From Candidatus Poribacteria bacterium (GTDB lineage Bacteria; Poribacteria; WGA-4E; WGA-3G): DNA of 64,000 nt. The DNA lies in NCBI GenBank assembly GCA_022827625.1, contig JAJEIE010000001.1:1-64000 (forward strand). The letters run 5' to 3'. Below the pieces are notes generated by a model that was not told where the DNA came from, made no database searches, and was given only the letters and a program-made list of their open reading frames with translations. This document shows, in pieces, positions 1 through 64,000 of this stretch. The translations under genes were made by a program, and so were the position numbers. Every line of letters begins with the position of its first letter. Positions within the stretch are counted from its first letter, which is position 1.

Positions 1-60
1 CTTCACGGTTTCTAACCGCACCGGTGCTGAGTGTCCAATTAATTCTAAGGTTTACCATAA

Positions 61-194
61 ATGAAGATTAATTTATTAATTCGGTAATTTTCAAACGTGC
101 GATAAATCGCACTACTACGAACGGATTGGTTTGTAGTAGGGCAATTCATTGCCCGTCAATTACCGAAATATTTTCTGAAACTTCATACAGTTTG
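61..194. repeat. MITE-like palindromic element, copy 1
   Basis: A 134-bp segment recurs almost identically at 13792-13925. Its ends are imperfect inverted repeats of about 30 bp (ATGAAG...TTCGGTAATT on the left, its complement on the right). A second nested inverted pair (ACTACTAC / GTAGTAG) lies inside. It codes for nothing and would fold into a long hairpin. A small non-autonomous transposable element is the simplest reading; no transposase is visible in the window. Confidence 0.75.
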
Positions 195-236
195 CGGTAC
201 AATAGAAGTGTCCAATTAATTATGGAATTCACTATA
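188..236. repeat. Dispersed 49-bp repeat, copy 1
   Basis: The stretch beginning CAGTTTGCGGTACAATAGAA and ending with TTCACTATA matches 37706-37754 with few changes. Its middle portion GTGTCCAATTAATT also occurs alone at 31-44. It is a separate repeat family that abuts the palindromic element. Confidence 0.6.
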
Positions 237-580
237 GTTTTAAGGGACAAGTTTGCTTATGTATGAGGTTAACTGGGGTGGGTTTAGACGGAAACCTTCT
301 ACTTTTAGCACTTTTGGAAGGGTTACTATGAAAGTGCTGTCTATCTGTTTTGATGTTGAATAAACCTATTCTTCGTGAAAACGGACGTGAACATGCTTTT
401 AACTTAACGGTATATTATTTCGTAATTTCCCCTAAAAATGTTACACTGGTGTAACTTTTTACGACGGTGTGGAAGGTGAGAAAACCCAGTGGCTGTAAGG
501 GTTCGTTGATATTTTGCTCCCGATTTTCTGTTGTGAAAAAAATAATTTGGCGGTAAATGTAAAATTTTTTGTGTTTGGCT

Positions 581-720
581 AATCATAATCAAAATCAAAT
601 CAACGGTATTCATGCCTTATGGGCATGAACCGGGTATGAAGTGCTTATGCACTTCAACCAACGGTATTCATGCTTTATAGCATGAACCGGGGTATGAATG
701 CCTTATGGGCATTCCCCGGG
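581..720. repeat. REP-like hairpin modules (three in a row)
   Basis: Three successive modules of the form CAACGGTAT-TCATGCC-loop-GGCATGA-ACCGGG and GGTATGAATGCC-loop-GGCATTCCCCGG. Each folds into a short hairpin. Related copies occur at 876-914, 25828-25863 (inverted), 27604-27675 and 53388-53459, often introduced by AATCAGAATCAACGG. This resembles bacterial REP-type repeats, but the family itself is not one I recognise. Confidence 0.65.
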
Positions 721-875
721 CTGTCGGAAACCATTGTTTGTAGGTTGATATAATATTTTCCTCTTCGGAAAGCCTTACCATATATTATACTCTTTTTACT
801 AACGGATGTCAAGTTAAAATAGGTTGTGAGTTTTGGGTTGTGGGTCGTGGATTATAAGTTAAGTGTTGGGATTAG

Positions 876-914
876 GAAAAAATCAGAATCAGAATCAACG
901 GTATGAATGCCTTA
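876..914. repeat. REP-like hairpin family, partial copy
   Basis: AAAAAATCAGAATCAGAATC leads into AACGGTATGAATGCCTT, the left half of the hairpin module, and then stops without the complementary arm. It looks like a truncated member of the family seen at 581-720. Confidence 0.5.
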
Positions 915-1072
915 ATATAGTTACAGGGTTACCGTCCAGTCTGAGGATAACCCTTTTTTATTTTTTTCAGGAATAAAACCCGAAATCCTGAACAGAACCA
1001 CACAGAACACCTAAGTCCCTCTTGCTGGCAGTTCTGTATATTTTACTAATGTTATGTGAATATAACTTGGAG

Positions 1073-1402
1073 TCAGTTGGTTTCGTTACAAGGAGTTGTA
1101 TAGTTATTGAGAAGATCAGTCTCTATCTCACTGCGTTTAGCAGCACTACTTTCCCAATAGACACAGAGGGTATTAGCACCGTGTTGATCTACACAGTCCC
1201 GTTTCTCGTGTCCGTCAATTCTATTGCCAAGTTCGCTCGTTTTGCCAATGTATAATGGACGATACCGAGTCGTTCCTTGACTATCATTGTACTCCCTTGT
1301 AAATACATAGACAGCACCATAATTCTGGAATGACGAGTTTATAGAATAAGCGGTAAAGTCGTATGTATTTCCAGAAGCACCTTTAAAAATTACAGTAGCC
1401 AT
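1073..1402 (-). CDS. GIY-YIG domain protein
   Basis: A protein of 109 residues with the hallmarks of a GIY-YIG nuclease fold. The strand GAVYVFTRE stands in for the GIY segment. RPLYIGKT then carries the YIG tripeptide and is followed by an arginine and a histidine (NRIDGHEKRD) where the catalytic Arg helix belongs. GIY-YIG domains make single-metal nicks or breaks in DNA and are common in mobile elements, repair and restriction. The ATG at 1402 is preferred over a TTG at 1420. It lies just upstream of an HTH gene on the other strand and a methyltransferase/HNH pair, so an accessory or defence role is plausible but inferred. The catalytic Glu cannot be assigned with certainty. Confidence 0.7.
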   Translation of the reverse strand: MATVIFKGASGNTYDFTAYSINSSFQNYGAVYVFTREYNDSQGTTRYRPLYIGKTSELGNRIDGHEKRDCVDQHGANTLCVYWESSAAKRSEIETDLLNNYTTPCNETN

Positions 1403-1645
1403 TATTGATTCCAAAGCCAATCATTTTATCCCCCGTGAAGGTGGGAGAGCGGAAATATAACGCGCGATATACTTAATAGTACCACTCAAAATTGGAGACT
1501 TATAAATTAAAACATAATTCTTTGTGGAATGCCAATTTTTTTATTTGCGGGAAGCAGAATCCGACAGAACGCACGGACAACCAACGAATGTACCTGAAGA
1601 ATCCACACGGACGTTGTTACGAACAAAAACGCACGGGAGCGGACT

Positions 1646-2223
1646 GTGAAAATCCTATTATCAGAAGCAGAAAACTGGGTTAAACCCGGACGGTCAAAAA
1701 TCTATGACGACGCACGCAAAGGCTTACTATCAACAGAGAAAGACCCAACAAGACGGAATAAGAAAGTCGTTGATATAGCAGAGTTGCAGCGTGTCTATGG
1801 AGAAATACACAATCCAGCGGATAATCCGAGAGAATCCGACACGGACACCAGCGGACAGCAGATTGACCTGTTCATTCTACTCCAAGCCTACGAAAATCAA
1901 ATCCAAGACCTACGCAAGCAATTAGAATTAGCTAGTGAAAGAGAGACAACATTGATTGACGAAAAGGCAAACTCTTGGATCTATTATCTGCGGAGAAAGA
2001 AGAAAAGCGGGCTTTAATGCCACCGACAGAGACAACAGAACAGGTAGGACAGAGACGGAATGGCTGGTTAAGCCAACTTTTAGGTGTGCAGCAGCAGTTT
2101 TACTTGCAAAATTTTCACATATCTGATATACTTTCAAGAGAAATGGGGCGATGTGGGTCGCCCCATACCAACAAAATGAATTTTGTAAAGTCAGTCATTT
2201 TTGTGTTAGCAGTTTTATTCTAA
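1646..2223 (+). pseudogene. HTH/coiled-coil DNA-binding protein, frameshifted
   Basis: Frame one (1646-2017, GTG start with GGGAG six bases upstream) gives an N-terminal helix-turn-helix (KILLSEAENWVKPGRSKIYD), a VDIAELQRVYG segment and then a coiled coil. The reading continues better in another frame from about 1967 (KGKLLDLLSAEKEEKRALMP ... WLSQLLG) to 2223. The join lies in the GAAAAGG run at 1961-1967; adding one A restores a continuous protein. HTH followed by a coiled coil and a terminal Trp/Leu motif is the layout of plasmid-type accessory DNA-binding proteins. It may be a decayed gene, a sequencing error in a homopolymer, or programmed -1 slippage. Function is not known. Confidence 0.6.
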
Positions 2224-2316
2224 GCTGCTCGACATGAAAAGTCAAAACATTTTTTTTACTAAAAAGAAACTCTTCTAATTTTATCAAAACCGGAAAGCAG
2301 CTATAGGAGAACCAGA

Positions 2317-3216
2317 ATGAAGTTGAACGACATAAGGAATGAAAACTGCCTTGATACAATGAAACTAATGAGCGATAATTTTGTTGATCTTGTCGTAACC
2401 TCGCCTCCCTATGACGAAATGCGAGAGTATGAGGGATACAAACTGAAAGGTTTTGAACAGATTGCTGTTGAGCTGTACCGAATTTTAAAAGTGGGTGGTG
2501 TAGTTGTATGGGTTATTGCTGATCAAACGGTTAATGGAAATGAATCAGGCACTTCCTTTCAGCAGGCACTTTACTTCAAGGAAATCGGATTTAACTTGTT
2601 TGACACAATGATATATTTAAAGCCCCCACGAGGCGCAGTAGGTAACAACAAAACTTACTGGCAATCGTTTGAGTATATGTTCATTTTTAGTAAGGGGAAA
2701 CCCAAGACTATCAATCTTATCATAGACAGGAAAAACAAAGAATCGCGCAAGGGAGACACTGGCACAAAACGTTTACCTGACGGGTCCTTATTAAGAATGA
2801 ACCGAGAGGGCTATTCTGAATACGGCAGAAGAACGAATGTATGGGAGTATAAAATTGGTAAAGGGCATTCTGCGTCGGACAAAATCGCACACGAACATCC
2901 TGCTATATTTCCTGAAAAATTAGCACAAGATCACATAATTTCTTGGAGCAATGCTGGAGAGTTGGTATATGACCCCTTCATAGGCAGTGGAACAGTCGCA
3001 CTAATGGCTCTGTTGAATAAGAGAATTTACCTTGGCAGTGAGATTAATGAAAATTACTGTGAGATTGCTCAAGAAAGGCTACGAATGAGTTGTCTATTGA
3101 AGAAAGATCAGACAAAGGAAACACAGGTATACGAACAAAAGGAAACACAGACCCCCGAACAACTGAAATTACTGGAGGCTGAATGTGGCTCAAGAGGCGA
3201 AACCTCGTATTTGTAA
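2317..3216 (+). CDS. Site-specific DNA methyltransferase (N6_N4_Mtase family, beta-type order)
   Basis: The 299-residue protein has the catalytic TSPPYDEM motif near residue 30 and, later, the AdoMet-binding motif DPFIGSGTVALMA with NKRIYLGSEI after it. This order (motif IV before motif I) is that of beta-class DNA methyltransferases. SPPY rather than DPPY is more usual for N4-cytosine methylation, so m4C is the first guess. The ATG is preceded by AGGAGA at good spacing. Its end overlaps the start of the HNH gene by 32 bases, which implies co-translation, and the pair looks like a type II restriction-modification unit. It could also be an orphan enzyme with an unrelated neighbour. Confidence 0.88.
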   Translation: MKLNDIRNENCLDTMKLMSDNFVDLVVTSPPYDEMREYEGYKLKGFEQIAVELYRILKVGGVVVWVIADQTVNGNESGTSFQQALYFKEIGFNLFDTMIYLKPPRGAVGNNKTYWQSFEYMFIFSKGKPKTINLIIDRKNKESRKGDTGTKRLPDGSLLRMNREGYSEYGRRTNVWEYKIGKGHSASDKIAHEHPAIFPEKLAQDHIISWSNAGELVYDPFIGSGTVALMALLNKRIYLGSEINENYCEIAQERLRMSCLLKKDQTKETQVYEQKETQTPEQLKLLEAECGSRGETSYL

Positions 3217-3601
3217 GGAATGCGGAAGACTTTTACCGATAGACGCATTTGAACCAAATCGTTATGAAAATGGTATACCAAGCGTATGGCGCAGCGAATG
3301 TAAAGAATGCCGTAAGAATGCCAAACCCTTCCCCCGGATATCTGAAAGAAAAAAACGCGAATATGTACAGAACCACCCTCAACCGAAAATAGGCGAAGAC
3401 TTTTATTGCAGAATTTGTGATAGAACTATAACTATTCAACAAAACCGAGATGTCAATTTGGATCACGACCATACAACAGGTGAAATAAGAGGGTGGATTT
3501 GCAATCGGTGCAACACCGGGCTTGGAAATTTTAGAGACAATATCTCCGTTCTTAAACGCGCTATCAGGTGGCTACAGAGAACCCTTATGTCTCTGTTTTA
3601 G
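3185..3601 (+). CDS. Endonuclease VII-like HNH nuclease, candidate restriction enzyme
   Basis: A 138-residue protein with a GTG start. Two Cys pairs near the N-terminus (CKECG and CKECRK) form a probable zinc ribbon. A second zinc site (CRICD and CNRCN) brackets the nuclease motif NLDHDHTTGEIRGW, followed by CNRCNTGLGNFRDN. That signature is typical of the T4 endonuclease VII / His-Me finger family, in which the DHDH histidine activates water and zinc holds the fold. Type II enzymes of this fold are known (Hpy99I). The overlap with the upstream methyltransferase makes a restriction role the best inference. A phage-type junction nuclease is the alternative. Confidence 0.78.
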   Translation: MAQEAKPRICKECGRLLPIDAFEPNRYENGIPSVWRSECKECRKNAKPFPRISERKKREYVQNHPQPKIGEDFYCRICDRTITIQQNRDVNLDHDHTTGEIRGWICNRCNTGLGNFRDNISVLKRAIRWLQRTLMSLF

Positions 3602-3723
3602 CTAAGCCGTTTTTATTGATTTCATACACGCTTTACATGTATATTTATTCCCCTTTCAGAGTATCTCGCTACCAGACGCTTTGAGATACGCCAAGCATGC
3701 TCCCATTTTTTACCGATCTTTTT

Positions 3724-3753
3724 TTGGATCGGTTGTAAAAAATGTGGTATAAT
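3724..3753 (+). promoter_or_regulatory. Candidate sigma-70-type promoter
   Basis: TTGGAT (3724-3729), 18 bases, TATAAT (3748-3753). The -10 is perfect and the -35 is fair. It would drive the gene starting at 3889 with a leader of about 130 bases. Confidence 0.4.
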
Positions 3754-3794
3754 TCCTCATAAAATTATGAGATACGCTCATAATGAAATAGTAG

Positions 3795-3847
3795 ACAACC
3801 AGTAATTTCTGGTGGATCCCCATTGGTGCCGAGCTTGGGTTGTTTTT
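3795..3847 (+). promoter_or_regulatory. Leader hairpin followed by a T-run, possible attenuator
   Basis: ACAACC (3795-3800) pairs with GGTTGT (3838-3843), and five Ts follow directly (3843-3847). It lies between the candidate promoter and the start codon at 3889, where an attenuator would sit. The stem is short, so this is tentative. Confidence 0.25.
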
Positions 3848-3888
3848 AACATTGTAAACGGGCGTAATAGCGAATAGAAAAGGAGCGA

Positions 3889-4332
3889 ATGATGTTTGAT
3901 ACACTCAATATTCCAAGTTTAGGCAGACTCGAAATCGTAGAGACCTACGTATACTACGATCAGCCGGTTCTCTTTGCTTGCAAGGATGCCGCGGGGTATC
4001 TGTATCTTGCCGTTGCTGCAGATGAAAACGACCAATATGAAACCTGGCTCTACGCGAGGGTATCCAGTGAACGTCTCAACCGCATCCGTTCCGGTGCAAT
4101 TGATCTTCACGATGCATTCACCGATACTGAAGATGGCTGTTTATTTCAGGTAAAGTTTCCTTATGCCTCCTCTACCGTATCCCAGATTGAATCCGTCAAA
4201 GCAAATCAGCTCTCTGAAGATATGCTTCCAATCCCCGGTGAATGCCTCAATCTTGAAACCGAAGTGCTCCCTATGCTTGGCAGGACTGAAACAATACGAA
4301 AAAACAACCCAGTGAACCCAACACACCACTAA
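3889..4332 (+). CDS. Conserved protein of unknown function (DUF6575-like)
   Basis: A 147-residue soluble protein. The first hundred residues (GRLEIVETYVYYDQPVLFAC, then ETWLYARVSSERLNRIRSG and DLHDAFTDTEDG) match a small bacterial family that I believe is DUF6575. Its members share the YYDxPxLF and WLYxPVS motifs and are often found near defence or mobile genes. No catalytic site is evident. AGGAGC precedes two tandem ATG codons (3889, 3892), either of which may be used. Its own promoter and leader precede it, so it is probably expressed alone. Confidence 0.6.
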   Translation: MMFDTLNIPSLGRLEIVETYVYYDQPVLFACKDAAGYLYLAVAADENDQYETWLYARVSSERLNRIRSGAIDLHDAFTDTEDGCLFQVKFPYASSTVSQIESVKANQLSEDMLPIPGECLNLETEVLPMLGRTETIRKNNPVNPTHH

Positions 4333-4487
4333 AAATGTTGGATATACAAAAGACCCAAAAACCCGCGTCATCCGCATAATCCGTGAAAATCCGCGATTCA
4401 GACAAACACCAACCCACCTCCGCTGCCACCTTTCCAGCAGAACCCCGATTTTCCTACGATGGGCGTAAGGTTTGAGGTTCAAAAAAC

Positions 4488-4516
4488 TTGACAATTGCGA
4501 AAAATTGTGGTACGCT
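4488..4516 (+). promoter_or_regulatory. Candidate promoter of the glycosidase-like gene
   Basis: TTGACA (4488-4493), 17 bases, TACGCT (4511-4516). The perfect -35 and ideal spacing make it credible. The predicted start near 4523 leaves a leader of roughly 270 bases. Confidence 0.5.
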
Positions 4517-4530
4517 TGATAGTAACTTGC

Positions 4531-4594
4531 TGGACAACGCTCTCACCCTCCACTCTCTGTGGAGGTGTTGTCCGCCACTGTGAGAGGTGGTCCA
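4531..4594 (+). promoter_or_regulatory. Leader element able to form a pseudoknot
   Basis: Three perfect 7-bp helices can form: GGACAAC 4532-4538 with GTTGTCC 4567-4573; CCTCCAC 4547-4553 with GTGGAGG 4559-4565; CTCTCAC 4540-4546 with GTGAGAG 4580-4586. The last crosses the first, giving a pseudoknot. Alternatively 4531-4546 can pair with 4580-4594 (TGGAC...CTCTCAC with GTGAGAG...GTCCA), so the leader could switch between folds. No known riboswitch class is recognised. Confidence 0.4.
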
Positions 4595-4792
4595 AACAAA
4601 TTGCAAGTGTCGCTTTGCTAAAAACATGCAAGGGCAGTTTCCGCGTAAGTTTCGCAAACAAAAGCCGACTTTTTCCCCTCTTCGCCTCTGAACCTTCGTG
4701 TTTTGATGTAATCCGGCGCTGCATTTCCTTTTGTTTGCTATCCTCACATAAAAAAGTTCGAGAGAACGAAGAGGCAAGGAGGTTTTCAAATA

Positions 4793-6397
4793 ATGGAAAA
4801 TAATGAGAAAGAAATTCTATATAATGGAATTCGTCTGCCAGAAAAGTGGCCCCCACGAAATTTGTGTGACACAACCCTTTCACCTATCTCAGTACCCTAC
4901 TTAGAAAATCCGCCGACAGTTATTTATATAGATAAGGGAAGACAACTGTTTGTGGATGACTTTCTCATTGAAAATACCAATCTAAAAAGGGCTTTTCACA
5001 ACCCACGCTTATATGAAGATAATCCGGTTTTAAAGCCTGAAACGCAACTGGAGATCAATAACGGGAAATATCCGGTTGCCTCTCCGTTTAATGACGGCGT
5101 TTTTTATGATGCCGAAGACCAGTTATTTAAAATGTGGTATCATGCTGGATGGTTCGATGGTGTGGGTTATGCAATAAGTGAAGATGGCTTACATTGGCAT
5201 AGACCGATGTTAGATGTAGCGCCAGCGACGAACAGGGTACTTCCGGTAAGGGAAGGCTATCGGCGAGATGGTGCCGCAGTCTGGTTAGACCCCGAAACAG
5301 ACGACCCGAATCAAAGGTTTAAAATGTTTGTATACTTCCGTTCTCCTGAATGGTCAGGTGGGGAAGTTTATACCTCATTTGATGGTATTCACTGGGGTAC
5401 GCCCGTAAGAACGGGGCCTTGTGGGGATAATACGACTTTCTTCTATAATGCTTTCAGGAAAAAGTGGGTTTACAGTATTAGGACCTCTAATCGTACGCTT
5501 GGACGCACCCGAAGTTATCGCGAACACGAGGATTTTATCAAAGGTGCTTCATGGAAGAAGGAAGATGTTGTATTCTGGACGAGAGTTGATGAACTCGACC
5601 CAGCGGACCCTGACCTCGGATACGCACCTCAGCTCTATGACGTTAACGCAGTTGCCTATGAGAGCTTGCTTCTGGGCTTGTTTGCGATTTTTAAAGGTCC
5701 ACCAAATGAGCTATGTGCCATAGGGGGTTTCCCTAAGACTAATGAACTGGTGTTAGGTTATAGCCGCGATGGTTTCCACTGGCATAGACCTGTTCGCAGT
5801 CCTTTTATAGCCGCATCGCGAAAGGAAGGCAGATGGAATAGGGGGTATATTCATGCGGCAGGTGGTGGATGTTTGGTCGTGAATGATAAGATTTACTTTT
5901 ATTTTGGTGCCTGGTCCGGAGAGTCACCGACACTCGGTAGACAGATGTATGCAGGTGGTACGACTGGACTCGCAATACTTCGCCGAGACGGTTTTGCTTC
6001 CATGAATGCCGGTTTATCTACTGAATCTTTAACAACCAGACCCGTTATATTTAATAAGGGTAAACATCTTTTTGTTAATACGAATACAAAAAAGGGTATG
6101 CTCCAAGTTGAAATTTTAGACAATCAAGGTAATGAGATTGCGCCATATTCCCATATAAACTGCGTTCCTATCAGCAAGGATACGACCTGTCAATTAGTAA
6201 GGTGGAAAAAAGGAGCAGATTTATCTGCTCTGGCTGGTAAGTCGGTGAAATTTAGGTTTTATTTAACAAATGGACAGTTATATTCTTTCTGGGTCAGTCC
6301 CGATTTAACAGGTGCCAGCGATGGCTATGTGGCGGCTGGAGGTCCAGGGTTTAGCACTGCCATTGATACCGTTGGCTCTTCTGTATGTCAAAGATGA
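4793..6397 (+). CDS. Glycoside hydrolase-like beta-propeller protein (GH32/43-type)
   Basis: A 534-residue protein without a signal peptide. Repeated Trp/Tyr/Asp-rich blades (DQLFKMWYHAGWFDGVGYAI, SEDGLHWHRPM, SFDGIHWGTP, SRDGFHWHRPV) are spaced along residues ~60-400. This is the five-bladed propeller pattern of the GH32/43/68 and GH130-like superfamilies, with a small C-terminal beta domain after ~430 (KSVKFRFYLTNGQLYSFWVS). Proteins of this kind are abundant in Planctomycetes and Poribacteria and are presumed to act on oligosaccharides. The substrate and catalytic acids cannot be read from the sequence. AGGAGG lies 12 bases before the ATG. It stands alone behind a structured leader, which suggests regulated expression. 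Confidence 0.7.
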   Translation: MENNEKEILYNGIRLPEKWPPRNLCDTTLSPISVPYLENPPTVIYIDKGRQLFVDDFLIENTNLKRAFHNPRLYEDNPVLKPETQLEINNGKYPVASPFNDGVFYDAEDQLFKMWYHAGWFDGVGYAISEDGLHWHRPMLDVAPATNRVLPVREGYRRDGAAVWLDPETDDPNQRFKMFVYFRSPEWSGGEVYTSFDGIHWGTPVRTGPCGDNTTFFYNAFRKKWVYSIRTSNRTLGRTRSYREHEDFIKGASWKKEDVVFWTRVDELDPADPDLGYAPQLYDVNAVAYESLLLGLFAIFKGPPNELCAIGGFPKTNELVLGYSRDGFHWHRPVRSPFIAASRKEGRWNRGYIHAAGGGCLVVNDKIYFYFGAWSGESPTLGRQMYAGGTTGLAILRRDGFASMNAGLSTESLTTRPVIFNKGKHLFVNTNTKKGMLQVEILDNQGNEIAPYSHINCVPISKDTTCQLVRWKKGADLSALAGKSVKFRFYLTNGQLYSFWVSPDLTGASDGYVAAGGPGFSTAIDTVGSSVCQR

Positions 6398-6425
6398 ATA
6401 AGTCAAAACGGTCTCAAGGCGGCCA

Positions 6426-6545
6426 ATGAAGTCAAGGTCAGAATTCCTTGGGCTTATGCTTGGTGAGATGACCTGCACTGGCATCTGGGCACTTGTTGGA
6501 ATGGCAACGGGTGTCAGCACGGGTTATCGAATCTTGCTTAGTTAA
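6426..6545 (+). CDS. Possible 39-residue hydrophobic peptide
   Basis: A short frame opens with ATG at 6426 and runs to TAA at 6545. It encodes a peptide with one hydrophobic stretch (MTCTGIWALVGMATG). A weak AAGGCGG precedes the start. It lies between two plus-strand genes. Nothing recognisable; it may be non-coding. Confidence 0.2.
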   Translation: MKSRSEFLGLMLGEMTCTGIWALVGMATGVSTGYRILLS

Positions 6546-6595
6546 CCTGAAAAATTGATTTGCATCTAAAAAACGAGTTTGGTAAACTGTAAGGT

Positions 6596-6946
6596 ATGTT
6601 TAACGCTTTTTTTTCTGGTGGTAATAGTCGAGGTCCCTTTCGATTTTTACGCCTCCTTCTCCATTTCCCAAATTTCATCAGGTTAACCTGGCGGCTGTTT
6701 GGTGATACGCGTGTGCCTATCTACCGGAAGGCAATTCTTATCCTTGCCGAGTTGCTGGCGGTTGCGTTTGCTGTGGCATACTTGGTGAATCCGCTCGATT
6801 TCGATTTTCTCCCTGTCTTTGGTCGTATTGATGATCTGGTCGTGGGTGCTTTTGTGATTCTCGTGCCGGGGGCATGGTTGTTTATCCGGATGTGTCCTGA
6901 TGAGGTTGTCAAGGATCATGTGGATCGTATTTCTCGGGGTGAGTAA
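6596..6946 (+). CDS. YkvA/DUF1232-family membrane-associated protein
   Basis: A 116-residue protein. The core at residues ~45-90 reads YRKAILILAELLAVAFAVAY followed by VNPLDFDFLPVFGRIDDLVV, the signature of the DUF1232 (YkvA) family. There a hydrophobic helix is followed by a P-x-D-hydrophobic-P-x-x-G-x-x-D-D loop. Two hydrophobic segments suggest membrane attachment. The family's function is unknown. It precedes the HtrA gene by about 180 bases but is separated by an inverted repeat, so co-transcription is uncertain. Confidence 0.75.
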   Translation: MFNAFFSGGNSRGPFRFLRLLLHFPNFIRLTWRLFGDTRVPIYRKAILILAELLAVAFAVAYLVNPLDFDFLPVFGRIDDLVVGAFVILVPGAWLFIRMCPDEVVKDHVDRISRGE

Positions 6947-6978
6947 ACAAATACCCTCTTGAAAAAATATTTTTCTCG

Positions 6979-7034
6979 GACACACCCCATTTTTTTCAAA
7001 CTTTTTTGGAACTTTATTTTCTAATAGGTGTGTC
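6979..7034. repeat. Inverted repeat upstream of htrA
   Basis: GACACACC (6979-6986) and GGTGTGTC (7027-7034) are perfect complements separated by 40 AT-rich bases. A third related box, GGACACC, lies at 7071-7077. This could be a terminator of the YkvA-like gene or an operator pair; the sequence alone does not decide. Confidence 0.35.
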
Positions 7035-7092
7035 TTTAGGACATAAAATACAAACAGAAAAAAAGGTTTTGGACACCTACCAGATTTAGAAT

Positions 7093-7123
7093 TGATACCA
7101 AATTACATAGGAGGTTTGTATCA
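7093..7123 (+). promoter_or_regulatory. Hairpin holding the htrA ribosome site, possible RNA thermometer
   Basis: TGATAC-C-AAA (7093-7102) can pair with TTTGTATCA (7115-7123), leaving AGGAGG (7109-7114) in the 12-base loop and taking the first base of the ATG into the stem. A short AT-rich helix at the start codon of a heat-shock-type protease fits a thermosensor, but no homology to a named thermometer is seen. Confidence 0.35.
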
Positions 7124-8691
7124 TGTTCAGGCTCAGGAGCACATTCCGTAACCCTATACGGGTATTATTGATTTTAGCAGCATGCATCGTCGTAGCGGGG
7201 ATTATTATTGACCGTAATACCGGTGAGTTCACGCTGCAAACTGCCGTCGGGCAGACGAATGACACACTTCAAACATCAGAAGATTTTATCCACTTGGAAC
7301 GCGCAAATCGAGCATTTATCGATTTAGTCGCGCACACACGTCCCGCTGTTGTGCAAATTACAACCCGAACACAACGAACCCTGACGCAGCAGCCCGGTAG
7401 TCCTTTCCGTAATGATTTTTACAGATTCTTCTTCGGTCCTGAATTTGAATCTACCCCAGACACCCAACTCCAACCCGCCAGAGGCTTAGGTTCTGGTGTG
7501 ATTGTTCGTGAAGACGGTTATATTTTAACAAACAATCATGTTGTTGAGGATGTTGACGATATTACTGTCATTTTAGCGAATGGTCGCGAGTATGATGCCG
7601 AATTAGTGGGGAGCGATCCGGCGGAACGTAATGGCGGTGGCACCGATCTGGCACTTATTAAAATTGATGAGAAAGATCTACCTACCTTACAATTCGGCGA
7701 TTCAGATGCGCTTGAGGTCGGTGAATGGGTTATTGCAATCGGGTCTCCACTCGGCTTTTCTCAAAGCGTAACACGCGGGATTGTTAGCGCAAAAGGCAGG
7801 GCTGAGTTTAGCAGGAGAATTCCATACAGCGATTTCATTCAAACAGACGCGCCGGTTAACCAAGGGAATAGCGGCGGCGCGCTCATTAATATTCGTGGCG
7901 AATTAGTCGGGATTAATACTTTGATCGCTACTGCTGGCGGCTTTTCCATGGGAAATATCGGTCTCGGTTTTGCCATTCCGAGTAACATGGTACAGCAACT
8001 TATGCCGGATCTGATTGAAAAGGGTAAAGTTGTGCGCGGGTGGCTTGGCATCTATATGAGTGAAGTGGGACATGATTTAGCAGATAAACTACAGTTTGCG
8101 TCCCCGCGAGGCGTTGTTGTTAGGCGGGTTATTGAGGATAGCCCCGCTGAGAAAGCCGGCATCCAACCTCGCGATATTATCCTTGATTTTGATGGAGAAC
8201 CGGTTCGAGGATTACAGCATTTGATGCATACTGTCGCTGCCACAAAAGTGGGCAAGTCTGTTAAGTTAACAGTGTTGCGGGGCGGCACTGAGGAAAAGCA
8301 ACTTACTGTTAAATTGGTAGAGCGGACAGCGGAGGTTGTTGATAGGTCCGAACAAAGGGTACTTCGCGTCGGACTCACAGAGTCCTTCGCAGGCATCCGC
8401 GTCCGAAATCTGACGGCTGCAGTTGCTGAACGGTATGGATACGCTTCGGATGAAACCGGTGTGATTGTCACGGAGGTCGAGGCGGGTAGTGACGCTGAGA
8501 AAAAAGGCATCAGACCGGGATATCTCATTCAAGAAATGGAATGGAGACCCGTCGCAGACCTTGAAACCTATTCCCGGCTTGTTGAGAAGTTGAAGGAGGA
8601 AAATAAAGAGAAAGTCCTCCTCTATGTCAAATCGCCAGACGGACGCGGTGGCGGATATGTTACGGTCGAAGTCTCGACATCTGACCGGTAA
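7123..8691 (+). CDS. htrA: HtrA/DegP-type periplasmic serine protease-chaperone
   Basis: 522 residues. An N-terminal hydrophobic segment (~12-28) acts as signal anchor. The trypsin-like domain shows the triad His139 (TNNHVVED), Asp175 (GGTDLALIKID) and Ser250 (QGNSGGAL). Two PDZ domains follow, at ~300-390 (GWLGIYM ... SPAEKAGIQPRDIILDFDG) and ~420-515 (GIRVRNL ... KKGIRPGYLIQEME). This is the usual DegP/DegQ architecture; such enzymes degrade or refold misfolded envelope proteins. The start is fixed by a strong AGGAGG. The gene appears monocistronic, behind an inverted repeat and a hairpin over its own ribosome site. Confidence 0.95.
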   Translation: MFRLRSTFRNPIRVLLILAACIVVAGIIIDRNTGEFTLQTAVGQTNDTLQTSEDFIHLERANRAFIDLVAHTRPAVVQITTRTQRTLTQQPGSPFRNDFYRFFFGPEFESTPDTQLQPARGLGSGVIVREDGYILTNNHVVEDVDDITVILANGREYDAELVGSDPAERNGGGTDLALIKIDEKDLPTLQFGDSDALEVGEWVIAIGSPLGFSQSVTRGIVSAKGRAEFSRRIPYSDFIQTDAPVNQGNSGGALINIRGELVGINTLIATAGGFSMGNIGLGFAIPSNMVQQLMPDLIEKGKVVRGWLGIYMSEVGHDLADKLQFASPRGVVVRRVIEDSPAEKAGIQPRDIILDFDGEPVRGLQHLMHTVAATKVGKSVKLTVLRGGTEEKQLTVKLVERTAEVVDRSEQRVLRVGLTESFAGIRVRNLTAAVAERYGYASDETGVIVTEVEAGSDAEKKGIRPGYLIQEMEWRPVADLETYSRLVEKLKEENKEKVLLYVKSPDGRGGGYVTVEVSTSDR

Positions 8692-8738
8692 TTAACGCGA
8701 TAAGCACTGGCTTAATCGTTTAATATGTGAATTAACAC

Positions 8739-8767
8739 TTGACGGATAGTTGTTTTGGTGCTACACT
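8739..8767 (+). promoter_or_regulatory. Promoter of the MDR-fusA unit
   Basis: TTGACG (8739-8744), 17 bases, TACACT (8762-8767). Transcription would start near 8774. This excludes the upstream start codon at 8755 and supports translation of the next gene from 8815. Confidence 0.6.
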
Positions 8768-8814
8768 GCTCGGAAACAACTATCCTTTATTGTATTGAGA
8801 GGTTCATAACCTAT

Positions 8815-9813
8815 ATGGAAGCACAACGGGTTGTTTGGCCGAGTCGTGCCAAAGTTGACGTTGAGACATTTGACTTGCCGCCTGTCGGTGATAATGAAGT
8901 ACTTGTTGCCACCGACTGCACGCTCATCAGTCCCGGTACAGAGCGTGCGTTTCTATTAGGACTCCCTAACGCGCAAGGACGCTATCCGTCTCGTCCGGGA
9001 TATAGCAACATCGGCACGGTGATGGCGGTCGGGAAGGCAGTCAAAGATTGGACGGTGGGGGACCGCGTCGCCTCAACACAGGGACACACCAGCCACTTTA
9101 TAGCCGCACCGAATCGTTTGCTAAAGGTACCATCTGCCGATGTTCCGTCTGAGGAAATGGTCTTTTTCAATCTCGGTGCGATCGCATTGCAAGGCGTTCG
9201 CAAGGCACGGATTGAATTGGGCGAAGGGACCTTGGTTTTAGGGCAGGGACTTATCGGTTTATTAGCGGTGCAGCTCTCGAAGCTCAGCGGTGCGATACCG
9301 GTTATCGCTGCGGACCTCACCGACAGTCGGCTTGAACGCTCTAAAAGTATGGGATCGGATTTTGCGCTCAACCCTGAAGATGCTAACTTCTCCAAGCAGT
9401 TAAGTGATGCTACCAACGGCGATGGACCTGCGGTTGTTATCGAAGCCACTGGACATCCCGATGCCGTCAGCACTGCACTGGATGTGGCGGGACAGTATGC
9501 ACGGGTGGTGCTATTGGCAAGCACGCGCGGAGAGACACCGAATGTGAACTTCTATCGCGATGTACATAAGAAGGGACTCGTCCTTTACGGTGCACATAAT
9601 GCGATCCGCCCACACCAAGACTCTACACCGAATTTCTGGACGCTTGCAGACGATAGCCGCTTACTTTTATCGCTTATCGCCCAGAAACGATTTAACGTTA
9701 CCCCGTTGATTAGCCATCGCGTTCCCGGAAAAGACGCACCGAAGGCGTATCAACTGCTCATGGAATGGAATCCGGGCTTACTTGGTGTTGTTCTGCAATG
9801 GAACAACGCGTAG
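8815..9813 (+). CDS. Zinc-type medium-chain dehydrogenase (MDR family)
   Basis: 332 residues from ATG 8815; an in-frame start at 8755 lies upstream of the -10 box and is rejected. The N-terminal GroES-like half contains CTLISPGTERAFLLG and GRYPSRPGYSNIGTVMAVG. The Rossmann half has GQGLIGLLAVQLSKLSG and an acidic residue (AADLTDSRLE) at the end of the second strand, fitting NAD(H). The arrangement resembles the BchC-like/threonine-dehydrogenase-like branch of MDR. The catalytic zinc Cys and structural zinc Cys cluster are not evident. Substrate unknown. fusA follows after 21 bases, so the two are probably one transcript, an odd pairing. Confidence 0.8.
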   Translation: MEAQRVVWPSRAKVDVETFDLPPVGDNEVLVATDCTLISPGTERAFLLGLPNAQGRYPSRPGYSNIGTVMAVGKAVKDWTVGDRVASTQGHTSHFIAAPNRLLKVPSADVPSEEMVFFNLGAIALQGVRKARIELGEGTLVLGQGLIGLLAVQLSKLSGAIPVIAADLTDSRLERSKSMGSDFALNPEDANFSKQLSDATNGDGPAVVIEATGHPDAVSTALDVAGQYARVVLLASTRGETPNVNFYRDVHKKGLVLYGAHNAIRPHQDSTPNFWTLADDSRLLLSLIAQKRFNVTPLISHRVPGKDAPKAYQLLMEWNPGLLGVVLQWNNA

Positions 9814-9834
9814 ACCGGAAACTCAAGGAACAAC

Positions 9835-11964
9835 ATGGCACGCGAATATCCAATTGAAAACGTTCGTAACATCGGCATTGCAGCGCACATCGATGCTGGT
9901 AAGACAACCACGACGGAGCGCATTCTCTTTTATACCGGCAAAAAGCATAAAATCGGCGCAGTCGATGACGGCACCGCTGAAATGGATTGGATGGTCCAGG
10001 AACGCGAACGCGGGGTGACAATTACCGCCGCCGCGACCACCTGTTTCTGGCGGCAACACGCCATTCACCTTATTGACACACCCGGACACGTGGATTTCAC
10101 CGTAGAGGTGGAGCGTTCATTACGGGTGTTAGATGGTGCGATTGCCCTTTTCTGTGCTGTCGGTGGGGTGGAACCGCAGTCGGAAACCGTCTGGCATCAG
10201 GCTGAACGCTACGGTGTCCCACGCATTGTTTTTGTTAATAAGATGGACAGAGTTGGTGCGAACTTCACCCGCGTTCTGGAGATGCTGCAGGAACGATTGG
10301 GTGCGAACCCGCTTCCGCTGCAATTGCCGATCGGTGAAGGTCAGGATTTCACCGGTGTTATTGATTTGGTGACACAGAAAGCGATGCGTTGGGATGAAAC
10401 CGACCTTGGACAAACTTATACGGAAGTCGGGATTCCAAGCGAATTGCAGGACACGGCAGCGCAGGCGCGGGAAAACCTTTTTGAAAGTATTGCTGTTGAA
10501 GATGACGTGTTGCTTGAAAAATACTTGGGGGGCGAAGAGATCACCCACGATGAGTTATTGAACGGTATTCGTGCAGCGACACTAAAGAGAGCGTTAGTTC
10601 CTGTGTTCTGTGGGAGTTCACTAAAAAATCAAGGTGTTCAACCGTTGCTTGACGCTGTGATCAATTTTCTGCCGTCCCCTGTTGATGTGCCGCCCATTGA
10701 AGGAACAGTGCCAAATTCTAACGCCGAGGGTGGGCGTTCTAAACGTGCAAAAGAGACACCCGTTGAAGACGGCAGCGTGACTCGTACCGCAGACGATGCC
10801 GCACCTCTGTCGGCGTTGGCATTTAAAGTGGCGAGCCACCGGACAGTCGATAAACTCGTATATTGTCGGGTCTATTCGGGTACACTTAAGAGTGGCGCCG
10901 TTGTCTATAACGTTCGGAGCAAGCGACGCGAACGGGTGAATCGTATTTTACAAATGCATGCAAATAAAGAGGCGGTCTCTGATGCGGCTTACGCTGGAGA
11001 CATTGTTGCCCTCGTCGGGCTTAAGCATACGAAAACAGGAGATACCGTCGCTGATGAAAAAGAGCCTATTTTGTTGGAATCCATCACATTTCCAGAACCG
11101 GTTATCTCTATCGCTATTGAACCTGAACGTGCCAGCGATGCGGACGCATTGGAGGAAACACTCGAAAAATTGATGGACGAGGACCCAACCTTCACAGTCG
11201 GGATTGATAAGGAGACGGGACAGCGGATTATCTCAGGAATGGGTGAACTGCATCTGGAAATTTTAACAGATAGGATGATACGCGAATTCGGCGTTAAGGC
11301 ACGGGTTAGCAAACTTCAAGTGGCGTATCGGGAAACTATCAGCACGTCCGCAGAAGCGCGCGGCACACACATCCATAAAACCGACGAGGCGGGCATCTAC
11401 GGGGATGTAAGCCTCACGGTCGAGCCGTTGGAACGCGGTGCCGGATTTCAATTTGAAGATGAGACGGACGAAACAGAGATTCCGCGGCAATACATAGCAT
11501 TCATTGAGAAGGCACTGGAAAGCGGTATGGGAACAGGTCCCCGCATCGGCTATCCCATGCAAGATGTGAAGGTAGTGCTTACGGGTGGTTCTTATCATTC
11601 GACCGATTCCACGGAAGTAGCATTTGAGGCATCAGCGATCCTCGCATTTGAAAACGCCGTCAGGAAGGCGAATCCGTTGCTCTTGGAGCCGATTATGCGG
11701 ATACATATCACTGTTCCTGATGAGCACGTTGGGAAAGTCATTGGCGACCTAAACGCACGCCGCGCGCAGATTAATGAGAGCACGACCCAAGATGCCTCCA
11801 TAAATGTCATTAATGCCTTTATACCGTTGTCAGAGACGTTTCAATACACAACGCAACTCCGCTCAATGACGCAGGGACGCGGTGCGTTCACATTGGAATT
11901 TTCCCATTACGACGTTGTGCCAGAGTCGCTCGCCCCTGGTGTCAATCGCGTGCTGTCGGCTTAG
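9835..11964 (+). CDS. fusA: Elongation factor G
   Basis: 709 residues with the translational-GTPase motifs [12 protein letters not shown] (G1), the switch I region [20 protein letters not shown] (G3) and NKMDR (G4). Domains II-V are complete (GMGELHLEI in domain III, the [18 protein letters not shown]-terminus). EF-G drives translocation and, with RRF, ribosome recycling. A short extra loop of about 20 charged residues follows [15 protein letters not shown] precedes the ATG. It is not in the usual rpsL-rpsG-fusA-tuf order but follows an MDR dehydrogenase. Domain IV has [16 protein letters not shown], a little away from the commonest form, so it may be a second paralogue; this window cannot tell. 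Confidence 0.93.
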
Positions 11965-11970
11965 ACGCCC

Positions 11971-13152
11971 TTAGCGGCTGCGTGCTTTCATCACCTGTTG
12001 CAGCTCTGTCAGCGGAATCGCATACATCGTCCTGTCGTTGCGTCCGGTTGTTGTTGTCGCCATGGTCATCGAATTGACGATCGCTTCCTCTGTTGCTTCA
12101 ATGACTGCCTGGAAGAGTGAACTCAACCGCCCATTAACTGACATCTCAATTTGGAAAGTGCCGCTTTCCGTACGGCTTGGGAAAATATTCGCCGTGGAGA
12201 ACGCGATGACGAATTCACCACTCCCATCGGTACTCGGTGTGCCGGTCCGAGCGAGCCCATGCGTTGCCCGTATCGCTAACTGTTTCAATTGACGATGCGT
12301 CAGTGGGGCATCGGTCGCGATAACGATGATAAAAGACCCGTCTCTGCCGAGTTTCGGTGGAGAACCTGTAATTTCCTTACCGACGGGGACACCGTCAATG
12401 CGCAATTGGGAACGACGACCGCCGTTGGAATTAACGAGGACCCCGACTGTCCATCCGCCTCGTTCTTCGGGAAGGACACGGGAAGCGGTACCGATACCGG
12501 CTTTAAACCCGTAGCACCGCATCCCCGTTCCGCCACCAACGCAGCCTTCGGCGACAGGACCGCTCGTGGCGTTTTCAATGGCTTCAATGGCGTGTGCGGG
12601 TGTGACGTGGAGACCGCTGATGTCGTTCAAACCGCCATCGTAGCATTCTGCGACAATCGGTAGCACGATGTTATTGTCTGGGTATCGGTTCACAATGTAA
12701 CGCACGACACCGTCGTGGACGGCACCTACACTGAGTGTATTTGTGAGTAAGATAGGCGATTCGACCCATCCGGCTTGGTTTATGCGGGCGATACCCGTGG
12801 CTTCACCGTTGCCGTGAATGGTGTACGCTGCCCCGAACAGACGGGCTGTCCAGATATCGTCGCTTGGAAGAATGGCGGTCACACCGGTGCGAATTGCGTC
12901 GCCTTCGTTCAGGGTGACGTGTCCTACTTTCACACCGGCTACATCGGTAATAGCGTTGTGTGGACCCGTTGGAATAGTGCCAATGCGGATGCCGATGTCG
13001 CGGGCGCGGGCACGAGTTTCTGAAGCTGCTGTTTCAGCGTTTGTGGTGTACGTGGAACACACGAGAAAAATACCCGTGAGAACAACGAAGATCGGCATTT
13101 TCATACCGCTTGATGGCGCAATTCTCTGTATTTTTTTAAGAAGTATCTGCAT
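11971..13152 (-). CDS. P1-family aminopeptidase (DmpA/BapA-like)
   Basis: 393 residues with an N-terminal signal sequence (IFVVLTGIFLVCSTYTTNA, then ETAAS). The mature part shows the DmpA signatures: GPHNAITDVAGVKVGH, GAVHDGVVRYI, GGTGMRCYGFKAGIGTASR, VLVNSNGGRRSQLRIDG and GRDGSFIIVIATDAPLTHRQ. In this Ntn-like family the precursor cuts itself before a nucleophilic Ser; here that is Gly272-Ser273. The enzymes release N-terminal residues from peptides, amides or beta-peptides. The gene starts inside the end of the upstream DUF4416 gene (17-base overlap), suggesting coupled translation. It converges on fusA with only six bases between stop codons. Confidence 0.9.
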   Translation of the reverse strand: MQILLKKIQRIAPSSGMKMPIFVVLTGIFLVCSTYTTNAETAASETRARARDIGIRIGTIPTGPHNAITDVAGVKVGHVTLNEGDAIRTGVTAILPSDDIWTARLFGAAYTIHGNGEATGIARINQAGWVESPILLTNTLSVGAVHDGVVRYIVNRYPDNNIVLPIVAECYDGGLNDISGLHVTPAHAIEAIENATSGPVAEGCVGGGTGMRCYGFKAGIGTASRVLPEERGGWTVGVLVNSNGGRRSQLRIDGVPVGKEITGSPPKLGRDGSFIIVIATDAPLTHRQLKQLAIRATHGLARTGTPSTDGSGEFVIAFSTANIFPSRTESGTFQIEMSVNGRLSSLFQAVIEATEEAIVNSMTMATTTTGRNDRTMYAIPLTELQQVMKARSR

Positions 13153-13684
13153 TTTCTAATTGCTTCCTATAAATTTTGCGTATTCGGTTAAAGATAGCGA
13201 CATACGTTGGTGAACAATAATCAGGGTAGCTCCATTCCCAAGGTTGAAAAGTTTTCCGGTAGAAGCGGAGTGTGATTTCGGCATAAATGCCGTCACGGAG
13301 ATAGATACGATGGGCGTTGTCTTTCGTTGACGCCAGGACGAGTTTTGCCATACAGAGGTACCCTGCGTCTAAATTGACACGCCGTGCCTCTCCGTCGGGC
13401 TTTTCTGTAGTAAAGGCTTGTTCTATTCTGTTTGTAAATAGTTTCATTTCTGCCAATGTGCCTGCGTCAATAAGTCTTTCAAAACTGATGAATTGTCTTT
13501 GAATGCCTTGTCCCATCTCTCTCTCGTAATAAGTTGTGCTCGTGAAAGGCATGAGTTCGCTCGCGAAGTCAATCGGACCCAGACGATGTGTCAGCTTGGT
13601 ATAAACGGTTGGCAAAAGACACGGTTCCGGGGTCAGCACACCGATAATCGCTTTGACGTGTTGTGGTATTGTAATCGTTCCCAT
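13136..13684 (-). CDS. DUF4416 family protein
   Basis: 182 residues from ATG 13684, which has GGAG about eight bases upstream; a start 51 bases further out at 13735 adds a stretch unlike the family. The sequence follows the DUF4416 pattern throughout: GVLTPEP, LGPIDFASELMPFTSTTYYE, MGQGIQRQFISFERLID, EMKLFTNRIE, ARRVNLDAGYL, AKLVLASTKDNAHRIYL, YAEITLRF and the C-terminal WSYPDYCSPTY. The family is widespread in Aquificae, Planctomycetes and related lineages and is uncharacterised. It precedes and overlaps the P1 peptidase gene. Confidence 0.88.
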   Translation of the reverse strand: MGTITIPQHVKAIIGVLTPEPCLLPTVYTKLTHRLGPIDFASELMPFTSTTYYEREMGQGIQRQFISFERLIDAGTLAEMKLFTNRIEQAFTTEKPDGEARRVNLDAGYLCMAKLVLASTKDNAHRIYLRDGIYAEITLRFYRKTFQPWEWSYPDYCSPTYVAIFNRIRKIYRKQLENADTS

Positions 13685-13751
13685 GTTGCGCTCCGTAGCC
13701 TGACCGATAACGAGGTCGGCGTGTTTCACGACCATAAATTCGGCATACTGA

Positions 13752-13972
13752 GTATATCAGACAACTTTTAGGGTGTCAAGACACAAACTAAATGAAGATT
13801 AATTTATTAATTCGGTAATTTTCAAACGTGCGATAAATCGCACTACTACGAACGGGGCGGTTTGTAGTAGGGCAATTCATTGCCCGTCTATTACCGAAAT
13901 ATTTTCTGAAACTTCATACAGTTTGTGCTACGATGCCTCTTATGTATATCAGACAACTTTTAGAATGTCAAG
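13752..13972. repeat. MITE-like element copy 2 with flanking direct repeats
   Basis: Positions 13792-13925 repeat 61-194 nearly base for base. The inverted ends can be extended to CACAAACT (13782-13789) and AGTTTGTG (13920-13927). A 29-bp direct repeat beginning GTATATCAGACAACTTTTAG lies on either side (13752-13780 and 13944-13972) with two mismatches. The element sits about 275 bases upstream of the rpoB -35 box. Confidence 0.7.
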
Positions 13973-14055
13973 GCTTTGTTAATCGTGTCAAAATTGGATT
14001 TCAGGAGCAGATATGCTATATTATAGTAAATTATGTAAATAAGTTTACATGTATT

Positions 14056-14122
14056 CTGTAGGAGCGATCTCCGAATCGCGACCCAACCCCTGTGAGTCGG
14101 GAATCGGAGTTCCCTCCTACAG
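14056..14122. repeat. 67-bp palindromic repeat
   Basis: CTGTAGGAGCGATCTCCGA at the left end is answered by the imperfect complement (TCGGGAATCGGAGTTCCCTCCTACAG region) at the right end, giving arms of about 26 bp. The right arm resembles the GTCGGGATTTGGAAATCCCT repeats at 48.5 and 53.3 kb, so it belongs to the same family. Confidence 0.6.
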
Positions 14123-14199
14123 TTCAGATGGAAAGCTAATTGTAGAATCCACTATATTTCAGAGAAAAATGGAAAAATTATATATTTTTTCATTTTTTC

Positions 14200-14228
14200 T
14201 TGACTTTTTCTGAATTATAATGTATAAT
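14200..14228 (+). promoter_or_regulatory. rpoBC promoter
   Basis: TTGACT (14200-14205), 17 bases, TATAAT (14223-14228): close to consensus. Expected start near 14235, about 110 bases before the rpoB GTG. It appears dedicated to rpoB-rpoC. Confidence 0.65.
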
Positions 14229-14344
14229 ATTCTGTTATGCTAATGTCGCCATATTCAGACGGAAAAAGCAGCTAACGAAGCGGGCTTTTTCAAAAGTCTA
14301 TTCTTAAGCTGCGCAACCACCGCCAAATAGGGAGACTCCATTCA

Positions 14345-17300
14345 GTGAACAAAAAGCCAATCCAGAAGAATAAGAGACTGTCTTTTGCCAAAACCCAAGT
14401 TAAGACGCCACTCCCAAATCTCATAGAAACCCAAGGAATCTCGTATGACGCTTTTCTACAACGAGATGTTCCTCCCAGTGAACGTAAAGACCAGGGCCTC
14501 CAAGCCGTATTTAAAGAAGTATTTCCGATTCGTGACTTTTCGGAGACAAACAGCCTTGAATTTGTTGGTTATAGCCTCGGTACACCTAAGTATACACTTC
14601 AGGAATGTGTCGCCCGCGGCGTAACATATCAGGTATCTCTCACAGCGCGTATTATGTTGGTCCTACGCGAGGCGGACCCCGACGCTGATGAACCACATGT
14701 TGTGGATATTCGTGAATCCGATGTTTATCTCGGCGAAGTTCCCTTAATGACTGAAAACGGGAGTTTCATTGTCAACGGCAGTGAACGTGTGATCGTGAGC
14801 CAGTTACATCGATCACCGGGCGCGATTTTTCTTGAAAAATCGTTGCCAACTGGACGGCGAACCCCGACCGCACAGATCATCCCGTATCGAGGGGCATGGG
14901 TCGAATTTGAAGTTGACGCGAAGGATCAAATCTATGTGCGCATTGATAAGCGGAAGAAATTGCCGGCGACTGTGCTGCTTCGCGCGCTCGGTTGGGAATC
15001 CGATGCCGATATTCTCAAGCTCTATGCCAAGACGGAGCGACTCGTCCTTGACGGTTGGCGTGTCACCAGCGTCGAAGCACCAACGCAGCAGATTAAGTCC
15101 GGGGACTTGCTAACCGCTGCCGAGTTTCGACAGGCGAAGAAGGATTACCCAGAGATTGAAGCAGAGAAGCACTACCGTGTTACGACTGTAAAGGACGAAG
15201 GCTGTCCACTGGAAATCGGACAGGAGCTTACATATAGGGAACGCACCAACCTTCGTAGAAAATGGAAGGGCTTTGAAACCGAACTTCTCCAACGCGTGAT
15301 TGATACCCATAATAGCGGATGTGAGTTCACCGTCGGGCAGATACTCACCAATTCAGAATACGAGGACGCACGCGACCGTTATGGGAAAGATACATTCGCA
15401 GCTGAACGCGCTGTGCCGGAAAACAGCCAAGGTAGGGTTTGTGCTGAAGATGTTATCCATCAGGAAACCGGCGAAGTGCTCCTCACTGCGAATACATTAC
15501 TGACGGAAACCGAGTTAGAACGTCTCCAAGAATCCGCTGTTGAGGCACTCACAGTCCTGGATGAAGCGGATTGCCAGCATATCCGGTTTTTACGGAATAC
15601 TTTGGAACGCGATCGCCAGGCGGACTACCCGGATCAGCATAGTTTGAAAGATGCAGCACTGCTGGAGATTTTTCGGACTTTGAGACCTGGGGATCCGGCG
15701 AGTGTGGAAAATGCGCGCAAACACCTTACATGGCTCCTTTTTGATCCACATCGGTACGATTTAGGGGTCGTTGGCAGGTACAAACTGAATAAGAAATTTA
15801 AGGACGCTTCTGTCTACGGGGAGCCACCCGAAGAAACATTTCGCACGCTGCGTGCCGAAGACATTGCCGCCACAGTCGCGCATCTTCTTAATGTGCATAA
15901 CGGGGTCGCGCCAAAGGACGATCTCGACCATCTCGGCAACCGACGGGTGCGCGTTATCGGCGAATTGCTTGAAAACCAGTTTCGGATGGGACTCTTTCAG
16001 ATTCGCAGAACGACCCGTGAGCGATTGAGCACAACCAACGATATTGAGAAGATCATTCCGTCTACACTGATTAACCCGAAGCCACTGATGATGGCACTTC
16101 GTGAGTTCTTCGGATCCAACCAGTTGTCGCAATTCATGCAGCAAATTAATCCGCTGGACGAGTTAACGCACAAACGGCGTATTTCAGCGATTGGTCCGGG
16201 CGGACTCCACCGAGATAGAGCCACTGCAGCTGTTCGAGATGTCCATCGTACACACTATGGACGGGTCTGTCCGTTAGAAACGCCTGAAGGTCCCTCAATT
16301 GGACTCATCGTTTCGCTGGCTTGCTATGGACGGATAAATCCTTATGGCTTTATAGAGACCCCTTATCATAAGGTCGAGAACGGTTCAACAATGGGTCCGG
16401 TAGAGTACTTGACCGCGGATAGCGAAGATACCGCCTTCATTGCTGCAAAGGCAACTCCACGCGATACGAATGGCGGTGCGAGTGCTGCTGAGCAGCTCCT
16501 ACCTGTTCGTAGTAGAGAAGAGGTGCAGTCGCTTCCGATGGAGAGCGTCGACTATATCGGGGTCGCCCCCCAGCAGATTGTGGGTGTCTCCGCTGCGCTC
16601 GTTCCATTTCTGGAACATGAAGACGCCAACCGGGCATTGATGGGATCCAACCATCAACGCCAAGCCGTTCCACTCATCCGTCCAGAAGCACCGTTGGTTG
16701 GAACAGGGATGGAGGAGCCCGCTGCGCGATTTTCCGGCGCGCTCATCACCGCGACACGTGCTGGCACCGTTACAAGCGTCTCTGCTGATGAGATCCTCAT
16801 ATACACCGGTGAAACCCTCCACCACGATAAAGGCGAGAATACCTTCAGTGAGATGGGGTACGATGTTTACAAACTTCAGACTTTCAAGCGGAGTAACAGC
16901 GGTACCTGTATCCATCAACGTCCGATCGTCGCAGTCGGTGATACAGTGAAAGCCGGACAAGTCATTGCAGACGGCACTTCTACGGAGGACGGGGAACTCG
17001 CCCTCGGACGGAACGTGTTGTGTGCTTATATGCCGTGGGGTGGCCACAACTACGAGGATTCTATTCTCATCAGCGAGGGTCTTATTAAAGGGGATACCTT
17101 CACCTCTATCCATATTGAAGAGTTCGAGGTCGAGGCACGTGAGACGAAAGTCGGTCCCGAAGAAATTACACGCGACATTCCCAACGTTAGCGAAGCACGG
17201 CTCACCCAACTCGATGAAGAAGGGATCATTCGCGTCGGTAGTGTCGTCGGCACGGGAAGCATACTCGTCGGAAAAATTACACCGAAGGGTGAGAGCGAGT

Positions 17301-19582
17301 ATGGACCGGAGGAGAAACTGCTCCGTGCAATTTTTGGTGAAAAGGTTAAGGAGGTCCGAGATGCCTCTACCTATGTCCGCCCCGGTGTCGAAGGGGTCGT
17401 TATTGATGTAAAGGTATTCTCCCGTAAACCCGATGTCTCGCAGCGACGCGGGGATTGGACGCAGGGCGAATCTGGCTCTTCGATTCCTGATGGCTTGCGC
17501 TTTGAGTCAAAACGTAAAGAGATTGAGGAGACCTGGCGTGAACAGTGTGCCTCTATTCGTTACCGAAAAGACGAGGAAATTCGCAAGACGCTCATCGGAC
17601 GCGAACTTGCCGCCCCACTCTACACGGTCGGTGGTAACAACGGCGCTGTACCTCTCGTTGATGCGGGTGATACACTCACTGCGGAGATATTGGATACCTA
17701 TATCTCTGGTTTTACGGCGGATGCGTACTACACGGTAACCGAAGACGCTGTCTCTGAAGCTTTTGTTGCTGAAACGCTCTATAGGGTAACAGATGTCCCG
17801 GAACTTGCGCCGACTGTTGTGACGCATTATCCGGATCCGTCAATTGAAGAACCGATGCTTGCTGAAGGCGACGAAAATGATGGTATAATAGAAGAGGTCG
17901 CCGAATCACCACAGTTTGGACGTGAAACCGTTGAAGCAGTGCAAGCATACCTCGGTGGGATATGCGAACCGCTTTTAGAAAACAGTGAACCGCTTTTCCG
18001 TGAAGACCTGGAACCTTTAGATACGCAATCGGATTCTATTGACGTTGTGCTGCGCGCTCCCGATGATAGCGTGGTTGCAGTTGCTGTGTGTGAGGAGGCT
18101 CATCCCGAAGATGGAGATCAGTCCGAACACCTGAAAGAAGTCCTTACCGAGACGGGCGCGCGATTCGGGGTATTGGTAACTGAAGAAAACTCAGAACCGG
18201 ATAACTGGGGTTTCTATGAATTGGTAGACGATACGGCGTTGCAACCGGTGGAGCACTCTGAATTTAAGCAAGCCGTTGTCGCACAACTCGAAGCGTCTGG
18301 TGGCCCGCTCACGGAAGGACAGATGCTCACACAAAGCGAATGGGAGCAACTTAGTCAAACGTATCTGGATTTACAAACCGAGATGGTTTGGCACGTTACG
18401 GCAGTCTTTGATGATGAGTGTCCATTGACGGTTGGACAGGATATTTCTGACGCTGATTATCAACAAGCCTATAAAGATTTTCCAGCACGTCCCATTGCAG
18501 CCGGTCAACGATTAACCCCTGAAGCACATGAATCACTCGCTCGAACGACGAGAGACCTGAAAACCGAGAACATCTGGCATATTACCGCTGTTTTCGACCC
18601 GCAGTGTGAACTACAGACTGGCGATGATGTCTCTGATGCCGACTATCAAAAGGCGCGTAAAGCCTGCAGTTTGTCGCTCTCGGACCTCCGCGTAACCGAC
18701 GCGCAAGCGATGGAACACATCCAACGTGTTGAGGAGATGGCACAGGGCAGAATAACGACTTACACAGAAGAGAAAGAACAAGCACTTCAGCAATTAGAGA
18801 TGGGTGATGAATTGAAACCCGGCGTTATTAAACGCGTGAAAGTCTATGTTGCCAGCAAGCGTCCGATCTCTGTCGGTGATAAGATGGCAGGTCGTTACGG
18901 GAACAAGGGTGTTGTCGCTAAAATCTTGCCTGAAGAGGATATGCCTTACCTGCCAGATGGTACGCCGGTTGAGTTAGTGCTCAATCCGTTAGGGGTACCG
19001 TCTCGAATGAATGTCGGTCAAATTTTGGAGATCCATCTCGGATGGGCATGCCATGAGCTCGGTATTCGTGCGGAATCCCCCGTATTTGATGGGGCGACAG
19101 AGCCGGAAATCTTCGAGATGCTTGGGAAAACTGAGCTGCCGGAACGGAGTAAGCAGACCGGTAAAAGTATCCTCTATGACGGTAGGAGCGGTGAACCGTT
19201 CGCACAAGAGGTGACGGTCGGATACGTCTATTTTCTCAAGCTGAACCATCTCGTTGCAGATAAGATGCACGCCCGTTCAACGGGTCCGTATTCCCTCGTT
19301 ACGCAGCAACCCTTAGGGGGTAAGGCACAGCACGGCGGACAGCGGCTCGGTGAGATGGAGGTCTGGGCGTTAGAGGCTTATGGTGCAGCGCATACGCTCC
19401 AAGAGATGCTCACTATCAAATCCGATGATGTGCTTGGCAGACGGGAAATCTATGAATCGGTTGTGAAAGGGTTGAACCCAGAACCGCCGGGGACACCTGA
19501 ATCGTTCAAGGTACTTGTCCGTGAACTCCAAACACTCGGACTCCATGTATCGCTTGACAAAGACAGTGACGAATCTGAATAA
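14345..19582 (+). CDS. rpoB: RNA polymerase beta subunit with two repeat-bearing insertions
   Basis: 1745 residues against about 1340 in E. coli. Canonical blocks are intact: FGSNQLSQFMQQINPLDELT, ISAIGPGGL, HYGRVCPLETPEGPSIGLI, GHNYEDSILIS, KMAGRYGNKGVVAKILPEED and the C-terminal GGQRLGEMEVWALEAYGA. Insertion one (residues ~238-352) lies in the lobe near the E. coli SI1 site and holds three ~38-residue repeats, e.g. YRVTTVKDEGCPLEIGQELT. Insertion two (~1090-1440) lies at the SI2/beta-i9 site between KTLIGRELAAPLY and MAQGRITTYTEE. It holds more repeats (WHVTAVFDDECPLTVGQDIS, WHITAVFDPQCELQTGDDVS) and a stretch resembling a degenerate PD-(D/E)XK fold. GGGAGA precedes the GTG start. Confidence 0.97.
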   Translation: MNKKPIQKNKRLSFAKTQVKTPLPNLIETQGISYDAFLQRDVPPSERKDQGLQAVFKEVFPIRDFSETNSLEFVGYSLGTPKYTLQECVARGVTYQVSLTARIMLVLREADPDADEPHVVDIRESDVYLGEVPLMTENGSFIVNGSERVIVSQLHRSPGAIFLEKSLPTGRRTPTAQIIPYRGAWVEFEVDAKDQIYVRIDKRKKLPATVLLRALGWESDADILKLYAKTERLVLDGWRVTSVEAPTQQIKSGDLLTAAEFRQAKKDYPEIEAEKHYRVTTVKDEGCPLEIGQELTYRERTNLRRKWKGFETELLQRVIDTHNSGCEFTVGQILTNSEYEDARDRYGKDTFAAERAVPENSQGRVCAEDVIHQETGEVLLTANTLLTETELERLQESAVEALTVLDEADCQHIRFLRNTLERDRQADYPDQHSLKDAALLEIFRTLRPGDPASVENARKHLTWLLFDPHRYDLGVVGRYKLNKKFKDASVYGEPPEETFRTLRAEDIAATVAHLLNVHNGVAPKDDLDHLGNRRVRVIGELLENQFRMGLFQIRRTTRERLSTTNDIEKIIPSTLINPKPLMMALREFFGSNQLSQFMQQINPLDELTHKRRISAIGPGGLHRDRATAAVRDVHRTHYGRVCPLETPEGPSIGLIVSLACYGRINPYGFIETPYHKVENGSTMGPVEYLTADSEDTAFIAAKATPRDTNGGASAAEQLLPVRSREEVQSLPMESVDYIGVAPQQIVGVSAALVPFLEHEDANRALMGSNHQRQAVPLIRPEAPLVGTGMEEPAARFSGALITATRAGTVTSVSADEILIYTGETLHHDKGENTFSEMGYDVYKLQTFKRSNSGTCIHQRPIVAVGDTVKAGQVIADGTSTEDGELALGRNVLCAYMPWGGHNYEDSILISEGLIKGDTFTSIHIEEFEVEARETKVGPEEITRDIPNVSEARLTQLDEEGIIRVGSVVGTGSILVGKITPKGESEYGPEEKLLRAIFGEKVKEVRDASTYVRPGVEGVVIDVKVFSRKPDVSQRRGDWTQGESGSSIPDGLRFESKRKEIEETWREQCASIRYRKDEEIRKTLIGRELAAPLYTVGGNNGAVPLVDAGDTLTAEILDTYISGFTADAYYTVTEDAVSEAFVAETLYRVTDVPELAPTVVTHYPDPSIEEPMLAEGDENDGIIEEVAESPQFGRETVEAVQAYLGGICEPLLENSEPLFREDLEPLDTQSDSIDVVLRAPDDSVVAVAVCEEAHPEDGDQSEHLKEVLTETGARFGVLVTEENSEPDNWGFYELVDDTALQPVEHSEFKQAVVAQLEASGGPLTEGQMLTQSEWEQLSQTYLDLQTEMVWHVTAVFDDECPLTVGQDISDADYQQAYKDFPARPIAAGQRLTPEAHESLARTTRDLKTENIWHITAVFDPQCELQTGDDVSDADYQKARKACSLSLSDLRVTDAQAMEHIQRVEEMAQGRITTYTEEKEQALQQLEMGDELKPGVIKRVKVYVASKRPISVGDKMAGRYGNKGVVAKILPEEDMPYLPDGTPVELVLNPLGVPSRMNVGQILEIHLGWACHELGIRAESPVFDGATEPEIFEMLGKTELPERSKQTGKSILYDGRSGEPFAQEVTVGYVYFLKLNHLVADKMHARSTGPYSLVTQQPLGGKAQHGGQRLGEMEVWALEAYGAAHTLQEMLTIKSDDVLGRREIYESVVKGLNPEPPGTPESFKVLVRELQTLGLHVSLDKDSDESE

Positions 19583-19583
19583 T

Positions 19584-19611
19584 GGCTATCGGCTATCGGC
19601 TATCGGCTATT
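19584..19611. repeat. Heptamer tandem repeat (GGCTATC x4)
   Basis: Four contiguous copies of GGCTATC, the last ending in T, directly after the rpoB stop. Similar 7-bp arrays occur at 35394-35421 and 60277-60304. Confidence 0.8.
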
Positions 19612-19614
19612 GGT

Positions 19615-19647
19615 AAAGAGGTTTTGGATCGCATCAAACGCCTCTTT
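19615..19647 (+). other. Intercistronic hairpin between rpoB and rpoC
   Basis: AAAGAGG (19615-19621) pairs with CCTCTTT (19641-19647). There is no T-run after it, so it is more likely a processing or stabilising hairpin than a terminator. Confidence 0.35.
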
Positions 19648-19693
19648 GCTGATTGCCGACTGCTGACAGCCATTCCCCTAAAAAGGAGAACTG

Positions 19694-22600
19694 ATGAACA
19701 CAGCATTTGACAGCATCTCCATAAAGATCGCTTCGCCGGAGCAGATTAAAGACTCGGCGAAGCAGACGAGTTGCAGACGGAGGACTCCTTCTGATGCTGC
19801 AGATGGTCCCTTTATATGCCCGGAAAAGGGGACATGTAACTGCGGTGAGGTCAAGAAAGCGGAAACAATTAACTATCGTTCTTTCCGCCCTGAACCCGAA
19901 GGACTTTTCTGTGAGGCTATCTTCGGACCGCAAAAGGATTGGGAGTGTAACTGCGGCAAGTATAAACGGATTAAACATAAAGGCGTAATATGTGACCGGT
20001 GTGGCGTTGAGATTACGCAACAGCGCGTCCGTAGAGAACGGCTCGGTTATATCCAACTCGCTGCGCCTGTCTCTCATATATGGTACTTTAAAGGTATTCC
20101 GTCGCGCATCGGGACTTTCTGTGAACTCTCCTCACGCCAAGTTGAACTCGTGCTCTATTTTGACGCGTTTATTGTCGTCGAGGTGACCGATCCGGAGTGC
20201 CCACTCGAACCCCGGCAGGTGCTCACCGAAATTGAATACCTTGAGTATAGCAACAAATACCGAGGCGGATTTCGCGCCGGTACCGGGGCTGAGGTGATTC
20301 GCGAGATTTTGAGTAATATCGACCTTGAAGCGGAGAAAGAACGACTCACGCAAATGCTGGAGGAAACCACAAGCCACCAGAAAAAACTGAAGGTTGCCAA
20401 GCAGCTGAAGCAGATCGCTGAGTTTGCCGAAGTTGGACAGCGACCCGAATGGATGATTCTGGATGTGATTCCTGTGATTCCGCCGGACTTACGTCCACTG
20501 GTGCCGCTTGAGGGCGGACGCTTCGCTACGAGTGATCTCAATGATCTCTATCGGCGTGTCATTAATCGGAACAATCGACTCCGTAAGTTGATACAACTCC
20601 GTTCGCCGGAGGTGATCCTCAGAAACGAAAAACGGATGTTGCAAGAAGCAGTCGATGCGTTCTTCGACAACGGACGACACGGTAGACGTGTAACCGGTCC
20701 CGGCAATCGTCCCTTGAAATCCCTCGCTGACGTTCTGAAGGGCAAGATCGGGCGGTTCCGTCAGAACCTTCTCGGAAAACGGGTTGACTACTCTGGACGG
20801 AGTGTTATCGTTGTCGGTCCTGAATTGGGGCTGCACCAATGTGGTATTCCAAAACGGATGGCGGTGGAATTGTTCAAGCCGTTTATTATTGAACGACTCC
20901 AAGCGCATAACCACGCCCAGACGATTAAGCGGGCGAAACATTTCGCTGAACATGTTGATGCGGATTCACCGGTGTGGGACGTTGTGGAGGAGGTTATCGC
21001 CGACCATCCCGTTCTACTCAACCGTCCGCCGACCTTGCACCGGCTCGGCATTCAAGCGTTTCTGCCTGTCTTGGTGGAGGGCAAATCCATCAGAATTCCG
21101 CCGCTTGTCTGCAAAGCCTTCAATGCCGATTTTGATGGCGACCAGATGGCAGTTCACGTACCGCTGACTGTTGAGGCACAGGCTGAGGCGAAAATGTTAA
21201 TGCTCAGTAGCCATAACATTCTCAAGCCCTCACACGGTGATCCTATTGCTGTTCCTGAACTGGATATGGTGCTTGGACCGAGTTTCCTCACGAAGACGTT
21301 ACCTGAACACACGCAGGATGCTAAGGATTTGCATGCCGCTTATACTGCAAAGGATCCTTCTGCTTTTGAGGCGTTTCAGGACAAACCGTGGTATCACCGG
21401 CGTTATACTCGTCCGGAAGATGTCATCGCTGCGCATGTGGCTGGGCAACTTAAACTTCATGACAGTCTCCAACTTTTTTGTGAAAAGACGGACGGTGGAA
21501 AAACCACGGAACCGATTCTCACAACGGTCGGGAGGGTCATCTTTAACGAGGTCCTGCCAGATGAATTAGACTGGGAAGACGAGCTGTCTGAGCAGCAGCA
21601 TATTCGATTTTTCAATGCTGAGGCGGGCGGACGGGAATTATCTGCCCTCATCTACAGATGTTTCAACCACCCCGAATTGGGAACACGGGCGACAACCGAC
21701 GTACTTGAGAAAATCCAAAAACTGGCTTTCGAGTACGCAACATTGAGTGGTATTTCACCCGGCATCGCAGATTATCTGACCCCAGAAAACCGGAACGCCT
21801 TGGTCAACGATGCACAGGCACAAATTGATGCCCTCCTTGAAGGTGCTTCTGCGACTGAACGCGAAGAGTACGAAAACGAGCAGATCCGCATCTGGATCGA
21901 TGCGATGGATAAAATAGAAGACGAGATGTTCGATACCTTGCCGAGGCTCGGGACTGCCTTGGTCGAACGTGGAGACCCACGCAAGGTTCATCCGCATGTG
22001 GATTCCACTGGCGCGGAGCTACACGACAAAACCGTAGAAGGGTTCAGCCCGGTGCATATCATGGCAGATAGTGGTGCGCGTGCAAGGAAGAACCCGTTTA
22101 TGCAAATCAGTGCCTTTATTGGATTGAAGGCAAAACAGGATGGCGATATCCTCATTCCGCCAATAGGGACATCTGCGCTTCGTCAAGACGACCAACTCCC
22201 TAACTATTTCTGTTCTTATCGTGAAGGTCTGGATGTTATTGACTATTTTAACTCTACCTACGGTTCGCGTAAAGGGCTGGTGGATACGGCGATGAAAACC
22301 GCTGCATCGGGTTACCTCACGCGGAAGTTGGTGGATGTTGCCCAAGATGTGCGGGTTACTGCCGAAGATTGTGGCACCCTCAACAGTATCCAGAAATTTT
22401 CGACGGCTGGTGGAGACCTCGATTTTAAAATCAATGGACGTGTTGCCGGCGAAGATATCGTCCACCCAGAGACCAACGCTGTCCTTGTTCCGGCGAATAC
22501 TGTCATATCGGCAGAGATGGCGGCACACATTGGCAAACTTGACATAAGGGTGGTGAAGGTGCGTTCCGTCCTCACCTGCGAAGCCGCAGAAGGGGTCTGC

Positions 22601-25600
22601 GCCAAGTGCTACGGCAACGATCTCACGACGAATCATCTCGTCAATGTGGGTGAAGCGGTCGGTATCATTGCTGCGCAATCTATCGGTGAACCCGGCACGC
22701 AGCTCACCATGCGGACGTTCCACACCGGTGGTGCCGTAGAAGATGTCACCGAAGCCCGGCAGCGGAAGATCTTATCTAAAGTCAGTGGAACCGTGCGTTT
22801 TCTCGATTTCCAACCCGATCGTACGGTGAAAAAAGAGGGCGAACGCTGGATATCCACCGAAAACCGAATGAGTTTTGATGGACCTGCCTATAAGGTCTTG
22901 CAGATCAATCACCCAGATTGCCCGTTGCGTGTAGGCGAATTGCTGAGTGAAAAGCAGTATATCGAAAACACGGAACGCTACCCAGGCTTTGATACCAAAG
23001 CGTGGTTGTACGAAGTCACAGAGGTCTCGGATAGTAACTGCGACTTGGCGGTTGGCGATCGGCTCTCACAGACGGAATACGCGAAAGCCCAAGAAGCGTA
23101 TGGCTTTCAGAGGCTTGTGGCGAAGAAACTTCGAGTCAAAGAGGTACACCACCCAGATGTTTCATTGAATCCTGGTGATTTGATTACTGAGGATGAGGAA
23201 AAAGCGTTGAAAGCGGAGATTCGGCATGGATTGGAGGGAGAATGGCTCTCTCGAGATTCAGAAACAGGTGAACTTTTTACTGCCGAGCAATTGCCGTCAA
23301 CGGGAGGTTCACTTATACAAAGGCCCACCGACCGCAGACCTCCAGATGTCCCTGACATAGGACGGGAATTAACAGCGGCACACCAAAAAATAATAGAGGA
23401 AAGGTCCGGCACTCAACCTGCACCTGTCGACAAGCAAGCGAGAACTGTCAACGCGAAAAACTTTAAACTTGTTTACCGCGTAACCGCCTGTACTCGAGAT
23501 GACTTGCCGTTTGAGGTAGGACAGGAAGTGTCATCTGAGGTTATCGCCCCATGGCTGACCCCCTTTGAAGTGGATTCAAAGCCGGTTTACATCATGAATA
23601 CAGAAATCGCGGATGCGCCTGCTTTGCTTAAACAGTCTACTTTGTTGGAGGAGGGGTCAACCTCGGATGCACCGCCGTTCACGGTCGGTCAGGAATTAAC
23701 AGAACGTGAATATACGGAAGCGCGCGCGCAGTACAAGCAGCTTGAACGGGCGTTTAAGGTTGAAAGGCAAGAAACTGAGCAGTATTATGTGACAGCCGTG
23801 TATCATGATGACTGTCCTTTTGAAGTCGGTGATGAGCCAACGAAGGCTGAGGTAGAACGTGCACATCGACGTTACCTCGGTTTTAACGCACCGCCACTCC
23901 GGCACCGTGTAACACAAATTTATCATCCTGAGTGTCCACTGAAAAAAGGCGACTTCCTTACTGAGAGTGAGAAGAAGCAGTTTGGGATAGAATATCCGGC
24001 TGTCGTCATCGATACAAAAGAGTCGGAAATCGCCAGTGATGCCCTCAAGGCAGAACGTATCTATCGTGTTACGGCTCTGAATCGCGATGATTGCCCATTC
24101 GAGGAGGGCGCGCAACTCACATCCAAGGAAGTCAACGCGTACCGTCGCCAATACAAAGGTTTTGATGTTGAAGCCTATTTTGAAGTGACACAGGTTGAAG
24201 GCGAGACGACAGCATTGGTTGTTGGGAAGCGGCTCACAGAAGCCCAGTACAAGGAACTGCTGAAGTCGGATACCCCGCTCACAGTAGAACTCACGAAAGG
24301 CTACAAGGTTGTGGCTGTCCATCACGTTGACCTCAAGAAGGAATTGGAGGCGGGTGCTGAACTGGCTGACGATACGTACAAGTCATACAATCGAAAGTTC
24401 AAAGGGTTCGATGCTGTAATTGACAAGTACCAGATCGTTGAGGATAAACGGGCTATCGAGGCACCTCTTAAGGCGGGTGTTGAATTTTCGGCGAAGGAAT
24501 ACCGTGAGCTCAAGAAGGAAAGCCAGCAGCCGACTTACACGCTCACCGGGATTTACCATTCGAGTGTTATGACGGTAGAAACCTCTAATCCCAATAGAGA
24601 CCACGAATTGGAACGCGCCCATTTTGTTTCGGTTGGGCAACGCGATGGTGTTGACACAGCATCTCCCGCGGATATGTCTTCTGAGCAGCATCAAGCTCCC
24701 GATAGCACGGATCGCTTCTATAGTGAAGAAGATGTGTTACCGACAGCTGTAGCTGATGGTATCCAGAAGAGGGGTCTCTGCCCTGGATTTGAAGTGGATG
24801 AGCTGGCATTGCGGATGCGAATTGAGATCGAGGCAGCCGATGGCACTCGGGTGCCGCACGTCATCCCACCCGGCTACTCTTTTGAGGTCAAAGAGGGGGA
24901 TAGGTTGCGGACTGGCGATACGCTGGCGGAGCTCCATGAGAGAACAGCGAATAGCGATATTGTGGCAGGTATTCCGCGCGTCACAGAACTCTTTGAGGCG
25001 CGACGTCCGAAAAGCGACGATGCCGCTGAAATCGCTGAAATCGAGGGGTACGTCCGATTTGCAGGCACAAAGAACGGTGTTCCCAACTATCGCATCGAAC
25101 ATGGGGTTTACAAAAGCAAAGACTATCTCATCCCGGATGAAAAACGGCGTGTCGCTGAAGGCGATTGGGTAAACGCCGGTGACTCACTCACCGATGGATT
25201 TCTCAACCCACACGATATTTTGCGTATCGGACGCACTGCAATCGAAGGTGTGTCTGTGGAAGGCGAAGAAGCCGTTTGGGCATACCTCGTTGACGAAGTT
25301 CAGAAGGTCTATGGGGCAGGCACTGTCAACGATAAACACGTTGAGGCAATCGTACGGCAGATGCTGACGAAAATTCGGATTACTGACCCTGGCGATACGA
25401 ACTTCTATCCGAATGATGAAGTGCAACGCAAAGAGTTTGCGCGTGTTAACAATGAAGTTGAGGATAGAGGGGATATACCTGCCACGGGTGAACCGATTCT
25501 CCAGAGCATCAGTAAAGCCTCTTTGAGTACGGATAGCTTCATCTCCGCTGCGTCCTTCCAGCAGACGACGAAAGTCCTGACGGATGCTGCTGTCAGTGGA

Positions 25601-25741
25601 CAAAGAGATAAGCTTTATGGCTTGAAAGAGAACGTCATCCTCGGACGACTCATCCCTGTAGGTAGTGGATTCTCTGATTTTCGGAACTTAGAGGTCGATG
25701 CTGTTGATACGGAAATCGCGGAAGCCTCTGATGATGATTAG
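19694..25741 (+). CDS. rpoC: RNA polymerase beta-prime subunit with a giant trigger-loop insertion
   Basis: 2015 residues against about 1400 in E. coli. The Mg site NADFDGDQMAVH (Asp479, 481, 483), the first zinc site (ECNCGKY ... CDRCG), the bridge-helix/trigger-loop start (PGTQLTMRTFHTGG) and the second zinc site (CEAAEGVCAKC) are all present. Between HTGGAVEDV (~1016) and DIVAGIPRVTELFEARRPK (~1753) lies an insertion of about 735 residues, at the place of the much smaller E. coli SI3. It contains about eleven copies of the repeat also found in RpoB (e.g. YRVTALNRDDCPFEEGAQLT), then a barrel-sandwich-like segment. A 25-residue Cys-rich insert sits near the N-terminus. AAGGAGA precedes the ATG. 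Probably co-transcribed with rpoB. Confidence 0.97.
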   Translation: MNTAFDSISIKIASPEQIKDSAKQTSCRRRTPSDAADGPFICPEKGTCNCGEVKKAETINYRSFRPEPEGLFCEAIFGPQKDWECNCGKYKRIKHKGVICDRCGVEITQQRVRRERLGYIQLAAPVSHIWYFKGIPSRIGTFCELSSRQVELVLYFDAFIVVEVTDPECPLEPRQVLTEIEYLEYSNKYRGGFRAGTGAEVIREILSNIDLEAEKERLTQMLEETTSHQKKLKVAKQLKQIAEFAEVGQRPEWMILDVIPVIPPDLRPLVPLEGGRFATSDLNDLYRRVINRNNRLRKLIQLRSPEVILRNEKRMLQEAVDAFFDNGRHGRRVTGPGNRPLKSLADVLKGKIGRFRQNLLGKRVDYSGRSVIVVGPELGLHQCGIPKRMAVELFKPFIIERLQAHNHAQTIKRAKHFAEHVDADSPVWDVVEEVIADHPVLLNRPPTLHRLGIQAFLPVLVEGKSIRIPPLVCKAFNADFDGDQMAVHVPLTVEAQAEAKMLMLSSHNILKPSHGDPIAVPELDMVLGPSFLTKTLPEHTQDAKDLHAAYTAKDPSAFEAFQDKPWYHRRYTRPEDVIAAHVAGQLKLHDSLQLFCEKTDGGKTTEPILTTVGRVIFNEVLPDELDWEDELSEQQHIRFFNAEAGGRELSALIYRCFNHPELGTRATTDVLEKIQKLAFEYATLSGISPGIADYLTPENRNALVNDAQAQIDALLEGASATEREEYENEQIRIWIDAMDKIEDEMFDTLPRLGTALVERGDPRKVHPHVDSTGAELHDKTVEGFSPVHIMADSGARARKNPFMQISAFIGLKAKQDGDILIPPIGTSALRQDDQLPNYFCSYREGLDVIDYFNSTYGSRKGLVDTAMKTAASGYLTRKLVDVAQDVRVTAEDCGTLNSIQKFSTAGGDLDFKINGRVAGEDIVHPETNAVLVPANTVISAEMAAHIGKLDIRVVKVRSVLTCEAAEGVCAKCYGNDLTTNHLVNVGEAVGIIAAQSIGEPGTQLTMRTFHTGGAVEDVTEARQRKILSKVSGTVRFLDFQPDRTVKKEGERWISTENRMSFDGPAYKVLQINHPDCPLRVGELLSEKQYIENTERYPGFDTKAWLYEVTEVSDSNCDLAVGDRLSQTEYAKAQEAYGFQRLVAKKLRVKEVHHPDVSLNPGDLITEDEEKALKAEIRHGLEGEWLSRDSETGELFTAEQLPSTGGSLIQRPTDRRPPDVPDIGRELTAAHQKIIEERSGTQPAPVDKQARTVNAKNFKLVYRVTACTRDDLPFEVGQEVSSEVIAPWLTPFEVDSKPVYIMNTEIADAPALLKQSTLLEEGSTSDAPPFTVGQELTEREYTEARAQYKQLERAFKVERQETEQYYVTAVYHDDCPFEVGDEPTKAEVERAHRRYLGFNAPPLRHRVTQIYHPECPLKKGDFLTESEKKQFGIEYPAVVIDTKESEIASDALKAERIYRVTALNRDDCPFEEGAQLTSKEVNAYRRQYKGFDVEAYFEVTQVEGETTALVVGKRLTEAQYKELLKSDTPLTVELTKGYKVVAVHHVDLKKELEAGAELADDTYKSYNRKFKGFDAVIDKYQIVEDKRAIEAPLKAGVEFSAKEYRELKKESQQPTYTLTGIYHSSVMTVETSNPNRDHELERAHFVSVGQRDGVDTASPADMSSEQHQAPDSTDRFYSEEDVLPTAVADGIQKRGLCPGFEVDELALRMRIEIEAADGTRVPHVIPPGYSFEVKEGDRLRTGDTLAELHERTANSDIVAGIPRVTELFEARRPKSDDAAEIAEIEGYVRFAGTKNGVPNYRIEHGVYKSKDYLIPDEKRRVAEGDWVNAGDSLTDGFLNPHDILRIGRTAIEGVSVEGEEAVWAYLVDEVQKVYGAGTVNDKHVEAIVRQMLTKIRITDPGDTNFYPNDEVQRKEFARVNNEVEDRGDIPATGEPILQSISKASLSTDSFISAASFQQTTKVLTDAAVSGQRDKLYGLKENVILGRLIPVGSGFSDFRNLEVDAVDTEIAEASDDD

Positions 25742-25746
25742 CAATT

Positions 25747-25887
25747 AGCAGTCAGGTCGCTGCGCTTTCAGCAGTCAGTTAAAATATTATCCTTAAAGGA
25801 ATGTCTCTTTGCTGACCGCTGAGAGGGCGGGGAATGCCATTAAGGCATTCATACCGTTGATTTGCGTAGCAACCCGACCTGACTGCT
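25747..25887. repeat. Inverted repeat enclosing a REP-like hairpin, between convergent genes
   Basis: AGCAGTCAGGTCG (25747-25759) is perfectly complementary to CGACCTGACTGCT (25875-25887). Inside lies an inverted copy of the hairpin family (25828-25863, GGGAATGCC...GGCATTC). rpoC and fumC converge here, so the structure may also act as a two-way terminator. Confidence 0.5.
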
Positions 25888-25896
25888 GATAGCCCT

Positions 25897-27288
25897 TTAT
25901 CCCAAATTCGGGCGCGTCATGTCCCTTGGGACAACGAGTTCGTCAAAAGTCTCTCCCGTTAAGGCATCTAAAGCGATCGCAGCATCACGGAGCGTGCAGC
26001 CCTGCTCATGGGCGTATTGGGCGACCTTTGCGGCTCGGTCATATCCGATGTGTGGTGTCAGTGCTGTTACGAGCATCAGAGATTCTGACAGGTGCTTTCC
26101 TATCATTTCCGTATTCGGGATGATGTCCGCAATGCAATTTGTTCGGAAGGATTCGCATGCATCGCCGAGGAGTTGGATGGATTGTAAGGCGTTATAAGCA
26201 ATCACAGGCATAAACACATTCAATTGCAACGCGCCGTTCGCACCCGCAAACGCCAAGGTGGCATCGTTTCCGATAACCTGTGCGCAAACCATCGTAACGG
26301 CTTCACATTGCGTCGGATTTACCTTTCCGGGCATAATGGAACTTCCCGGTTCCATCTCAGGTAACCGCAATTCACCGAGTCCACACCGGGGGCCTGAGGC
26401 GAGCCATCGGATATCATTTGCTATTTTAAACAGTCCCACAGCGAGCGTCTTCAGTGCGCCGCTTGCACTCACCACTGCGTCCCTTGATGCCAATGCTTCA
26501 AACGCGTTTGGTGCCCGTTTGAGTTGCGAAATCCCTGTTGTTTCTGAGAGTCGCGCCACAACTTTTGCCGTGTAATCAGGGTGTGTATTCAATCCCGTCC
26601 CAACAGCAGTGCCGCCAATAGGCAGTTCACAAAGGTGTGGCAGTGAAGCCTCAATGCGTTGTTTCGCAGCGGTCAATTGCTGGACGTAAGCACTGAACTC
26701 CTGTCCCAGTGTAAGCGGCGTTGCGTCCATCAAATGTGTGCGTCCAATCTTAACAATCTCAGCGAATTCGGATGCTTTCTCCGAAAATGCCGCTCTCAAG
26801 GCAACCAGCCGCGGCAACAGATGCCCCTGAATTTGCCGAACCATCGACAAATGGATTGATGTCGGGAAGACATCGTTCGTTGATTGGGATTTGTTGACGT
26901 GGTCGTTCGGATGAATCGGATCCTTACTCCCCATCTCGCCGCCGAGCATCTCAATTGCGCGATTCGAGATGACTTCATTGACGTTCATGTTCGTCTGCGT
27001 TCCGCTGCCTGTCTGCCAGATGCGGAGCGGAAAGTGGTCATCTAAGGTCCCCTCAATAACTTCTTGTGCTGCGTTGCTAATCGTTTCCGCAAGTTGTGGT
27101 TCAAGCAGACCGAGATCGGCGTTAACTTGTGCTACTGCCTGTTTGATCGTGCCGAGTGCCCATATCGCGGCGCGTGGCAGCCGTTCATCACCAATCTTGA
27201 AATTCTGGAGCGCACGCTGTGTCTGCGCCCCCCAATATCGATCCTCTGGGACTTGAAGCGTCCCCATACTGTCTGTTTCAGTTCGCAT
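25897..27288 (-). CDS. fumC: Class II fumarate hydratase
   Basis: 463 residues, the normal length. Family signatures are [48 protein letters not shown] and the superfamily signature [15 protein letters not shown]. The last carries the catalytic serine of the mobile loop. It interconverts fumarate and malate in the TCA cycle without an iron-sulfur cluster. The N-terminus ([20 protein letters not shown]) fits FumC rather than aspartase or argininosuccinate lyase. Single gene on the minus strand, convergent with rpoC. Confidence 0.96.
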
Positions 27289-27442
27289 TCGGTATTTATG
27301 CCTTTCATTACATAAAATTTTTAGTCTTGTACGTTCCTGTACGACTTATCGTACTGACAAATTTTATCATACTTCTGAGAGGTATTTCAACCCGTATGTG
27401 GATATCTTGTAGGGCTATTCAGTTTTCCAATAATTTACCCCA

Positions 27443-27497
27443 GGAAGCCCGAACTTGTTCGGGAAAAGTGTGCTGTCCCGAATAAATTCGGGCTTCC
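27443..27497. repeat. 55-bp palindrome
   Basis: GGAAGCCCGAA (27443-27453) and TTCGGGCTTCC (27487-27497) are perfect complements. The interior also carries GTTCGGGA and TCCCGAAT, giving a compound hairpin. Confidence 0.6.
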
Positions 27498-27577
27498 AGA
27501 AAGAGAATGCCCTTATATTAAGGAACCCTATTTCTTAAAACTATGTAGATTTTAGAATTACCTATACATTACGCATT

Positions 27578-27701
27578 GGCGAGGTTCGGAATGCACATCG
27601 CATGAATCAGAATCAACGGTATGAATGCCTTATAGGCATTCCCCGGGTATTCAGGTTTCCTTATGGCATGACCCGGAGCGAGTACGCTGCAAAACCTCGC
27701 C
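27578..27701. repeat. REP-like hairpins nested in an inverted repeat
   Basis: GGCGAGGTT (27578-27586) and AACCTCGCC (27693-27701) flank AATCAGAATCAACGG and two hairpin modules (GGTATGAATGCC...GGCATTCCCCGGG; CAGGTTTCC...GCATGACCCGG). It reads as a hairpin element inserted into another palindrome. Confidence 0.5.
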
Positions 27702-27803
27702 AGCGGTGGAGGGGTATTTTCTCGGGTGTTGCTGACTGAAGTGTAAACGTATTTTCATAATTCACCATAAATAGCCATGTGGATATCCTGAATCCTTTAA
27801 AAT

Positions 27804-27832
27804 TTGCTATTTTCTCTTTGACATGTTATAGT
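27804..27832 (+). promoter_or_regulatory. Promoter of the aldolase-like gene
   Basis: TTGCTA (27804-27809), 17 bases, TATAGT (27827-27832). The predicted leader is about 80 bases. It may serve the plus-strand series that runs to 37630. Confidence 0.45.
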
Positions 27833-27918
27833 TAAAAGATAGGGAGAATATCATAATCTGGAGATCGTTGTCCGACAACGGACCAAACCTTAATGCTAAC
27901 TGAGGAGTCGTATCGCGA

Positions 27919-28974
27919 GTGGATTCAACATTAGTCAATCCTTATCTGACGAATACTTTGACATCACCGCCGCCACAGACCTATCGCTATAAGTGTTGGC
28001 AGGAACGGGGTTACCATCCCGACCTACGTCCAATTCCGCCTGACAGCGAATGTGGGACACTGATAGGTCAGATGGGTTGGGTAGGCGCACATGCACACGC
28101 TCACGAATATTTGTGGGCGACTGCTGGTAATATGGGAGCCATTTTAGCGGAAACCATTGAGGAAACATGTCTTATCCCTTATGACGCTTCACCGCGTTAT
28201 CAGTTACCACCGCAGATTGTTGTCAAAGGATTGGCTGGTAGGCACGTGCTGCTTACAAAATCTGGGTCGCGTTTGGACATGATTGGTATTGAACATCCTG
28301 CCCTTAATGTAACACTGATTGAGGTCGAACCGGACGGTGTGCATTATCGGATGCGATTCGGCACACCAGATCAAGCGACGCTGGATCGAAATCAAGATCG
28401 TATTGCACCCCCAGCACCAACAAGTGAGATGTTCCATTACCTCCTCATTTTTGAGCAATTGGAGGCACACGGATTTAATGCACTCGTGCATTTACAACCG
28501 AAGTTCTTGAATCTGATTTCTCGCACGGAGCATGGGGCACCGGATCGATTTTACAACTTCCTCAGGGGCTATGAACCGGAGACCCCGATTATCTACGATG
28601 CTTCCAGCGGTATTGGATTTGTGGAAGAACGGGCACCGGGTATCCCAGAATTATCATACGAGAGTTTGCGGCTCTTTCAAAATGGCGGGAGCCCTGAACG
28701 CTACATTCTCTATTGGGTAGGACACGGCACATTTTCACGGGGTAGCGACCTGCTTGATGCCTATAAACATGCGGAATACTTTGAAGCCGCGGCACGGATG
28801 GCTTGGGAAGCCAATCAGCAGAATGTTAAGGCACAGGCATACACAGAGGAGATTGTTAGCTGCATCTTACGTGAATTCAATGCGAATCGTGAAATTAATA
28901 ATCAACACTCGGATGTCGATTTCCCGGATACAGAGACACCGGTGCAATCTGAGAACGTCTATAATTATCCGTAG
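27919..28974 (+). CDS. Class II aldolase/adducin-like protein
   Basis: 351 residues, GTG start. The pattern of class II sugar-phosphate aldolases is visible: VLLTKSGSRLDMI (phosphate loop), PTSEMFHYLLIF (acidic residue), a metal-type His in NALVHLQPKF and a third in ILYWVGHGTFSRGSDLLDA, then a helix (AEYFEAAARMAWEA). The closest recognisable kind is the rhamnulose-1-phosphate aldolase branch. These enzymes cleave ketose phosphates to DHAP and an aldehyde using Zn. The H-x-H pair of the usual site is not clear, though GAHAHAHEYLW near residue 60 is His-rich. The substrate is unknown. It heads a plus-strand series with 60-base gaps. Confidence 0.65.
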   Translation: MDSTLVNPYLTNTLTSPPPQTYRYKCWQERGYHPDLRPIPPDSECGTLIGQMGWVGAHAHAHEYLWATAGNMGAILAETIEETCLIPYDASPRYQLPPQIVVKGLAGRHVLLTKSGSRLDMIGIEHPALNVTLIEVEPDGVHYRMRFGTPDQATLDRNQDRIAPPAPTSEMFHYLLIFEQLEAHGFNALVHLQPKFLNLISRTEHGAPDRFYNFLRGYEPETPIIYDASSGIGFVEERAPGIPELSYESLRLFQNGGSPERYILYWVGHGTFSRGSDLLDAYKHAEYFEAAARMAWEANQQNVKAQAYTEEIVSCILREFNANREINNQHSDVDFPDTETPVQSENVYNYP

Positions 28975-29036
28975 TTTAGCGAACGCCCTGACTCCTGACA
29001 GCCATAAAATATCTCAACAGCGGAGGAACAAGATAT

Positions 29037-29708
29037 ATGCAAGACCCGATGGATTTCCAAGACGCAACACATGACAGCGCGGAAATCGAAGCAGAACCGG
29101 CACGAGAACAATTAGAGGCGCATCTCCGTGATAGTATTGTTGGACGGTATATTCGGAGTTATAACAAGCGTTTGCGTGTCCTCAATCAAGAACTAAAGGA
29201 GATGCAACAGGAGGTTGATGACAAACTCACAGGTATAGACCAACGTGTTACCGAGGAGATCGCCGAGGTTAAGGCTGATATTCGCGGTCTTTCTGCGAAG
29301 TTGGAAAGCCAGGATTCTGGTTTAACCTTGGATAAAATTGAGGGGCTTGTTGACGTCAAGGTTGACGCGAGGCTTGATGCAGTTACTGCACGTGGCGAAT
29401 CAGACCTTCAGAAACTATCAACAATGGTAAACGAATTCGCCCACGAATTCCAAACGGAAATCGATCGGCTGAGCAACGAAACGAAACTCCTGCGAGAGCA
29501 GGCACGCCGCGGTCAGGAGTCGTTGCGCACAGAGTTAATCTCTGAAACCGAAACGCTTGAATCCACAAAAGTTGATCGGCTAACCTTAGCTGAGACCCTG
29601 ATTATGCTCGGAATGAAATTGAAAGACGATAATTTATTGGATGAACTCGGAATCAGTTTGGACCTCGATGAAGTCTTGGATGGAAACCCAGAAGATGCCG
29701 AAAGTTAG
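29037..29708 (+). CDS. Coiled-coil protein of unknown function
   Basis: 223 residues, strongly acidic and highly helical. Heptad patterns run from about residue 40 to 185 (LRVLNQELKEMQQEVDDKLT, VTEEIAEVKADIRGL, LLREQARRGQESL). No signal peptide or membrane segment is present. GGAGG lies at good spacing before ATG 29037. The C-terminus (LGMKLKDDNLLDELGISLDL) may be a small folded tail. The next gene, a CapA-like phosphatase, starts within the last codons of this one. Function not recognised. Confidence 0.7.
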   Translation: MQDPMDFQDATHDSAEIEAEPAREQLEAHLRDSIVGRYIRSYNKRLRVLNQELKEMQQEVDDKLTGIDQRVTEEIAEVKADIRGLSAKLESQDSGLTLDKIEGLVDVKVDARLDAVTARGESDLQKLSTMVNEFAHEFQTEIDRLSNETKLLREQARRGQESLRTELISETETLESTKVDRLTLAETLIMLGMKLKDDNLLDELGISLDLDEVLDGNPEDAES

Positions 29709-30858
29709 ATGCTCTGCGCACGCCTTAAGCGTTTCATGCTACCGAAGATTGCAAGTCCACTTTCTGATGAGCAGTCTCTTGTGGGTGATGATCTTCAGCG
29801 GAAGTGCCGATAGGGTCGCAGCAGCCGAAGCATCTACCTCAGACGAGATTTCAGTGCTGGCTGTCGGGGATATTACCGTCAGTAGCCGTATGACACCCCT
29901 GATTGAAAGGGAAGGTGCGGGCACGTTTTTTCAAGGCACTGCTGCACTGATTCAGTCGGCAGATGTCGCTACTGCTTCCCTGAACACGAGCATTTCAGAG
30001 AGAGGTGAACCGCGACACGGGATTGAGAATCCGTTTCGGTCTGCACCGGGGCTTGGACGGGCTATCGCGAATGCGGGTTTTGACGCTGTCTCTTTAGCCA
30101 CTCCCAATATGATGGACTTTGGGCTTGAAGCCTTGGCGGATACCATTGCCGAACTGGAGTGGTATAATGTCAAACCGATTGGTGCCGGCACAAATACGGA
30201 AACGGCAAAACTTCCGACTTATGTACCCGTCACCGTAGGAACAGGATCGGTACAGGTCGGTTTGCTCGGATATTACCGAGTGAATGCGTTCACACGGTAC
30301 ACTGAGGATCCGCTTGCTTACGCTGTTTATAGTGAGATGGTGGCGGCAGTTAAGCAGACGCGGTCAAAGGCAGCACTTGTGATTGTCTGGTTACACTGGG
30401 GGAGCCAAGGGCGATCTGCTGATGACGCTATCGGACGACAACGGATTTTCGCACACGCACTGATCGACGCTGGGGCAGATATGGTTGTGTGTCAGCAGAT
30501 GCATACGTTTGGTGGTATTGAGTTATATCAGGGCAAACCAATTGTCTATAGCCTCGCGGATTTCATTTATGATACCTACGATAAACAGCATTCACATATA
30601 GTTATCCCGAAGGCGACATTTGAATCCGGTATGCTGAAATCAGTTGAGTTAATCCCGATTTTGACCGATCCACCGAAAACCCCTGTGCGGCCTGGAAAAC
30701 CTACGGAAACACTCGCCGCCTCCGAGATTGGATCAGACCAGTTTCCGAGTCTCCTTACAGGAGAACAGGCGATGAAAACTTTACTGGACTATCAGCAGCG
30801 CTGCGCGAAATTCGAGACGGAGGTAATCATTGAGGGCGAACGCGGGTGGATTCGATAG
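29695..30858 (+). CDS. CapA/PgsA-type exported metallophosphatase-like protein
   Basis: 387 residues from ATG 29695; an earlier in-frame ATG at 29641 lies deeper inside the previous gene. A signal peptide ends at ADRVAAAEA. The mature chain follows the PGA_cap family: EISVLAVGDITVSS (metal Asp), a short DVATASLNTSIS, NAGFDAVSLATPNMMDFG, YNVKPIGAG, ALVIVWLHWGSQG (His), DAGADMVVCQQMHTFGGIEL and PIVYSLADFIYDTY. Family members are tied to poly-gamma-glutamate capsule synthesis, though many are uncharacterised. The usual NxE of the second motif is replaced by LNTSI, and GHHPH-type residues are changed to QQMHTF, so catalysis may be altered. Confidence 0.75.
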   Translation: MPKVRCSAHALSVSCYRRLQVHFLMSSLLWVMIFSGSADRVAAAEASTSDEISVLAVGDITVSSRMTPLIEREGAGTFFQGTAALIQSADVATASLNTSISERGEPRHGIENPFRSAPGLGRAIANAGFDAVSLATPNMMDFGLEALADTIAELEWYNVKPIGAGTNTETAKLPTYVPVTVGTGSVQVGLLGYYRVNAFTRYTEDPLAYAVYSEMVAAVKQTRSKAALVIVWLHWGSQGRSADDAIGRQRIFAHALIDAGADMVVCQQMHTFGGIELYQGKPIVYSLADFIYDTYDKQHSHIVIPKATFESGMLKSVELIPILTDPPKTPVRPGKPTETLAASEIGSDQFPSLLTGEQAMKTLLDYQQRCAKFETEVIIEGERGWIR

Positions 30859-30918
30859 ATAGACGGACAAGAGATAATTCCCGAGCGCGACGCTTTGATA
30901 ACGGTGAGAGGGAGAGAT

Positions 30919-32892
30919 ATGACAAGTAACACGGAGCAGGTAGATGGCATCTCCCGGTCGCGCGCGGATTTCAAAGGCGAACGTGGTTTAACGCTTAAGG
31001 CGTTTGTCATTGCGATGCTTCTGATTCCTCTTAACGTTTTCTGGATTATCGAACTGGAGGTAGTTCGTTATACACATCCGACATTAATCCACCCATTGTC
31101 CAATGTTATTTTCATCATCTTTTGGTTGTTGGTCCTGAGTGCAGTATTAGGGAAACTGTCATCAAAACTACAACTGACCTCAGCGGAATTACTAACAATC
31201 TACGTCATGTTGTGCATCGTTTCTTCGCTCTGTTCGCACGATATGATGGAAATCTTAGTCACTATTCTTGGGCATCCTTTTAGGTTTGCCACGTCCGAGA
31301 ATGAGTGGCAGCAACTTTTTTGGAAAGACTTGCCGACATGGCTAACCGTTCAAGACCCTGGTGTTCTGTCAGGGTATTACGAGGGGCAATCGAGTCTTTA
31401 CCGTGAGGCACACATCGCTGCTTGGGCGGCACCTGTTGCATGGTGGACAGTTTTTATCCTTGTATTGATGTTCGTCATGTTGTGTATCAACACACTCCTC
31501 CGCATCCAGTGGACCGAGCGGGAACGGTTAACGTATCCGATTATTCAACTGCCGCTTGCAATGACGGAAACGCATACCCGGTTTTTCAAGAATAAGTTGA
31601 TGTGGTTGGGTTTCGGGATCGCAGCGGCTATCAGCATCCTGAATTTGCTGAATTCCATTTATCCAGCGGTGCCGTATCTGCCTGTCAAACGGCAGAACAT
31701 TAATCAATATTTTACCGGTCGCCCTTGGAATGCGATGGGTGGCATCCGGCTTTCGTTTTATCCTTTTGCGATTGGCATCAGTTTTCTGATTCCGTTGGAT
31801 CTGCTTTTTTCATGTTGGGCGTTTTATTGGATATACAAATTTGAACTAATGGCAGGGAGCATTATCGGTGTACGAAATTTGCCCGGATTTCCGTATGCGG
31901 ATGCGCAAAGTTTCGGCGCGTATATGGTGCTCCTTGGGACCGCTGCTTGGGTCGGTAGGACGCATTTCAAGCGAATTGTCGCCGGCGTTGCGGATGGACT
32001 CCGAGGCACATCGCAAGTCGATATGCGGCGTGAACCGATGCCTTATCACATCGCCGTTTTCGGTATTGTGATCGGAATGCTGTTTTTGACGGTGTTTTCC
32101 TATAAAGCGGGCATGTCGCTTTGGGTGATACCCATCTTTTTCGGGTTATACTTTTTGCTGGCGACGATGGTTGCCCGCCTTCGCGCAGAACTGGGGTTCT
32201 TAGTCCACGATTTACATAGGGTCGACCCACACGGATTAATCGTAACAGCAGTCGGCACACAACGGTTAACGACGAGCACAAAAGCGGTTTTTTCACTGTA
32301 TATGTTCTTTAACCGGGCGTATCGTGCACACCCGATGCCGCAGGAACTGGAGGCTTTGAAAATTTCGGAGCGGCGACAGATACATCCACAACATACCGCT
32401 GCTGCTATTCTCATCGCAACCTTCGTTGGCGCGATAGTTGTGTTCTGGTTACTCTTGGATAGCTACTACCGACATGGTGCGGAAACGGGTTATTATGGAC
32501 CTTGGGCACTTGGCTTTGGCAGAGGGGTTTATAGACAACTTGAGAATTGGTTGAATTACCCGCAAGGCACCGATGTTCCTGCACTCGCTTTTATGGGAGG
32601 CGGGGCAGGCATCGCGTTTGGTCTGACACTTTTACGAACCCGATTCCTCTGGTGGCCCCTGCATCCACTCGGTTATGCCATGGCAAACAGTTGGGGAATG
32701 TATAATCTCTGGAGTTGCCTTTTCGCTGCATGGGTGGTAAAAGCACTCATTCTACATCAAGGTGGCCTCAAAGCCTATAGGCGCACCGTACCGTTTTTTC
32801 TGGGGCTCGCTCTCGGGGACTACTTATGTGGAAGTTTGTGGAGCATAGGCAGTATTCTCGCAAATACGACGCTGTATCAGTTTTGGCCCTGA
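30919..32892 (+). CDS. Polytopic membrane protein (DUF6785/DUF6784-like)
   Basis: 657 residues from ATG 30919 with GAGAGGGAGA before it. Ten or more hydrophobic segments are visible (e.g. AFVIAMLLIPLNVFWIIEL, VIFIIFWLLVLSAVLG, AAWAAPVAWWTVFILVLMFV, FSYKAGMSLWVIPIFFGLYF, FVGAIVVFWLLLDSYY). Conserved polar pieces are ERERLTYPIIQLPLAM and GFPYADAQSFGAYM. This matches a large-membrane-protein family common in Planctomycetes, Poribacteria and Verrucomicrobia that I believe is DUF6785/6784, distantly like oligopeptide transporters. The role is unknown; transport is an inference. It sits between a CapA-like gene and lon. Confidence 0.7.
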   Translation: MTSNTEQVDGISRSRADFKGERGLTLKAFVIAMLLIPLNVFWIIELEVVRYTHPTLIHPLSNVIFIIFWLLVLSAVLGKLSSKLQLTSAELLTIYVMLCIVSSLCSHDMMEILVTILGHPFRFATSENEWQQLFWKDLPTWLTVQDPGVLSGYYEGQSSLYREAHIAAWAAPVAWWTVFILVLMFVMLCINTLLRIQWTERERLTYPIIQLPLAMTETHTRFFKNKLMWLGFGIAAAISILNLLNSIYPAVPYLPVKRQNINQYFTGRPWNAMGGIRLSFYPFAIGISFLIPLDLLFSCWAFYWIYKFELMAGSIIGVRNLPGFPYADAQSFGAYMVLLGTAAWVGRTHFKRIVAGVADGLRGTSQVDMRREPMPYHIAVFGIVIGMLFLTVFSYKAGMSLWVIPIFFGLYFLLATMVARLRAELGFLVHDLHRVDPHGLIVTAVGTQRLTTSTKAVFSLYMFFNRAYRAHPMPQELEALKISERRQIHPQHTAAAILIATFVGAIVVFWLLLDSYYRHGAETGYYGPWALGFGRGVYRQLENWLNYPQGTDVPALAFMGGGAGIAFGLTLLRTRFLWWPLHPLGYAMANSWGMYNLWSCLFAAWVVKALILHQGGLKAYRRTVPFFLGLALGDYLCGSLWSIGSILANTTLYQFWP

Positions 32893-32957
32893 TTGTAATT
32901 AGAGTTGTTAGTTAGCTGACCACTGACAACCGATAGCCATTAGAGAGGAGAAAAAAT

Positions 32958-35363
32958 ATGGAACTCAAAGAGAAAGAAAACGAAGATATAGAAAATATGA
33001 TGGATCAAGAAGAGCTCACGCGGGAACTACCGATTCTCCCATTGGATGACCTCGTCGTTTTTCCATATATGCCGCCTGTGCCGCCTTTTCCGCCACATCA
33101 CGTCGCACTCTCAGGAAAGATGGCGACTGGAGCGGTTCAGGACGCTATGGAAGAGGAGCGGATGCTCTGCATTTTTCGTCCGAAAAAGGAAGATGTCAAA
33201 AATATTACTGTGAAGGATCTCAGTCCGATTGGGAGTATGGTTCACATCCTCCGTTATAAAACTGATGACAACGATGTTCTGTTTCTCGCACACGGACGCG
33301 AACGCGTTCAAATTGAAGAAATTTTGCACACTGAACCTTTCATCAAAGCCCGTGTCAATATCCTTAAAGGTGATGGCGAAGACGCTGATGCAAGTGAAGG
33401 GTTGAACCTAGAGATTGAAGCACTCGTCCGCAGTAATGACGAGACCTTCCAACGCATCGTTCAGATGTCCTCGCGCTACCAAGAAGAATACGGCAGCATC
33501 ACCAAAACAATGCTTGACGAACCAGGACGTTTCGCCGACTACATCGCCGCCGTCTTGGATTTAAAGCCACACGACAAACAGCGCATTTTAGAGGCTGTGT
33601 CTGTCTATGATCGGTTAAACGCGCTCGCCGTTATTCTCGCGAAAGAACTGGATCTCCACGAATTGGAAAGCAAAATACAAAACAATGCACAAGCCGTTAT
33701 TAACAAAGGACAGCGTGAATACTATCTCCGAGAACAACTGAAGGCTATTCAGACCGAACTCGGTGAAGCGGACGATCTCGGTTTTGAAATCGATGAGATG
33801 CGGGAACAACTCCACGCAACTGAAATGCCGGACAAAGCGAAGCAGGCGGCTGAAAAAGAACTCAAACGGCTCTCCAAAATGCAATCTTTCTCACCCGAAT
33901 CAACAGTTTCTCGGAATTACTTGGACTGGCTGCTCAATCTCCCGTGGTGTATCAGTACCGAAGATGTGTTGGACTTGCCGGCTGCACGTGAGATTCTTGA
34001 TACGGATCACTATGATCTGGAAAAAGTTAAAGAGCGCATTCTGGAATATCTCGCTGTGCGTATGTTGAAAACAGAAATGAAGGGCCCAATCTTCTGTTTT
34101 GTTGGACCGCCGGGGGTGGGTAAGACCTCACTTGGTAGATCTATCGCCCGCTCAATGAACAGAAAATTTGTGCGGATCTCATTGGGTGGCATGCACGATG
34201 AAGCGGAAATCCGCGGGCACCGCCGCACCTACATCGGCTCTATGCCGGGGAGAATCGTCAAAGGACTCCGACAAGCCGAGTCAAACAATCCTGTCTTTAT
34301 GCTTGATGAAATTGATAAACTCGGATCGGATTTTCGTGGAGACCCGGCGGCTGCGCTTTTGGAAGTCCTGGATCCAGAACAGAATCACTCGTTTACCGAT
34401 AACTACCTTGACGTGCCTTTCGATCTGTCGAAGGTGATGTTCGTCACAACAGCAAATCAACTCCATACGATTCCACCACCGTTGCGCGACCGGATGGAGA
34501 CGATAGAACTCCCCGGTTACACGGCTAACGAGAAAGTGATTATTGCTAAGCAGTATTTAATTCCGCGACAATTGGACGCGAATGGACTGAAAAAGAAGCT
34601 TATAAATATCAGAGATACGGCTATTAAAAAGGTGGTCAATGCGTACACCCACGAGGCAGGTGTCCGGAATTTAGAGCGCGAACTCGGCACGCTCTGCCGG
34701 AAAGTTGCGCGCCGCGTCGCTGAAGGGAACACAGAGCGAACGAACATTGCAGCGCGAGACGTTGCGTCGTATTTGGGTCCAGCGAAGTTCGATTCTGAAA
34801 TTGCGGGGCGTAAAGCCGACATCGGTGTTGCAACAGGGCTGTCAGTTACACCGGCGGGTGGTGAAATTCTGTTTATCGAAGTCACTGCTACGAAAAAAAC
34901 AAACGATCGTGCGGAACTTCACATTACCGGTCAGCTCGGTGATGTCATGCAGGAATCCGTGCAAGCTGCGCTCAGTTATGTCAAATCCCAAGCCAATAGC
35001 CTCAAATTTGATCCAAGCGTATTAGAAGACGATATCCATGTCCATGTGCCTGCTGGCGCGATTCCGAAGGACGGGCCGTCGGCGGGTATTACGATTGCAA
35101 CCGCCCTCGCCTCCGTCGCCACGCAGCAGCGGATAAGTCCTAAAGTCGCTATGACAGGTGAGGTTACGCTCAGGGGCAGAGTCCTCCCGATTGGCGGCGT
35201 AAAGGAAAAAATCCTGGCGGCGAAGCAGGCGGGTATCAAGAAAGTTATCATGCCACAAGGCAATGAAAAACATTTTATTGAAGTACCTGAGGACATCCAA
35301 GCGGGTGTTGAATTCTTATTTGTGGAGCATGTCACCGAAGTTTTTACGGAGGTATTCTCATGA
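32958..35363 (+). CDS. lon: ATP-dependent protease Lon
   Basis: 801 residues, normal for LonA. The N-terminal substrate-binding domain (LPILPLDDLVVFPYMPPVPP) and helical linker (REYYLREQLKAIQTELGE) precede the AAA+ module with Walker A FVGPPGVGKTS (Lys389), Walker B PVFMLDEIDKLGSDF and sensor residues. The C-terminal protease domain has the dyad Ser708 (PKDGPSAGIT) and Lys751 (GGVKEKILAAK). Lon degrades misfolded and regulatory proteins in the cytoplasm. AGAGGAG precedes the ATG. Its stop overlaps the next start by four bases (ATGA), so it is coupled to the DUF1549/1553 gene, an unusual neighbour. Confidence 0.97.
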   Translation: MELKEKENEDIENMMDQEELTRELPILPLDDLVVFPYMPPVPPFPPHHVALSGKMATGAVQDAMEEERMLCIFRPKKEDVKNITVKDLSPIGSMVHILRYKTDDNDVLFLAHGRERVQIEEILHTEPFIKARVNILKGDGEDADASEGLNLEIEALVRSNDETFQRIVQMSSRYQEEYGSITKTMLDEPGRFADYIAAVLDLKPHDKQRILEAVSVYDRLNALAVILAKELDLHELESKIQNNAQAVINKGQREYYLREQLKAIQTELGEADDLGFEIDEMREQLHATEMPDKAKQAAEKELKRLSKMQSFSPESTVSRNYLDWLLNLPWCISTEDVLDLPAAREILDTDHYDLEKVKERILEYLAVRMLKTEMKGPIFCFVGPPGVGKTSLGRSIARSMNRKFVRISLGGMHDEAEIRGHRRTYIGSMPGRIVKGLRQAESNNPVFMLDEIDKLGSDFRGDPAAALLEVLDPEQNHSFTDNYLDVPFDLSKVMFVTTANQLHTIPPPLRDRMETIELPGYTANEKVIIAKQYLIPRQLDANGLKKKLINIRDTAIKKVVNAYTHEAGVRNLERELGTLCRKVARRVAEGNTERTNIAARDVASYLGPAKFDSEIAGRKADIGVATGLSVTPAGGEILFIEVTATKKTNDRAELHITGQLGDVMQESVQAALSYVKSQANSLKFDPSVLEDDIHVHVPAGAIPKDGPSAGITIATALASVATQQRISPKVAMTGEVTLRGRVLPIGGVKEKILAAKQAGIKKVIMPQGNEKHFIEVPEDIQAGVEFLFVEHVTEVFTEVFS

Positions 35364-37630
35364 AACGCCTATTGAGAAGAAGATCGGGAAATGGTTGTCA
35401 GTTGTCAGTTGTCGGTTATCGGTTTGTTGTGCTTGCTGTTGCATTTTTGTTTACTGCTTTATTCGCATCGCAGGCGAACATGACGGCGGGTGGAAGCCTT
35501 GATTCCACAACTGTGCCGTACTTTCTCAAGGACATCGCGCCTATCCTTGATAAACAAGGATGTTCAGCCGGTATGTGCCACGGAAAATTTGGCGGACAAG
35601 GCGGCTTGAATCTGTCTTTGTTGACCTTGAATCCAGAATCGGACTACGAACCGATTGTACACCATAATCGCGGCAGACGTATCAATCTACTTGAACCCGA
35701 TCGGAGTCTCTTTTTTTTGAAACCTACTGGGCAGGTGCCGCATGAAGGCGGTATGCGGTTTGAACCGAATTCGGATATCGCGCTCACAATTCTCCGATGG
35801 ATTGAAGCCGGTGCCCCGTTTTCCGATGACGAACCGCGCTTGAGAAAACTGGAGATTGAACCGAGCACGGTTGTCTTATCGGATGTTGGAGAAACTGCGC
35901 AGCTAAAGGTCCTCGCCTATTTTTCTGATGGTTCTGTTGAGGATGTGACCGAAAAAGCCGTTTATGAATCTAAGGATGCGCCCGTCGCTGAAGTGTCCCC
36001 TACCGGTGAGGTGACAAGCGTTCGCTGGGGCGGCACTGCGATTATCGCCCGTTTTTTGGGTGTTGTTGATGCGTCGTTTGTGACAATTCCACGGGCTTCT
36101 GAGATAGACCAGACACCACAGGCAATCGAATTCACGCCCAATAACTTCATCGATGAATTTGTCCTTGCAAAACTCAAGAAGCTCAATATCCGTCCCGCCG
36201 CGCTGGCGACTGATGATGTGTTTGTTCGTAGGGTCTATCTTGACACAATCGGCAGATTGCCAACATCTGATGAGATAAAAACGTTTCTCACCGATACGCG
36301 TCCGGATAAACGCTCGAAACTTATCGATGCGCTTCTTGAAACGTCTGAATGGGTAGACCTGCGCACGCTTAGATTAGCCGATATGTTGCGGATCCATCCG
36401 CGTCGGTTGGGAAATGGTGCGTTCGGTGAACGTGGTGCAACGCTCTTCCACGAATGGGTTCGCGGGGTTGTTGCGCAAAACAGACCTTATAACGAAGTTG
36501 TACAGGAACTCATCACCGCCCGGGGGAGTACATATCAACACGGACCCACAAACTACTACCGCATTGAGCGTCAACCTGCGGGGAGAGCAGAGACGACGGC
36601 GCAAGTGTTTCTTGGTATCCGGTTGAGCTGCGCGAGATGCCATAAGCATCCGTTTGACCAATGGACGACCGATGACTATTGGAATTTCGCTGCCTTTACT
36701 GGAAAAGTCGGAACTCGTGGGGGTGAACTTTACAACGAGCAAGTTGTCTACTATAACCCCACAGGACGTGTTATCAATCAATCTGTTCAGGGCAATCGCG
36801 GTGAAATTGCACAACCGACTTTTCTCGGTGGTGAATCACTCTCTTCAGATTATCGGGGAGATGTCCTGCAGGTCCTGGCGGACTGGATGACCTCCTCAAC
36901 GAATCCGTACTTCGCCAAAGCGACTGTAAATCGTCTCTGGCGTCAATATTTTGGCAGAGGTATTGTTGATCCGGTTGACGATATGCGGGCGACAACGCCG
37001 CCGAGCGTTGAGGGACTTCTTGAAGCGTTGGCGGATGACTTTGTGAAGAGTGGGTTTGATACGAAACACATTATCAAACGGATTCTCAACTCGCGAACCT
37101 ATCAACTCTCCGCAGCGCCAAATGAGACGAATGCATTAGATGACCGGTTCTTCTCACGTTTCTATCCACGTCCGATGGTCGCGCAGGTGTTGTTGGATGT
37201 CTTAAATGATGTTACTGGCACCCAAGAAAAATATGGGCGTTATCCGCTTGGCACGCGTGCTGTGGCACTGCCGCTACCGGTGAGTTCACGTTTCTTATCG
37301 CTTTATGGGCGTTCTGATCGTGAGTTCCTGGGGGATTTGGATCCGAAACTTGAACCGACGCTTACCCAAGCACTCCACATGATTAACTCCAATTACGTCA
37401 ATAAGAAATTGAGAAGTTCCAGTGGCGCGCTGACGCGTCTGATAAAGGCAAAACCTGACAATCGGGAACTCATTACGGAGTTGTATCTCAGCACATTAAG
37501 CCGGTTTCCGACGGATACGGAGGTAGAGACCGCTGAAGCCTACATCGCAGAAAGCCCGAAGTATCGCACAGGATGTGAGGATCTCTTATGGGCACTCATT
37601 TCGTCGCGGTCGTTTCTCTTTGTCCACTAA
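35360..37630 (+). CDS. DUF1549/DUF1553 protein with cytochrome-like and Ig-like domains
   Basis: 756 residues. A signal-type segment (FVVLAVAFLFTALFASQA) is followed by a C-x4-C-H site (GCSAGMCHGK, Cys68, Cys73, His74), the form seen in planctomycete PSCyt1 domains. A Big_2-like domain follows (~170-250, VAEVSPTGEVTSVRWGGTA). Next come DUF1549 (NNFIDEFVLAKLKKLNIRPA, DVFVRRVYLDTIGRLPTSDE) and DUF1553 (FAKATVNRLWRQYFGRGIVD, SRTYQLSA). A C-x2-C-H (LSCARCHKHPFDQW) is also present. Such proteins are envelope redox or glycan-related proteins of unclear function. The start overlaps lon by four bases with GGAGG before it. Four 7-bp repeats lie inside the first 60 bases. The DUF1501 partner usually found next door is missing. 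Confidence 0.88.
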   Translation: MKRLLRRRSGNGCQLSVVGYRFVVLAVAFLFTALFASQANMTAGGSLDSTTVPYFLKDIAPILDKQGCSAGMCHGKFGGQGGLNLSLLTLNPESDYEPIVHHNRGRRINLLEPDRSLFFLKPTGQVPHEGGMRFEPNSDIALTILRWIEAGAPFSDDEPRLRKLEIEPSTVVLSDVGETAQLKVLAYFSDGSVEDVTEKAVYESKDAPVAEVSPTGEVTSVRWGGTAIIARFLGVVDASFVTIPRASEIDQTPQAIEFTPNNFIDEFVLAKLKKLNIRPAALATDDVFVRRVYLDTIGRLPTSDEIKTFLTDTRPDKRSKLIDALLETSEWVDLRTLRLADMLRIHPRRLGNGAFGERGATLFHEWVRGVVAQNRPYNEVVQELITARGSTYQHGPTNYYRIERQPAGRAETTAQVFLGIRLSCARCHKHPFDQWTTDDYWNFAAFTGKVGTRGGELYNEQVVYYNPTGRVINQSVQGNRGEIAQPTFLGGESLSSDYRGDVLQVLADWMTSSTNPYFAKATVNRLWRQYFGRGIVDPVDDMRATTPPSVEGLLEALADDFVKSGFDTKHIIKRILNSRTYQLSAAPNETNALDDRFFSRFYPRPMVAQVLLDVLNDVTGTQEKYGRYPLGTRAVALPLPVSSRFLSLYGRSDREFLGDLDPKLEPTLTQALHMINSNYVNKKLRSSSGALTRLIKAKPDNRELITELYLSTLSRFPTDTEVETAEAYIAESPKYRTGCEDLLWALISSRSFLFVH
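35394..35421. repeat. Heptamer tandem repeat inside a coding region
   Basis: GTTGTCA, GTTGTCA, GTTGTCG, GTTATCG: four contiguous 7-mers at codons ~12-21 of the DUF1549/1553 gene. Seven is not a multiple of three, so gain or loss of one unit would shift the frame. Confidence 0.8.
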
Positions 37631-37665
37631 GCTATGGTGAAGTTATCATGTGAACTTATGTACCA

Positions 37666-37712
37666 CAAACTGTTAGTTTGTGTTTAGAATTTGCACGCAA
37701 ACTAACAGTTTG
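37666..37712. repeat. Inverted repeat CAAACTGTTAGTTTG
   Basis: A perfect 15-bp inverted pair (37666-37680 and 37698-37712) directly followed by the dispersed 49-bp repeat (37706-37754, also at 188-236). It lies just after the DUF1549/1553 stop and upstream of the LamG-like gene. It may terminate the former and carries elements found elsewhere in the window. Confidence 0.6.
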
Positions 37713-37754
37713 CGCTACAATAGAAGTGTCCAAGGAATTATGAATTTTACTATA
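37706..37754. repeat. Dispersed 49-bp repeat, copy 2
   Basis: CAGTTTGCGCTACAATAGAA through TTTTACTATA matches 188-236 with a handful of substitutions and small changes in the middle. It ends 18 bases before the start codon of the LamG-like gene. Confidence 0.6.
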
Positions 37755-37772
37755 ACAGCGGGGGTTACACTG

Positions 37773-38567
37773 ATGAAACATCTAAAACGCCATTTCATAT
37801 TCGGTTTTGCTTTGCTGCTTCTCGTCGGGAACCTAATTATGCCAGTATTCGGACAAGGGGAGAGAAAAGGAGACCTTGTTGGGCATTGGACCTTTGAGAA
37901 AGGTGCCGAATTGGAAGACCTGACGGGACACTTTAGTGAGATTGATCTCTTGGGTGCTGAGGTGAAGGATGGGAAATTGCACATCGGCAATAATAAGTGG
38001 GCAATGACCACGGGCTATAAAGGACCTGACATCGGTCCTGACAAAACTTTGGTAACGTGGCTCTATTTAGATGATTTGAACGTTACGAAAGGTGCGACAC
38101 TGGCGGTCAATAAGAGTAGTGGGGATACCTTTGATGCGATCGTTTATGCGGAACGTCAACCGAAACGTTGGATGGCAGGCAGCAGCTTCTTTATGCGCAC
38201 GCAGGATCCGCTTCCCGGATTTGAGGAAAAAGAGACGGGGAAGTTAATACAGTTGGCGATTTCGTACGAAGATGAGGGTGGAAACGCGCAGATTACCATA
38301 TATAGAAACGGTGATCGTATTGGTGGCTATACGATGGGCCCGATTGTATCTTGGGAAGAAGGCGATGTGGAAGCACTTTTTGGACCGCGTGCCCTCATTG
38401 GCGGCACAGCATACGGGTGGGTCGTGGGTCGTCTGGAGGACGCCAGAATCTATAACGCCGCCCTTAGTAAAACAGAGATTGGCAACTTGGTTGAAAATAC
38501 GCTCGATGTTCAAGCGCGTGGTAAACTCGCGACTTTATGGGGACGGCTGAAGCTTTCCAAGCAGTGA
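37773..38567 (+). CDS. Exported LamG/concanavalin-like protein
   Basis: 264 residues from ATG 37773; a longer reading from 37680 would run through the repeat and is rejected. The signal peptide is HFIFGFALLLLVGNLIMPVFGQ. The mature protein has the LamG-like pattern: GDLVGHWTFEKGAELEDLTG, a buried strand TLVTWLYLDDL and the C-terminal GRLEDARIYNAALSKTEIGN, the usual finish of LamG/Laminin_G_3 domains. It ends with GKLATLWGRLKLSKQ, a tail shared with two other exported proteins here (42262, 53680). A carbohydrate-binding or surface role is likely; the ligand is unknown. Confidence 0.78.
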   Translation: MKHLKRHFIFGFALLLLVGNLIMPVFGQGERKGDLVGHWTFEKGAELEDLTGHFSEIDLLGAEVKDGKLHIGNNKWAMTTGYKGPDIGPDKTLVTWLYLDDLNVTKGATLAVNKSSGDTFDAIVYAERQPKRWMAGSSFFMRTQDPLPGFEEKETGKLIQLAISYEDEGGNAQITIYRNGDRIGGYTMGPIVSWEEGDVEALFGPRALIGGTAYGWVVGRLEDARIYNAALSKTEIGNLVENTLDVQARGKLATLWGRLKLSKQ

Positions 38568-38575
38568 TTGAACAA

Positions 38576-39043
38576 ATGGTTATCTATTTCAAGAAAGGCA
38601 AACATCAATGGAAACACAAACCCGATACGCTGACCTGTGTTCGGGACGATGGGAGTGTCACTTGGACGCATCTTTATAGCGGATTTGTACATCACGACTT
38701 CGCACACTACGTCATCGAAACAACGCTCGGTTTTGAAAACGCGTTCTTCGGGCTTGTCGCGAAAGGTTGGGACATTCCCGATTTCAGCGAGCCAAAATCG
38801 ATGCGTCCCTTTACAATTCCAGAAGAAGCGATCAATACTGAACCGATTGTTGCCTTGCTACAAGCCGATTTATTGGAGGGTGAGACTGAGCAGGATGGCA
38901 TATTTCAGAATTACAGTGCGTCGCTATCAGTAAGCGTTACGGACGAGCAGCTGGAGGTGATGCGACAGAGATTGTGTAAGCTACTGCAACGGTGGGAGGA
39001 TTTGCAACCTGGAGAATCAATGACACTACAGTTTAAAGCGTAA
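38576..39043 (+). CDS. Conserved hypothetical protein
   Basis: 155 residues from ATG 38576, nine bases after the previous stop; a start at 38537 would overlap it by 31 bases. The sequence contains HKPDTLTCVRDDGSVTWTHL, then FVHHDFAHYVIETTLGFENA and FFGLVAKGWDIPDF. That His-rich segment is the most conserved-looking part. The C-terminal half forms a helix (DEQLEVMRQRLCKLLQRWED). I recall similar uncharacterised proteins in many bacteria but no named domain. No signal peptide. The hairpin that follows overlaps its stop codon. Confidence 0.65.
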   Translation: MVIYFKKGKHQWKHKPDTLTCVRDDGSVTWTHLYSGFVHHDFAHYVIETTLGFENAFFGLVAKGWDIPDFSEPKSMRPFTIPEEAINTEPIVALLQADLLEGETEQDGIFQNYSASLSVSVTDEQLEVMRQRLCKLLQRWEDLQPGESMTLQFKA

Positions 39044-39110
39044 AACGCCGTCCGATATTGGGTTTTACGGCACAGCGGCGTGTGCCTACTACCTTATCGG
39101 GCGGCGTTTT
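39042..39110. terminator. Two-way terminator-like hairpin
   Basis: AAAACGCCGTCCGATA (39042-39057) pairs with TATCGGGCGGCGTTTT (39095-39110) over 16 positions with a single mismatch. T-runs lie on both outer sides. It separates convergent genes and fits a bidirectional intrinsic terminator with a large loop. Confidence 0.65.
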
Positions 39111-39127
39111 ATAGGTTTTTGTAAGTC

Positions 39128-39667
39128 TTACGATTCACCGTTCTTTGTCAATCGCTCAACGATTTCTTCAACGGCACCCTCTGCGCGCTCCCGAATCTGA
39201 TTTGGGGTCAAACTCTGGATCGGGTGTGGCACAGTGAGGGGTTCCAAGTCGCTATGACCGAGCACACGCGCCTGTACCTTGCCTGCAGCGAAAAAGACTT
39301 CTGTACAGACAGCGACACTGGGTACACCGCGCTCCTCTAAGGCACTTCCGTCGTGCATACTGCACGATATGCAAGAACCTCAGTCGGCAAGTCCTTCGAT
39401 AACGAAGTCGGCTTGCTCGGCGAGTTCGGCGAGCAATTCCGTCGGTGCCGGACGCGTGAACGTCGGTTTTTCGACGTGAATCACTTCGGCAAGATCAAAC
39501 CGTTCTTGCATTAATTCAGCAATACGATCCAGAAAAATATCGCTACCGTTCTTCGTGATGTTCAGCAGCCCCATCACTTTGCCATCGAGGCTATCGAGCC
39601 GGGGGGCGAGAAATTTCGCTGGCGCATCACCTTGAGAAGTCGGATCAAGTAAAATGGTGTTCGACAT
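39128..39667 (-). CDS. UGSC-family selenoprotein (TGA read as selenocysteine)
   Basis: Reading from ATG 39667 meets an in-frame TGA at 39380-39382 and then continues to TAA at 39128, giving 179 residues with Sec at 96. Around the TGA the protein reads FVIEGLAD-U-GSCISCSMHDG, the U-G-S-C motif of a known seleno-protein family. The residues after it (RGVPSVAVCTEVF) continue the same fold, so the two halves are one gene. A perfect stem TCGTGCA-GTA-TGCACGA begins 12 bases after the TGA (39351-39367), as a bacterial SECIS does. The active site may be redox (U-x-x-C). It follows a TPR gene by 24 bases. Ordinary gene callers split it in two. Confidence 0.9.
39351..39367 (-). promoter_or_regulatory. 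Candidate SECIS element
   Basis: Read on the minus strand, a perfect 7-bp stem with GU in a three-base loop starts 12 bases after the TGA. The E. coli fdhF SECIS upper stem starts 11 bases after its UGA, is also 17 bases long and shows GU in the loop. Confidence 0.7.
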
Positions 39668-39691
39668 TGTGAAACCTCAACATTTTAGCGG

Positions 39692-40024
39692 TTATGTAGA
39701 TGAATTGGATGCTTCCATCTGCAACTGCTGCGACTTTGCCATCGCATCTTCTGCTTCTTGGATCATTCCCTTTCGTTGGTAACACACAGATAAACTGGTA
39801 TACGCGAGCGGATCCTTGGGGTTAATTTCTATCGCTTTCTGGACAGCTGCAATGGCTTCATCGTAGAGACTGAGCCGTTCATAAGCGTGTCCCAGCCCAA
39901 GGTGTCCCTCAATATAATCAGGATAAATATCGGTTAATTCTTTGAAAGCGTTGACAGCCGCTTCAAGGTCGTTCTCTGCAAAGTGCGTGAGCGCGGTGTC
40001 ATAGAGTTCTGCTTCGGTTGGCAT
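39692..40024 (-). CDS. TPR protein
   Basis: 110 residues made almost wholly of three tetratricopeptide repeats: AELYDTALTHFAENDLEAAV, YIEGHLGLGHAYERLSLYDE and PLAYTSLSVCYQRKGMIQEA, each with the W/L-G-Y-A-P spacing of the family. TPRs mediate protein-protein contacts. AAAGGA precedes the ATG. It lies 24 bases upstream of the UGSC selenoprotein and is probably in one transcript with it, so it may be its partner. That link is an inference from position. Confidence 0.88.
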   Translation of the reverse strand: MPTEAELYDTALTHFAENDLEAAVNAFKELTDIYPDYIEGHLGLGHAYERLSLYDEAIAAVQKAIEINPKDPLAYTSLSVCYQRKGMIQEAEDAMAKSQQLQMEASNSST

Positions 40025-40109
40025 TTTTTATGTCCTTTAAGATACGAGTTTAACAAGATTTTAGCAAAAAAGAGGCTAAATGTCAATACAAAATGGTTCT
40101 GAAAATCGC

Positions 40110-40138
40110 TTGGAGATTGAACAGTTTCGCGGTATGCT
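40110..40138 (+). promoter_or_regulatory. Candidate promoter
   Basis: TTGGAG (40110-40115), 17 bases, TATGCT (40133-40138). It lies just before the ribosome site of the gene starting at 40169. Confidence 0.35.
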
Positions 40139-40168
40139 ATAGACATAGTCGTTAAGGAGTTTTTAAGC

Positions 40169-40897
40169 TTGCGCAATTACACTGAAATTATTGAACGCCT
40201 GAGACACTTAGATCGACCGATAGAACTGCTCGGCACCGCTCACGGTTACCCGATACATCAAATTCGCTTAGCCTTCCCGTCCGCCCGGGCAGCGCGACAC
40301 GTACTTATCACCGGTGGTGTGCACGGCGATGAACCCGCTGGTGTTGAAGCGGTCTTACAATTCCTTGAACGGGACAACACCCCACTCCTGAAACACTTCT
40401 CGTTTTTAGTGATCCCGTGCATCAACCCCTACGGTTATGTTAACAATACGCGTGAGACATTTGACGGTATAGACATCAATCGGGCTTTTGAGGCGGACAA
40501 TATTGCTGAGGTTGCTATCGTCAAAAAAGCACTCGGACAAACCCAGTTTTCGTTGGCAATAGATTTTCACGAAGACTACGATGCAACCGGCTTTTACCTC
40601 TACGAAGGCAAACGAGACGAGGAATACATTGGGTCCAATCTCGCCGCTGCTGCGAAAGCAGTGGGTCCCATAGATCCAGAAGATCCGGGTGAAGATGCCC
40701 CCGACCTTGCCGAAGGGGTCTACAAAGTCGCCACTTCATGGGGGACCCAAGGGTTAGCACCTTACCTGTTGCATTTTCACAGTGAACATGTTATTATCTC
40801 TGAAACGCCAACGGTCTGGGAACTTCAACAACGTGCGTCACTCCATTTAACAATACTGGATACCGCGCTAAACGTCCTATCCGAAAAGGAATCATAG
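40169..40897 (+). CDS. M14-type zinc carboxypeptidase-like protein (AstE/AspA group)
   Basis: 242 residues with a TTG start, chosen because AAGGAG lies nine bases upstream and no ATG fits. Motifs are VLITGGVHGDEPAGVEA (His and Glu zinc ligands), NPYGYVNNTRE, GIDINRAFE (substrate-binding Asn-Arg) and AIDFHEDYDATGFY (third zinc ligand His). This is the M14 / succinylglutamate desuccinylase-aspartoacylase pattern. The catalytic Glu is expected in IISETPT near the C-terminus. It probably trims a peptide or N-acyl amino acid. The stop is followed immediately by the ATG of the enolase-superfamily gene. Confidence 0.8.
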   Translation: MRNYTEIIERLRHLDRPIELLGTAHGYPIHQIRLAFPSARAARHVLITGGVHGDEPAGVEAVLQFLERDNTPLLKHFSFLVIPCINPYGYVNNTRETFDGIDINRAFEADNIAEVAIVKKALGQTQFSLAIDFHEDYDATGFYLYEGKRDEEYIGSNLAAAAKAVGPIDPEDPGEDAPDLAEGVYKVATSWGTQGLAPYLLHFHSEHVIISETPTVWELQQRASLHLTILDTALNVLSEKES

Positions 40898-42157
40898 ATG
40901 GAAGATCAACAAATACTCTCAAATGTCAATACCGCTTCTCAACCTTCAGCCCTGAAAATCACTGACATGCGTATTGTGCGGACCCAAACGGGGGGTCCTA
41001 TCTTGAAATTGGACACGAACCAAGGTATTTATGGGCTTGGTGAGGTCCGTGATGGCGCGAGTCCGACGTATGCGTTGATGCTCAAAAGTCGGATTCTGGG
41101 TGAAAATCCGTGTAACGTCGATAAAATCTTTCGACAGATTAAACAGTTCGGTCACCATGCCCGGCAAGGCGGTGGGATCTGTGGGATTGAAATGGCACTC
41201 ATGGACCTGGCTGGCAAGGCGTATGGCGTGCCGTGTTATCAACTCGCTGGCGGCAAATTCCGAGACAAAATCCGATGCTATAGCGATACGCCGTCCCTCA
41301 GAGACCCTGAAGAGATGGGTAAAGTCCTCCAAGAACGTATGGACAGAGGGTTTACCTTTCTAAAGATGGACATCGGCGTTGGGCTGCTACGCGGCACTCC
41401 CGGTACGATCTCTGCACCGGCGGGACATTTAGAAACCTCTAATCTGATGCACCCCTTTACCGGTATCCGCCTCACTGAAAAAGGCATTGCCACATTGTGT
41501 GAATACGTAGAAACCGTTCGGGGTGTTATCGGTTATGAGATTCCCCTCGCAGTCGATCATTTCGGGCACATCGGTATTGAGGACTGTATCCGTCTGGCGA
41601 GAGCGTTAGAAAAATACAACCTGGCGTGGCTTGAGGATATGGTGCCGTGGCAGTATACCGATCAATATGTCCGACTCTCCAATTCGTGTGCGACCCCGAT
41701 CTGCACAGGCGAGGACATCTATTGCAAAGAGGACTTCATGCCCCTGTTTGAGAGTCGAGGGATTGCAATAGCACACCCGGATATTGCGACATCAGGTGGC
41801 ATCTTAGAAACGAAAAAGATAGGGGATTTGGCAGAGGATCACGGCATTGCAATGGCACTTCACATGGCGGGTACACCTATCGCTGCGATGGCGAGCGTCC
41901 ACTGTGCGGCAGCGACATCGAACTTTATGGTGTTAGAAAATCATTCTGTTGACAATCCGTGGTGGGATGAGATGGTCACAGGTTTGCCGAACCCGATTAT
42001 CCAAGACGGTTATATCCATGTGCCAGAGACACCGGGGTTAGGTATTGATCTTAACGAAGAGGTTATCCGCGAACATCTGCATCGGGATGAGACGGCATAC
42101 TTTGCACCAACGACAGAATGGGATTCTGAACGTTCGCACGATAGGTTGTGGAGTTAA
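40898..42157 (+). CDS. Mandelate racemase/muconate lactonising enzyme family protein
   Basis: 419 residues starting at the base after the previous stop. The N-terminal capping domain (ALKITDMRIVRTQ, GLGEVRDGASPTYAL) leads to a TIM barrel. There, FLKMDIGVG gives the Lys position, LAVDHFGH the first metal Asp, WLEDMVPW the second (Glu) and CTGEDIYCKEDF the third. HPDIATSGGILETKKIG and ALHMAGTPIA supply the remaining barrel ends. Enzymes of this type dehydrate or epimerise sugar acids after taking a proton next to a carboxylate. An inserted GTPGTISAPAGHLETSN loop follows the first Lys strand. Substrate unknown; sugar-acid catabolism fits the neighbouring polysaccharide genes. Confidence 0.88.
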   Translation: MEDQQILSNVNTASQPSALKITDMRIVRTQTGGPILKLDTNQGIYGLGEVRDGASPTYALMLKSRILGENPCNVDKIFRQIKQFGHHARQGGGICGIEMALMDLAGKAYGVPCYQLAGGKFRDKIRCYSDTPSLRDPEEMGKVLQERMDRGFTFLKMDIGVGLLRGTPGTISAPAGHLETSNLMHPFTGIRLTEKGIATLCEYVETVRGVIGYEIPLAVDHFGHIGIEDCIRLARALEKYNLAWLEDMVPWQYTDQYVRLSNSCATPICTGEDIYCKEDFMPLFESRGIAIAHPDIATSGGILETKKIGDLAEDHGIAMALHMAGTPIAAMASVHCAAATSNFMVLENHSVDNPWWDEMVTGLPNPIIQDGYIHVPETPGLGIDLNEEVIREHLHRDETAYFAPTTEWDSERSHDRLWS

Positions 42158-42168
42158 TCTGGGTTTAA

Positions 42169-42190
42169 GGGCGGATTCCCAGATCCGCCC
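42169..42190. terminator. Hairpin between convergent genes
   Basis: GGGCGGAT (42169-42176) and ATCCGCCC (42183-42190) form a perfect 8-bp stem with a six-base loop just after the enolase-superfamily gene. No T-run follows, so termination is only probable. Confidence 0.4.
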
Positions 42191-42261
42191 AACCTCAAAC
42201 GAGTCGCAGCGTCCGGTAGATCGTTGAAAACCTGGATGTTTAGTGTCTAACCTCCCATCTA

Positions 42262-43035
42262 TCACATTTTTAGATTTGCCCACGTTGTTGTGAGTTTATC
42301 AGTTGCTTCGATAGCGGCAAATTCTTCAACATGGAACAACAAATTTTCCATGAAAAGTTTTGCCATATCTTTCGTGTTGTTATCGTTACCTGCGATATGG
42401 TATTTATCAGGTGCAATTGCCATCATCAGGAACTTACCTTCCCCGAATTCTGCTTCCATAATAACAGGTTCTCCCAAACTTTCCATCAATACATCAAAGC
42501 CCTTTTGAGAAGCGATGACTTCCCAAACAGTAGGCCAGCCCTGATGTCCCCAGCCTTCAAACGTTTTTTGATCCATACGGTTTGGTTCGTTAAAGAGTTG
42601 ATGGTCGGCTTGCAGTATTTCAAAATCTGGACTATCGCGGTCACTCCGAACACAACTCAATCCAGGCGGCAACCAATCCACATTCGCTTCGTTCTGATCG
42701 GCTTGGGTCGGTTCCCAGACGATACCGCCATTTTCGACGAAATCCTGAATCGCTTTTGCATTCTTGTCGAGATTTTGATGCAATCCAGCACTGTTGGTCA
42801 CCATGCTACCAATTAAAAAAATCTTATTTTCTGCTTTCAAAGGTAACTGTCCACCTTCAAGTGCCTTTGTCAGATCATCGTACTCAACTTTGAACGCATC
42901 CAGGGTCTGACGTAACGCATCAACCTGTGTCCATTGGTCAGCAAAATCAACAACAGCAATTTTCGCAGCTTCTACAGCCATTACACTCAACGCGAGATTC
43001 AAAACACAAAGCCATGCAAACAAACGGGGATACAT
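42262..43035 (-). CDS. Exported protein, glutamine-amidotransferase-like fold
   Basis: 257 residues. The signal peptide LFAWLCVLNLALSVMAVEA is followed by KIAVVDFADQWTQVDAL, NKIFLIGSMVT, AIQDFVENGGIVWEP, HQGWPTVWEVIASQKGFDVL and GEGKFLMMAIAPDKYHI. This strand-helix pattern is that of class I glutamine-amidotransferase-like (ThuA/DUF4350-type) domains used in carbohydrate-related exported proteins. No catalytic Cys is visible. The protein ends with DKLTTTWANLKM, the tail shared with the proteins at 37773 and 53680. Single minus-strand gene. Confidence 0.65.
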   Translation of the reverse strand: MYPRLFAWLCVLNLALSVMAVEAAKIAVVDFADQWTQVDALRQTLDAFKVEYDDLTKALEGGQLPLKAENKIFLIGSMVTNSAGLHQNLDKNAKAIQDFVENGGIVWEPTQADQNEANVDWLPPGLSCVRSDRDSPDFEILQADHQLFNEPNRMDQKTFEGWGHQGWPTVWEVIASQKGFDVLMESLGEPVIMEAEFGEGKFLMMAIAPDKYHIAGNDNNTKDMAKLFMENLLFHVEEFAAIEATDKLTTTWANLKM

Positions 43036-43113
43036 AAGTCAATCTCCTTACGCGTAACACGTGTTTTCATCAGGACCGAAAACGGTAGGATACAAGGCTT
43101 CGCCTACAATCCT

Positions 43114-43968
43114 TTATTCGGTGTCATTGAATTCTTGGAGACGTTGCACAATGTTAACTTTAATATTATCATGCCCTTGTTGTTTAGCCAATTTTAATGC
43201 GGTTTGCAAATCATGTTCCGCCGCTTCATTCTGGTTAAGGGTGGCCTTTGTTAGACCGCGGTTGTAGTAAGCTTCTAAAAATTCTGGCTTCAGACGAATG
43301 GCTTCGTCAAAATCAGCGATGGCAGCCTCATATTCAGCAATAAACGTTTTTGCCGTTCCACGATTGTAATAGGCTTCAGCGAAATTAGAGTTCAAGTGAA
43401 GGGTCATATCGTAGGCAGAAATGGCTTTCTTGTGCGATCTGACTTCTGAAAAAAGTCCACCAATAGAGAAAAACGCATGGATAGCTATCTCTGTTTCAGT
43501 CCATGTTGTAACGGTGGATTTTCTATTTGGCGGGGCAGCTTTAACACGGGGATTTTCCTTCAGTTCTGGAAATAGGTCCGTCAATTTTGGAAAGTGTTCA
43601 TCTTCATATCTTTTAATAAGTCCCGCAACGAATGCCATTGATGACCATAACGGATGGCTTTCATCTTCGCCGATGCCATAGATTAAATCCTCTAAGACCT
43701 CTGAAAGTTGTTTATAGTCCTGTTCCGTTATCAAGGCACAGTTTATGTCTGGATTTCGCTCCACGATATGAGTTAACAGATTTAATACTTCCACAAGCCA
43801 TTGCGATGTACTTTCTAAATTAGTCTCCACCTCAACAGTTTTCTCGCAAGGAATTTGATCAGGTACAAAGCGATCTTGTTTCTGGGCCTCAGTTCTGTTC
43901 AACCCAACTGACCCTGAAATGGCCAGCGGTGGCAGGACATTTTGTGCAATTTGTCTGCCGGTTAACAT
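43114..43968 (-). CDS. HigA-like antitoxin domain fused to TPRs
   Basis: 284 residues. Residues ~75-125 (INCALITEQDYKQLSEVLED, then SSMAFVAGLIKRYEDEHFPK) resemble the N-terminal helical part of HigA-type antitoxins (E-E-Y-x-x-A-L ... L-x-x-L-I-x-x-Y-E). The expected helix-turn-helix is absent. Instead three TPRs follow (AISAYDMTLHLNSNFAEAYY, AIADFDEAIRLKPEFLEAYY, AEHDLQTALKLAKQQGHDNI). It starts six bases after the HigB-type toxin gene, in the usual toxin-first order. It may neutralise the toxin without binding DNA. The antitoxin assignment is an inference. Confidence 0.6.
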   Translation of the reverse strand: MLTGRQIAQNVLPPLAISGSVGLNRTEAQKQDRFVPDQIPCEKTVEVETNLESTSQWLVEVLNLLTHIVERNPDINCALITEQDYKQLSEVLEDLIYGIGEDESHPLWSSMAFVAGLIKRYEDEHFPKLTDLFPELKENPRVKAAPPNRKSTVTTWTETEIAIHAFFSIGGLFSEVRSHKKAISAYDMTLHLNSNFAEAYYNRGTAKTFIAEYEAAIADFDEAIRLKPEFLEAYYNRGLTKATLNQNEAAEHDLQTALKLAKQQGHDNIKVNIVQRLQEFNDTE

Positions 43969-43974
43969 CGTTTC

Positions 43975-44313
43975 CTACCTCCTCTTGTTCTGTTTGTCAT
44001 ATTCAGCGTGCGTTTCCACCTTCTCAATGATAACCCGTTGAAAATCATATTGGACAACGGCAGTAAGACGTGCTTTATTTCCACCAATGTTGAAAACTGT
44101 GTATTTTGTTTCTCGGTTGCTGTAAGGAACCCGTCTCCCAGAATAGGTTGAACGTTCCCTTCTAATATCTGCGTGCGGAAATGTTTGGCGCAGCTCAACA
44201 AGTGAACGAAAACTGCCTTGTGCCATCAACCGAAACCAGTGTTCGAGTCCCGATCTGGTATTCGGATGTCTCTGTGCAAATTCCGTTAGTTTTCGCCCGT
44301 AAACAATTTTCAT
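43975..44313 (-). CDS. higB: HigB-family toxin (RelE-like mRNA interferase)
   Basis: 112 residues matching the HigB_toxin family: GRKLTEFAQRHPNTRSGLEH, RSLVELRQTFPHADI, YTVFNIGGNKARLTAVVQYD and IEKVETHAEYDKQ. The C-terminal HAEYD is diagnostic. The basic residues and the terminal His/Tyr fit the ribosome-dependent mRNA cleavage seen in the family. An internal stretch (STYSGRRVPYSNRET) is a little longer than usual. The partner gene follows at six bases. Confidence 0.88.
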   Translation of the reverse strand: MKIVYGRKLTEFAQRHPNTRSGLEHWFRLMAQGSFRSLVELRQTFPHADIRRERSTYSGRRVPYSNRETKYTVFNIGGNKARLTAVVQYDFQRVIIEKVETHAEYDKQNKRR

Positions 44314-44442
44314 CGGTTAGATATTTCAATAGGACCTGCCATTATTATTGGTGTATGCTTCACTATTTCGCTTAACAACGCGGAAATTTTTATCACAACG
44401 CCGTCTATTGTACCATATTGACATTGAAATAGCAATGTTGAT

Positions 44443-46449
44443 TTACTGCCCGAACTGGTTTGCGACCTGCACTAAATCTAAAACGTTGACCACACCATCG
44501 CCATTGACATCTGGGGCATTTTTGCCGAACCCATTGGCAACTGCAACCAAATCCAGAATGTTAACAACGCCATCCGAATTCACATCCCCTGTAGGAGGGG
44601 TTTTTAACCCCGATTTCAGATAAATCTCGCCGTCGAGGTCAGGAATGGTATGCCAGCGATTGTTTTCAATACTTGATTCAACACCTGAAACTTCTTCGGG
44701 GAGTTGGATTAGCCGGTCTTTGCCAGAACGATTATAAACCGCCCATCCGTTGGTGAATTCTCGGATAAAGAGTCCCTCGATCGCGATGCCGTTAGGCGTT
44801 TTGTAAAGCTCGGCTTTCTCGCCGATAGGACGACCGAGGTCGGTATCCCAGAAATCGTACCAGAGGTGGTCATGGTCTCGAAATGCTAACCACGAACCGG
44901 TATTATAAAGCACATAACCATTGGAATGCGTTAAGCCCATCGTTGTAAACACGCGCATCCATCTCTTGTTCAGGGGTGAATCCGCGGGTTCGCTGAAAAC
45001 ACCCCAACCTTCCAAACAATTCACCTGTGGCTCACGAAGATTTTCCTCTGCCCAGAGAAGTGTGTCCTCAATCTGGGTGAGTCCATCATAGGTATAACCC
45101 CCCTCATGGTCTCGAAGTGTTTCCATGAAAAGTCCGTTGATATACGCAGCGTGTTCTGGGACTTTGTGGCGTGTCGGATTCACAAGTATCAGAAAATCGT
45201 CTCCTACCACCTCACGAATCCGTTTGAGAATCTCATCCTTCGCAGCATGCTCGGCTTCGAGTGTTCGATAGACATTCGGCGGAAAAGAAAGCATCGGTAG
45301 ATTTTCATCAAACCACCATTTCCACCAGTCGATAAGAATACCGTCGTATAAACCCGTCCTTGCAGCCGCTAACACATTTTCGACAATCCAGTCCTGCGCG
45401 CCCGGCATCGTGAAGTCTACCAGATACGTTTTCCATTTATCGTCATAAACACGATTGCCCTCGGCATCCCGTAACCAATACGGCCAATCATCAGAATAAT
45501 CGTCTATGTGTGCGTCGCGCATAAAAATATGCTTAATAAAAATCATATTCGGATTCTGATTGATCCGTACAGCACGCTCTTGATCTGCCTCTAAACAGGG
45601 CCCGACAAGTTCGACTCTACCATCTATCTCACGAGGGAGTAGACTAAATCGAGGACTCCAGATTAAATCGTGATGCGCTTCCCGCCTCTCTAATGAAAGT
45701 TCTGGAAAACTGAAAGTAGATTGCCACGCTTGGAAAGTAGACGGAAAACTCCGGTTCTCTAACCGTTCTTGGATTGATAGTTTCGGAAACTGACAAATCT
45801 CGTCAAACGTTAGTTCTTTCAGTTGATCTAGTGGTGCCAAGTCTATGATTGGATTGCCTTCAATCCGTAATTCCTGTAAAGCTATTAATCCTGATAGCGG
45901 TGTAATATCAACAATCCGATTGTACTGTAGCCATAACTCTCGAAGGCGTTTCAGGTTCGCTAACGGTCTAATATCTTGGATAGAGTTGACATGTAAACGT
46001 AGCCTTTCTAATCGCGTCAGTTTCTCAAGTGGTTGAATATCCGAAAGTTGACAAGCCCCTACGTCAAGAGTCTCTAAGTTTACCAGATCTGATAACGGTC
46101 TAATATCAGAGATAGGGTTGAGATAAATCCATAGCCCTTTTAGATGGGGCAATCCTGATAACGGCGAAAGGTCCTGTATCTCGTTAGAACCAAGGGTAAG
46201 CCACTGAAGGTTCGTAGCACGTTCTAGCCCCGTCAAGTCCCGGATGTTCCTATCTTTTGCCTCAAACCCTATAAGCTTCACTATATCTGCATCCATAATT
46301 AGCACGTTGTTAGGCAACTGAAGCGCTTCCCGAACAGCACTTCTGAGATTCGCATCCGGCATCCACTCCTCCTGCGCTAATGTAACACCACTTGCAATAA
46401 TGCCAAAGACAATAAAAATACATAACCACCATTTACAAAACTGTTCCAT
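44443..46449 (-). CDS. Exported LRR / glycosidase-like / dockerin protein
   Basis: 668 residues from ATG 46449 (a GTG at 46464 is the alternative). The signal peptide (LCIFIVFGIIASGVTLAQ) is followed by internalin-type leucine-rich repeats (~65-215; LSPLSGLPHLKGLWIYLNPI, IRPLSDLVNLETLDVGACQL). A putative glycoside hydrolase barrel (~260-560) shows TYLVDFTMPGAQDWIVENVL, GLYDGILIDWWKWWFDE and LILVNPTRHKVPEHA, similar to hypothetical GH15-like proteins. The chain ends with two Ca-binding dockerin-like repeats (GDVNSDGVVNILDLVAVANG, PDVNGDGVVNVLDLVQVANQ). It should be secreted and attached through a cohesin or calcium-dependent contact. It follows an oligogalacturonate lyase-like gene at 16 bases. 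Confidence 0.82.
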   Translation of the reverse strand: MEQFCKWWLCIFIVFGIIASGVTLAQEEWMPDANLRSAVREALQLPNNVLIMDADIVKLIGFEAKDRNIRDLTGLERATNLQWLTLGSNEIQDLSPLSGLPHLKGLWIYLNPISDIRPLSDLVNLETLDVGACQLSDIQPLEKLTRLERLRLHVNSIQDIRPLANLKRLRELWLQYNRIVDITPLSGLIALQELRIEGNPIIDLAPLDQLKELTFDEICQFPKLSIQERLENRSFPSTFQAWQSTFSFPELSLERREAHHDLIWSPRFSLLPREIDGRVELVGPCLEADQERAVRINQNPNMIFIKHIFMRDAHIDDYSDDWPYWLRDAEGNRVYDDKWKTYLVDFTMPGAQDWIVENVLAAARTGLYDGILIDWWKWWFDENLPMLSFPPNVYRTLEAEHAAKDEILKRIREVVGDDFLILVNPTRHKVPEHAAYINGLFMETLRDHEGGYTYDGLTQIEDTLLWAEENLREPQVNCLEGWGVFSEPADSPLNKRWMRVFTTMGLTHSNGYVLYNTGSWLAFRDHDHLWYDFWDTDLGRPIGEKAELYKTPNGIAIEGLFIREFTNGWAVYNRSGKDRLIQLPEEVSGVESSIENNRWHTIPDLDGEIYLKSGLKTPPTGDVNSDGVVNILDLVAVANGFGKNAPDVNGDGVVNVLDLVQVANQFGQ

Positions 46450-46465
46450 TTTTATAATTCCCACT

Positions 46466-47593
46466 TCACGGAATCACAGCAACGTAAACCTGCGAATGCC
46501 CCGATACATCCGATGTATACACAACAGCCTTTTCATCAGGACTAAAAGACGGATGCGGATGCGTCCACTGCGGTCCATAGACCGTGTCTACTTTCATTTC
46601 CATCCAACTGAGTGCCTTCTCTCTGTCGCCTGTTTGCTGCGCCGCTGCCCAATCTTCGGCGAGGGCATACCGGTCGGTTTTCCACTGACTCCCACTGGAT
46701 GAACTCTGAGGGTAGCAGATAGGTGTGTGTTCACCCGTATCTACATCAACCAGCCTTAAGCCAATATCGGGGTGAACGGTATCGCATAACACCTTTGTGC
46801 CATCACGGTTGCTGGCGATGTGCCACGCATTAAAATCCGCAATCGTCTGCATCTGTAGGGTTTCCAGAGACATCCGCCGGAGGGCGTAGGGCCAATGCGT
46901 CACAATCAGTGCGTCCAGCGCGCCGAGGAAGGTCTCGTGGACGAGAAACTCGCTATTATCGTGCTGATAGAGGCTTCGGTTCTCTGTGCCGTCTCGTTTA
47001 ATAGTCCACATTCGCGGTGCCGGATCGCCAGAATACGCGATGAGATCAGGACGTTTCGGGTGAAATTGTGGGTGGATAATCGTCTGATCTGGAGAGGTAT
47101 AGATGACTTCGCCGCCGCTGCCATCGGTAGCCGTAACGGTGATGTGTGATTTATCGTCACGCTTCATCGCTGTTACGATAAACTCTTCATCTGCACTGAC
47201 ACTGCATTCGCCGAGACTCCCACCTGGGAACTCTGCAAGCACGCGTTCTTTAAGCGTCTCAAGATGGATTGCTTTTATGGCATCTGCCTGCGTGTAAAAG
47301 AGTTCAGTGCCATCCTTGGAGATTACACCCGAGTAGCCGTGGATGTTGTCAGCATCTGTGAGCTGCACAATATCGCCGTTGGGGAATTCCAACTTGAAAA
47401 AATTCGGCTTTCCTGAACGATAGGAGGTAAAAATGAGGTGTGCTTGGTCGGGAGTGAACGAAGATGTCAGGAAGTAGAGGTTATGGTTGATGGAGGTATC
47501 GTTTGTGAGTTGATAGATATGCGCGCCCGTTTGGCTGTCTTGAAATTCGCGTAGTTCTGAAGCGTGAACGGACGCTTTCGCGTATTTTGTCAT
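46466..47593 (-). CDS. Oligogalacturonate lyase-like beta-propeller protein
   Basis: 375 residues without a signal peptide. It follows the Ogl/pectate lyase 22 pattern: GAHIYQLTNDTSINHNLYFL, SFTPDQAHLIFTSYRSGKPN, YSGVISKDGTELFYTQ, HPQFHPKRPDLIAYSGDP, HETFLGALDALIV, DVDTGEHTPICYPQSSS and the C-terminal THPHPSFSPDEKAVVYTSDV. Ogl enzymes split unsaturated galacturonate oligomers in the cytoplasm using Mn held by three His and one Gln. His residues in SINHN, HPQFH and THPHPSF are in place. Related proteins are common in Poribacteria/Planctomycetes and may act on other uronates. Confidence 0.8.
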   Translation of the reverse strand: MTKYAKASVHASELREFQDSQTGAHIYQLTNDTSINHNLYFLTSSFTPDQAHLIFTSYRSGKPNFFKLEFPNGDIVQLTDADNIHGYSGVISKDGTELFYTQADAIKAIHLETLKERVLAEFPGGSLGECSVSADEEFIVTAMKRDDKSHITVTATDGSGGEVIYTSPDQTIIHPQFHPKRPDLIAYSGDPAPRMWTIKRDGTENRSLYQHDNSEFLVHETFLGALDALIVTHWPYALRRMSLETLQMQTIADFNAWHIASNRDGTKVLCDTVHPDIGLRLVDVDTGEHTPICYPQSSSSGSQWKTDRYALAEDWAAAQQTGDREKALSWMEMKVDTVYGPQWTHPHPSFSPDEKAVVYTSDVSGHSQVYVAVIP

Positions 47594-47658
47594 AGTGTCC
47601 TCCTCGTGCGTCTATTTATGAGAATAGTAGGTATACTCCGTTATGCCGTAATCAAAGT

Positions 47659-48486
47659 CTATGGGTTGAATAGATAATCTATTAGCTGCGCACCTTCACG
47701 GAAATCAGGAATAATAATATCCGCACCCGCACGGATAAGACGTTCCCGTTTATCGGCGTTCATATTGTACACATTCGCCTCTACAGACGCAACGCCAACA
47801 GCAATTGCGCCGACTTCTTTCGCGTTTTCGATCTCTACGTACCCATCCCCAATGATAAGTAATTCGTTTCCGCTGAGTTCAAAATCTGTGATAATTTTCT
47901 GGATAACCATGGCTTTGGAGAACTTCTTATATTCTCGCAATGCCCCGAAAATCCCACCGTCGAAGTATGCTGCAACACCGAGAAGTGTTGCTTCATTTTT
48001 GACGAATTCGACATCCGTGCCACTGGCAAGATAGCAACTGATCCCCATCTCACGCAGGCTTTGGAGAAATTCCAAGGACATCGGAACACGGAGTGGATCA
48101 GCAGGCAATGTCCCTGCGGCGAGTCCAGCGATTCGTTCCTCAACGACAGGCAGCAGACGGCGGTTATATTCGTCTTTGTAGGCGAGTGGCGTCTTAGGTG
48201 TTCCGCCGCGTTTTTCGATCTCTTCACCCAATTGAATCATCTGATAGATGGTCTGTTTGCCGGTCAATCTATCGACAAATTCAACAACGAGTGCTTCAAG
48301 CTGCTCTTGGGTTTCGGTGGTATCCGTCTCCGTTTGTAGACATTCGACCATCATCGGGACCATGACGTTTTGCCAGCCATCTCGGATCAGCGAGATTGTG
48401 CCGTCAAAATCAAAGACAACGTGACGAATATTTCCTGTTTGAATCTCACGGTGGATCTCAATTGCGGTGTTCTCTAAGTTGTTCAT
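47659..48486 (-). CDS. HAD-superfamily hydrolase
   Basis: 275 residues. Motif I is HVVFDFDGTISLI (nucleophile and acid Asp), motif II lies in ISCYLASGTDVEF, the Lys of motif III in KKFSKAMVIQKI and motif IV in LLIIGDGYVEIENAKEVGAI. A helical cap (residues ~45-130) places it in the C1 phosphatase/phosphoglucomutase-like group. Substrate unknown. Together with the neighbouring sugar enzymes it could act on a sugar phosphate. Minus strand, followed by the oligogalacturonate lyase-like gene after about 65 bases. Confidence 0.82.
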   Translation of the reverse strand: MNNLENTAIEIHREIQTGNIRHVVFDFDGTISLIRDGWQNVMVPMMVECLQTETDTTETQEQLEALVVEFVDRLTGKQTIYQMIQLGEEIEKRGGTPKTPLAYKDEYNRRLLPVVEERIAGLAAGTLPADPLRVPMSLEFLQSLREMGISCYLASGTDVEFVKNEATLLGVAAYFDGGIFGALREYKKFSKAMVIQKIITDFELSGNELLIIGDGYVEIENAKEVGAIAVGVASVEANVYNMNADKRERLIRAGADIIIPDFREGAQLIDYLFNP

Positions 48487-48520
48487 AACGAGTTTTGGCT
48501 TGCAAGTTATACGAAATCAG

Positions 48521-48588
48521 GACTATTTAGTTTTAAGGTTTTTGTCCAATTTATGCGAAGCGTCGGGATTTGGAAATCCCTCCTACAG
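48521..48588. repeat. Composite dispersed repeat, copy 1
   Basis: GACTATTTAGTTTTAAGGTT followed, after a short variable piece, by GAAGCGTCGGGATTTGGAAA and TCCCTCCTACA. The same composite begins at 53239. The second half also occurs in the 43-bp tandem array at 53.3 kb and resembles the right arm of 14056-14122. Confidence 0.6.
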
Positions 48589-48777
48589 CGGATCGGGGAG
48601 TATCAAAGTCCTAAAATTTTGGAAAACTGAATGACCCTAATACGAAATAAAAAGGCGTTGATTTCCCCCTGCTTTTTTGATAGTATAAGAGCGTTTGGAT
48701 AGTTAAGCAAGCGTTTTTTCTGTAAATCCGGTTATCCTATAATCCTGTAAATCCTGATTCAGACTGGAAAATATAAC

Positions 48778-49653
48778 ATGAACGAAAAAGAGATTCTGAA
48801 AAAAATCCAGCACATCGAAATATTTACCAATCGACTTGTGAACACCGTCTTCGCAGGGGAGTATGAGAGTGTCTTTAAAGGACAGGGAATTACTTTCGAC
48901 GAGGTTCGCGAGTATCAGGTAGGCGATGAGATTCGTACGATTGATTGGAATGTAACGGCGCGCATGGGGCAGGCTTACATCAAAAAGTATGTCGAAGAAC
49001 GTGAACTCGTCATGATGTTGGTTGTCGATATGAGTGCCTCGACGAGTTTCGGGAGTATCGCCGAGACGAAAGCGGAAATCGCTGCTGAAATTGCGGCACT
49101 CCTCGCTTTTTCCGCTATCAAGAATAATGACAAGGTTGGACTCATCTGCTTCACTGATACCGTGGAACACTACGTCGCACCACGCAAGGGGAGAAGACAC
49201 GTCTTACGCGTCGTTCGGGACATCCTTCGTTTTCAACCGAAGCAATCGGGGACAAGCATTGAAACGGCGTTGGCGTTTGCTGATCGCGTGCTCAAACCGC
49301 ATAGCGTTGTGTTTCTTATCTCCGATTTTAAGGATACGGGATATGAAAAGCAGTTACGCTTGAGCAGCAAGCCGCATTCGCTGATTGCGATCGCTTTACA
49401 GGACAGACGCGAGGTGGAATTGCCAAATGTTGGGCTCATAGAACTGGCGGATGCTGAGAGTGGAGAGACGGTCATTATTGATACACGCGCCGAGACAGCG
49501 CGGCAGTCGTATCGGGAGCTTAATCAACGTGTTGATGCCGAGCGTAGGCAGATGTTTCGAGCCAATCAAATTGATTCTATTCACATTAGAACAGATGAAT
49601 CCTATGTGAAGCCGCTTATCCGGTTTTTCCGTCAACGCGCTGCTCGAGGTTAA
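48778..49653 (+). CDS. DUF58 domain protein
   Basis: 291 residues. The DUF58 core is clear: FKGQGITFDEVREYQVGDEI, IRTIDWNVTARMGQAYIKKY, then a von Willebrand A-like segment with MLVVDMSASTSFGS (a MIDAS-like D-x-S-x-S) and GTSIETALAF. DUF58 proteins usually act with a MoxR AAA+ ATPase and other VWA proteins in metal-insertion or envelope chaperone systems. No MoxR gene is next to it here. An ABC ATPase gene starts 13 bases after it, so the two are probably co-transcribed. Confidence 0.88.
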   Translation: MNEKEILKKIQHIEIFTNRLVNTVFAGEYESVFKGQGITFDEVREYQVGDEIRTIDWNVTARMGQAYIKKYVEERELVMMLVVDMSASTSFGSIAETKAEIAAEIAALLAFSAIKNNDKVGLICFTDTVEHYVAPRKGRRHVLRVVRDILRFQPKQSGTSIETALAFADRVLKPHSVVFLISDFKDTGYEKQLRLSSKPHSLIAIALQDRREVELPNVGLIELADAESGETVIIDTRAETARQSYRELNQRVDAERRQMFRANQIDSIHIRTDESYVKPLIRFFRQRAARG

Positions 49654-49666
49654 AGTCCGTGAGATT

Positions 49667-50437
49667 ATGAGTAGATTAGAAGTTCGGAATTTAACGCAAA
49701 GTTTCACTCAAAAAGACACCCAATTACAGGTATTGGATACCTTGAATTTCTCTGTTGATGAAGGGCAGTTTGTCGCCTTATTGGGTCCCTCGGGGTGTGG
49801 TAAAAGCACACTTTTTAATATTATTTCTGGACTCCTTGTGCCCGACACTGGAGAAATTTACCTCAACGACAAACGCATCCATGGCAATACCGGCGACTTC
49901 GCTTATATGCAACAGAAGGATCTCCTCTTACCGTGGCGAACTGTTCTGAGGAATGTCCTCATCGGTCCAGAGATTCACAACGAACCGCCTGACACCGCGA
50001 AGGCGGAGGCACAGAACCGTTTAGCACAACTCGGATTAAGCGGGTTTGAAAACAGTTATCCGATGCAGCTATCAGGGGGCATGCGGCAACGCGTCGCGCT
50101 CGTTCGAACGCTCCTTTTTCGCAAAAAGATACTGCTTTTAGATGAACCGTTCGGCGCGTTGGATGCAATGACGCGCACCGTCATGCAATCCATCCTGCTC
50201 GACATTTGGGCGGAAGACAGGCAGACCGTACTGCTCATTACCCACGACATTGAGGAAGCACTCCTGCTCGCAGATAAAATTTATGTCTTGACAGCCAGAC
50301 CGGCTACGCTCAAGACGGAGATTCCTATCGCTATACCACGTCCACGGAACGTTACAGATACCGGTTTCATTGGTTTGAAGAAAGAACTTTTGGACTCGCT
50401 ACAGGTTGAGATGTCAAATGTTTTCGATGCAGGCTAA
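49667..50437 (+). CDS. ABC transporter ATPase of the nitrate/sulfonate/taurine type
   Basis: 256 residues with Walker A LGPSGCGKSTLF, a Q-loop at AYMQQKDLLLPW, signature LSGGMRQRVAL, Walker B ILLLDEPFGALDAMTR and the H-loop LLITHDIEEALLLAD. The LPWRTVLRNVLIG stretch after the Q-loop is typical of SsuB/TauB/NrtD-like importers of small anions or thiamine-precursor-like compounds. No permease or binding-protein gene adjoins; the following gene is on the opposite strand. The partner must be elsewhere or lost. Confidence 0.9.
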   Translation: MSRLEVRNLTQSFTQKDTQLQVLDTLNFSVDEGQFVALLGPSGCGKSTLFNIISGLLVPDTGEIYLNDKRIHGNTGDFAYMQQKDLLLPWRTVLRNVLIGPEIHNEPPDTAKAEAQNRLAQLGLSGFENSYPMQLSGGMRQRVALVRTLLFRKKILLLDEPFGALDAMTRTVMQSILLDIWAEDRQTVLLITHDIEEALLLADKIYVLTARPATLKTEIPIAIPRPRNVTDTGFIGLKKELLDSLQVEMSNVFDAG

Positions 50438-50475
50438 ACCTGTGGAAGGGATTTGTAATCCTGATCTCTCTAAAA

Positions 50476-51366
50476 CTATTCGGTGTCCGAATCCTTTGTC
50501 AGTTCATGCCAAAATGAACGCGAAGAACGGTTCATGTTGTCAAACATCTCGTAATTCCCCTTTTTGCAAAACTCGTAGAGTGCTTTGGTCAATGGGATTT
50601 CAAATCCGGCTGCCGCTGCTGCTGCAAGAAAATACGGCAGTTCTGGATATTTCACAACGAGCGTCTTACCTGATCCATCAACGATACGTTTGGCGATTCT
50701 GTCAAACTGTCCACGCCATCCATCACCCATTCCGACGACCTTTCGGATTGCCTCGGGGTCTACACCGGCGCAGACCCCATAAGCCATCGCCTCCATGAAT
50801 GCTGCGTCACCGAGCCCCATCGCCAGTTGGTTCACACCTTTGACAATCTGACCAGAACCACTCGGGCCACAATACACCACGTATTCTGGTTCACCAAGGA
50901 CTTCCAAGATCGGGCGATGTTTTTCAACGACCTCGGTATCACCGCCAACGAAGATCCGAAGTGTCCCTGTTTCGGAGCCGTTGGGTCCACCACTTACGGG
51001 TGCGTCTATCAGGGTCGCGCCTTTTTCGGTGAGTGCGGTTGCGATGTTTTTTGTCTGTTCTAATTCTGTTGTCCCTAAGTCGATAAAGACGTGGCCGTCG
51101 CGAGCATTGGGAATAAGGTGTTGTTCAGCGACGCTGCAAAAAACAACAGAGGAACGCAAGCTGGTCATAATGACATCACTATTTTTGACGACCGCGTTGC
51201 TATCTTTTCCAGCAGTTGCGCCGATTGCAGCGAGTGCATCGCATTTTGCGGTGTCTATGTCGAATCCGATGAGCGGATACCCGGCGTTATGGAGATTTTT
51301 CGCCATCCGTCCGCCCATATTTCCGAGTCCAATAAAACCGATTGTGGGGAGTTGTTGAGATTCCAT
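50476..51366 (-). CDS. 3-hydroxyisobutyrate dehydrogenase-like oxidoreductase
   Basis: 296 residues from the ATG at 51366; a longer frame to 51471 adds a tail unlike the family. The Rossmann fingerprint is IGFIGLGNMGGRMAKNLHNA. VFIDLGTTELEQT precedes the substrate loop IDAPVSGGPNGSETGTLRIF. The catalytic Lys lies in GQIVKGVNQLAMGLGDAAFM. Such beta-hydroxyacid dehydrogenases oxidise 3-hydroxyisobutyrate, tartronate semialdehyde, sulfolactaldehyde or similar substrates; the choice cannot be read here. It converges with the ABC ATPase gene. Confidence 0.88.
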   Translation of the reverse strand: MESQQLPTIGFIGLGNMGGRMAKNLHNAGYPLIGFDIDTAKCDALAAIGATAGKDSNAVVKNSDVIMTSLRSSVVFCSVAEQHLIPNARDGHVFIDLGTTELEQTKNIATALTEKGATLIDAPVSGGPNGSETGTLRIFVGGDTEVVEKHRPILEVLGEPEYVVYCGPSGSGQIVKGVNQLAMGLGDAAFMEAMAYGVCAGVDPEAIRKVVGMGDGWRGQFDRIAKRIVDGSGKTLVVKYPELPYFLAAAAAAGFEIPLTKALYEFCKKGNYEMFDNMNRSSRSFWHELTKDSDTE

Positions 51367-51579
51367 TTTTTTAACTATAGGCTCCTGGGCATCGTTCCAA
51401 ATGTAAAGCAAAGACAAATTATGCCATTTAAGGCATAATTTCATTTCACGATGGTTTTCGGTTAACTTCAACCGAGTTAGGGATCTGTCCGCTTTTAGGA
51501 AGATTATTTTTTCGCTAATTTTCCGACCCTTTTGTTTTACAAACTGATAAATGGGTAATCACGAGACGGGCCCTTACGA

Positions 51580-53094
51580 TTACCCTACCGTTGGTGTAAT
51601 TGTCCATGCATCCAACTTGTTTAAAATTGCCTCGCCACCCTTAGTGAAAATTGAGATACCGAGACTGTCTGCACGCGTCGGGTAGATACGCTGGGTTAAA
51701 CACTGGCGGCTGTTGGCAAAGACTTCCAGTACAGACTTATCTAAGAAAATATGTAATTTCAGTGGCTCGCTTTCGGTCAATGTGAAGGGTGCTGTCTGTG
51801 AATCGGTATAACGTTTCCCGCCGTCTTCGTCTTGCGGTGTGAGACGTGGATATTGGACTTCATTATCTAAGGTTGACTTCGTGAGATCAATTTTGAGTTG
51901 CTCTGTGATTGACGAATAGACAATAACCGTTTCCTCCACGCCATCGGGAGAACAGCGAACCTTCAGCCCGAATTCTGTCGCGCCCTGCGGCTCAATTTCT
52001 ACCTTTAGTTCCAAACAATCGCCCCGTACCTCTTCAATGTTGAATTCCATATTAGCCTTGAGTTGCACCGTTTCTTGGTGGTAGTCCTTAGCGCGGAGTT
52101 TCTCAAGTTCTGGTGCGGTTTCAATCCGTAGATTTCCATCTTCACGCAACGATAGGATCCGTGGAAGCGTCATCACAGAAGCCCACCCGTGTTGCTCCCA
52201 TGGACGGGCTTCGCGAATCCATCCGAAGAAGATACGCCGTCCTTTGTCATCAAGGAGTGTTTCGGGTCCAGAGAGTTGCCCGCCTTGCCAGTTCATACGT
52301 CCGTGTGTTTCAGGATAGAATGTTTCGTTTTCGTAACGTCCTAAGTAATAGTGTGCCATGCCGTATGGACGGTGTCCATGCATCAGGAGCATATATTTGT
52401 CACCGAGTGGAAAGAAGTCCGGACAGGCGCAATCTTCGACTTCATCTGTCCACCGCCGCGAAGATTTATAGAATGGGCCCCGGTATTCCCAATGAATACA
52501 ATCGTCCGAACGGAAAAGGCTGGTCGCATCACCTTCATATCCTGACCGGCTGTTTTTATTCCCTATCAGGGCATAATAGGTACCGTTTTCATACCATGCA
52601 CACGGATCAAAAACATGGTACTCCTGTGGTTCGTCTGGTATCGGAATAACCGGATTCGCAGGCGAAGGCATCCAATGGATCAAATCATCGTCTTCACTGG
52701 TCGCGATACAGGTGCCTTGGTTAGGCACATGGTAGATCATCGTCGGAATCGGTGCGTTTTCAATGGCATCGCCGCTGTATATGCCGCGCGGCATAGATCC
52801 GTCTGTAGCGGGCTTTATCGCCGGTGGATGGTGTATCCAATGCACCAGATCGGAGCTGGAGGAATGGTCCAGAACTGGCAGCCATTCGTCTGCATTTGGA
52901 TTTGGCATCCGTCCGAGATAGAAGACATGGTAGCGTCCATTCCAAAAAAGGTTGCAGTTTGCATCATTGAAAAACCCATCGGGTGGGATCAAATGATAGC
53001 GTGGACGGTGTGGATCTGCCGAGAGATATTCTCGCAATTCACGCGCCTTTCCAATGCCGTCATGAAGGGCTTCGATTGACATTACTGCGTTCAT
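51580..53094 (-). CDS. Glycoside hydrolase family 32 protein (beta-fructosidase type)
   Basis: 504 residues, no signal peptide, AGGAGAAG upstream of the ATG. A five-bladed propeller carries the GH32 marks: PRYHLIPPDGFFNDANCNLF (nucleophile region, usually WMNDPNG), HSSSSDLVHW, GIYSGDA, YHVFDPCAWYENGTYYALIG (the RDP site, here FDP) and EVEDCACPDFFPLGDKYMLL (the EC site). A C-terminal beta-sandwich follows (~350-500; LKLHIFLDKSVLEVFANSRQ is typical). The enzymes hydrolyse sucrose, inulin or levan. The altered RDP and EC motifs suggest a divergent subgroup, perhaps with another substrate. Confidence 0.88.
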   Translation of the reverse strand: MNAVMSIEALHDGIGKARELREYLSADPHRPRYHLIPPDGFFNDANCNLFWNGRYHVFYLGRMPNPNADEWLPVLDHSSSSDLVHWIHHPPAIKPATDGSMPRGIYSGDAIENAPIPTMIYHVPNQGTCIATSEDDDLIHWMPSPANPVIPIPDEPQEYHVFDPCAWYENGTYYALIGNKNSRSGYEGDATSLFRSDDCIHWEYRGPFYKSSRRWTDEVEDCACPDFFPLGDKYMLLMHGHRPYGMAHYYLGRYENETFYPETHGRMNWQGGQLSGPETLLDDKGRRIFFGWIREARPWEQHGWASVMTLPRILSLREDGNLRIETAPELEKLRAKDYHQETVQLKANMEFNIEEVRGDCLELKVEIEPQGATEFGLKVRCSPDGVEETVIVYSSITEQLKIDLTKSTLDNEVQYPRLTPQDEDGGKRYTDSQTAPFTLTESEPLKLHIFLDKSVLEVFANSRQCLTQRIYPTRADSLGISIFTKGGEAILNKLDAWTITPTVG

Positions 53095-53679
53095 TTACTA
53101 CTACTTCTCCTTCTCGTTCTGATCCTACATGTGAACCGAAAATTTGGTGTTCAAAAGTTCCTTTTTTGGACACCACAGACAGTGTGGAAGTATAGCATGT
53201 TAGGAAAGGCGTGTCAAGTGGAATCGTGGTGGGTTTCAGGGCTATTTAGTTTTAAGGTTTTTCGCGCGTTTGAGTGGGCGAGAACGAAGCGTCGGGATTT
53301 GGAAATCCCTCCTACAAGAAAATTGAACGAAGCGTCGGGATTTGGAAATCCCTCCTACAAGAAAATTGAACGAAGCGTCGGGATTTAGAAAAAATCAGAA
53401 TCAACGGTATAAAGCCTATAAAGGCTTTACCGGGTATGAATGCCTTAGGGCATTCCCCGCCTCCTACAAGAAAATTGGGTGTTCTTATTTTCCTTGATAT
53501 TTTTTATTTTTTTTGGTATGCTGCCGATGATGAGTTACAGTATCACTGGATTGGGCGAGTTTTGCTTCGTCCTGTAATAGAGCCATTGAGGCGAATCGCG
53601 CCCTTAAACCACAATTTGTCTTAATTTCCTTAGACTACTTTTCCGATGTTAAGGAACCCGAATAACGGAGTGTGAAAAA
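53095..53679. other. 585-bp gene-free region with tandem and nested repeats
   Basis: Contains the second copy of the composite repeat (from 53239), a 43-bp tandem array and a REP-like hairpin pair inserted into its third unit. No gene is supported; the AT-rich end at 53.5 kb may carry the promoter of the next gene. Confidence 0.65.
53282..53477. repeat. 43-bp tandem repeat, third unit interrupted by a hairpin element
   Basis: Units begin GAACGAAGCGTCGGGATTT at 53282, 53325 and 53368 with exact 43-base spacing; each ends CCTCCTACAAGAAAATT. In the third unit the sequence breaks after GGGATTT (53386), runs through about 72 bases of the AATCAGAATCAACGG hairpin family and resumes with CCTCCTACAAGAAAATT from about 53459. 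Confidence 0.8.
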
Positions 53680-54438
53680 ATGATACATCTAATTAGGTGT
53701 GCCGTGATTTTGACGATACTTGTTTTTGGGGCGTATAGTGTGACTGCGGAAATTTTGTTACAAGAAGATTTTGAAGGTGATCTGGATTTAACAACGAAAT
53801 GGCAGACGGGCCATCCGAAATTTGTCTACCCGAAAGACGGTATCCTCTATTTAAATCAGGGGAAATCCGGTGGGGACTATGTGAGCCTGCGGTCTGTTCA
53901 ACACTTCAACGATATGGTTATCTATTACGAATGGTTCATCATCGAATGGAGTGGACAGGGAGATGGTGGTGGTGCGTTACGGCAGACACCTGATGGTTCT
54001 TATTGGATGCGCTGGTGGGGTCGTAATAGCGTCAAAGTGACAACGAACAAAGCTGGACCTGTTAATGCTTGGCAACCCTTTCCAGCAAAGGGTGGGCCAG
54101 CGCAGTCTAACTACGATGCCGCATCTGACCATTTCATACTCAAAGCGGCGTTGATGACGCAGGAAAAGCGGGTGACCATTCATATATGGGATATTACTGA
54201 TCCAAAGAAAAAGGTACAGGTCGCTGAGTGGGAAGTCAAGGACGATACTTACAAGTCAGGAAATATCAGCTTTGACTGCTGGAAATTCGGTATTTATGGC
54301 GTTGATAATGTGGTTGTTGCTACACCTGAGCATGAAGAAGAGATCTTCGCCGATAACTTTGATCCACAAAAGTTGGCTATTGAACCTGAAGGAAAACTCG
54401 CGATAACGTGGGGAGACCTGAAGTCAAGTGGCTTGTAA
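53680..54438 (+). CDS. Exported beta-sandwich protein of unknown function
   Basis: 252 residues. The signal peptide is VILTILVFGAYSVTA. The mature part begins EILLQEDFEGDLDLTTKWQT and continues with strands rich in Trp and Tyr (VIYYEWFIIEW, YWMRWWGRNSVKV, FDCWKFGIYGVDNVVVA), the look of a concanavalin-type beta-sandwich. It ends GKLAITWGDLKSSGL, the tail shared with 37773 and 42262. The Gfo/Idh/MocA gene follows at 18 bases, so a sugar-related role is likely. Confidence 0.68.
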   Translation: MIHLIRCAVILTILVFGAYSVTAEILLQEDFEGDLDLTTKWQTGHPKFVYPKDGILYLNQGKSGGDYVSLRSVQHFNDMVIYYEWFIIEWSGQGDGGGALRQTPDGSYWMRWWGRNSVKVTTNKAGPVNAWQPFPAKGGPAQSNYDAASDHFILKAALMTQEKRVTIHIWDITDPKKKVQVAEWEVKDDTYKSGNISFDCWKFGIYGVDNVVVATPEHEEEIFADNFDPQKLAIEPEGKLAITWGDLKSSGL

Positions 54439-54456
54439 ACAGAAAGGAATTCGACT

Positions 54457-55437
54457 ATGACGAAATGTGCGCTTATCAGCGGTAGAGGTATGGGGTTAAT
54501 GCACGGTGGGAACTTCCACAACCATCCGGACGCCGAAGTCGTCGCAGTGTGCGATATGGACCCGGAACTTCTCGCGAAAGCAGAAGAACAATTTGGGGCA
54601 CCGGGATATTCATCAATTGAGGAGCTCCTCGCGAATTGCGATGCAGAACTCGTGCTCCTCATTGTGAATGAGACCCGCCGTATTCCACCGCTTCGGCAAT
54701 TGCTCGCAGCCGGACGCAATGTGTTCACGGAGAAACCACTCTGTGGATTAGAGGGACAACATCGTGTACGGGAACCCGATCTCGCTGTTGCAGCACCCGC
54801 TATATCCGCATGGCGCGACTCCGGACTCAAGTTCGGCATTGACTTCAACTACCGATTTATGCACCATTTCCGAAAACTTCACGATGACGTTGCGGAAGGT
54901 CGGTTGGGCGAAATTCGGATGGTACATGCCCGGGCGCACTTCAACTGTTGGTCACACGTTATCGACCAAATCCTCTGGACGATGGGTACACCGGAGTGGG
55001 TGAGCGTTATCGGGAATCCGAAGCAAGATCGCGACTGGGAACGACTGATTCATATCGGTTGGGAAAACGGGGTTATCGGATCCCTGAGCGGCACGAACCT
55101 ATGGGGCTACGATGATCACCCGCTCCGAGTGAAAATCCTTGGTGAGACATCTTACGCTGAAGCACGCGGCTTAGAGGGCTGGTACTGTCGGCGAAAAGCG
55201 AATAGCTCCGAACACGAGGAACTCTGGGAAGCTGAGGATGGCAATCCAGAGATGCCGGAGTCTTTTAAGCGGATGGCGGATGGTGTTATTAAAGCGATGC
55301 ACGCCGATACAGCTTTTCCCGCTGACGGTGAAGCCGCATGGAATGAATTGTTGTTTGAAGCAGCGGTACATCGCTCTGCCTTGCAAAATGGGGCGCGGGT
55401 ATTCCTCTCAGATGTCGAGCACGCAGCGTCCGTCTAA
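54457..55437 (+). CDS. Gfo/Idh/MocA family oxidoreductase
   Basis: 326 residues. The N-terminal Rossmann domain starts CALISGRGMGLMHGGNFHNH and continues AEVVAVCDMDPELLAKAEEQ, with the family's EKP motif at GRNVFTEKPLCG. The C-terminal domain has GLKFGIDFNYRFMHHFRKL and HVIDQILWTMG, where the D and H positions of the active site lie. Such enzymes oxidise or reduce sugars, inositols or sugar derivatives with NAD(P). GTAVFGxGxxG is altered to ISGRGMGLMHGG, but the fold is clear. AAAGGA precedes the ATG. Confidence 0.88.
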   Translation: MTKCALISGRGMGLMHGGNFHNHPDAEVVAVCDMDPELLAKAEEQFGAPGYSSIEELLANCDAELVLLIVNETRRIPPLRQLLAAGRNVFTEKPLCGLEGQHRVREPDLAVAAPAISAWRDSGLKFGIDFNYRFMHHFRKLHDDVAEGRLGEIRMVHARAHFNCWSHVIDQILWTMGTPEWVSVIGNPKQDRDWERLIHIGWENGVIGSLSGTNLWGYDDHPLRVKILGETSYAEARGLEGWYCRRKANSSEHEELWEAEDGNPEMPESFKRMADGVIKAMHADTAFPADGEAAWNELLFEAAVHRSALQNGARVFLSDVEHAASV

Positions 55438-55463
55438 CCGAATGTGCAACGGACAATATTCTT

Positions 55464-55492
55464 GTAGGGGCAGGCATAGGACCTGCCCCTAC
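55464..55492. terminator. Hairpin between convergent genes
   Basis: GTAGGGGCAGG (55464-55474) and CCTGCCCCTAC (55482-55492) form a perfect 11-bp GC-rich stem with a seven-base loop, between the Gfo/Idh/MocA gene and a minus-strand dehydrogenase gene. It probably terminates one or both. No T-run follows, so it may also be a dispersed palindrome. Confidence 0.5.
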
Positions 55493-55503
55493 GCAATTCT
55501 GGT

Positions 55504-56556
55504 TTAGGCAGCACCGCCTTCAACAGCGATCTTAATCGCGTCTTTGCCGTCTAAGTGATAACTGCCATGCAGCGCGTCGAAACCTTTGGACACATCTTCT
55601 AATGGAAGGATGTGACTGACAAACCCTTCAAATAAGTGGGCGTGTTTTTCAAGCATCGGAATGGCGCGGAGGAAATGCTTTCGCTCGAATCCCCAACCGG
55701 CTTCCAATCTCAAGTTTTTACGCATCAGCATCTGATTTGGATTGCAGTCAAAGGAGCCGACATCTACGAAATGTCCATAGACGACGTAAGTTCCGCTATG
55801 CCTGATATAATCCAAGCCTTCAGGGATAGCACCGAGGAAACCCGTGCATTCGTAGACGACATCCGCGCCTTCGCCTTGTGACGTATTTTCTCGGACAATC
55901 TTTTTCCGTTCTTCCGGGTCGGGTACTTCGGCGATGTCAATGATAAGGTCTGCTCCCAATCTCTTCGCCATTTCAAGCCTTCCTGGAGGTCCACCGACGA
56001 CGATCAGCCGACCGGCACCAGAGACTCTCGCCCAATTGAGTGCAAGCAGCCCAATCGGACCCGTTCCTTGAATCACCACTGTATCCCCAAATTCTATTTT
56101 GCCACGTGACACACAATGCGCTGCACAAGAAGCCGGTTCGGCGAGAACAGCGATTTCCGGGGGCAGATCGGTTTTAAGGAACATATTTGTGTCTGGATTT
56201 GAAAGATAGATGTACTCACTGAATCCCCCGCGCAGATACGGTGCTTCTTCCGATGGTGAGAAACCGAGTCCACCACTCGGAGAGAGTGCGATTCTGTCCC
56301 CTTCTTTAACCGGATTTCCGAGGTAATCTGTTTCGACACCTTCCCCGAGCGTCTCAATTACGCCGACGTTCTCGTGTCCGAGGATAATATCGTGTTTGAT
56401 GTGCCCGAATTCCCAGTTGTGGAGGTCGGTGCCACAGATACCACCTAACTCCTGACGTACGAGAACCGTACCGGGGGCGGGATCAACTATCGGATATTCT
56501 CGGACTTCAAAATTTTTGCCACTCATCACGGTGGCACGTGCGGTTCTGGTTGCCAT
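55504..56556 (-). CDS. Zinc-dependent medium-chain alcohol/polyol dehydrogenase
   Basis: 350 residues. The catalytic zinc Cys is in ELGGICGTDLHNWEFG, the His-Glu in IILGHENVGVIETLG, and VLAEPASCAAHCVSRG supplies the next ligand region. The structural four-Cys loop is replaced by a Pro/Gly-rich stretch. The Rossmann fingerprint is VVIQGTGPIGLLALNWARVS, with GADVVYECTG later. It belongs to the sorbitol/threonine dehydrogenase-like MDR group. It shares a strand with a quinone-oxidoreductase-like gene 12 bases upstream and is probably in one operon with it. Substrate not known. Confidence 0.9.
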   Translation of the reverse strand: MATRTARATVMSGKNFEVREYPIVDPAPGTVLVRQELGGICGTDLHNWEFGHIKHDIILGHENVGVIETLGEGVETDYLGNPVKEGDRIALSPSGGLGFSPSEEAPYLRGGFSEYIYLSNPDTNMFLKTDLPPEIAVLAEPASCAAHCVSRGKIEFGDTVVIQGTGPIGLLALNWARVSGAGRLIVVGGPPGRLEMAKRLGADLIIDIAEVPDPEERKKIVRENTSQGEGADVVYECTGFLGAIPEGLDYIRHSGTYVVYGHFVDVGSFDCNPNQMLMRKNLRLEAGWGFERKHFLRAIPMLEKHAHLFEGFVSHILPLEDVSKGFDALHGSYHLDGKDAIKIAVEGGAA

Positions 56557-56568
56557 TGTAAAACTCCT

Positions 56569-57555
56569 TTATACTTTGATGATTATCTTGCCGAGTTTCT
56601 CACCCGTGAAAAGTGCCATAAACGCTTTTGGTGCATTCTCTAAACCTTCTACGATTGTCTCTTCCCACTGTATCTTGCCTTCAGATATCCACTGACGCAT
56701 GTCACGGTAGAATTCAGCGTTGCGTTCCATAAAATCGGTGACGATAAATCCCTGCAATCTAATCCGTTTACCGATCGCGGAACTGAGGTTTGTCGGACCT
56801 GGTGTCGGCTCAATATCGTTGTATTGGGAGATCATGCCACACAGCGGAATACGCCCGTGCATGTTCATCACCGCAAGCGCAGCTTGGAGATGTCTGCCAC
56901 CGACGTTCTCAAAGTAAACATCAAGCCCATCTGGGCAGTACTTCCTGAGCTCGGCTTCCAGATCATCGACATTTTTATAGTTAAAAGCCGCGTCAACGCC
57001 CGCTTTTTCCAGTAGCCACGCGACTTTCTGATCAGAACCGGCACTCGCAACAACTCGACAGCCTTTAATTTTAGCGATTTGGCAGACGATTGAACCCACC
57101 GCGCCTGCCGCTGCGGAGACGAAAACGGTTTCACCTGCTTTGGGCTGACCTATCTCCAGAAAACCGAAATAGGCGGTGCGTCCTGGCATACCGACTGCGC
57201 CTAAGAACGATTGTAGTGGCGCGATCGTCAGATCGACCGGTGTTACACTTTCTGCCGACGCGATGTAATGATCCCGCCATCCGAGCATACCCGTTACATA
57301 ATCTCCAACTTGAAACTGATCGCTGTTGGATTGCACAATCTGACCGGCACATCTGCCTTCCAGCGGTTTGCCGAGTTCGACACCCCGCATAGCCCCCCGC
57401 ATATATGGGTCTACGGATGTGTATAGGTTTTGGACTAATACCTCTCCCTCGGCAGGTTCAGAAAGGGATACCTCCACGAGTTCAAAATCACTTTCTTTGG
57501 GCATACCGACGATCCGATTCTTAAGACGAATTTGCCGACTTACAAGATTCGACAT
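56569..57555 (-). CDS. NADP-dependent oxidoreductase of the CurA/leukotriene B4 dehydrogenase type
   Basis: 328 residues. It lacks zinc ligands and has the pattern of the zinc-free MDR reductases: YTSVDPYMRGAMRG near residue 45, FLGAVGMPGRTAYFGFLEIG, VFVSAAAGAVGSIVCQIAKI and DVYFENVGGRHLQAAL, ending in GKIIIKV. Members reduce alpha,beta-double bonds of enones and aldehydes with NADPH. The gene is first of a two-gene minus-strand unit with a zinc dehydrogenase. Both may detoxify or reduce carbonyl compounds. Confidence 0.9.
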   Translation of the reverse strand: MSNLVSRQIRLKNRIVGMPKESDFELVEVSLSEPAEGEVLVQNLYTSVDPYMRGAMRGVELGKPLEGRCAGQIVQSNSDQFQVGDYVTGMLGWRDHYIASAESVTPVDLTIAPLQSFLGAVGMPGRTAYFGFLEIGQPKAGETVFVSAAAGAVGSIVCQIAKIKGCRVVASAGSDQKVAWLLEKAGVDAAFNYKNVDDLEAELRKYCPDGLDVYFENVGGRHLQAALAVMNMHGRIPLCGMISQYNDIEPTPGPTNLSSAIGKRIRLQGFIVTDFMERNAEFYRDMRQWISEGKIQWEETIVEGLENAPKAFMALFTGEKLGKIIIKV

Positions 57556-57656
57556 TCTGTTCTCCTCTCGACTGATAATTTAATTTATTTAATCGATATT
57601 ATGCAATGATAACATATCTGAGAAAAAAGTCAAGATTGCAGAAATAAAGAATTCGC

Positions 57657-57685
57657 TTGACACTTGCTTGTGAATGTGGTTTGAT
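57657..57685 (+). promoter_or_regulatory. Candidate promoter of the methyltransferase gene
   Basis: TTGACA (57657-57662), 17 bases, TTTGAT (57680-57685). Perfect -35, weak -10; about 55 bases before the start codon at 57740. Confidence 0.35.
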
Positions 57686-57739
57686 TTATGGTGAATACCC
57701 TTAGTTTGTGCGACCCACTACTCATTATTAGGAGAAGAA

Positions 57740-58513
57740 ATGAACGATTCCCTTGGCGAATTTCTGAGAACCGACTTTGGACATGAGGTATACGATAGAT
57801 GGTATCTTGAGCAAGGCAGCTACAATTTTGAGACGCCAGCATTTGTAAGAAGGCACTTCCCTTTCTATGAAAAGGCACTGCTATTGTCTAAAGATGACAA
57901 AATATTAGAGGCGGGTTGCGGGATTGGAAGCTATGCGCGTGAATTTGCACGACGTGGTTATCATGTTGTTGGCATGGACATGTCGTCCAATTTTCTGTCT
58001 GAGGCGCGAAAAATTACACAACGCGAAAATTTAGAAATTGAATATGTTTTGGGTGACTACAATGAATTGGGTTTTGAAGAGAAATTTTCTGTTATTTTCT
58101 TTGAAGGCTCGTTTTTCTACAGGTCCAAAGAGGGTTTGGTGTCGCTCCTAAAACGAAGCTATAAAGCATTGATGCCTAACGGCAGGCTGTACTTTGTGCA
58201 TAAGAATCGATCTATATGGAAGCCAAGGCCCCCGATGGCTAATTGGAGTGAAATTAAGAAAAACGTGTTTGTCCTACAAAAAGCAGAATATGATGAAAGC
58301 GATGGTATAGAAAGATGTGCTTGGCTTAAAATAGATTTAGAGACGCAGAAACATTACAGATGTGATTTTTTTAATCAGCACCTCCGTACAGATGAACTCA
58401 AGGACTGTCTGGTCGCGGCTGGATTTACGGATTTCCGTTTCTATAAAAAGCGTAGATTGGGAGATTTCGATCCTCAGAATGATAGCGACTTTTCTGTAGT
58501 CGCCCAAAAATGA
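57740..58513 (+). CDS. Class I SAM-dependent methyltransferase
   Basis: 257 residues. The AdoMet site is KILEAGCGIGSYAREFARRG (motif I) with VVGMDMSSNFLSEARK (acidic ribose-binding Asp) and YVLGDYNELGF, EEKFSVIFFEGSFFY (motif IV). NGRLYFVHKN follows. The substrate-specific part is unusual and Tyr/Phe-rich, and the acceptor is unknown. AGGAGAAG precedes the ATG. AT content is somewhat higher than in neighbouring genes. A PhyH dioxygenase gene follows after 38 bases, so the two may share a pathway. Confidence 0.82.
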   Translation: MNDSLGEFLRTDFGHEVYDRWYLEQGSYNFETPAFVRRHFPFYEKALLLSKDDKILEAGCGIGSYAREFARRGYHVVGMDMSSNFLSEARKITQRENLEIEYVLGDYNELGFEEKFSVIFFEGSFFYRSKEGLVSLLKRSYKALMPNGRLYFVHKNRSIWKPRPPMANWSEIKKNVFVLQKAEYDESDGIERCAWLKIDLETQKHYRCDFFNQHLRTDELKDCLVAAGFTDFRFYKKRRLGDFDPQNDSDFSVVAQK

Positions 58514-58551
58514 TAGCAACAACCTAAATAGGGTTAGAGGTAACTATTGTT

Positions 58552-59391
58552 ATGAACGTCGAAAGACCCAAAGAGAAATACGATCAGCTAATTGCTGATG
58601 GGTATTGTGTGATTGAAGATGTTTTGAAGGCAGAGATACTTACCCGCCTGCGGACGGTAACTGACGAATTGCTTGACGCGCAGACGGAAGATGAACGCGC
58701 TGCGCATCGCTCATCTGGCAGCATGATTAGCGTGTATATGGATCCGCTGTTCGCTGAATTGGTTGCTTACCGGCGCGCCCTGCAGGCTCTTGAGGCTTTG
58801 GGGTTCTTGAGACCGAAATGGTCGTCGGGCTATGTCATCAGCAAACCGGCGCAGAGTCCACCGCTATTTTGGCATCAAGACTGGTGGGGGTGGGACGATC
58901 CGTGCAGCTACACGGCACTCCCTCAACAGTTGTTTTTGATGTACTATTTGGTTGACACAACGCCTTATAACGGGTGTCTCCGTGTTATTGGCGGCTCGCA
59001 TCTCAATCGACATCCACTGCACGATATACTCCCCAGTGCGCATGGTGACGCATTGCAACGTGTAGAGGATCCGAACCATCCAGCATACCAGCAGATCCAT
59101 GGTGAAGTTGACATACCGGTGAAAGCGGGAGATTTGGTTATCGGCGATTCTCGATTGTTACACGCTTCGCACGGCAATCAATCAGATGAACGCCGGACTG
59201 TGATTACGCTCTGGTATCATCCGTTTTTTGCGTTGTTACCGGTAAGTATGCAAGCACATATCGGGAGACTCCGGCAAAGTTTCGCGTGGTCGGACGCAGA
59301 GTGGGCACGAATCGCCGAACTGGCACCGGTCTGTGACGGCGACGTTGAACCGTTGAAATGGAATCGGAATCCGGGACCTGACTTGAAGTAG
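58552..59391 (+). CDS. Phytanoyl-CoA dioxygenase family protein
   Basis: 279 residues with the Fe(II)/2-oxoglutarate double-stranded beta-helix signature. The His-x-Asp pair is in PLFWHQDWWGWD (His108, Asp110), NGCLRVIGGSHLNRHPLHDI forms the core strand, AGDLVIGDSRLLHASHGNQS gives the distal His (His204 or 207), and RRTVITLWYHP carries the 2-oxoglutarate Arg. Such enzymes hydroxylate small metabolites; in Poribacteria and Planctomycetes they are expanded and mostly uncharacterised. A second, divergent PhyH gene and a sulfatase follow. Confidence 0.9.
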   Translation: MNVERPKEKYDQLIADGYCVIEDVLKAEILTRLRTVTDELLDAQTEDERAAHRSSGSMISVYMDPLFAELVAYRRALQALEALGFLRPKWSSGYVISKPAQSPPLFWHQDWWGWDDPCSYTALPQQLFLMYYLVDTTPYNGCLRVIGGSHLNRHPLHDILPSAHGDALQRVEDPNHPAYQQIHGEVDIPVKAGDLVIGDSRLLHASHGNQSDERRTVITLWYHPFFALLPVSMQAHIGRLRQSFAWSDAEWARIAELAPVCDGDVEPLKWNRNPGPDLK

Positions 59392-59504
59392 TTGAGCTCT
59401 GATATGGGCGGAATTTGGTTTAAAAAAAACTATTTCATGATACACTATACGGCGTGTAGGATTTAAACACGTAATTGTAATATCTGAATGAAAGGTGTTT
59501 TTCT

Positions 59505-60263
59505 ATGACACAATCCCCGATTTTTCATCCTTACACATTTGGTGAAGCAGAACGAAAAAAAATGGATAGCGATGGACATTTCGTTCTTCCAGGCTTGCTC
59601 ACGCCAGACGCGCAAGAGAAACTAACAAACGCACTCTCACATATCCTTGAACTCTCGCGCACGTCAACGGAAGGACATGAACCGAACCGATTTTCAGCGG
59701 AATATAATGCTTATCTCGAAAGCCTAATTGCACACCCGCAGATGCTTGAACTCACACGGAAGGTTTTAGGCGAAGATATCCGATACGATCACTGTGTCAG
59801 TCTAAACCGACCGGGTGGTAATGGTGGTATCGGATGGCACAGCCACGAATATGCAGATGACGATCCGAGTTTAGGGTTCATCCGTATTTTCTTCTATGTC
59901 AACGGATTTGAACCCGAAGATGGCGGTTTAAAGGCTGTTCCGGGAAGCCACCTCTATCGAGATGCCAGGATTCATGCACCGACGGATGAAGCACTCCGTG
60001 AAGGTTGGCTCGCTGGCAGAAAGCATCCAGAGACCAGCGAACCGCTTGAGATCGAGGCGTTGTCGGCACCTTCCGGCACAGTTGCGTTGATGTGGACCCA
60101 TGCCGCACACGCTGTGTCGCCGAGAAAAGAAGATAGTAATACACGGTGGTGTGTCGTCTATGCCTATCGGAATCCTGGCAGACCGTCCCGCGCCCGCTGG
60201 CTTACGCCTGAATTTGAGCGAAAGCCGATTCCCGGTGCAGAAGGATTGATGTCTCTTTATTAG
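59505..60263 (+). CDS. Divergent phytanoyl-CoA dioxygenase family protein
   Basis: 252 residues. The family pattern is kept: DGHFVLPGLLTPDAQEKLTN near the N-terminus, FIRIFFYVNGFEPEDGGLKA, VPGSHLYRD, APSGTVALMWTHAAHAVSPR (distal His) and NTRWCVVYAYRNPG (Arg). The usual H-x-D is replaced by GWHSHEYADDD (His112, Ser113, His114, Glu115), so metal binding may use H-x-H or be impaired. It is related to, but clearly different from, the PhyH gene upstream. The sulfatase gene follows after 47 bases. Confidence 0.82.
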   Translation: MTQSPIFHPYTFGEAERKKMDSDGHFVLPGLLTPDAQEKLTNALSHILELSRTSTEGHEPNRFSAEYNAYLESLIAHPQMLELTRKVLGEDIRYDHCVSLNRPGGNGGIGWHSHEYADDDPSLGFIRIFFYVNGFEPEDGGLKAVPGSHLYRDARIHAPTDEALREGWLAGRKHPETSEPLEIEALSAPSGTVALMWTHAAHAVSPRKEDSNTRWCVVYAYRNPGRPSRARWLTPEFERKPIPGAEGLMSLY

Positions 60264-60276
60264 CAGATAGCAAATT

Positions 60277-60304
60277 GCGAACCGCGAATCGCGAACCGCG
60301 AACA
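60277..60304. repeat. Heptamer tandem repeat (GCGAACC-type x4)
   Basis: GCGAACC, GCGAATC, GCGAACC, GCGAACA, directly before the sulfatase start codon. Third such array in the window. Confidence 0.8.
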
Positions 60305-60310
60305 ACGATT

Positions 60311-61729
60311 ATGCCACAGAATAAACCACACATTCTATTCCTCATCAACGACGAACACCGTCCCGATATCCAGCCAATCGAAGGGGACACGGCTATTCGC
60401 ATGCCGACGCTTTCTCGGTTTATAGAGGAGGGGACCTACTTCCGCAACGCTTATACACCTTCGCCAATTTGCGTCCCTGCCCGACAGAGTTTCCTGTCAG
60501 GTCTTTATCCGCGTAACTGTGGGAGTCTCAACTTCGGTGACCCGATGCCGACAGAAGTCCGGACGATTCCGGGTCAGCTGGGAAACTATGGGTATTACAC
60601 CTGCTGCGCAGGAAAAATGCACTTTGTCGGGACGGATGTGATGCACGGTTGGCGTGAACGGATCGGACGCGATATTATCGGCAATAACGGATATCCGTAT
60701 CCTGCTGTTCGGGATGAACACCACGCACAGATTGAACCGGAACCAGGGACGGGTATGAAACAGAACAAGGTGATTCAAGAGATCCGCGATGCTCAACCCG
60801 GTTTAGGGCAGTGGATGATTCATGACCAATACAATGTGGATGGTGCGCTGCTGTTCCTTGAGGAGTATTTTGTCAACGCCTCCTATGATCGTCCGAAAGC
60901 AAATCCGCTCTGTATGGCGGTAAGTCTCATAGCACCACACTATCCCTATCAGTGTCCGATGGATCTGTTTACCTACTACATGCAGCGGGTGGAGCCCATC
61001 GTTGAAGAACCCAATGAGCAGTTTGAATGCCACGATTTTTTCAGAGTTCGGGTCGGTGAAGACGTTACCTATCGTCAGGCACACCGCGCCACTGCTGCCT
61101 ACTACGGGATGATTGAGTGGATGGACGCACAGTTCAACCGTGTTATCGAGAAACTCGAACACCTGAACGTCTTGGACGATTTTATTATTGTTTTTCTTTC
61201 TGATCACGGTGAGATGCTCGGCACGAAAGGCGTGTGGGAAAAACAGAGTTTCTTTGAGGCTTCCGCTCGCGTGCCACTTTCTATCTGGTACCCGAAGCGA
61301 TTTGGACGAGGACCGAGAATCGTTGAGCAGAATGTTTCCTTGGTCGATCTGTTTCCGACTGTATGCGAGTTAGCAGAAATCCCCGCACCTGATGAACTTG
61401 ATGGACATTCACTCGTGCCGCTGATTGAAGGTAATATGACCGGTTGGCACGACACTGTTTATAGCGAACTCTGGCGCGCCCAAAATGGCCCCTCTGTGAT
61501 GGTCAAAGCGGGCAGTTTGAAGTACTTCCGATTTGACAACAACAAGGGGTGGCCCGAACAACTCTTTGATCTTTCCAAAGACCCAGATGAACGAAACAAC
61601 TTAATTGATACACCCGCCTACGCCGATGCGCTCTTGAAGCTGCGTGCGAAAGCCGATGCTTTACCGCCGCCGCGTCGTAAAGATGAGAACAATAGGTTTA
61701 TTGATCCGTATCGCACGATTTTGAAATAA
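60311..61729 (+). CDS. Sulfatase (formylglycine-type)
   Basis: 472 residues from ATG 60311; a frame extending to 60275 would run through the heptamer array. The N-terminus PHILFLINDEHRPD holds the first calcium Asp/Asn residues. The formylglycine motif is ICVPARQSFLSG (Cys54, C-x-P-x-R), and IVFLSDHGEMLG gives later metal ligands. FDLSKDPDERNNL at the C-terminus is typical of the bacterial arylsulfatase/choline-sulfatase type. The Cys must be converted by a maturase not seen here. No signal peptide, so a cytoplasmic sulfate ester is likely. It closes the PhyH-PhyH-sulfatase group. Confidence 0.93.
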   Translation: MPQNKPHILFLINDEHRPDIQPIEGDTAIRMPTLSRFIEEGTYFRNAYTPSPICVPARQSFLSGLYPRNCGSLNFGDPMPTEVRTIPGQLGNYGYYTCCAGKMHFVGTDVMHGWRERIGRDIIGNNGYPYPAVRDEHHAQIEPEPGTGMKQNKVIQEIRDAQPGLGQWMIHDQYNVDGALLFLEEYFVNASYDRPKANPLCMAVSLIAPHYPYQCPMDLFTYYMQRVEPIVEEPNEQFECHDFFRVRVGEDVTYRQAHRATAAYYGMIEWMDAQFNRVIEKLEHLNVLDDFIIVFLSDHGEMLGTKGVWEKQSFFEASARVPLSIWYPKRFGRGPRIVEQNVSLVDLFPTVCELAEIPAPDELDGHSLVPLIEGNMTGWHDTVYSELWRAQNGPSVMVKAGSLKYFRFDNNKGWPEQLFDLSKDPDERNNLIDTPAYADALLKLRAKADALPPPRRKDENNRFIDPYRTILK

Positions 61730-62056
61730 TAATGACTTGTTCTTAAAACGCTCGAGCATAAACGCATCAGATGATTCCACAAAGGATTCTTGTGAGGTCT
61801 TGCATCATTATTGCGTTAACAATTCGTAAAGTAATAACACCCCTGTGGTAGCTCCTACCCCTGCGGCAGCCCCTTTTCTCCTAAGGGAGAGGCTTCCGGT
61901 CCCGTCCACTGCGGCGGATACAGTTCTATATCGTTGTCCCGGTTGATCATAACGGTTTCTCCACGCTCGCGGACGGAGAACATCCTTTCGATCTACCCAG
62001 ATTTGTTCTTGCACAATACCTGCATTTCAGGGTATATTATATGGAGGTACTAACTT
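61730..62056. other. 327-bp intergenic region
   Basis: Only short palindromes are seen (e.g. around CTCCTAAGGGAGAGGC at 61880). A 68-codon minus frame at 61808-62014 is low in sequence complexity and has no family likeness; it is not called. Confidence 0.5.
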
Positions 62057-62284
62057 ATGGCACATATTGATAAGGTTAAGGAGGAAATTGGCTGGTTAAA
62101 GGTAGTCTTCGCCATTTTGATTGCTGCGGATATTTCCTTAGTCGCATGGTTAGCTCAGAACCACCAAAAAGCCGAGCCGTTTCTGGTTATAGCAAGTGTA
62201 ATCGGGGCATTTCTGGTTACGTTTGTAATTGTTTGGATCAACAGTGTCGCATATCGAAAAATTAATGATCTGGAGGAATTGTGA
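62057..62284 (+). CDS. Small two-helix membrane protein
   Basis: 75 residues: HIDKVKEEIGWLKVVFAIL leads into one membrane helix, and a second helix (FLVIASVIGAFLVTFVIVW) is followed by INSVAYRKINDLEEL. I recall near-identical small proteins in scattered bacteria, always uncharacterised. GGAGG lies upstream of the ATG. Its stop overlaps the next start (TGATG), so the two small genes are translated together. Confidence 0.75.
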   Translation: MAHIDKVKEEIGWLKVVFAILIAADISLVAWLAQNHQKAEPFLVIASVIGAFLVTFVIVWINSVAYRKINDLEEL

Positions 62285-62376
62285 TGGAATGGGCACCAAT
62301 TCTCGCGTTTGCAGTGTTTCTTGTGGGTCTCGGTATAGTTGCTGGGACTGCTATAAGGAATGCTTATAAAGATTAG
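62284..62376 (+). CDS. 30-residue membrane microprotein
   Basis: ATG at 62284 overlaps the previous stop by one base (TGATG) and the frame runs to TAG at 62376. The peptide is MEWAPILAFAVFLVGLGIVA followed by GTAIRNAYKD: one membrane helix with a short basic tail. The overlap and composition argue for a real gene coupled to the 75-residue protein. Function unknown. Confidence 0.6.
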   Translation: MEWAPILAFAVFLVGLGIVAGTAIRNAYKD

Positions 62377-62555
62377 TACTTACGCAGATACTATAAACAA
62401 AAGATTAATAATCCAAGCACCTCCAAAGTTAGTCCTTCATGGTCTACACAAGTTGTCGTCTCCTTAGATCTAACAGACAGTTGTGCCTATTTATACTAAA
62501 GTTTGGACAATTCTTGTCTTTGGATAGTAGTGGGTGCTTCCATCCAAGAGATTCC

Positions 62556-63023
62556 TCACCTGATAAAAGTCGCCGCTTTTCCACTATAGGCATCTTTGAT
62601 ACGTTGCGTGTGGTTTGAAAGCATATCCAATTCTTCTATTTCTTGGTAGGAGAAGTATCCGTATTCGGTCGTTTCACAACTCAGCCGAAGTTCACCACCG
62701 ACAATTTCCGCTTCAAAGCATAGTGCTATCAATTGGATTTTGTTTCCGTCTCGATATACAATCAATTCGTGTGGGGTTGTGTAAACGCCGATTAAGTGCT
62801 TTACGGCGACCTGTAAACCTGTCTCTTCTTCGACTTCTCGAACACACGCCTCACTTGCGCTTTCGCCCGATTCCATCCCTCCACCCGGTAGACACCACTG
62901 GTTGTTATCCTCGCGTCTTGTGAGTAGAAGCTTTTCGCGGTTCTCGTCAAAAATCGCAGCAGAACATCCGACGCGAAGTGTGCCGTTTTCTCCAATCCGA
63001 TATCCTGTAATAATTTGAGCCAT
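62556..63023 (-). CDS. Nudix hydrolase
   Basis: 155 residues from ATG 63023 with GGAGA upstream; a longer frame to 63134 would run into the next gene. The Nudix box is complete: GGGMESGESASEACVREVEE followed by ETGL, matching G-x5-E-x7-R-E-V-x-E-E-x-G-L. A beta strand with QWCLP precedes it. Nudix enzymes cleave nucleoside diphosphates linked to another group, using Mg. Substrate unknown (ADP-ribose or an oxidised nucleotide are common). It lies downstream of a DUF234 ATPase gene on the same strand. Confidence 0.92.
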   Translation of the reverse strand: MAQIITGYRIGENGTLRVGCSAAIFDENREKLLLTRREDNNQWCLPGGGMESGESASEACVREVEEETGLQVAVKHLIGVYTTPHELIVYRDGNKIQLIALCFEAEIVGGELRLSCETTEYGYFSYQEIEELDMLSNHTQRIKDAYSGKAATFIR

Positions 63024-63069
63024 TTCTATTCTCCATTTGTTGTTGAAAAATATGTTTTTACTGGACAGG

Positions 63070-64000
63070 TTAAAATAAGTCGTTTGCGTCAATAAGAAAT
63101 ACTCCCTCTGTTTCTGCCCTTTGCTCGAGTGCATCTGTGAAGCCGTTGATAGAAAACAGGATGTATCGTGGCTTACGTTTCCACTGATCGGGGACTTTTG
63201 TAGCGTTTTCGATGAGACGGTTTAGGACATTTTCTCCGACGGGTGCTTCCCACCATTTGCACTCACCGAACCAATGGCTTTCGTCAATATTTTCTGTCAG
63301 GACATCAATTTCGAGATTCGATCCCCAGTGTGCACCGATTCGTTTGGGAGCAACTTTTAATTTTTCTTCCCAATAGAGACCGATATATTGACGGCAAACG
63401 TCTTCAAAAATTTCTCCCATGTAGTGTGAGAGGTTCGGAGCAATTATCTGCTGATGCACCAAATCTGCATTGCCAGATTCAATGAGGCTGCGATTCGGTA
63501 ACACAAACCGGAACCAGAATTTGACGTAATTATCCGCGATTTTGTAAAGTCCTTTTCGGCTTTTTTCGGGTGCCCGTTCAGTGACAGGTATTTCACGTTT
63601 AACTAATCCCAATTCTCGAAGGACGCTGAGATATTTATTTGTATCAGTCGAACTCAGTCTAACCCGTTGAGAAATTTCATTCAATCGCGTCGCGCCCCCG
63701 GCGATTGCCTGTAACACACTTGCGTATGTTCTCGGTTCCCTGAGTTCCATGCGTAAAAGAAAATTGACTTCATCAAACAGATAGCCTTGAGGGGTGAGCA
63801 ATTCATCATTGATGTATTGTTCAAAGGTTATTTTAGGGAGATTCTGCGAATCGTTCAACGGGTGTAACGCGAATCGGCTAAGATACGCTGGAATGCCGCC
63901 GAGAGTGCCGTAGGCAATGAGTTTTTCTTTGACAGAATGCTTTGAGAAAAAATCTCCACTATCGCGATAGGACAACGGCATCAACCGAAACTGACCCGTG
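63070..64000 (-). CDS. AAA+ ATPase with DUF234 nuclease-like C-terminus (partial)
   Basis: The reading frame is open to the window edge, so the N-terminus with the P-loop lies outside. Visible from the edge: FRLMPLSYRDSGDFF (the LSYR...L-GR type motif of archaeal-type ATPases), VKEKLIAYGTLGGIPAYLSR, a winged helix (~SVLQAIAGGATRLNEISQRV, VLRELGLVKREIPV), and DUF234: NLEIDVLTENIDESHWFGEC followed by KWW, with D ... E-C-K as in PD-(D/E)XK nucleases. Such proteins are widespread in archaea and many bacteria. Their role is unclear, perhaps defence or mobile. Confidence 0.85.
   Translation of the reverse strand, partial: TGQFRLMPLSYRDSGDFFSKHSVKEKLIAYGTLGGIPAYLSRFALHPLNDSQNLPKITFEQYINDELLTPQGYLFDEVNFLLRMELREPRTYASVLQAIAGGATRLNEISQRVRLSSTDTNKYLSVLRELGLVKREIPVTERAPEKSRKGLYKIADNYVKFWFRFVLPNRSLIESGNADLVHQQIIAPNLSHYMGEIFEDVCRQYIGLYWEEKLKVAPKRIGAHWGSNLEIDVLTENIDESHWFGECKWWEAPVGENVLNRLIENATKVPDQWKRKPRYILFSINGFTDALEQRAETEGVFLIDANDLF

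Follow-up and report, generated by a model that had tools for sequence, protein, structure and literature searches.

The locus raises the question of whether two short open reading frames on the minus strand of the window (the whole stretch of 64,000 nucleotides that was analysed) are in fact one selenoprotein gene, in which an in-frame UGA is read as selenocysteine (Sec), and if so, with which other protein its product works. A sequence-only reading of this DNA had claimed that both sides of the TGA encode one conserved protein, which normal gene calling breaks up, and that the residues around it form U-G-S-C. The coordinates and the motif turned out to be correct, and the strand, absent from that reading, is added here (Table 1). 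The frame runs from 39667 to 39128, with the stop codon TAA at 39130-39128; codon 96 appears as TCA on the plus strand, i.e. UGA at 39382-39380, and under the standard code the locus falls apart into frames of 95 and 76 amino acids. In the window protein the residues around Sec read EGLAD-U-GSC-ISC-SMHD, and the motif U96-G97-S98-C99 is nearly invariant among relatives. The Pfam family UGSC (PF24696) covers residues 6-174 with 172.3 bits (curated cut-off 25), and NF041046 matches with 158.5 bits (equivalog cut-off 125). Since a single curated domain spans both sides of the UGA, both halves are one domain. Homologues on plasmids are misannotated likewise, as one truncated coding sequence in Acidovorax and as two coding sequences in Paracoccus. 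Judged by its sequence, the locus is a genuine UGSC selenoprotein gene that is split by ordinary annotation.

Table 1. Coordinates of the described features in the window.
Feature	Position	Strand	Remarks
UGSC-family selenoprotein gene	39128..39667	-	179 codons + TAA; one in-frame UGA = residue 96; PF24696 and NF041046 matches
Sec UGA codon	39380..39382	-	first position of U-G-S-C; TGA in 61/61 distinct homologous loci covering the position
Bacterial SECIS-type hairpin	39351..39367	-	7-bp stem, GUA loop, 12 nt after UGA
110-aa TPR protein gene	39692..40024	-	24 bp upstream of UGSC; TPR families in Pfam

The UGSC-containing protein was described in 2008 by Zhang and Gladyshev (PMC2398784) and corresponds to PF24696 and NF041046. 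The family is already known from ocean metagenomes, and a 2026 review still includes it among proteins of which most are functionally uncharacterised; the reviews searched for Poribacteria make no mention of this group. By its domain matches the window gene is a new member of this published family, with which it also shares the U-G-S-C motif and a SECIS right behind the UGA; it is ordinary within the family, and an example of a selenoprotein broken in two by annotation.

The criterion for a bacterial SECIS element is a hairpin right after the UGA, with a small apical loop that contains a G (PMC1088965). The hairpin, which the sequence-only reading had described as a perfect 7-bp stem with a GUA loop, 12 bases after the TGA, was measured exactly as such: its letters are UCGUGCA-GUA-UGCACGA (39367-39351), and among the homologues the loop is GUA or GUG and one stem pair shows compensation. 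Folding of the 50 nt from the UGA onwards yields -19.9 kcal/mol (z = -3.6; one of 200 shuffles as good), and synonymous resampling of the single sequence gives a stem of at least 7 bp in 4.7% of cases. Taken as a single sequence, the hairpin is only moderately unusual, and because this significance is too weak, conservation tests were used instead. The 64,000-nt window was scanned blind for an in-frame TGA with open arms of 40 codons or more on either side, together with a stem of 6 bp or more and a G in the loop, and three places pass. The UGSC locus is clearly the best of these, having the only 7-bp stem, and arms of 98 and 83 codons versus 40-56 elsewhere.

Homologous loci were collected with tblastn (E 1e-4), which resulted in 62 distinct loci, 61 of them covering the Sec position. 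All 61 have TGA there, with protein identities of 28% to 97% between the other loci and the window protein. An unchanged copy of the 17-nt hairpin is present in 52 of these loci, whereas six differ at one position and three depart further. The hairpin of the most distant locus, L101, is a different one. Among the 82 degenerate codons whose amino acid is at least 95% conserved, usage of a single codon is observed only at D95, which directly precedes the UGA, and at S101 and S103, which sit inside the hairpin. Codons 101-105, i.e. the stem-loop, have the highest synonymous conservation of any five-codon window in the gene; synonymous sites vary freely in the codons before the hairpin, but not within it. 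In an alignment that also includes two proteobacterial plasmid genes, 99.7% of the stem cells are paired and the covariation score is reached by no shuffle. Stem pair 21-27 is CG in 42 sequences, GC in two (Proteobacteria) and UA in one, and most other pairs are invariant. On the covariation score alone, a control structure slid by +3 scores higher than the real stem (0.069 vs. 0.043), but only 56% of its cells are paired. The covariation support for the hairpin is real but thin (one pair, three changed sequences), and the frozen synonymous sites carry more weight. No match to UGSC was found in phage records.

The sequence-only reading took the locus as a sign that the organism decodes UGA as selenocysteine, and proposed a search for selA, selB, selD and the Sec tRNA. 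In the genome of the sponge-associated Poribacterium to which the window belongs (5.0 Mb, 95% complete), all four are present: selA with 595 bits (cut-off 268), selB with 348 bits (cut-off 242), the tRNA-Sec with 78 bits (cut-off 47), anticodon UCA and a location approximately 160 bases from selB, and selD with 362 bits. This selD gene has an in-frame UGA of its own (L020, contig C40:54720-55643), and probably encodes a Sec-containing selenophosphate synthetase. The complete machinery and the conserved UGA together support the decoding of UGA as selenocysteine; in sponge symbionts, selA and selB have already been reported to be common (PMC5649159). That the UGA is a real stop in a decaying or split gene, as the two separate frames of the standard code would have it, is hardly credible, as the UGA is identical in all distinct loci that cover it, both halves are conserved, the synonymous sites are frozen and the Sec machinery is present. 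Sec insertion by means of SelB and a hairpin is the standard mechanism in bacteria. Here, SelB with Sec-tRNA(UCA) would bind the hairpin 3' of the UGA, so that Sec would be inserted at residue 96.

With respect to a functional partner, the sequence-only reading had pointed to the TPR gene. Within the family of the organism (f1), all 50 distinct loci have this gene directly upstream of UGSC, even where the other neighbours differ. However, it was not found there in any of the 12 loci outside this family, and none is annotated beside the plasmid homologues of UGSC. The constant position upstream therefore stands within one family, whereas a role as partner is only weakly supported; by gene order, its place beside UGSC is constant, but local and lineage-specific. 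As TPR proteins are moreover common and generic, it seems quite improbable that the TPR protein is the functional partner of a genuine UGSC selenoprotein.

A different candidate emerges from co-occurrence. This partner is an uncharacterised protein of about 320 amino acids, which in its stand-alone form has no Pfam or NCBIfam match. In 85 Poribacterota genomes, UGSC and the partner are both present in 61 and both missing in 20, with each found alone in two; the association is strong (Fisher p = 4e-15; p = 3e-8 within the order), although these values are calculated as if the genomes were independent, whereas related genomes are not. The four genomes with only one of the two speak against full pairing. 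In the same genomes, UGSC is associated neither with SelA (p = 0.6) nor with a PrdB-like protein (p = 0.17), and for this reason incomplete assemblies are not the cause of the pattern. In the window's genome the partner lies on contig C26 (105210-106010), unlinked to UGSC, and the two genes are unlinked throughout families f1-f3 of the phylum. In two Poribacteria of family f4 (L100 and L102) the start of UGSC overlaps the end of the partner gene, which encodes a thioredoxin-like domain and a domain of about 350 amino acids without Pfam or NCBIfam match. A third lineage (L101) has UGSC and the partner domain joined in one fusion protein.

Linkage is the rule on plasmids. In each of the 20 listed records with UGSC (out of 21), which span haloarchaea, Proteobacteria and Actinomycetota and include fusions, the partner either shares the frame of UGSC or lies at most 245 bp away on the same strand; the 21st record is most likely Variovorax SRS16, in which the two genes are adjacent. 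Three plasmid records (Sporomusa, Vibrio and Haladaptatus) apparently have the partner only. The Sporomusa record turns out to be a fusion whose UGSC domain scores just above the Pfam cut-off, and Vibrio has one that scores just below it, which leaves only the Haladaptatus plasmid with a partner but no UGSC. For the window's genome, where the genes are unlinked, a complex of UGSC and partner is thus suggested by co-occurrence and by the arrangements in other lineages. A fusion of UGSC to a domain called 'Unknown_1', possibly the partner, was reported in 2008 (PMC2398784). Compared with the literature consulted, the association appears new, and it is much wider than the published fusion.

The alternative that UGSC is a genuine, but stand-alone redox protein, with the partner acting in the same pathway and not in the same enzyme, agrees with the unlinked genes in families f1-f3, and with the description of the UGSC family as a probable thiol oxidoreductase (PMC2398784). 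It is nevertheless rather unlikely, as UGSC and partner are fused in several unrelated lineages and adjacent in every listed plasmid record, which usually marks a single functional unit.

The predicted structure bears on the type of protein. A thioredoxin fold was proposed for UGSC in 2008 (PMC2398784), and thioredoxin-fold selenoproteins share with it a U-x-x-C motif at the start of a helix. However, the AlphaFold2 model (pLDDT 91, pTM 0.86) shows the order b-a-b-a-b-[U96]-a-b-a-b-a, which would make the 179-aa protein a three-layer alpha/beta structure of the five-strand Rossmann/flavodoxin type, with Sec predicted where the third strand ends and the following helix begins. Among the matches listed, the model comes closest to lumazine synthase, receiver and periplasmic-binding-protein folds, with a best Z of 10.9 to a designed protein and of 9-10 to natural ones; no thioredoxin-fold chain is among them. 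The predicted model thus makes a thioredoxin fold less likely than a Rossmann/flavodoxin-like one. Sequence searches of the solved structures gave nothing credible, whether started from the single UGSC protein or from the profiles built for UGSC, the partner and the PrdB-like protein. The haloarchaeal and several other UGSC homologues have Cys in place of Sec. The partner contains one nearly invariant Cys, C87, and its structure model is of moderate quality (pLDDT 80). A class I fumarate hydratase fold, found by Foldseek with E 8e-4, was rejected as unreliable (TM about 0.27, rmsd 16), and VIA-align yielded no trustworthy fold match for the partner either, with a best Z of 6.7 that covers only part of the model.

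The reading that I favour, and consider somewhat better than an even bet, is that the window gene encodes a selenoprotein which, together with the partner on contig C26, makes up a two-component enzyme recharged by thioredoxin, and serves as its selenol/thiol subunit. UGSC would contribute the selenol/thiol, and the partner of about 320 amino acids would be the second component, presumably in a physical complex. The two-component idea follows from the Sec/Cys pair at the start of a helix, the constant partner with its C87 and the nearby thioredoxin genes. The thioredoxin system probably restores the Sec-Cys pair to its reduced state after each turnover, because trxA and trxB, or trxB, adjoin UGSC in Arthrobacter, Roseovarius and Variovorax, and because the partner of family f4 carries a fused thioredoxin-like domain. 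A small organic acid or a CoA-linked metabolite is the probable substrate, as the neighbours of UGSC on plasmids encode CoA transferase, CoA ester lyase, an isocitrate lyase/PEP mutase family protein and TRAP/TTT binding proteins. Some members of the family may work without the U/C pair, given the Cys forms and a motif M-G-T-S in Sporomusa.

The proposed enzyme resembles glycine reductase and D-proline reductase, of which the subunits GrdB and PrdB (PF07355, TIGR01917, TIGR04483) likewise combine a U-x-x-C motif behind a strand with a second subunit and, as proposed for UGSC, thiol-driven recharging. Profile comparison shows a weak similarity that is in register at Sec, but not significant and far below the cut-offs (E 0.001-0.04, with a hhalign probability of 1-2%). 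However, UGSC is much shorter than GrdB, and the window protein reaches 15.9 bits against the 602 of TIGR01917, with no match to PF07355 or PrdB. A comparison of the UGSC profile with the PrdB-like protein was Sec-aligned, but not significant, even when the plasmid homologues were added, and a search of the PDB found no solved relative of GrdB/PrdB for a comparison of folds. The likeness is to be read as an analogy and does not place UGSC in their family. As a wider and more tentative proposal, which I regard as somewhat more doubtful than not, UGSC and the partner could be the halves of an undescribed selenium- or thiol-dependent enzyme class in Poribacterota, haloarchaea, Proteobacteria and Actinomycetota, similar to glycine and proline reductase, with CoA-linked or organic-acid substrates, and with a partner that is itself a selenoprotein in at least one lineage.

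What makes the locus interesting is above all the partner, with which an orphan selenoprotein becomes one half of a testable pair. With the partner, a confident predicted fold, and thioredoxin and CoA-pathway neighbours in cultivable bacteria and haloarchaea, the function can be tested directly.

Several forms of the two proteins deserve separate mention. In L102 (G026:C402), the partner is encoded upstream of UGSC on the minus strand, and its gene has an in-frame UGA in FKPG-U-GSLT with a hairpin after it, where the partner of L100 has Cys (RPGCGSKS). The L102 partner may thus itself be a selenoprotein, although this concerns one genome and a sequencing error is possible. On two haloarchaeal plasmids (L168 and L176), a Cys-form UGSC lies between two copies of the partner gene. 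On the plasmid of Acidovorax sp. T1 (L169:4001-6496), the UGSC coding sequence is annotated as ending at the UGA and the partner frame is unannotated; the latter is open over 714 amino acids, longer than the partner alone. The Sporomusa termitida plasmid encodes the UGSC-partner fusion with M-G-T-S (L192:5320-7044) near genes for aconitase X and DUF126, possibly a form without redox pair. Finally, the PrdB-like protein of the window's genome is a selenoprotein candidate in its own right (L099:1219-1968, minus strand; contig C16 around 83563-83790), with an in-frame UGA in TPV-U-PMCNQS, its own GUN-loop hairpin and a TIGR04483 score of 155 bits, which is below the cut-off. Of the 31 PF07355 loci fetched from the phylum, 29 yielded the UGA form of this protein.
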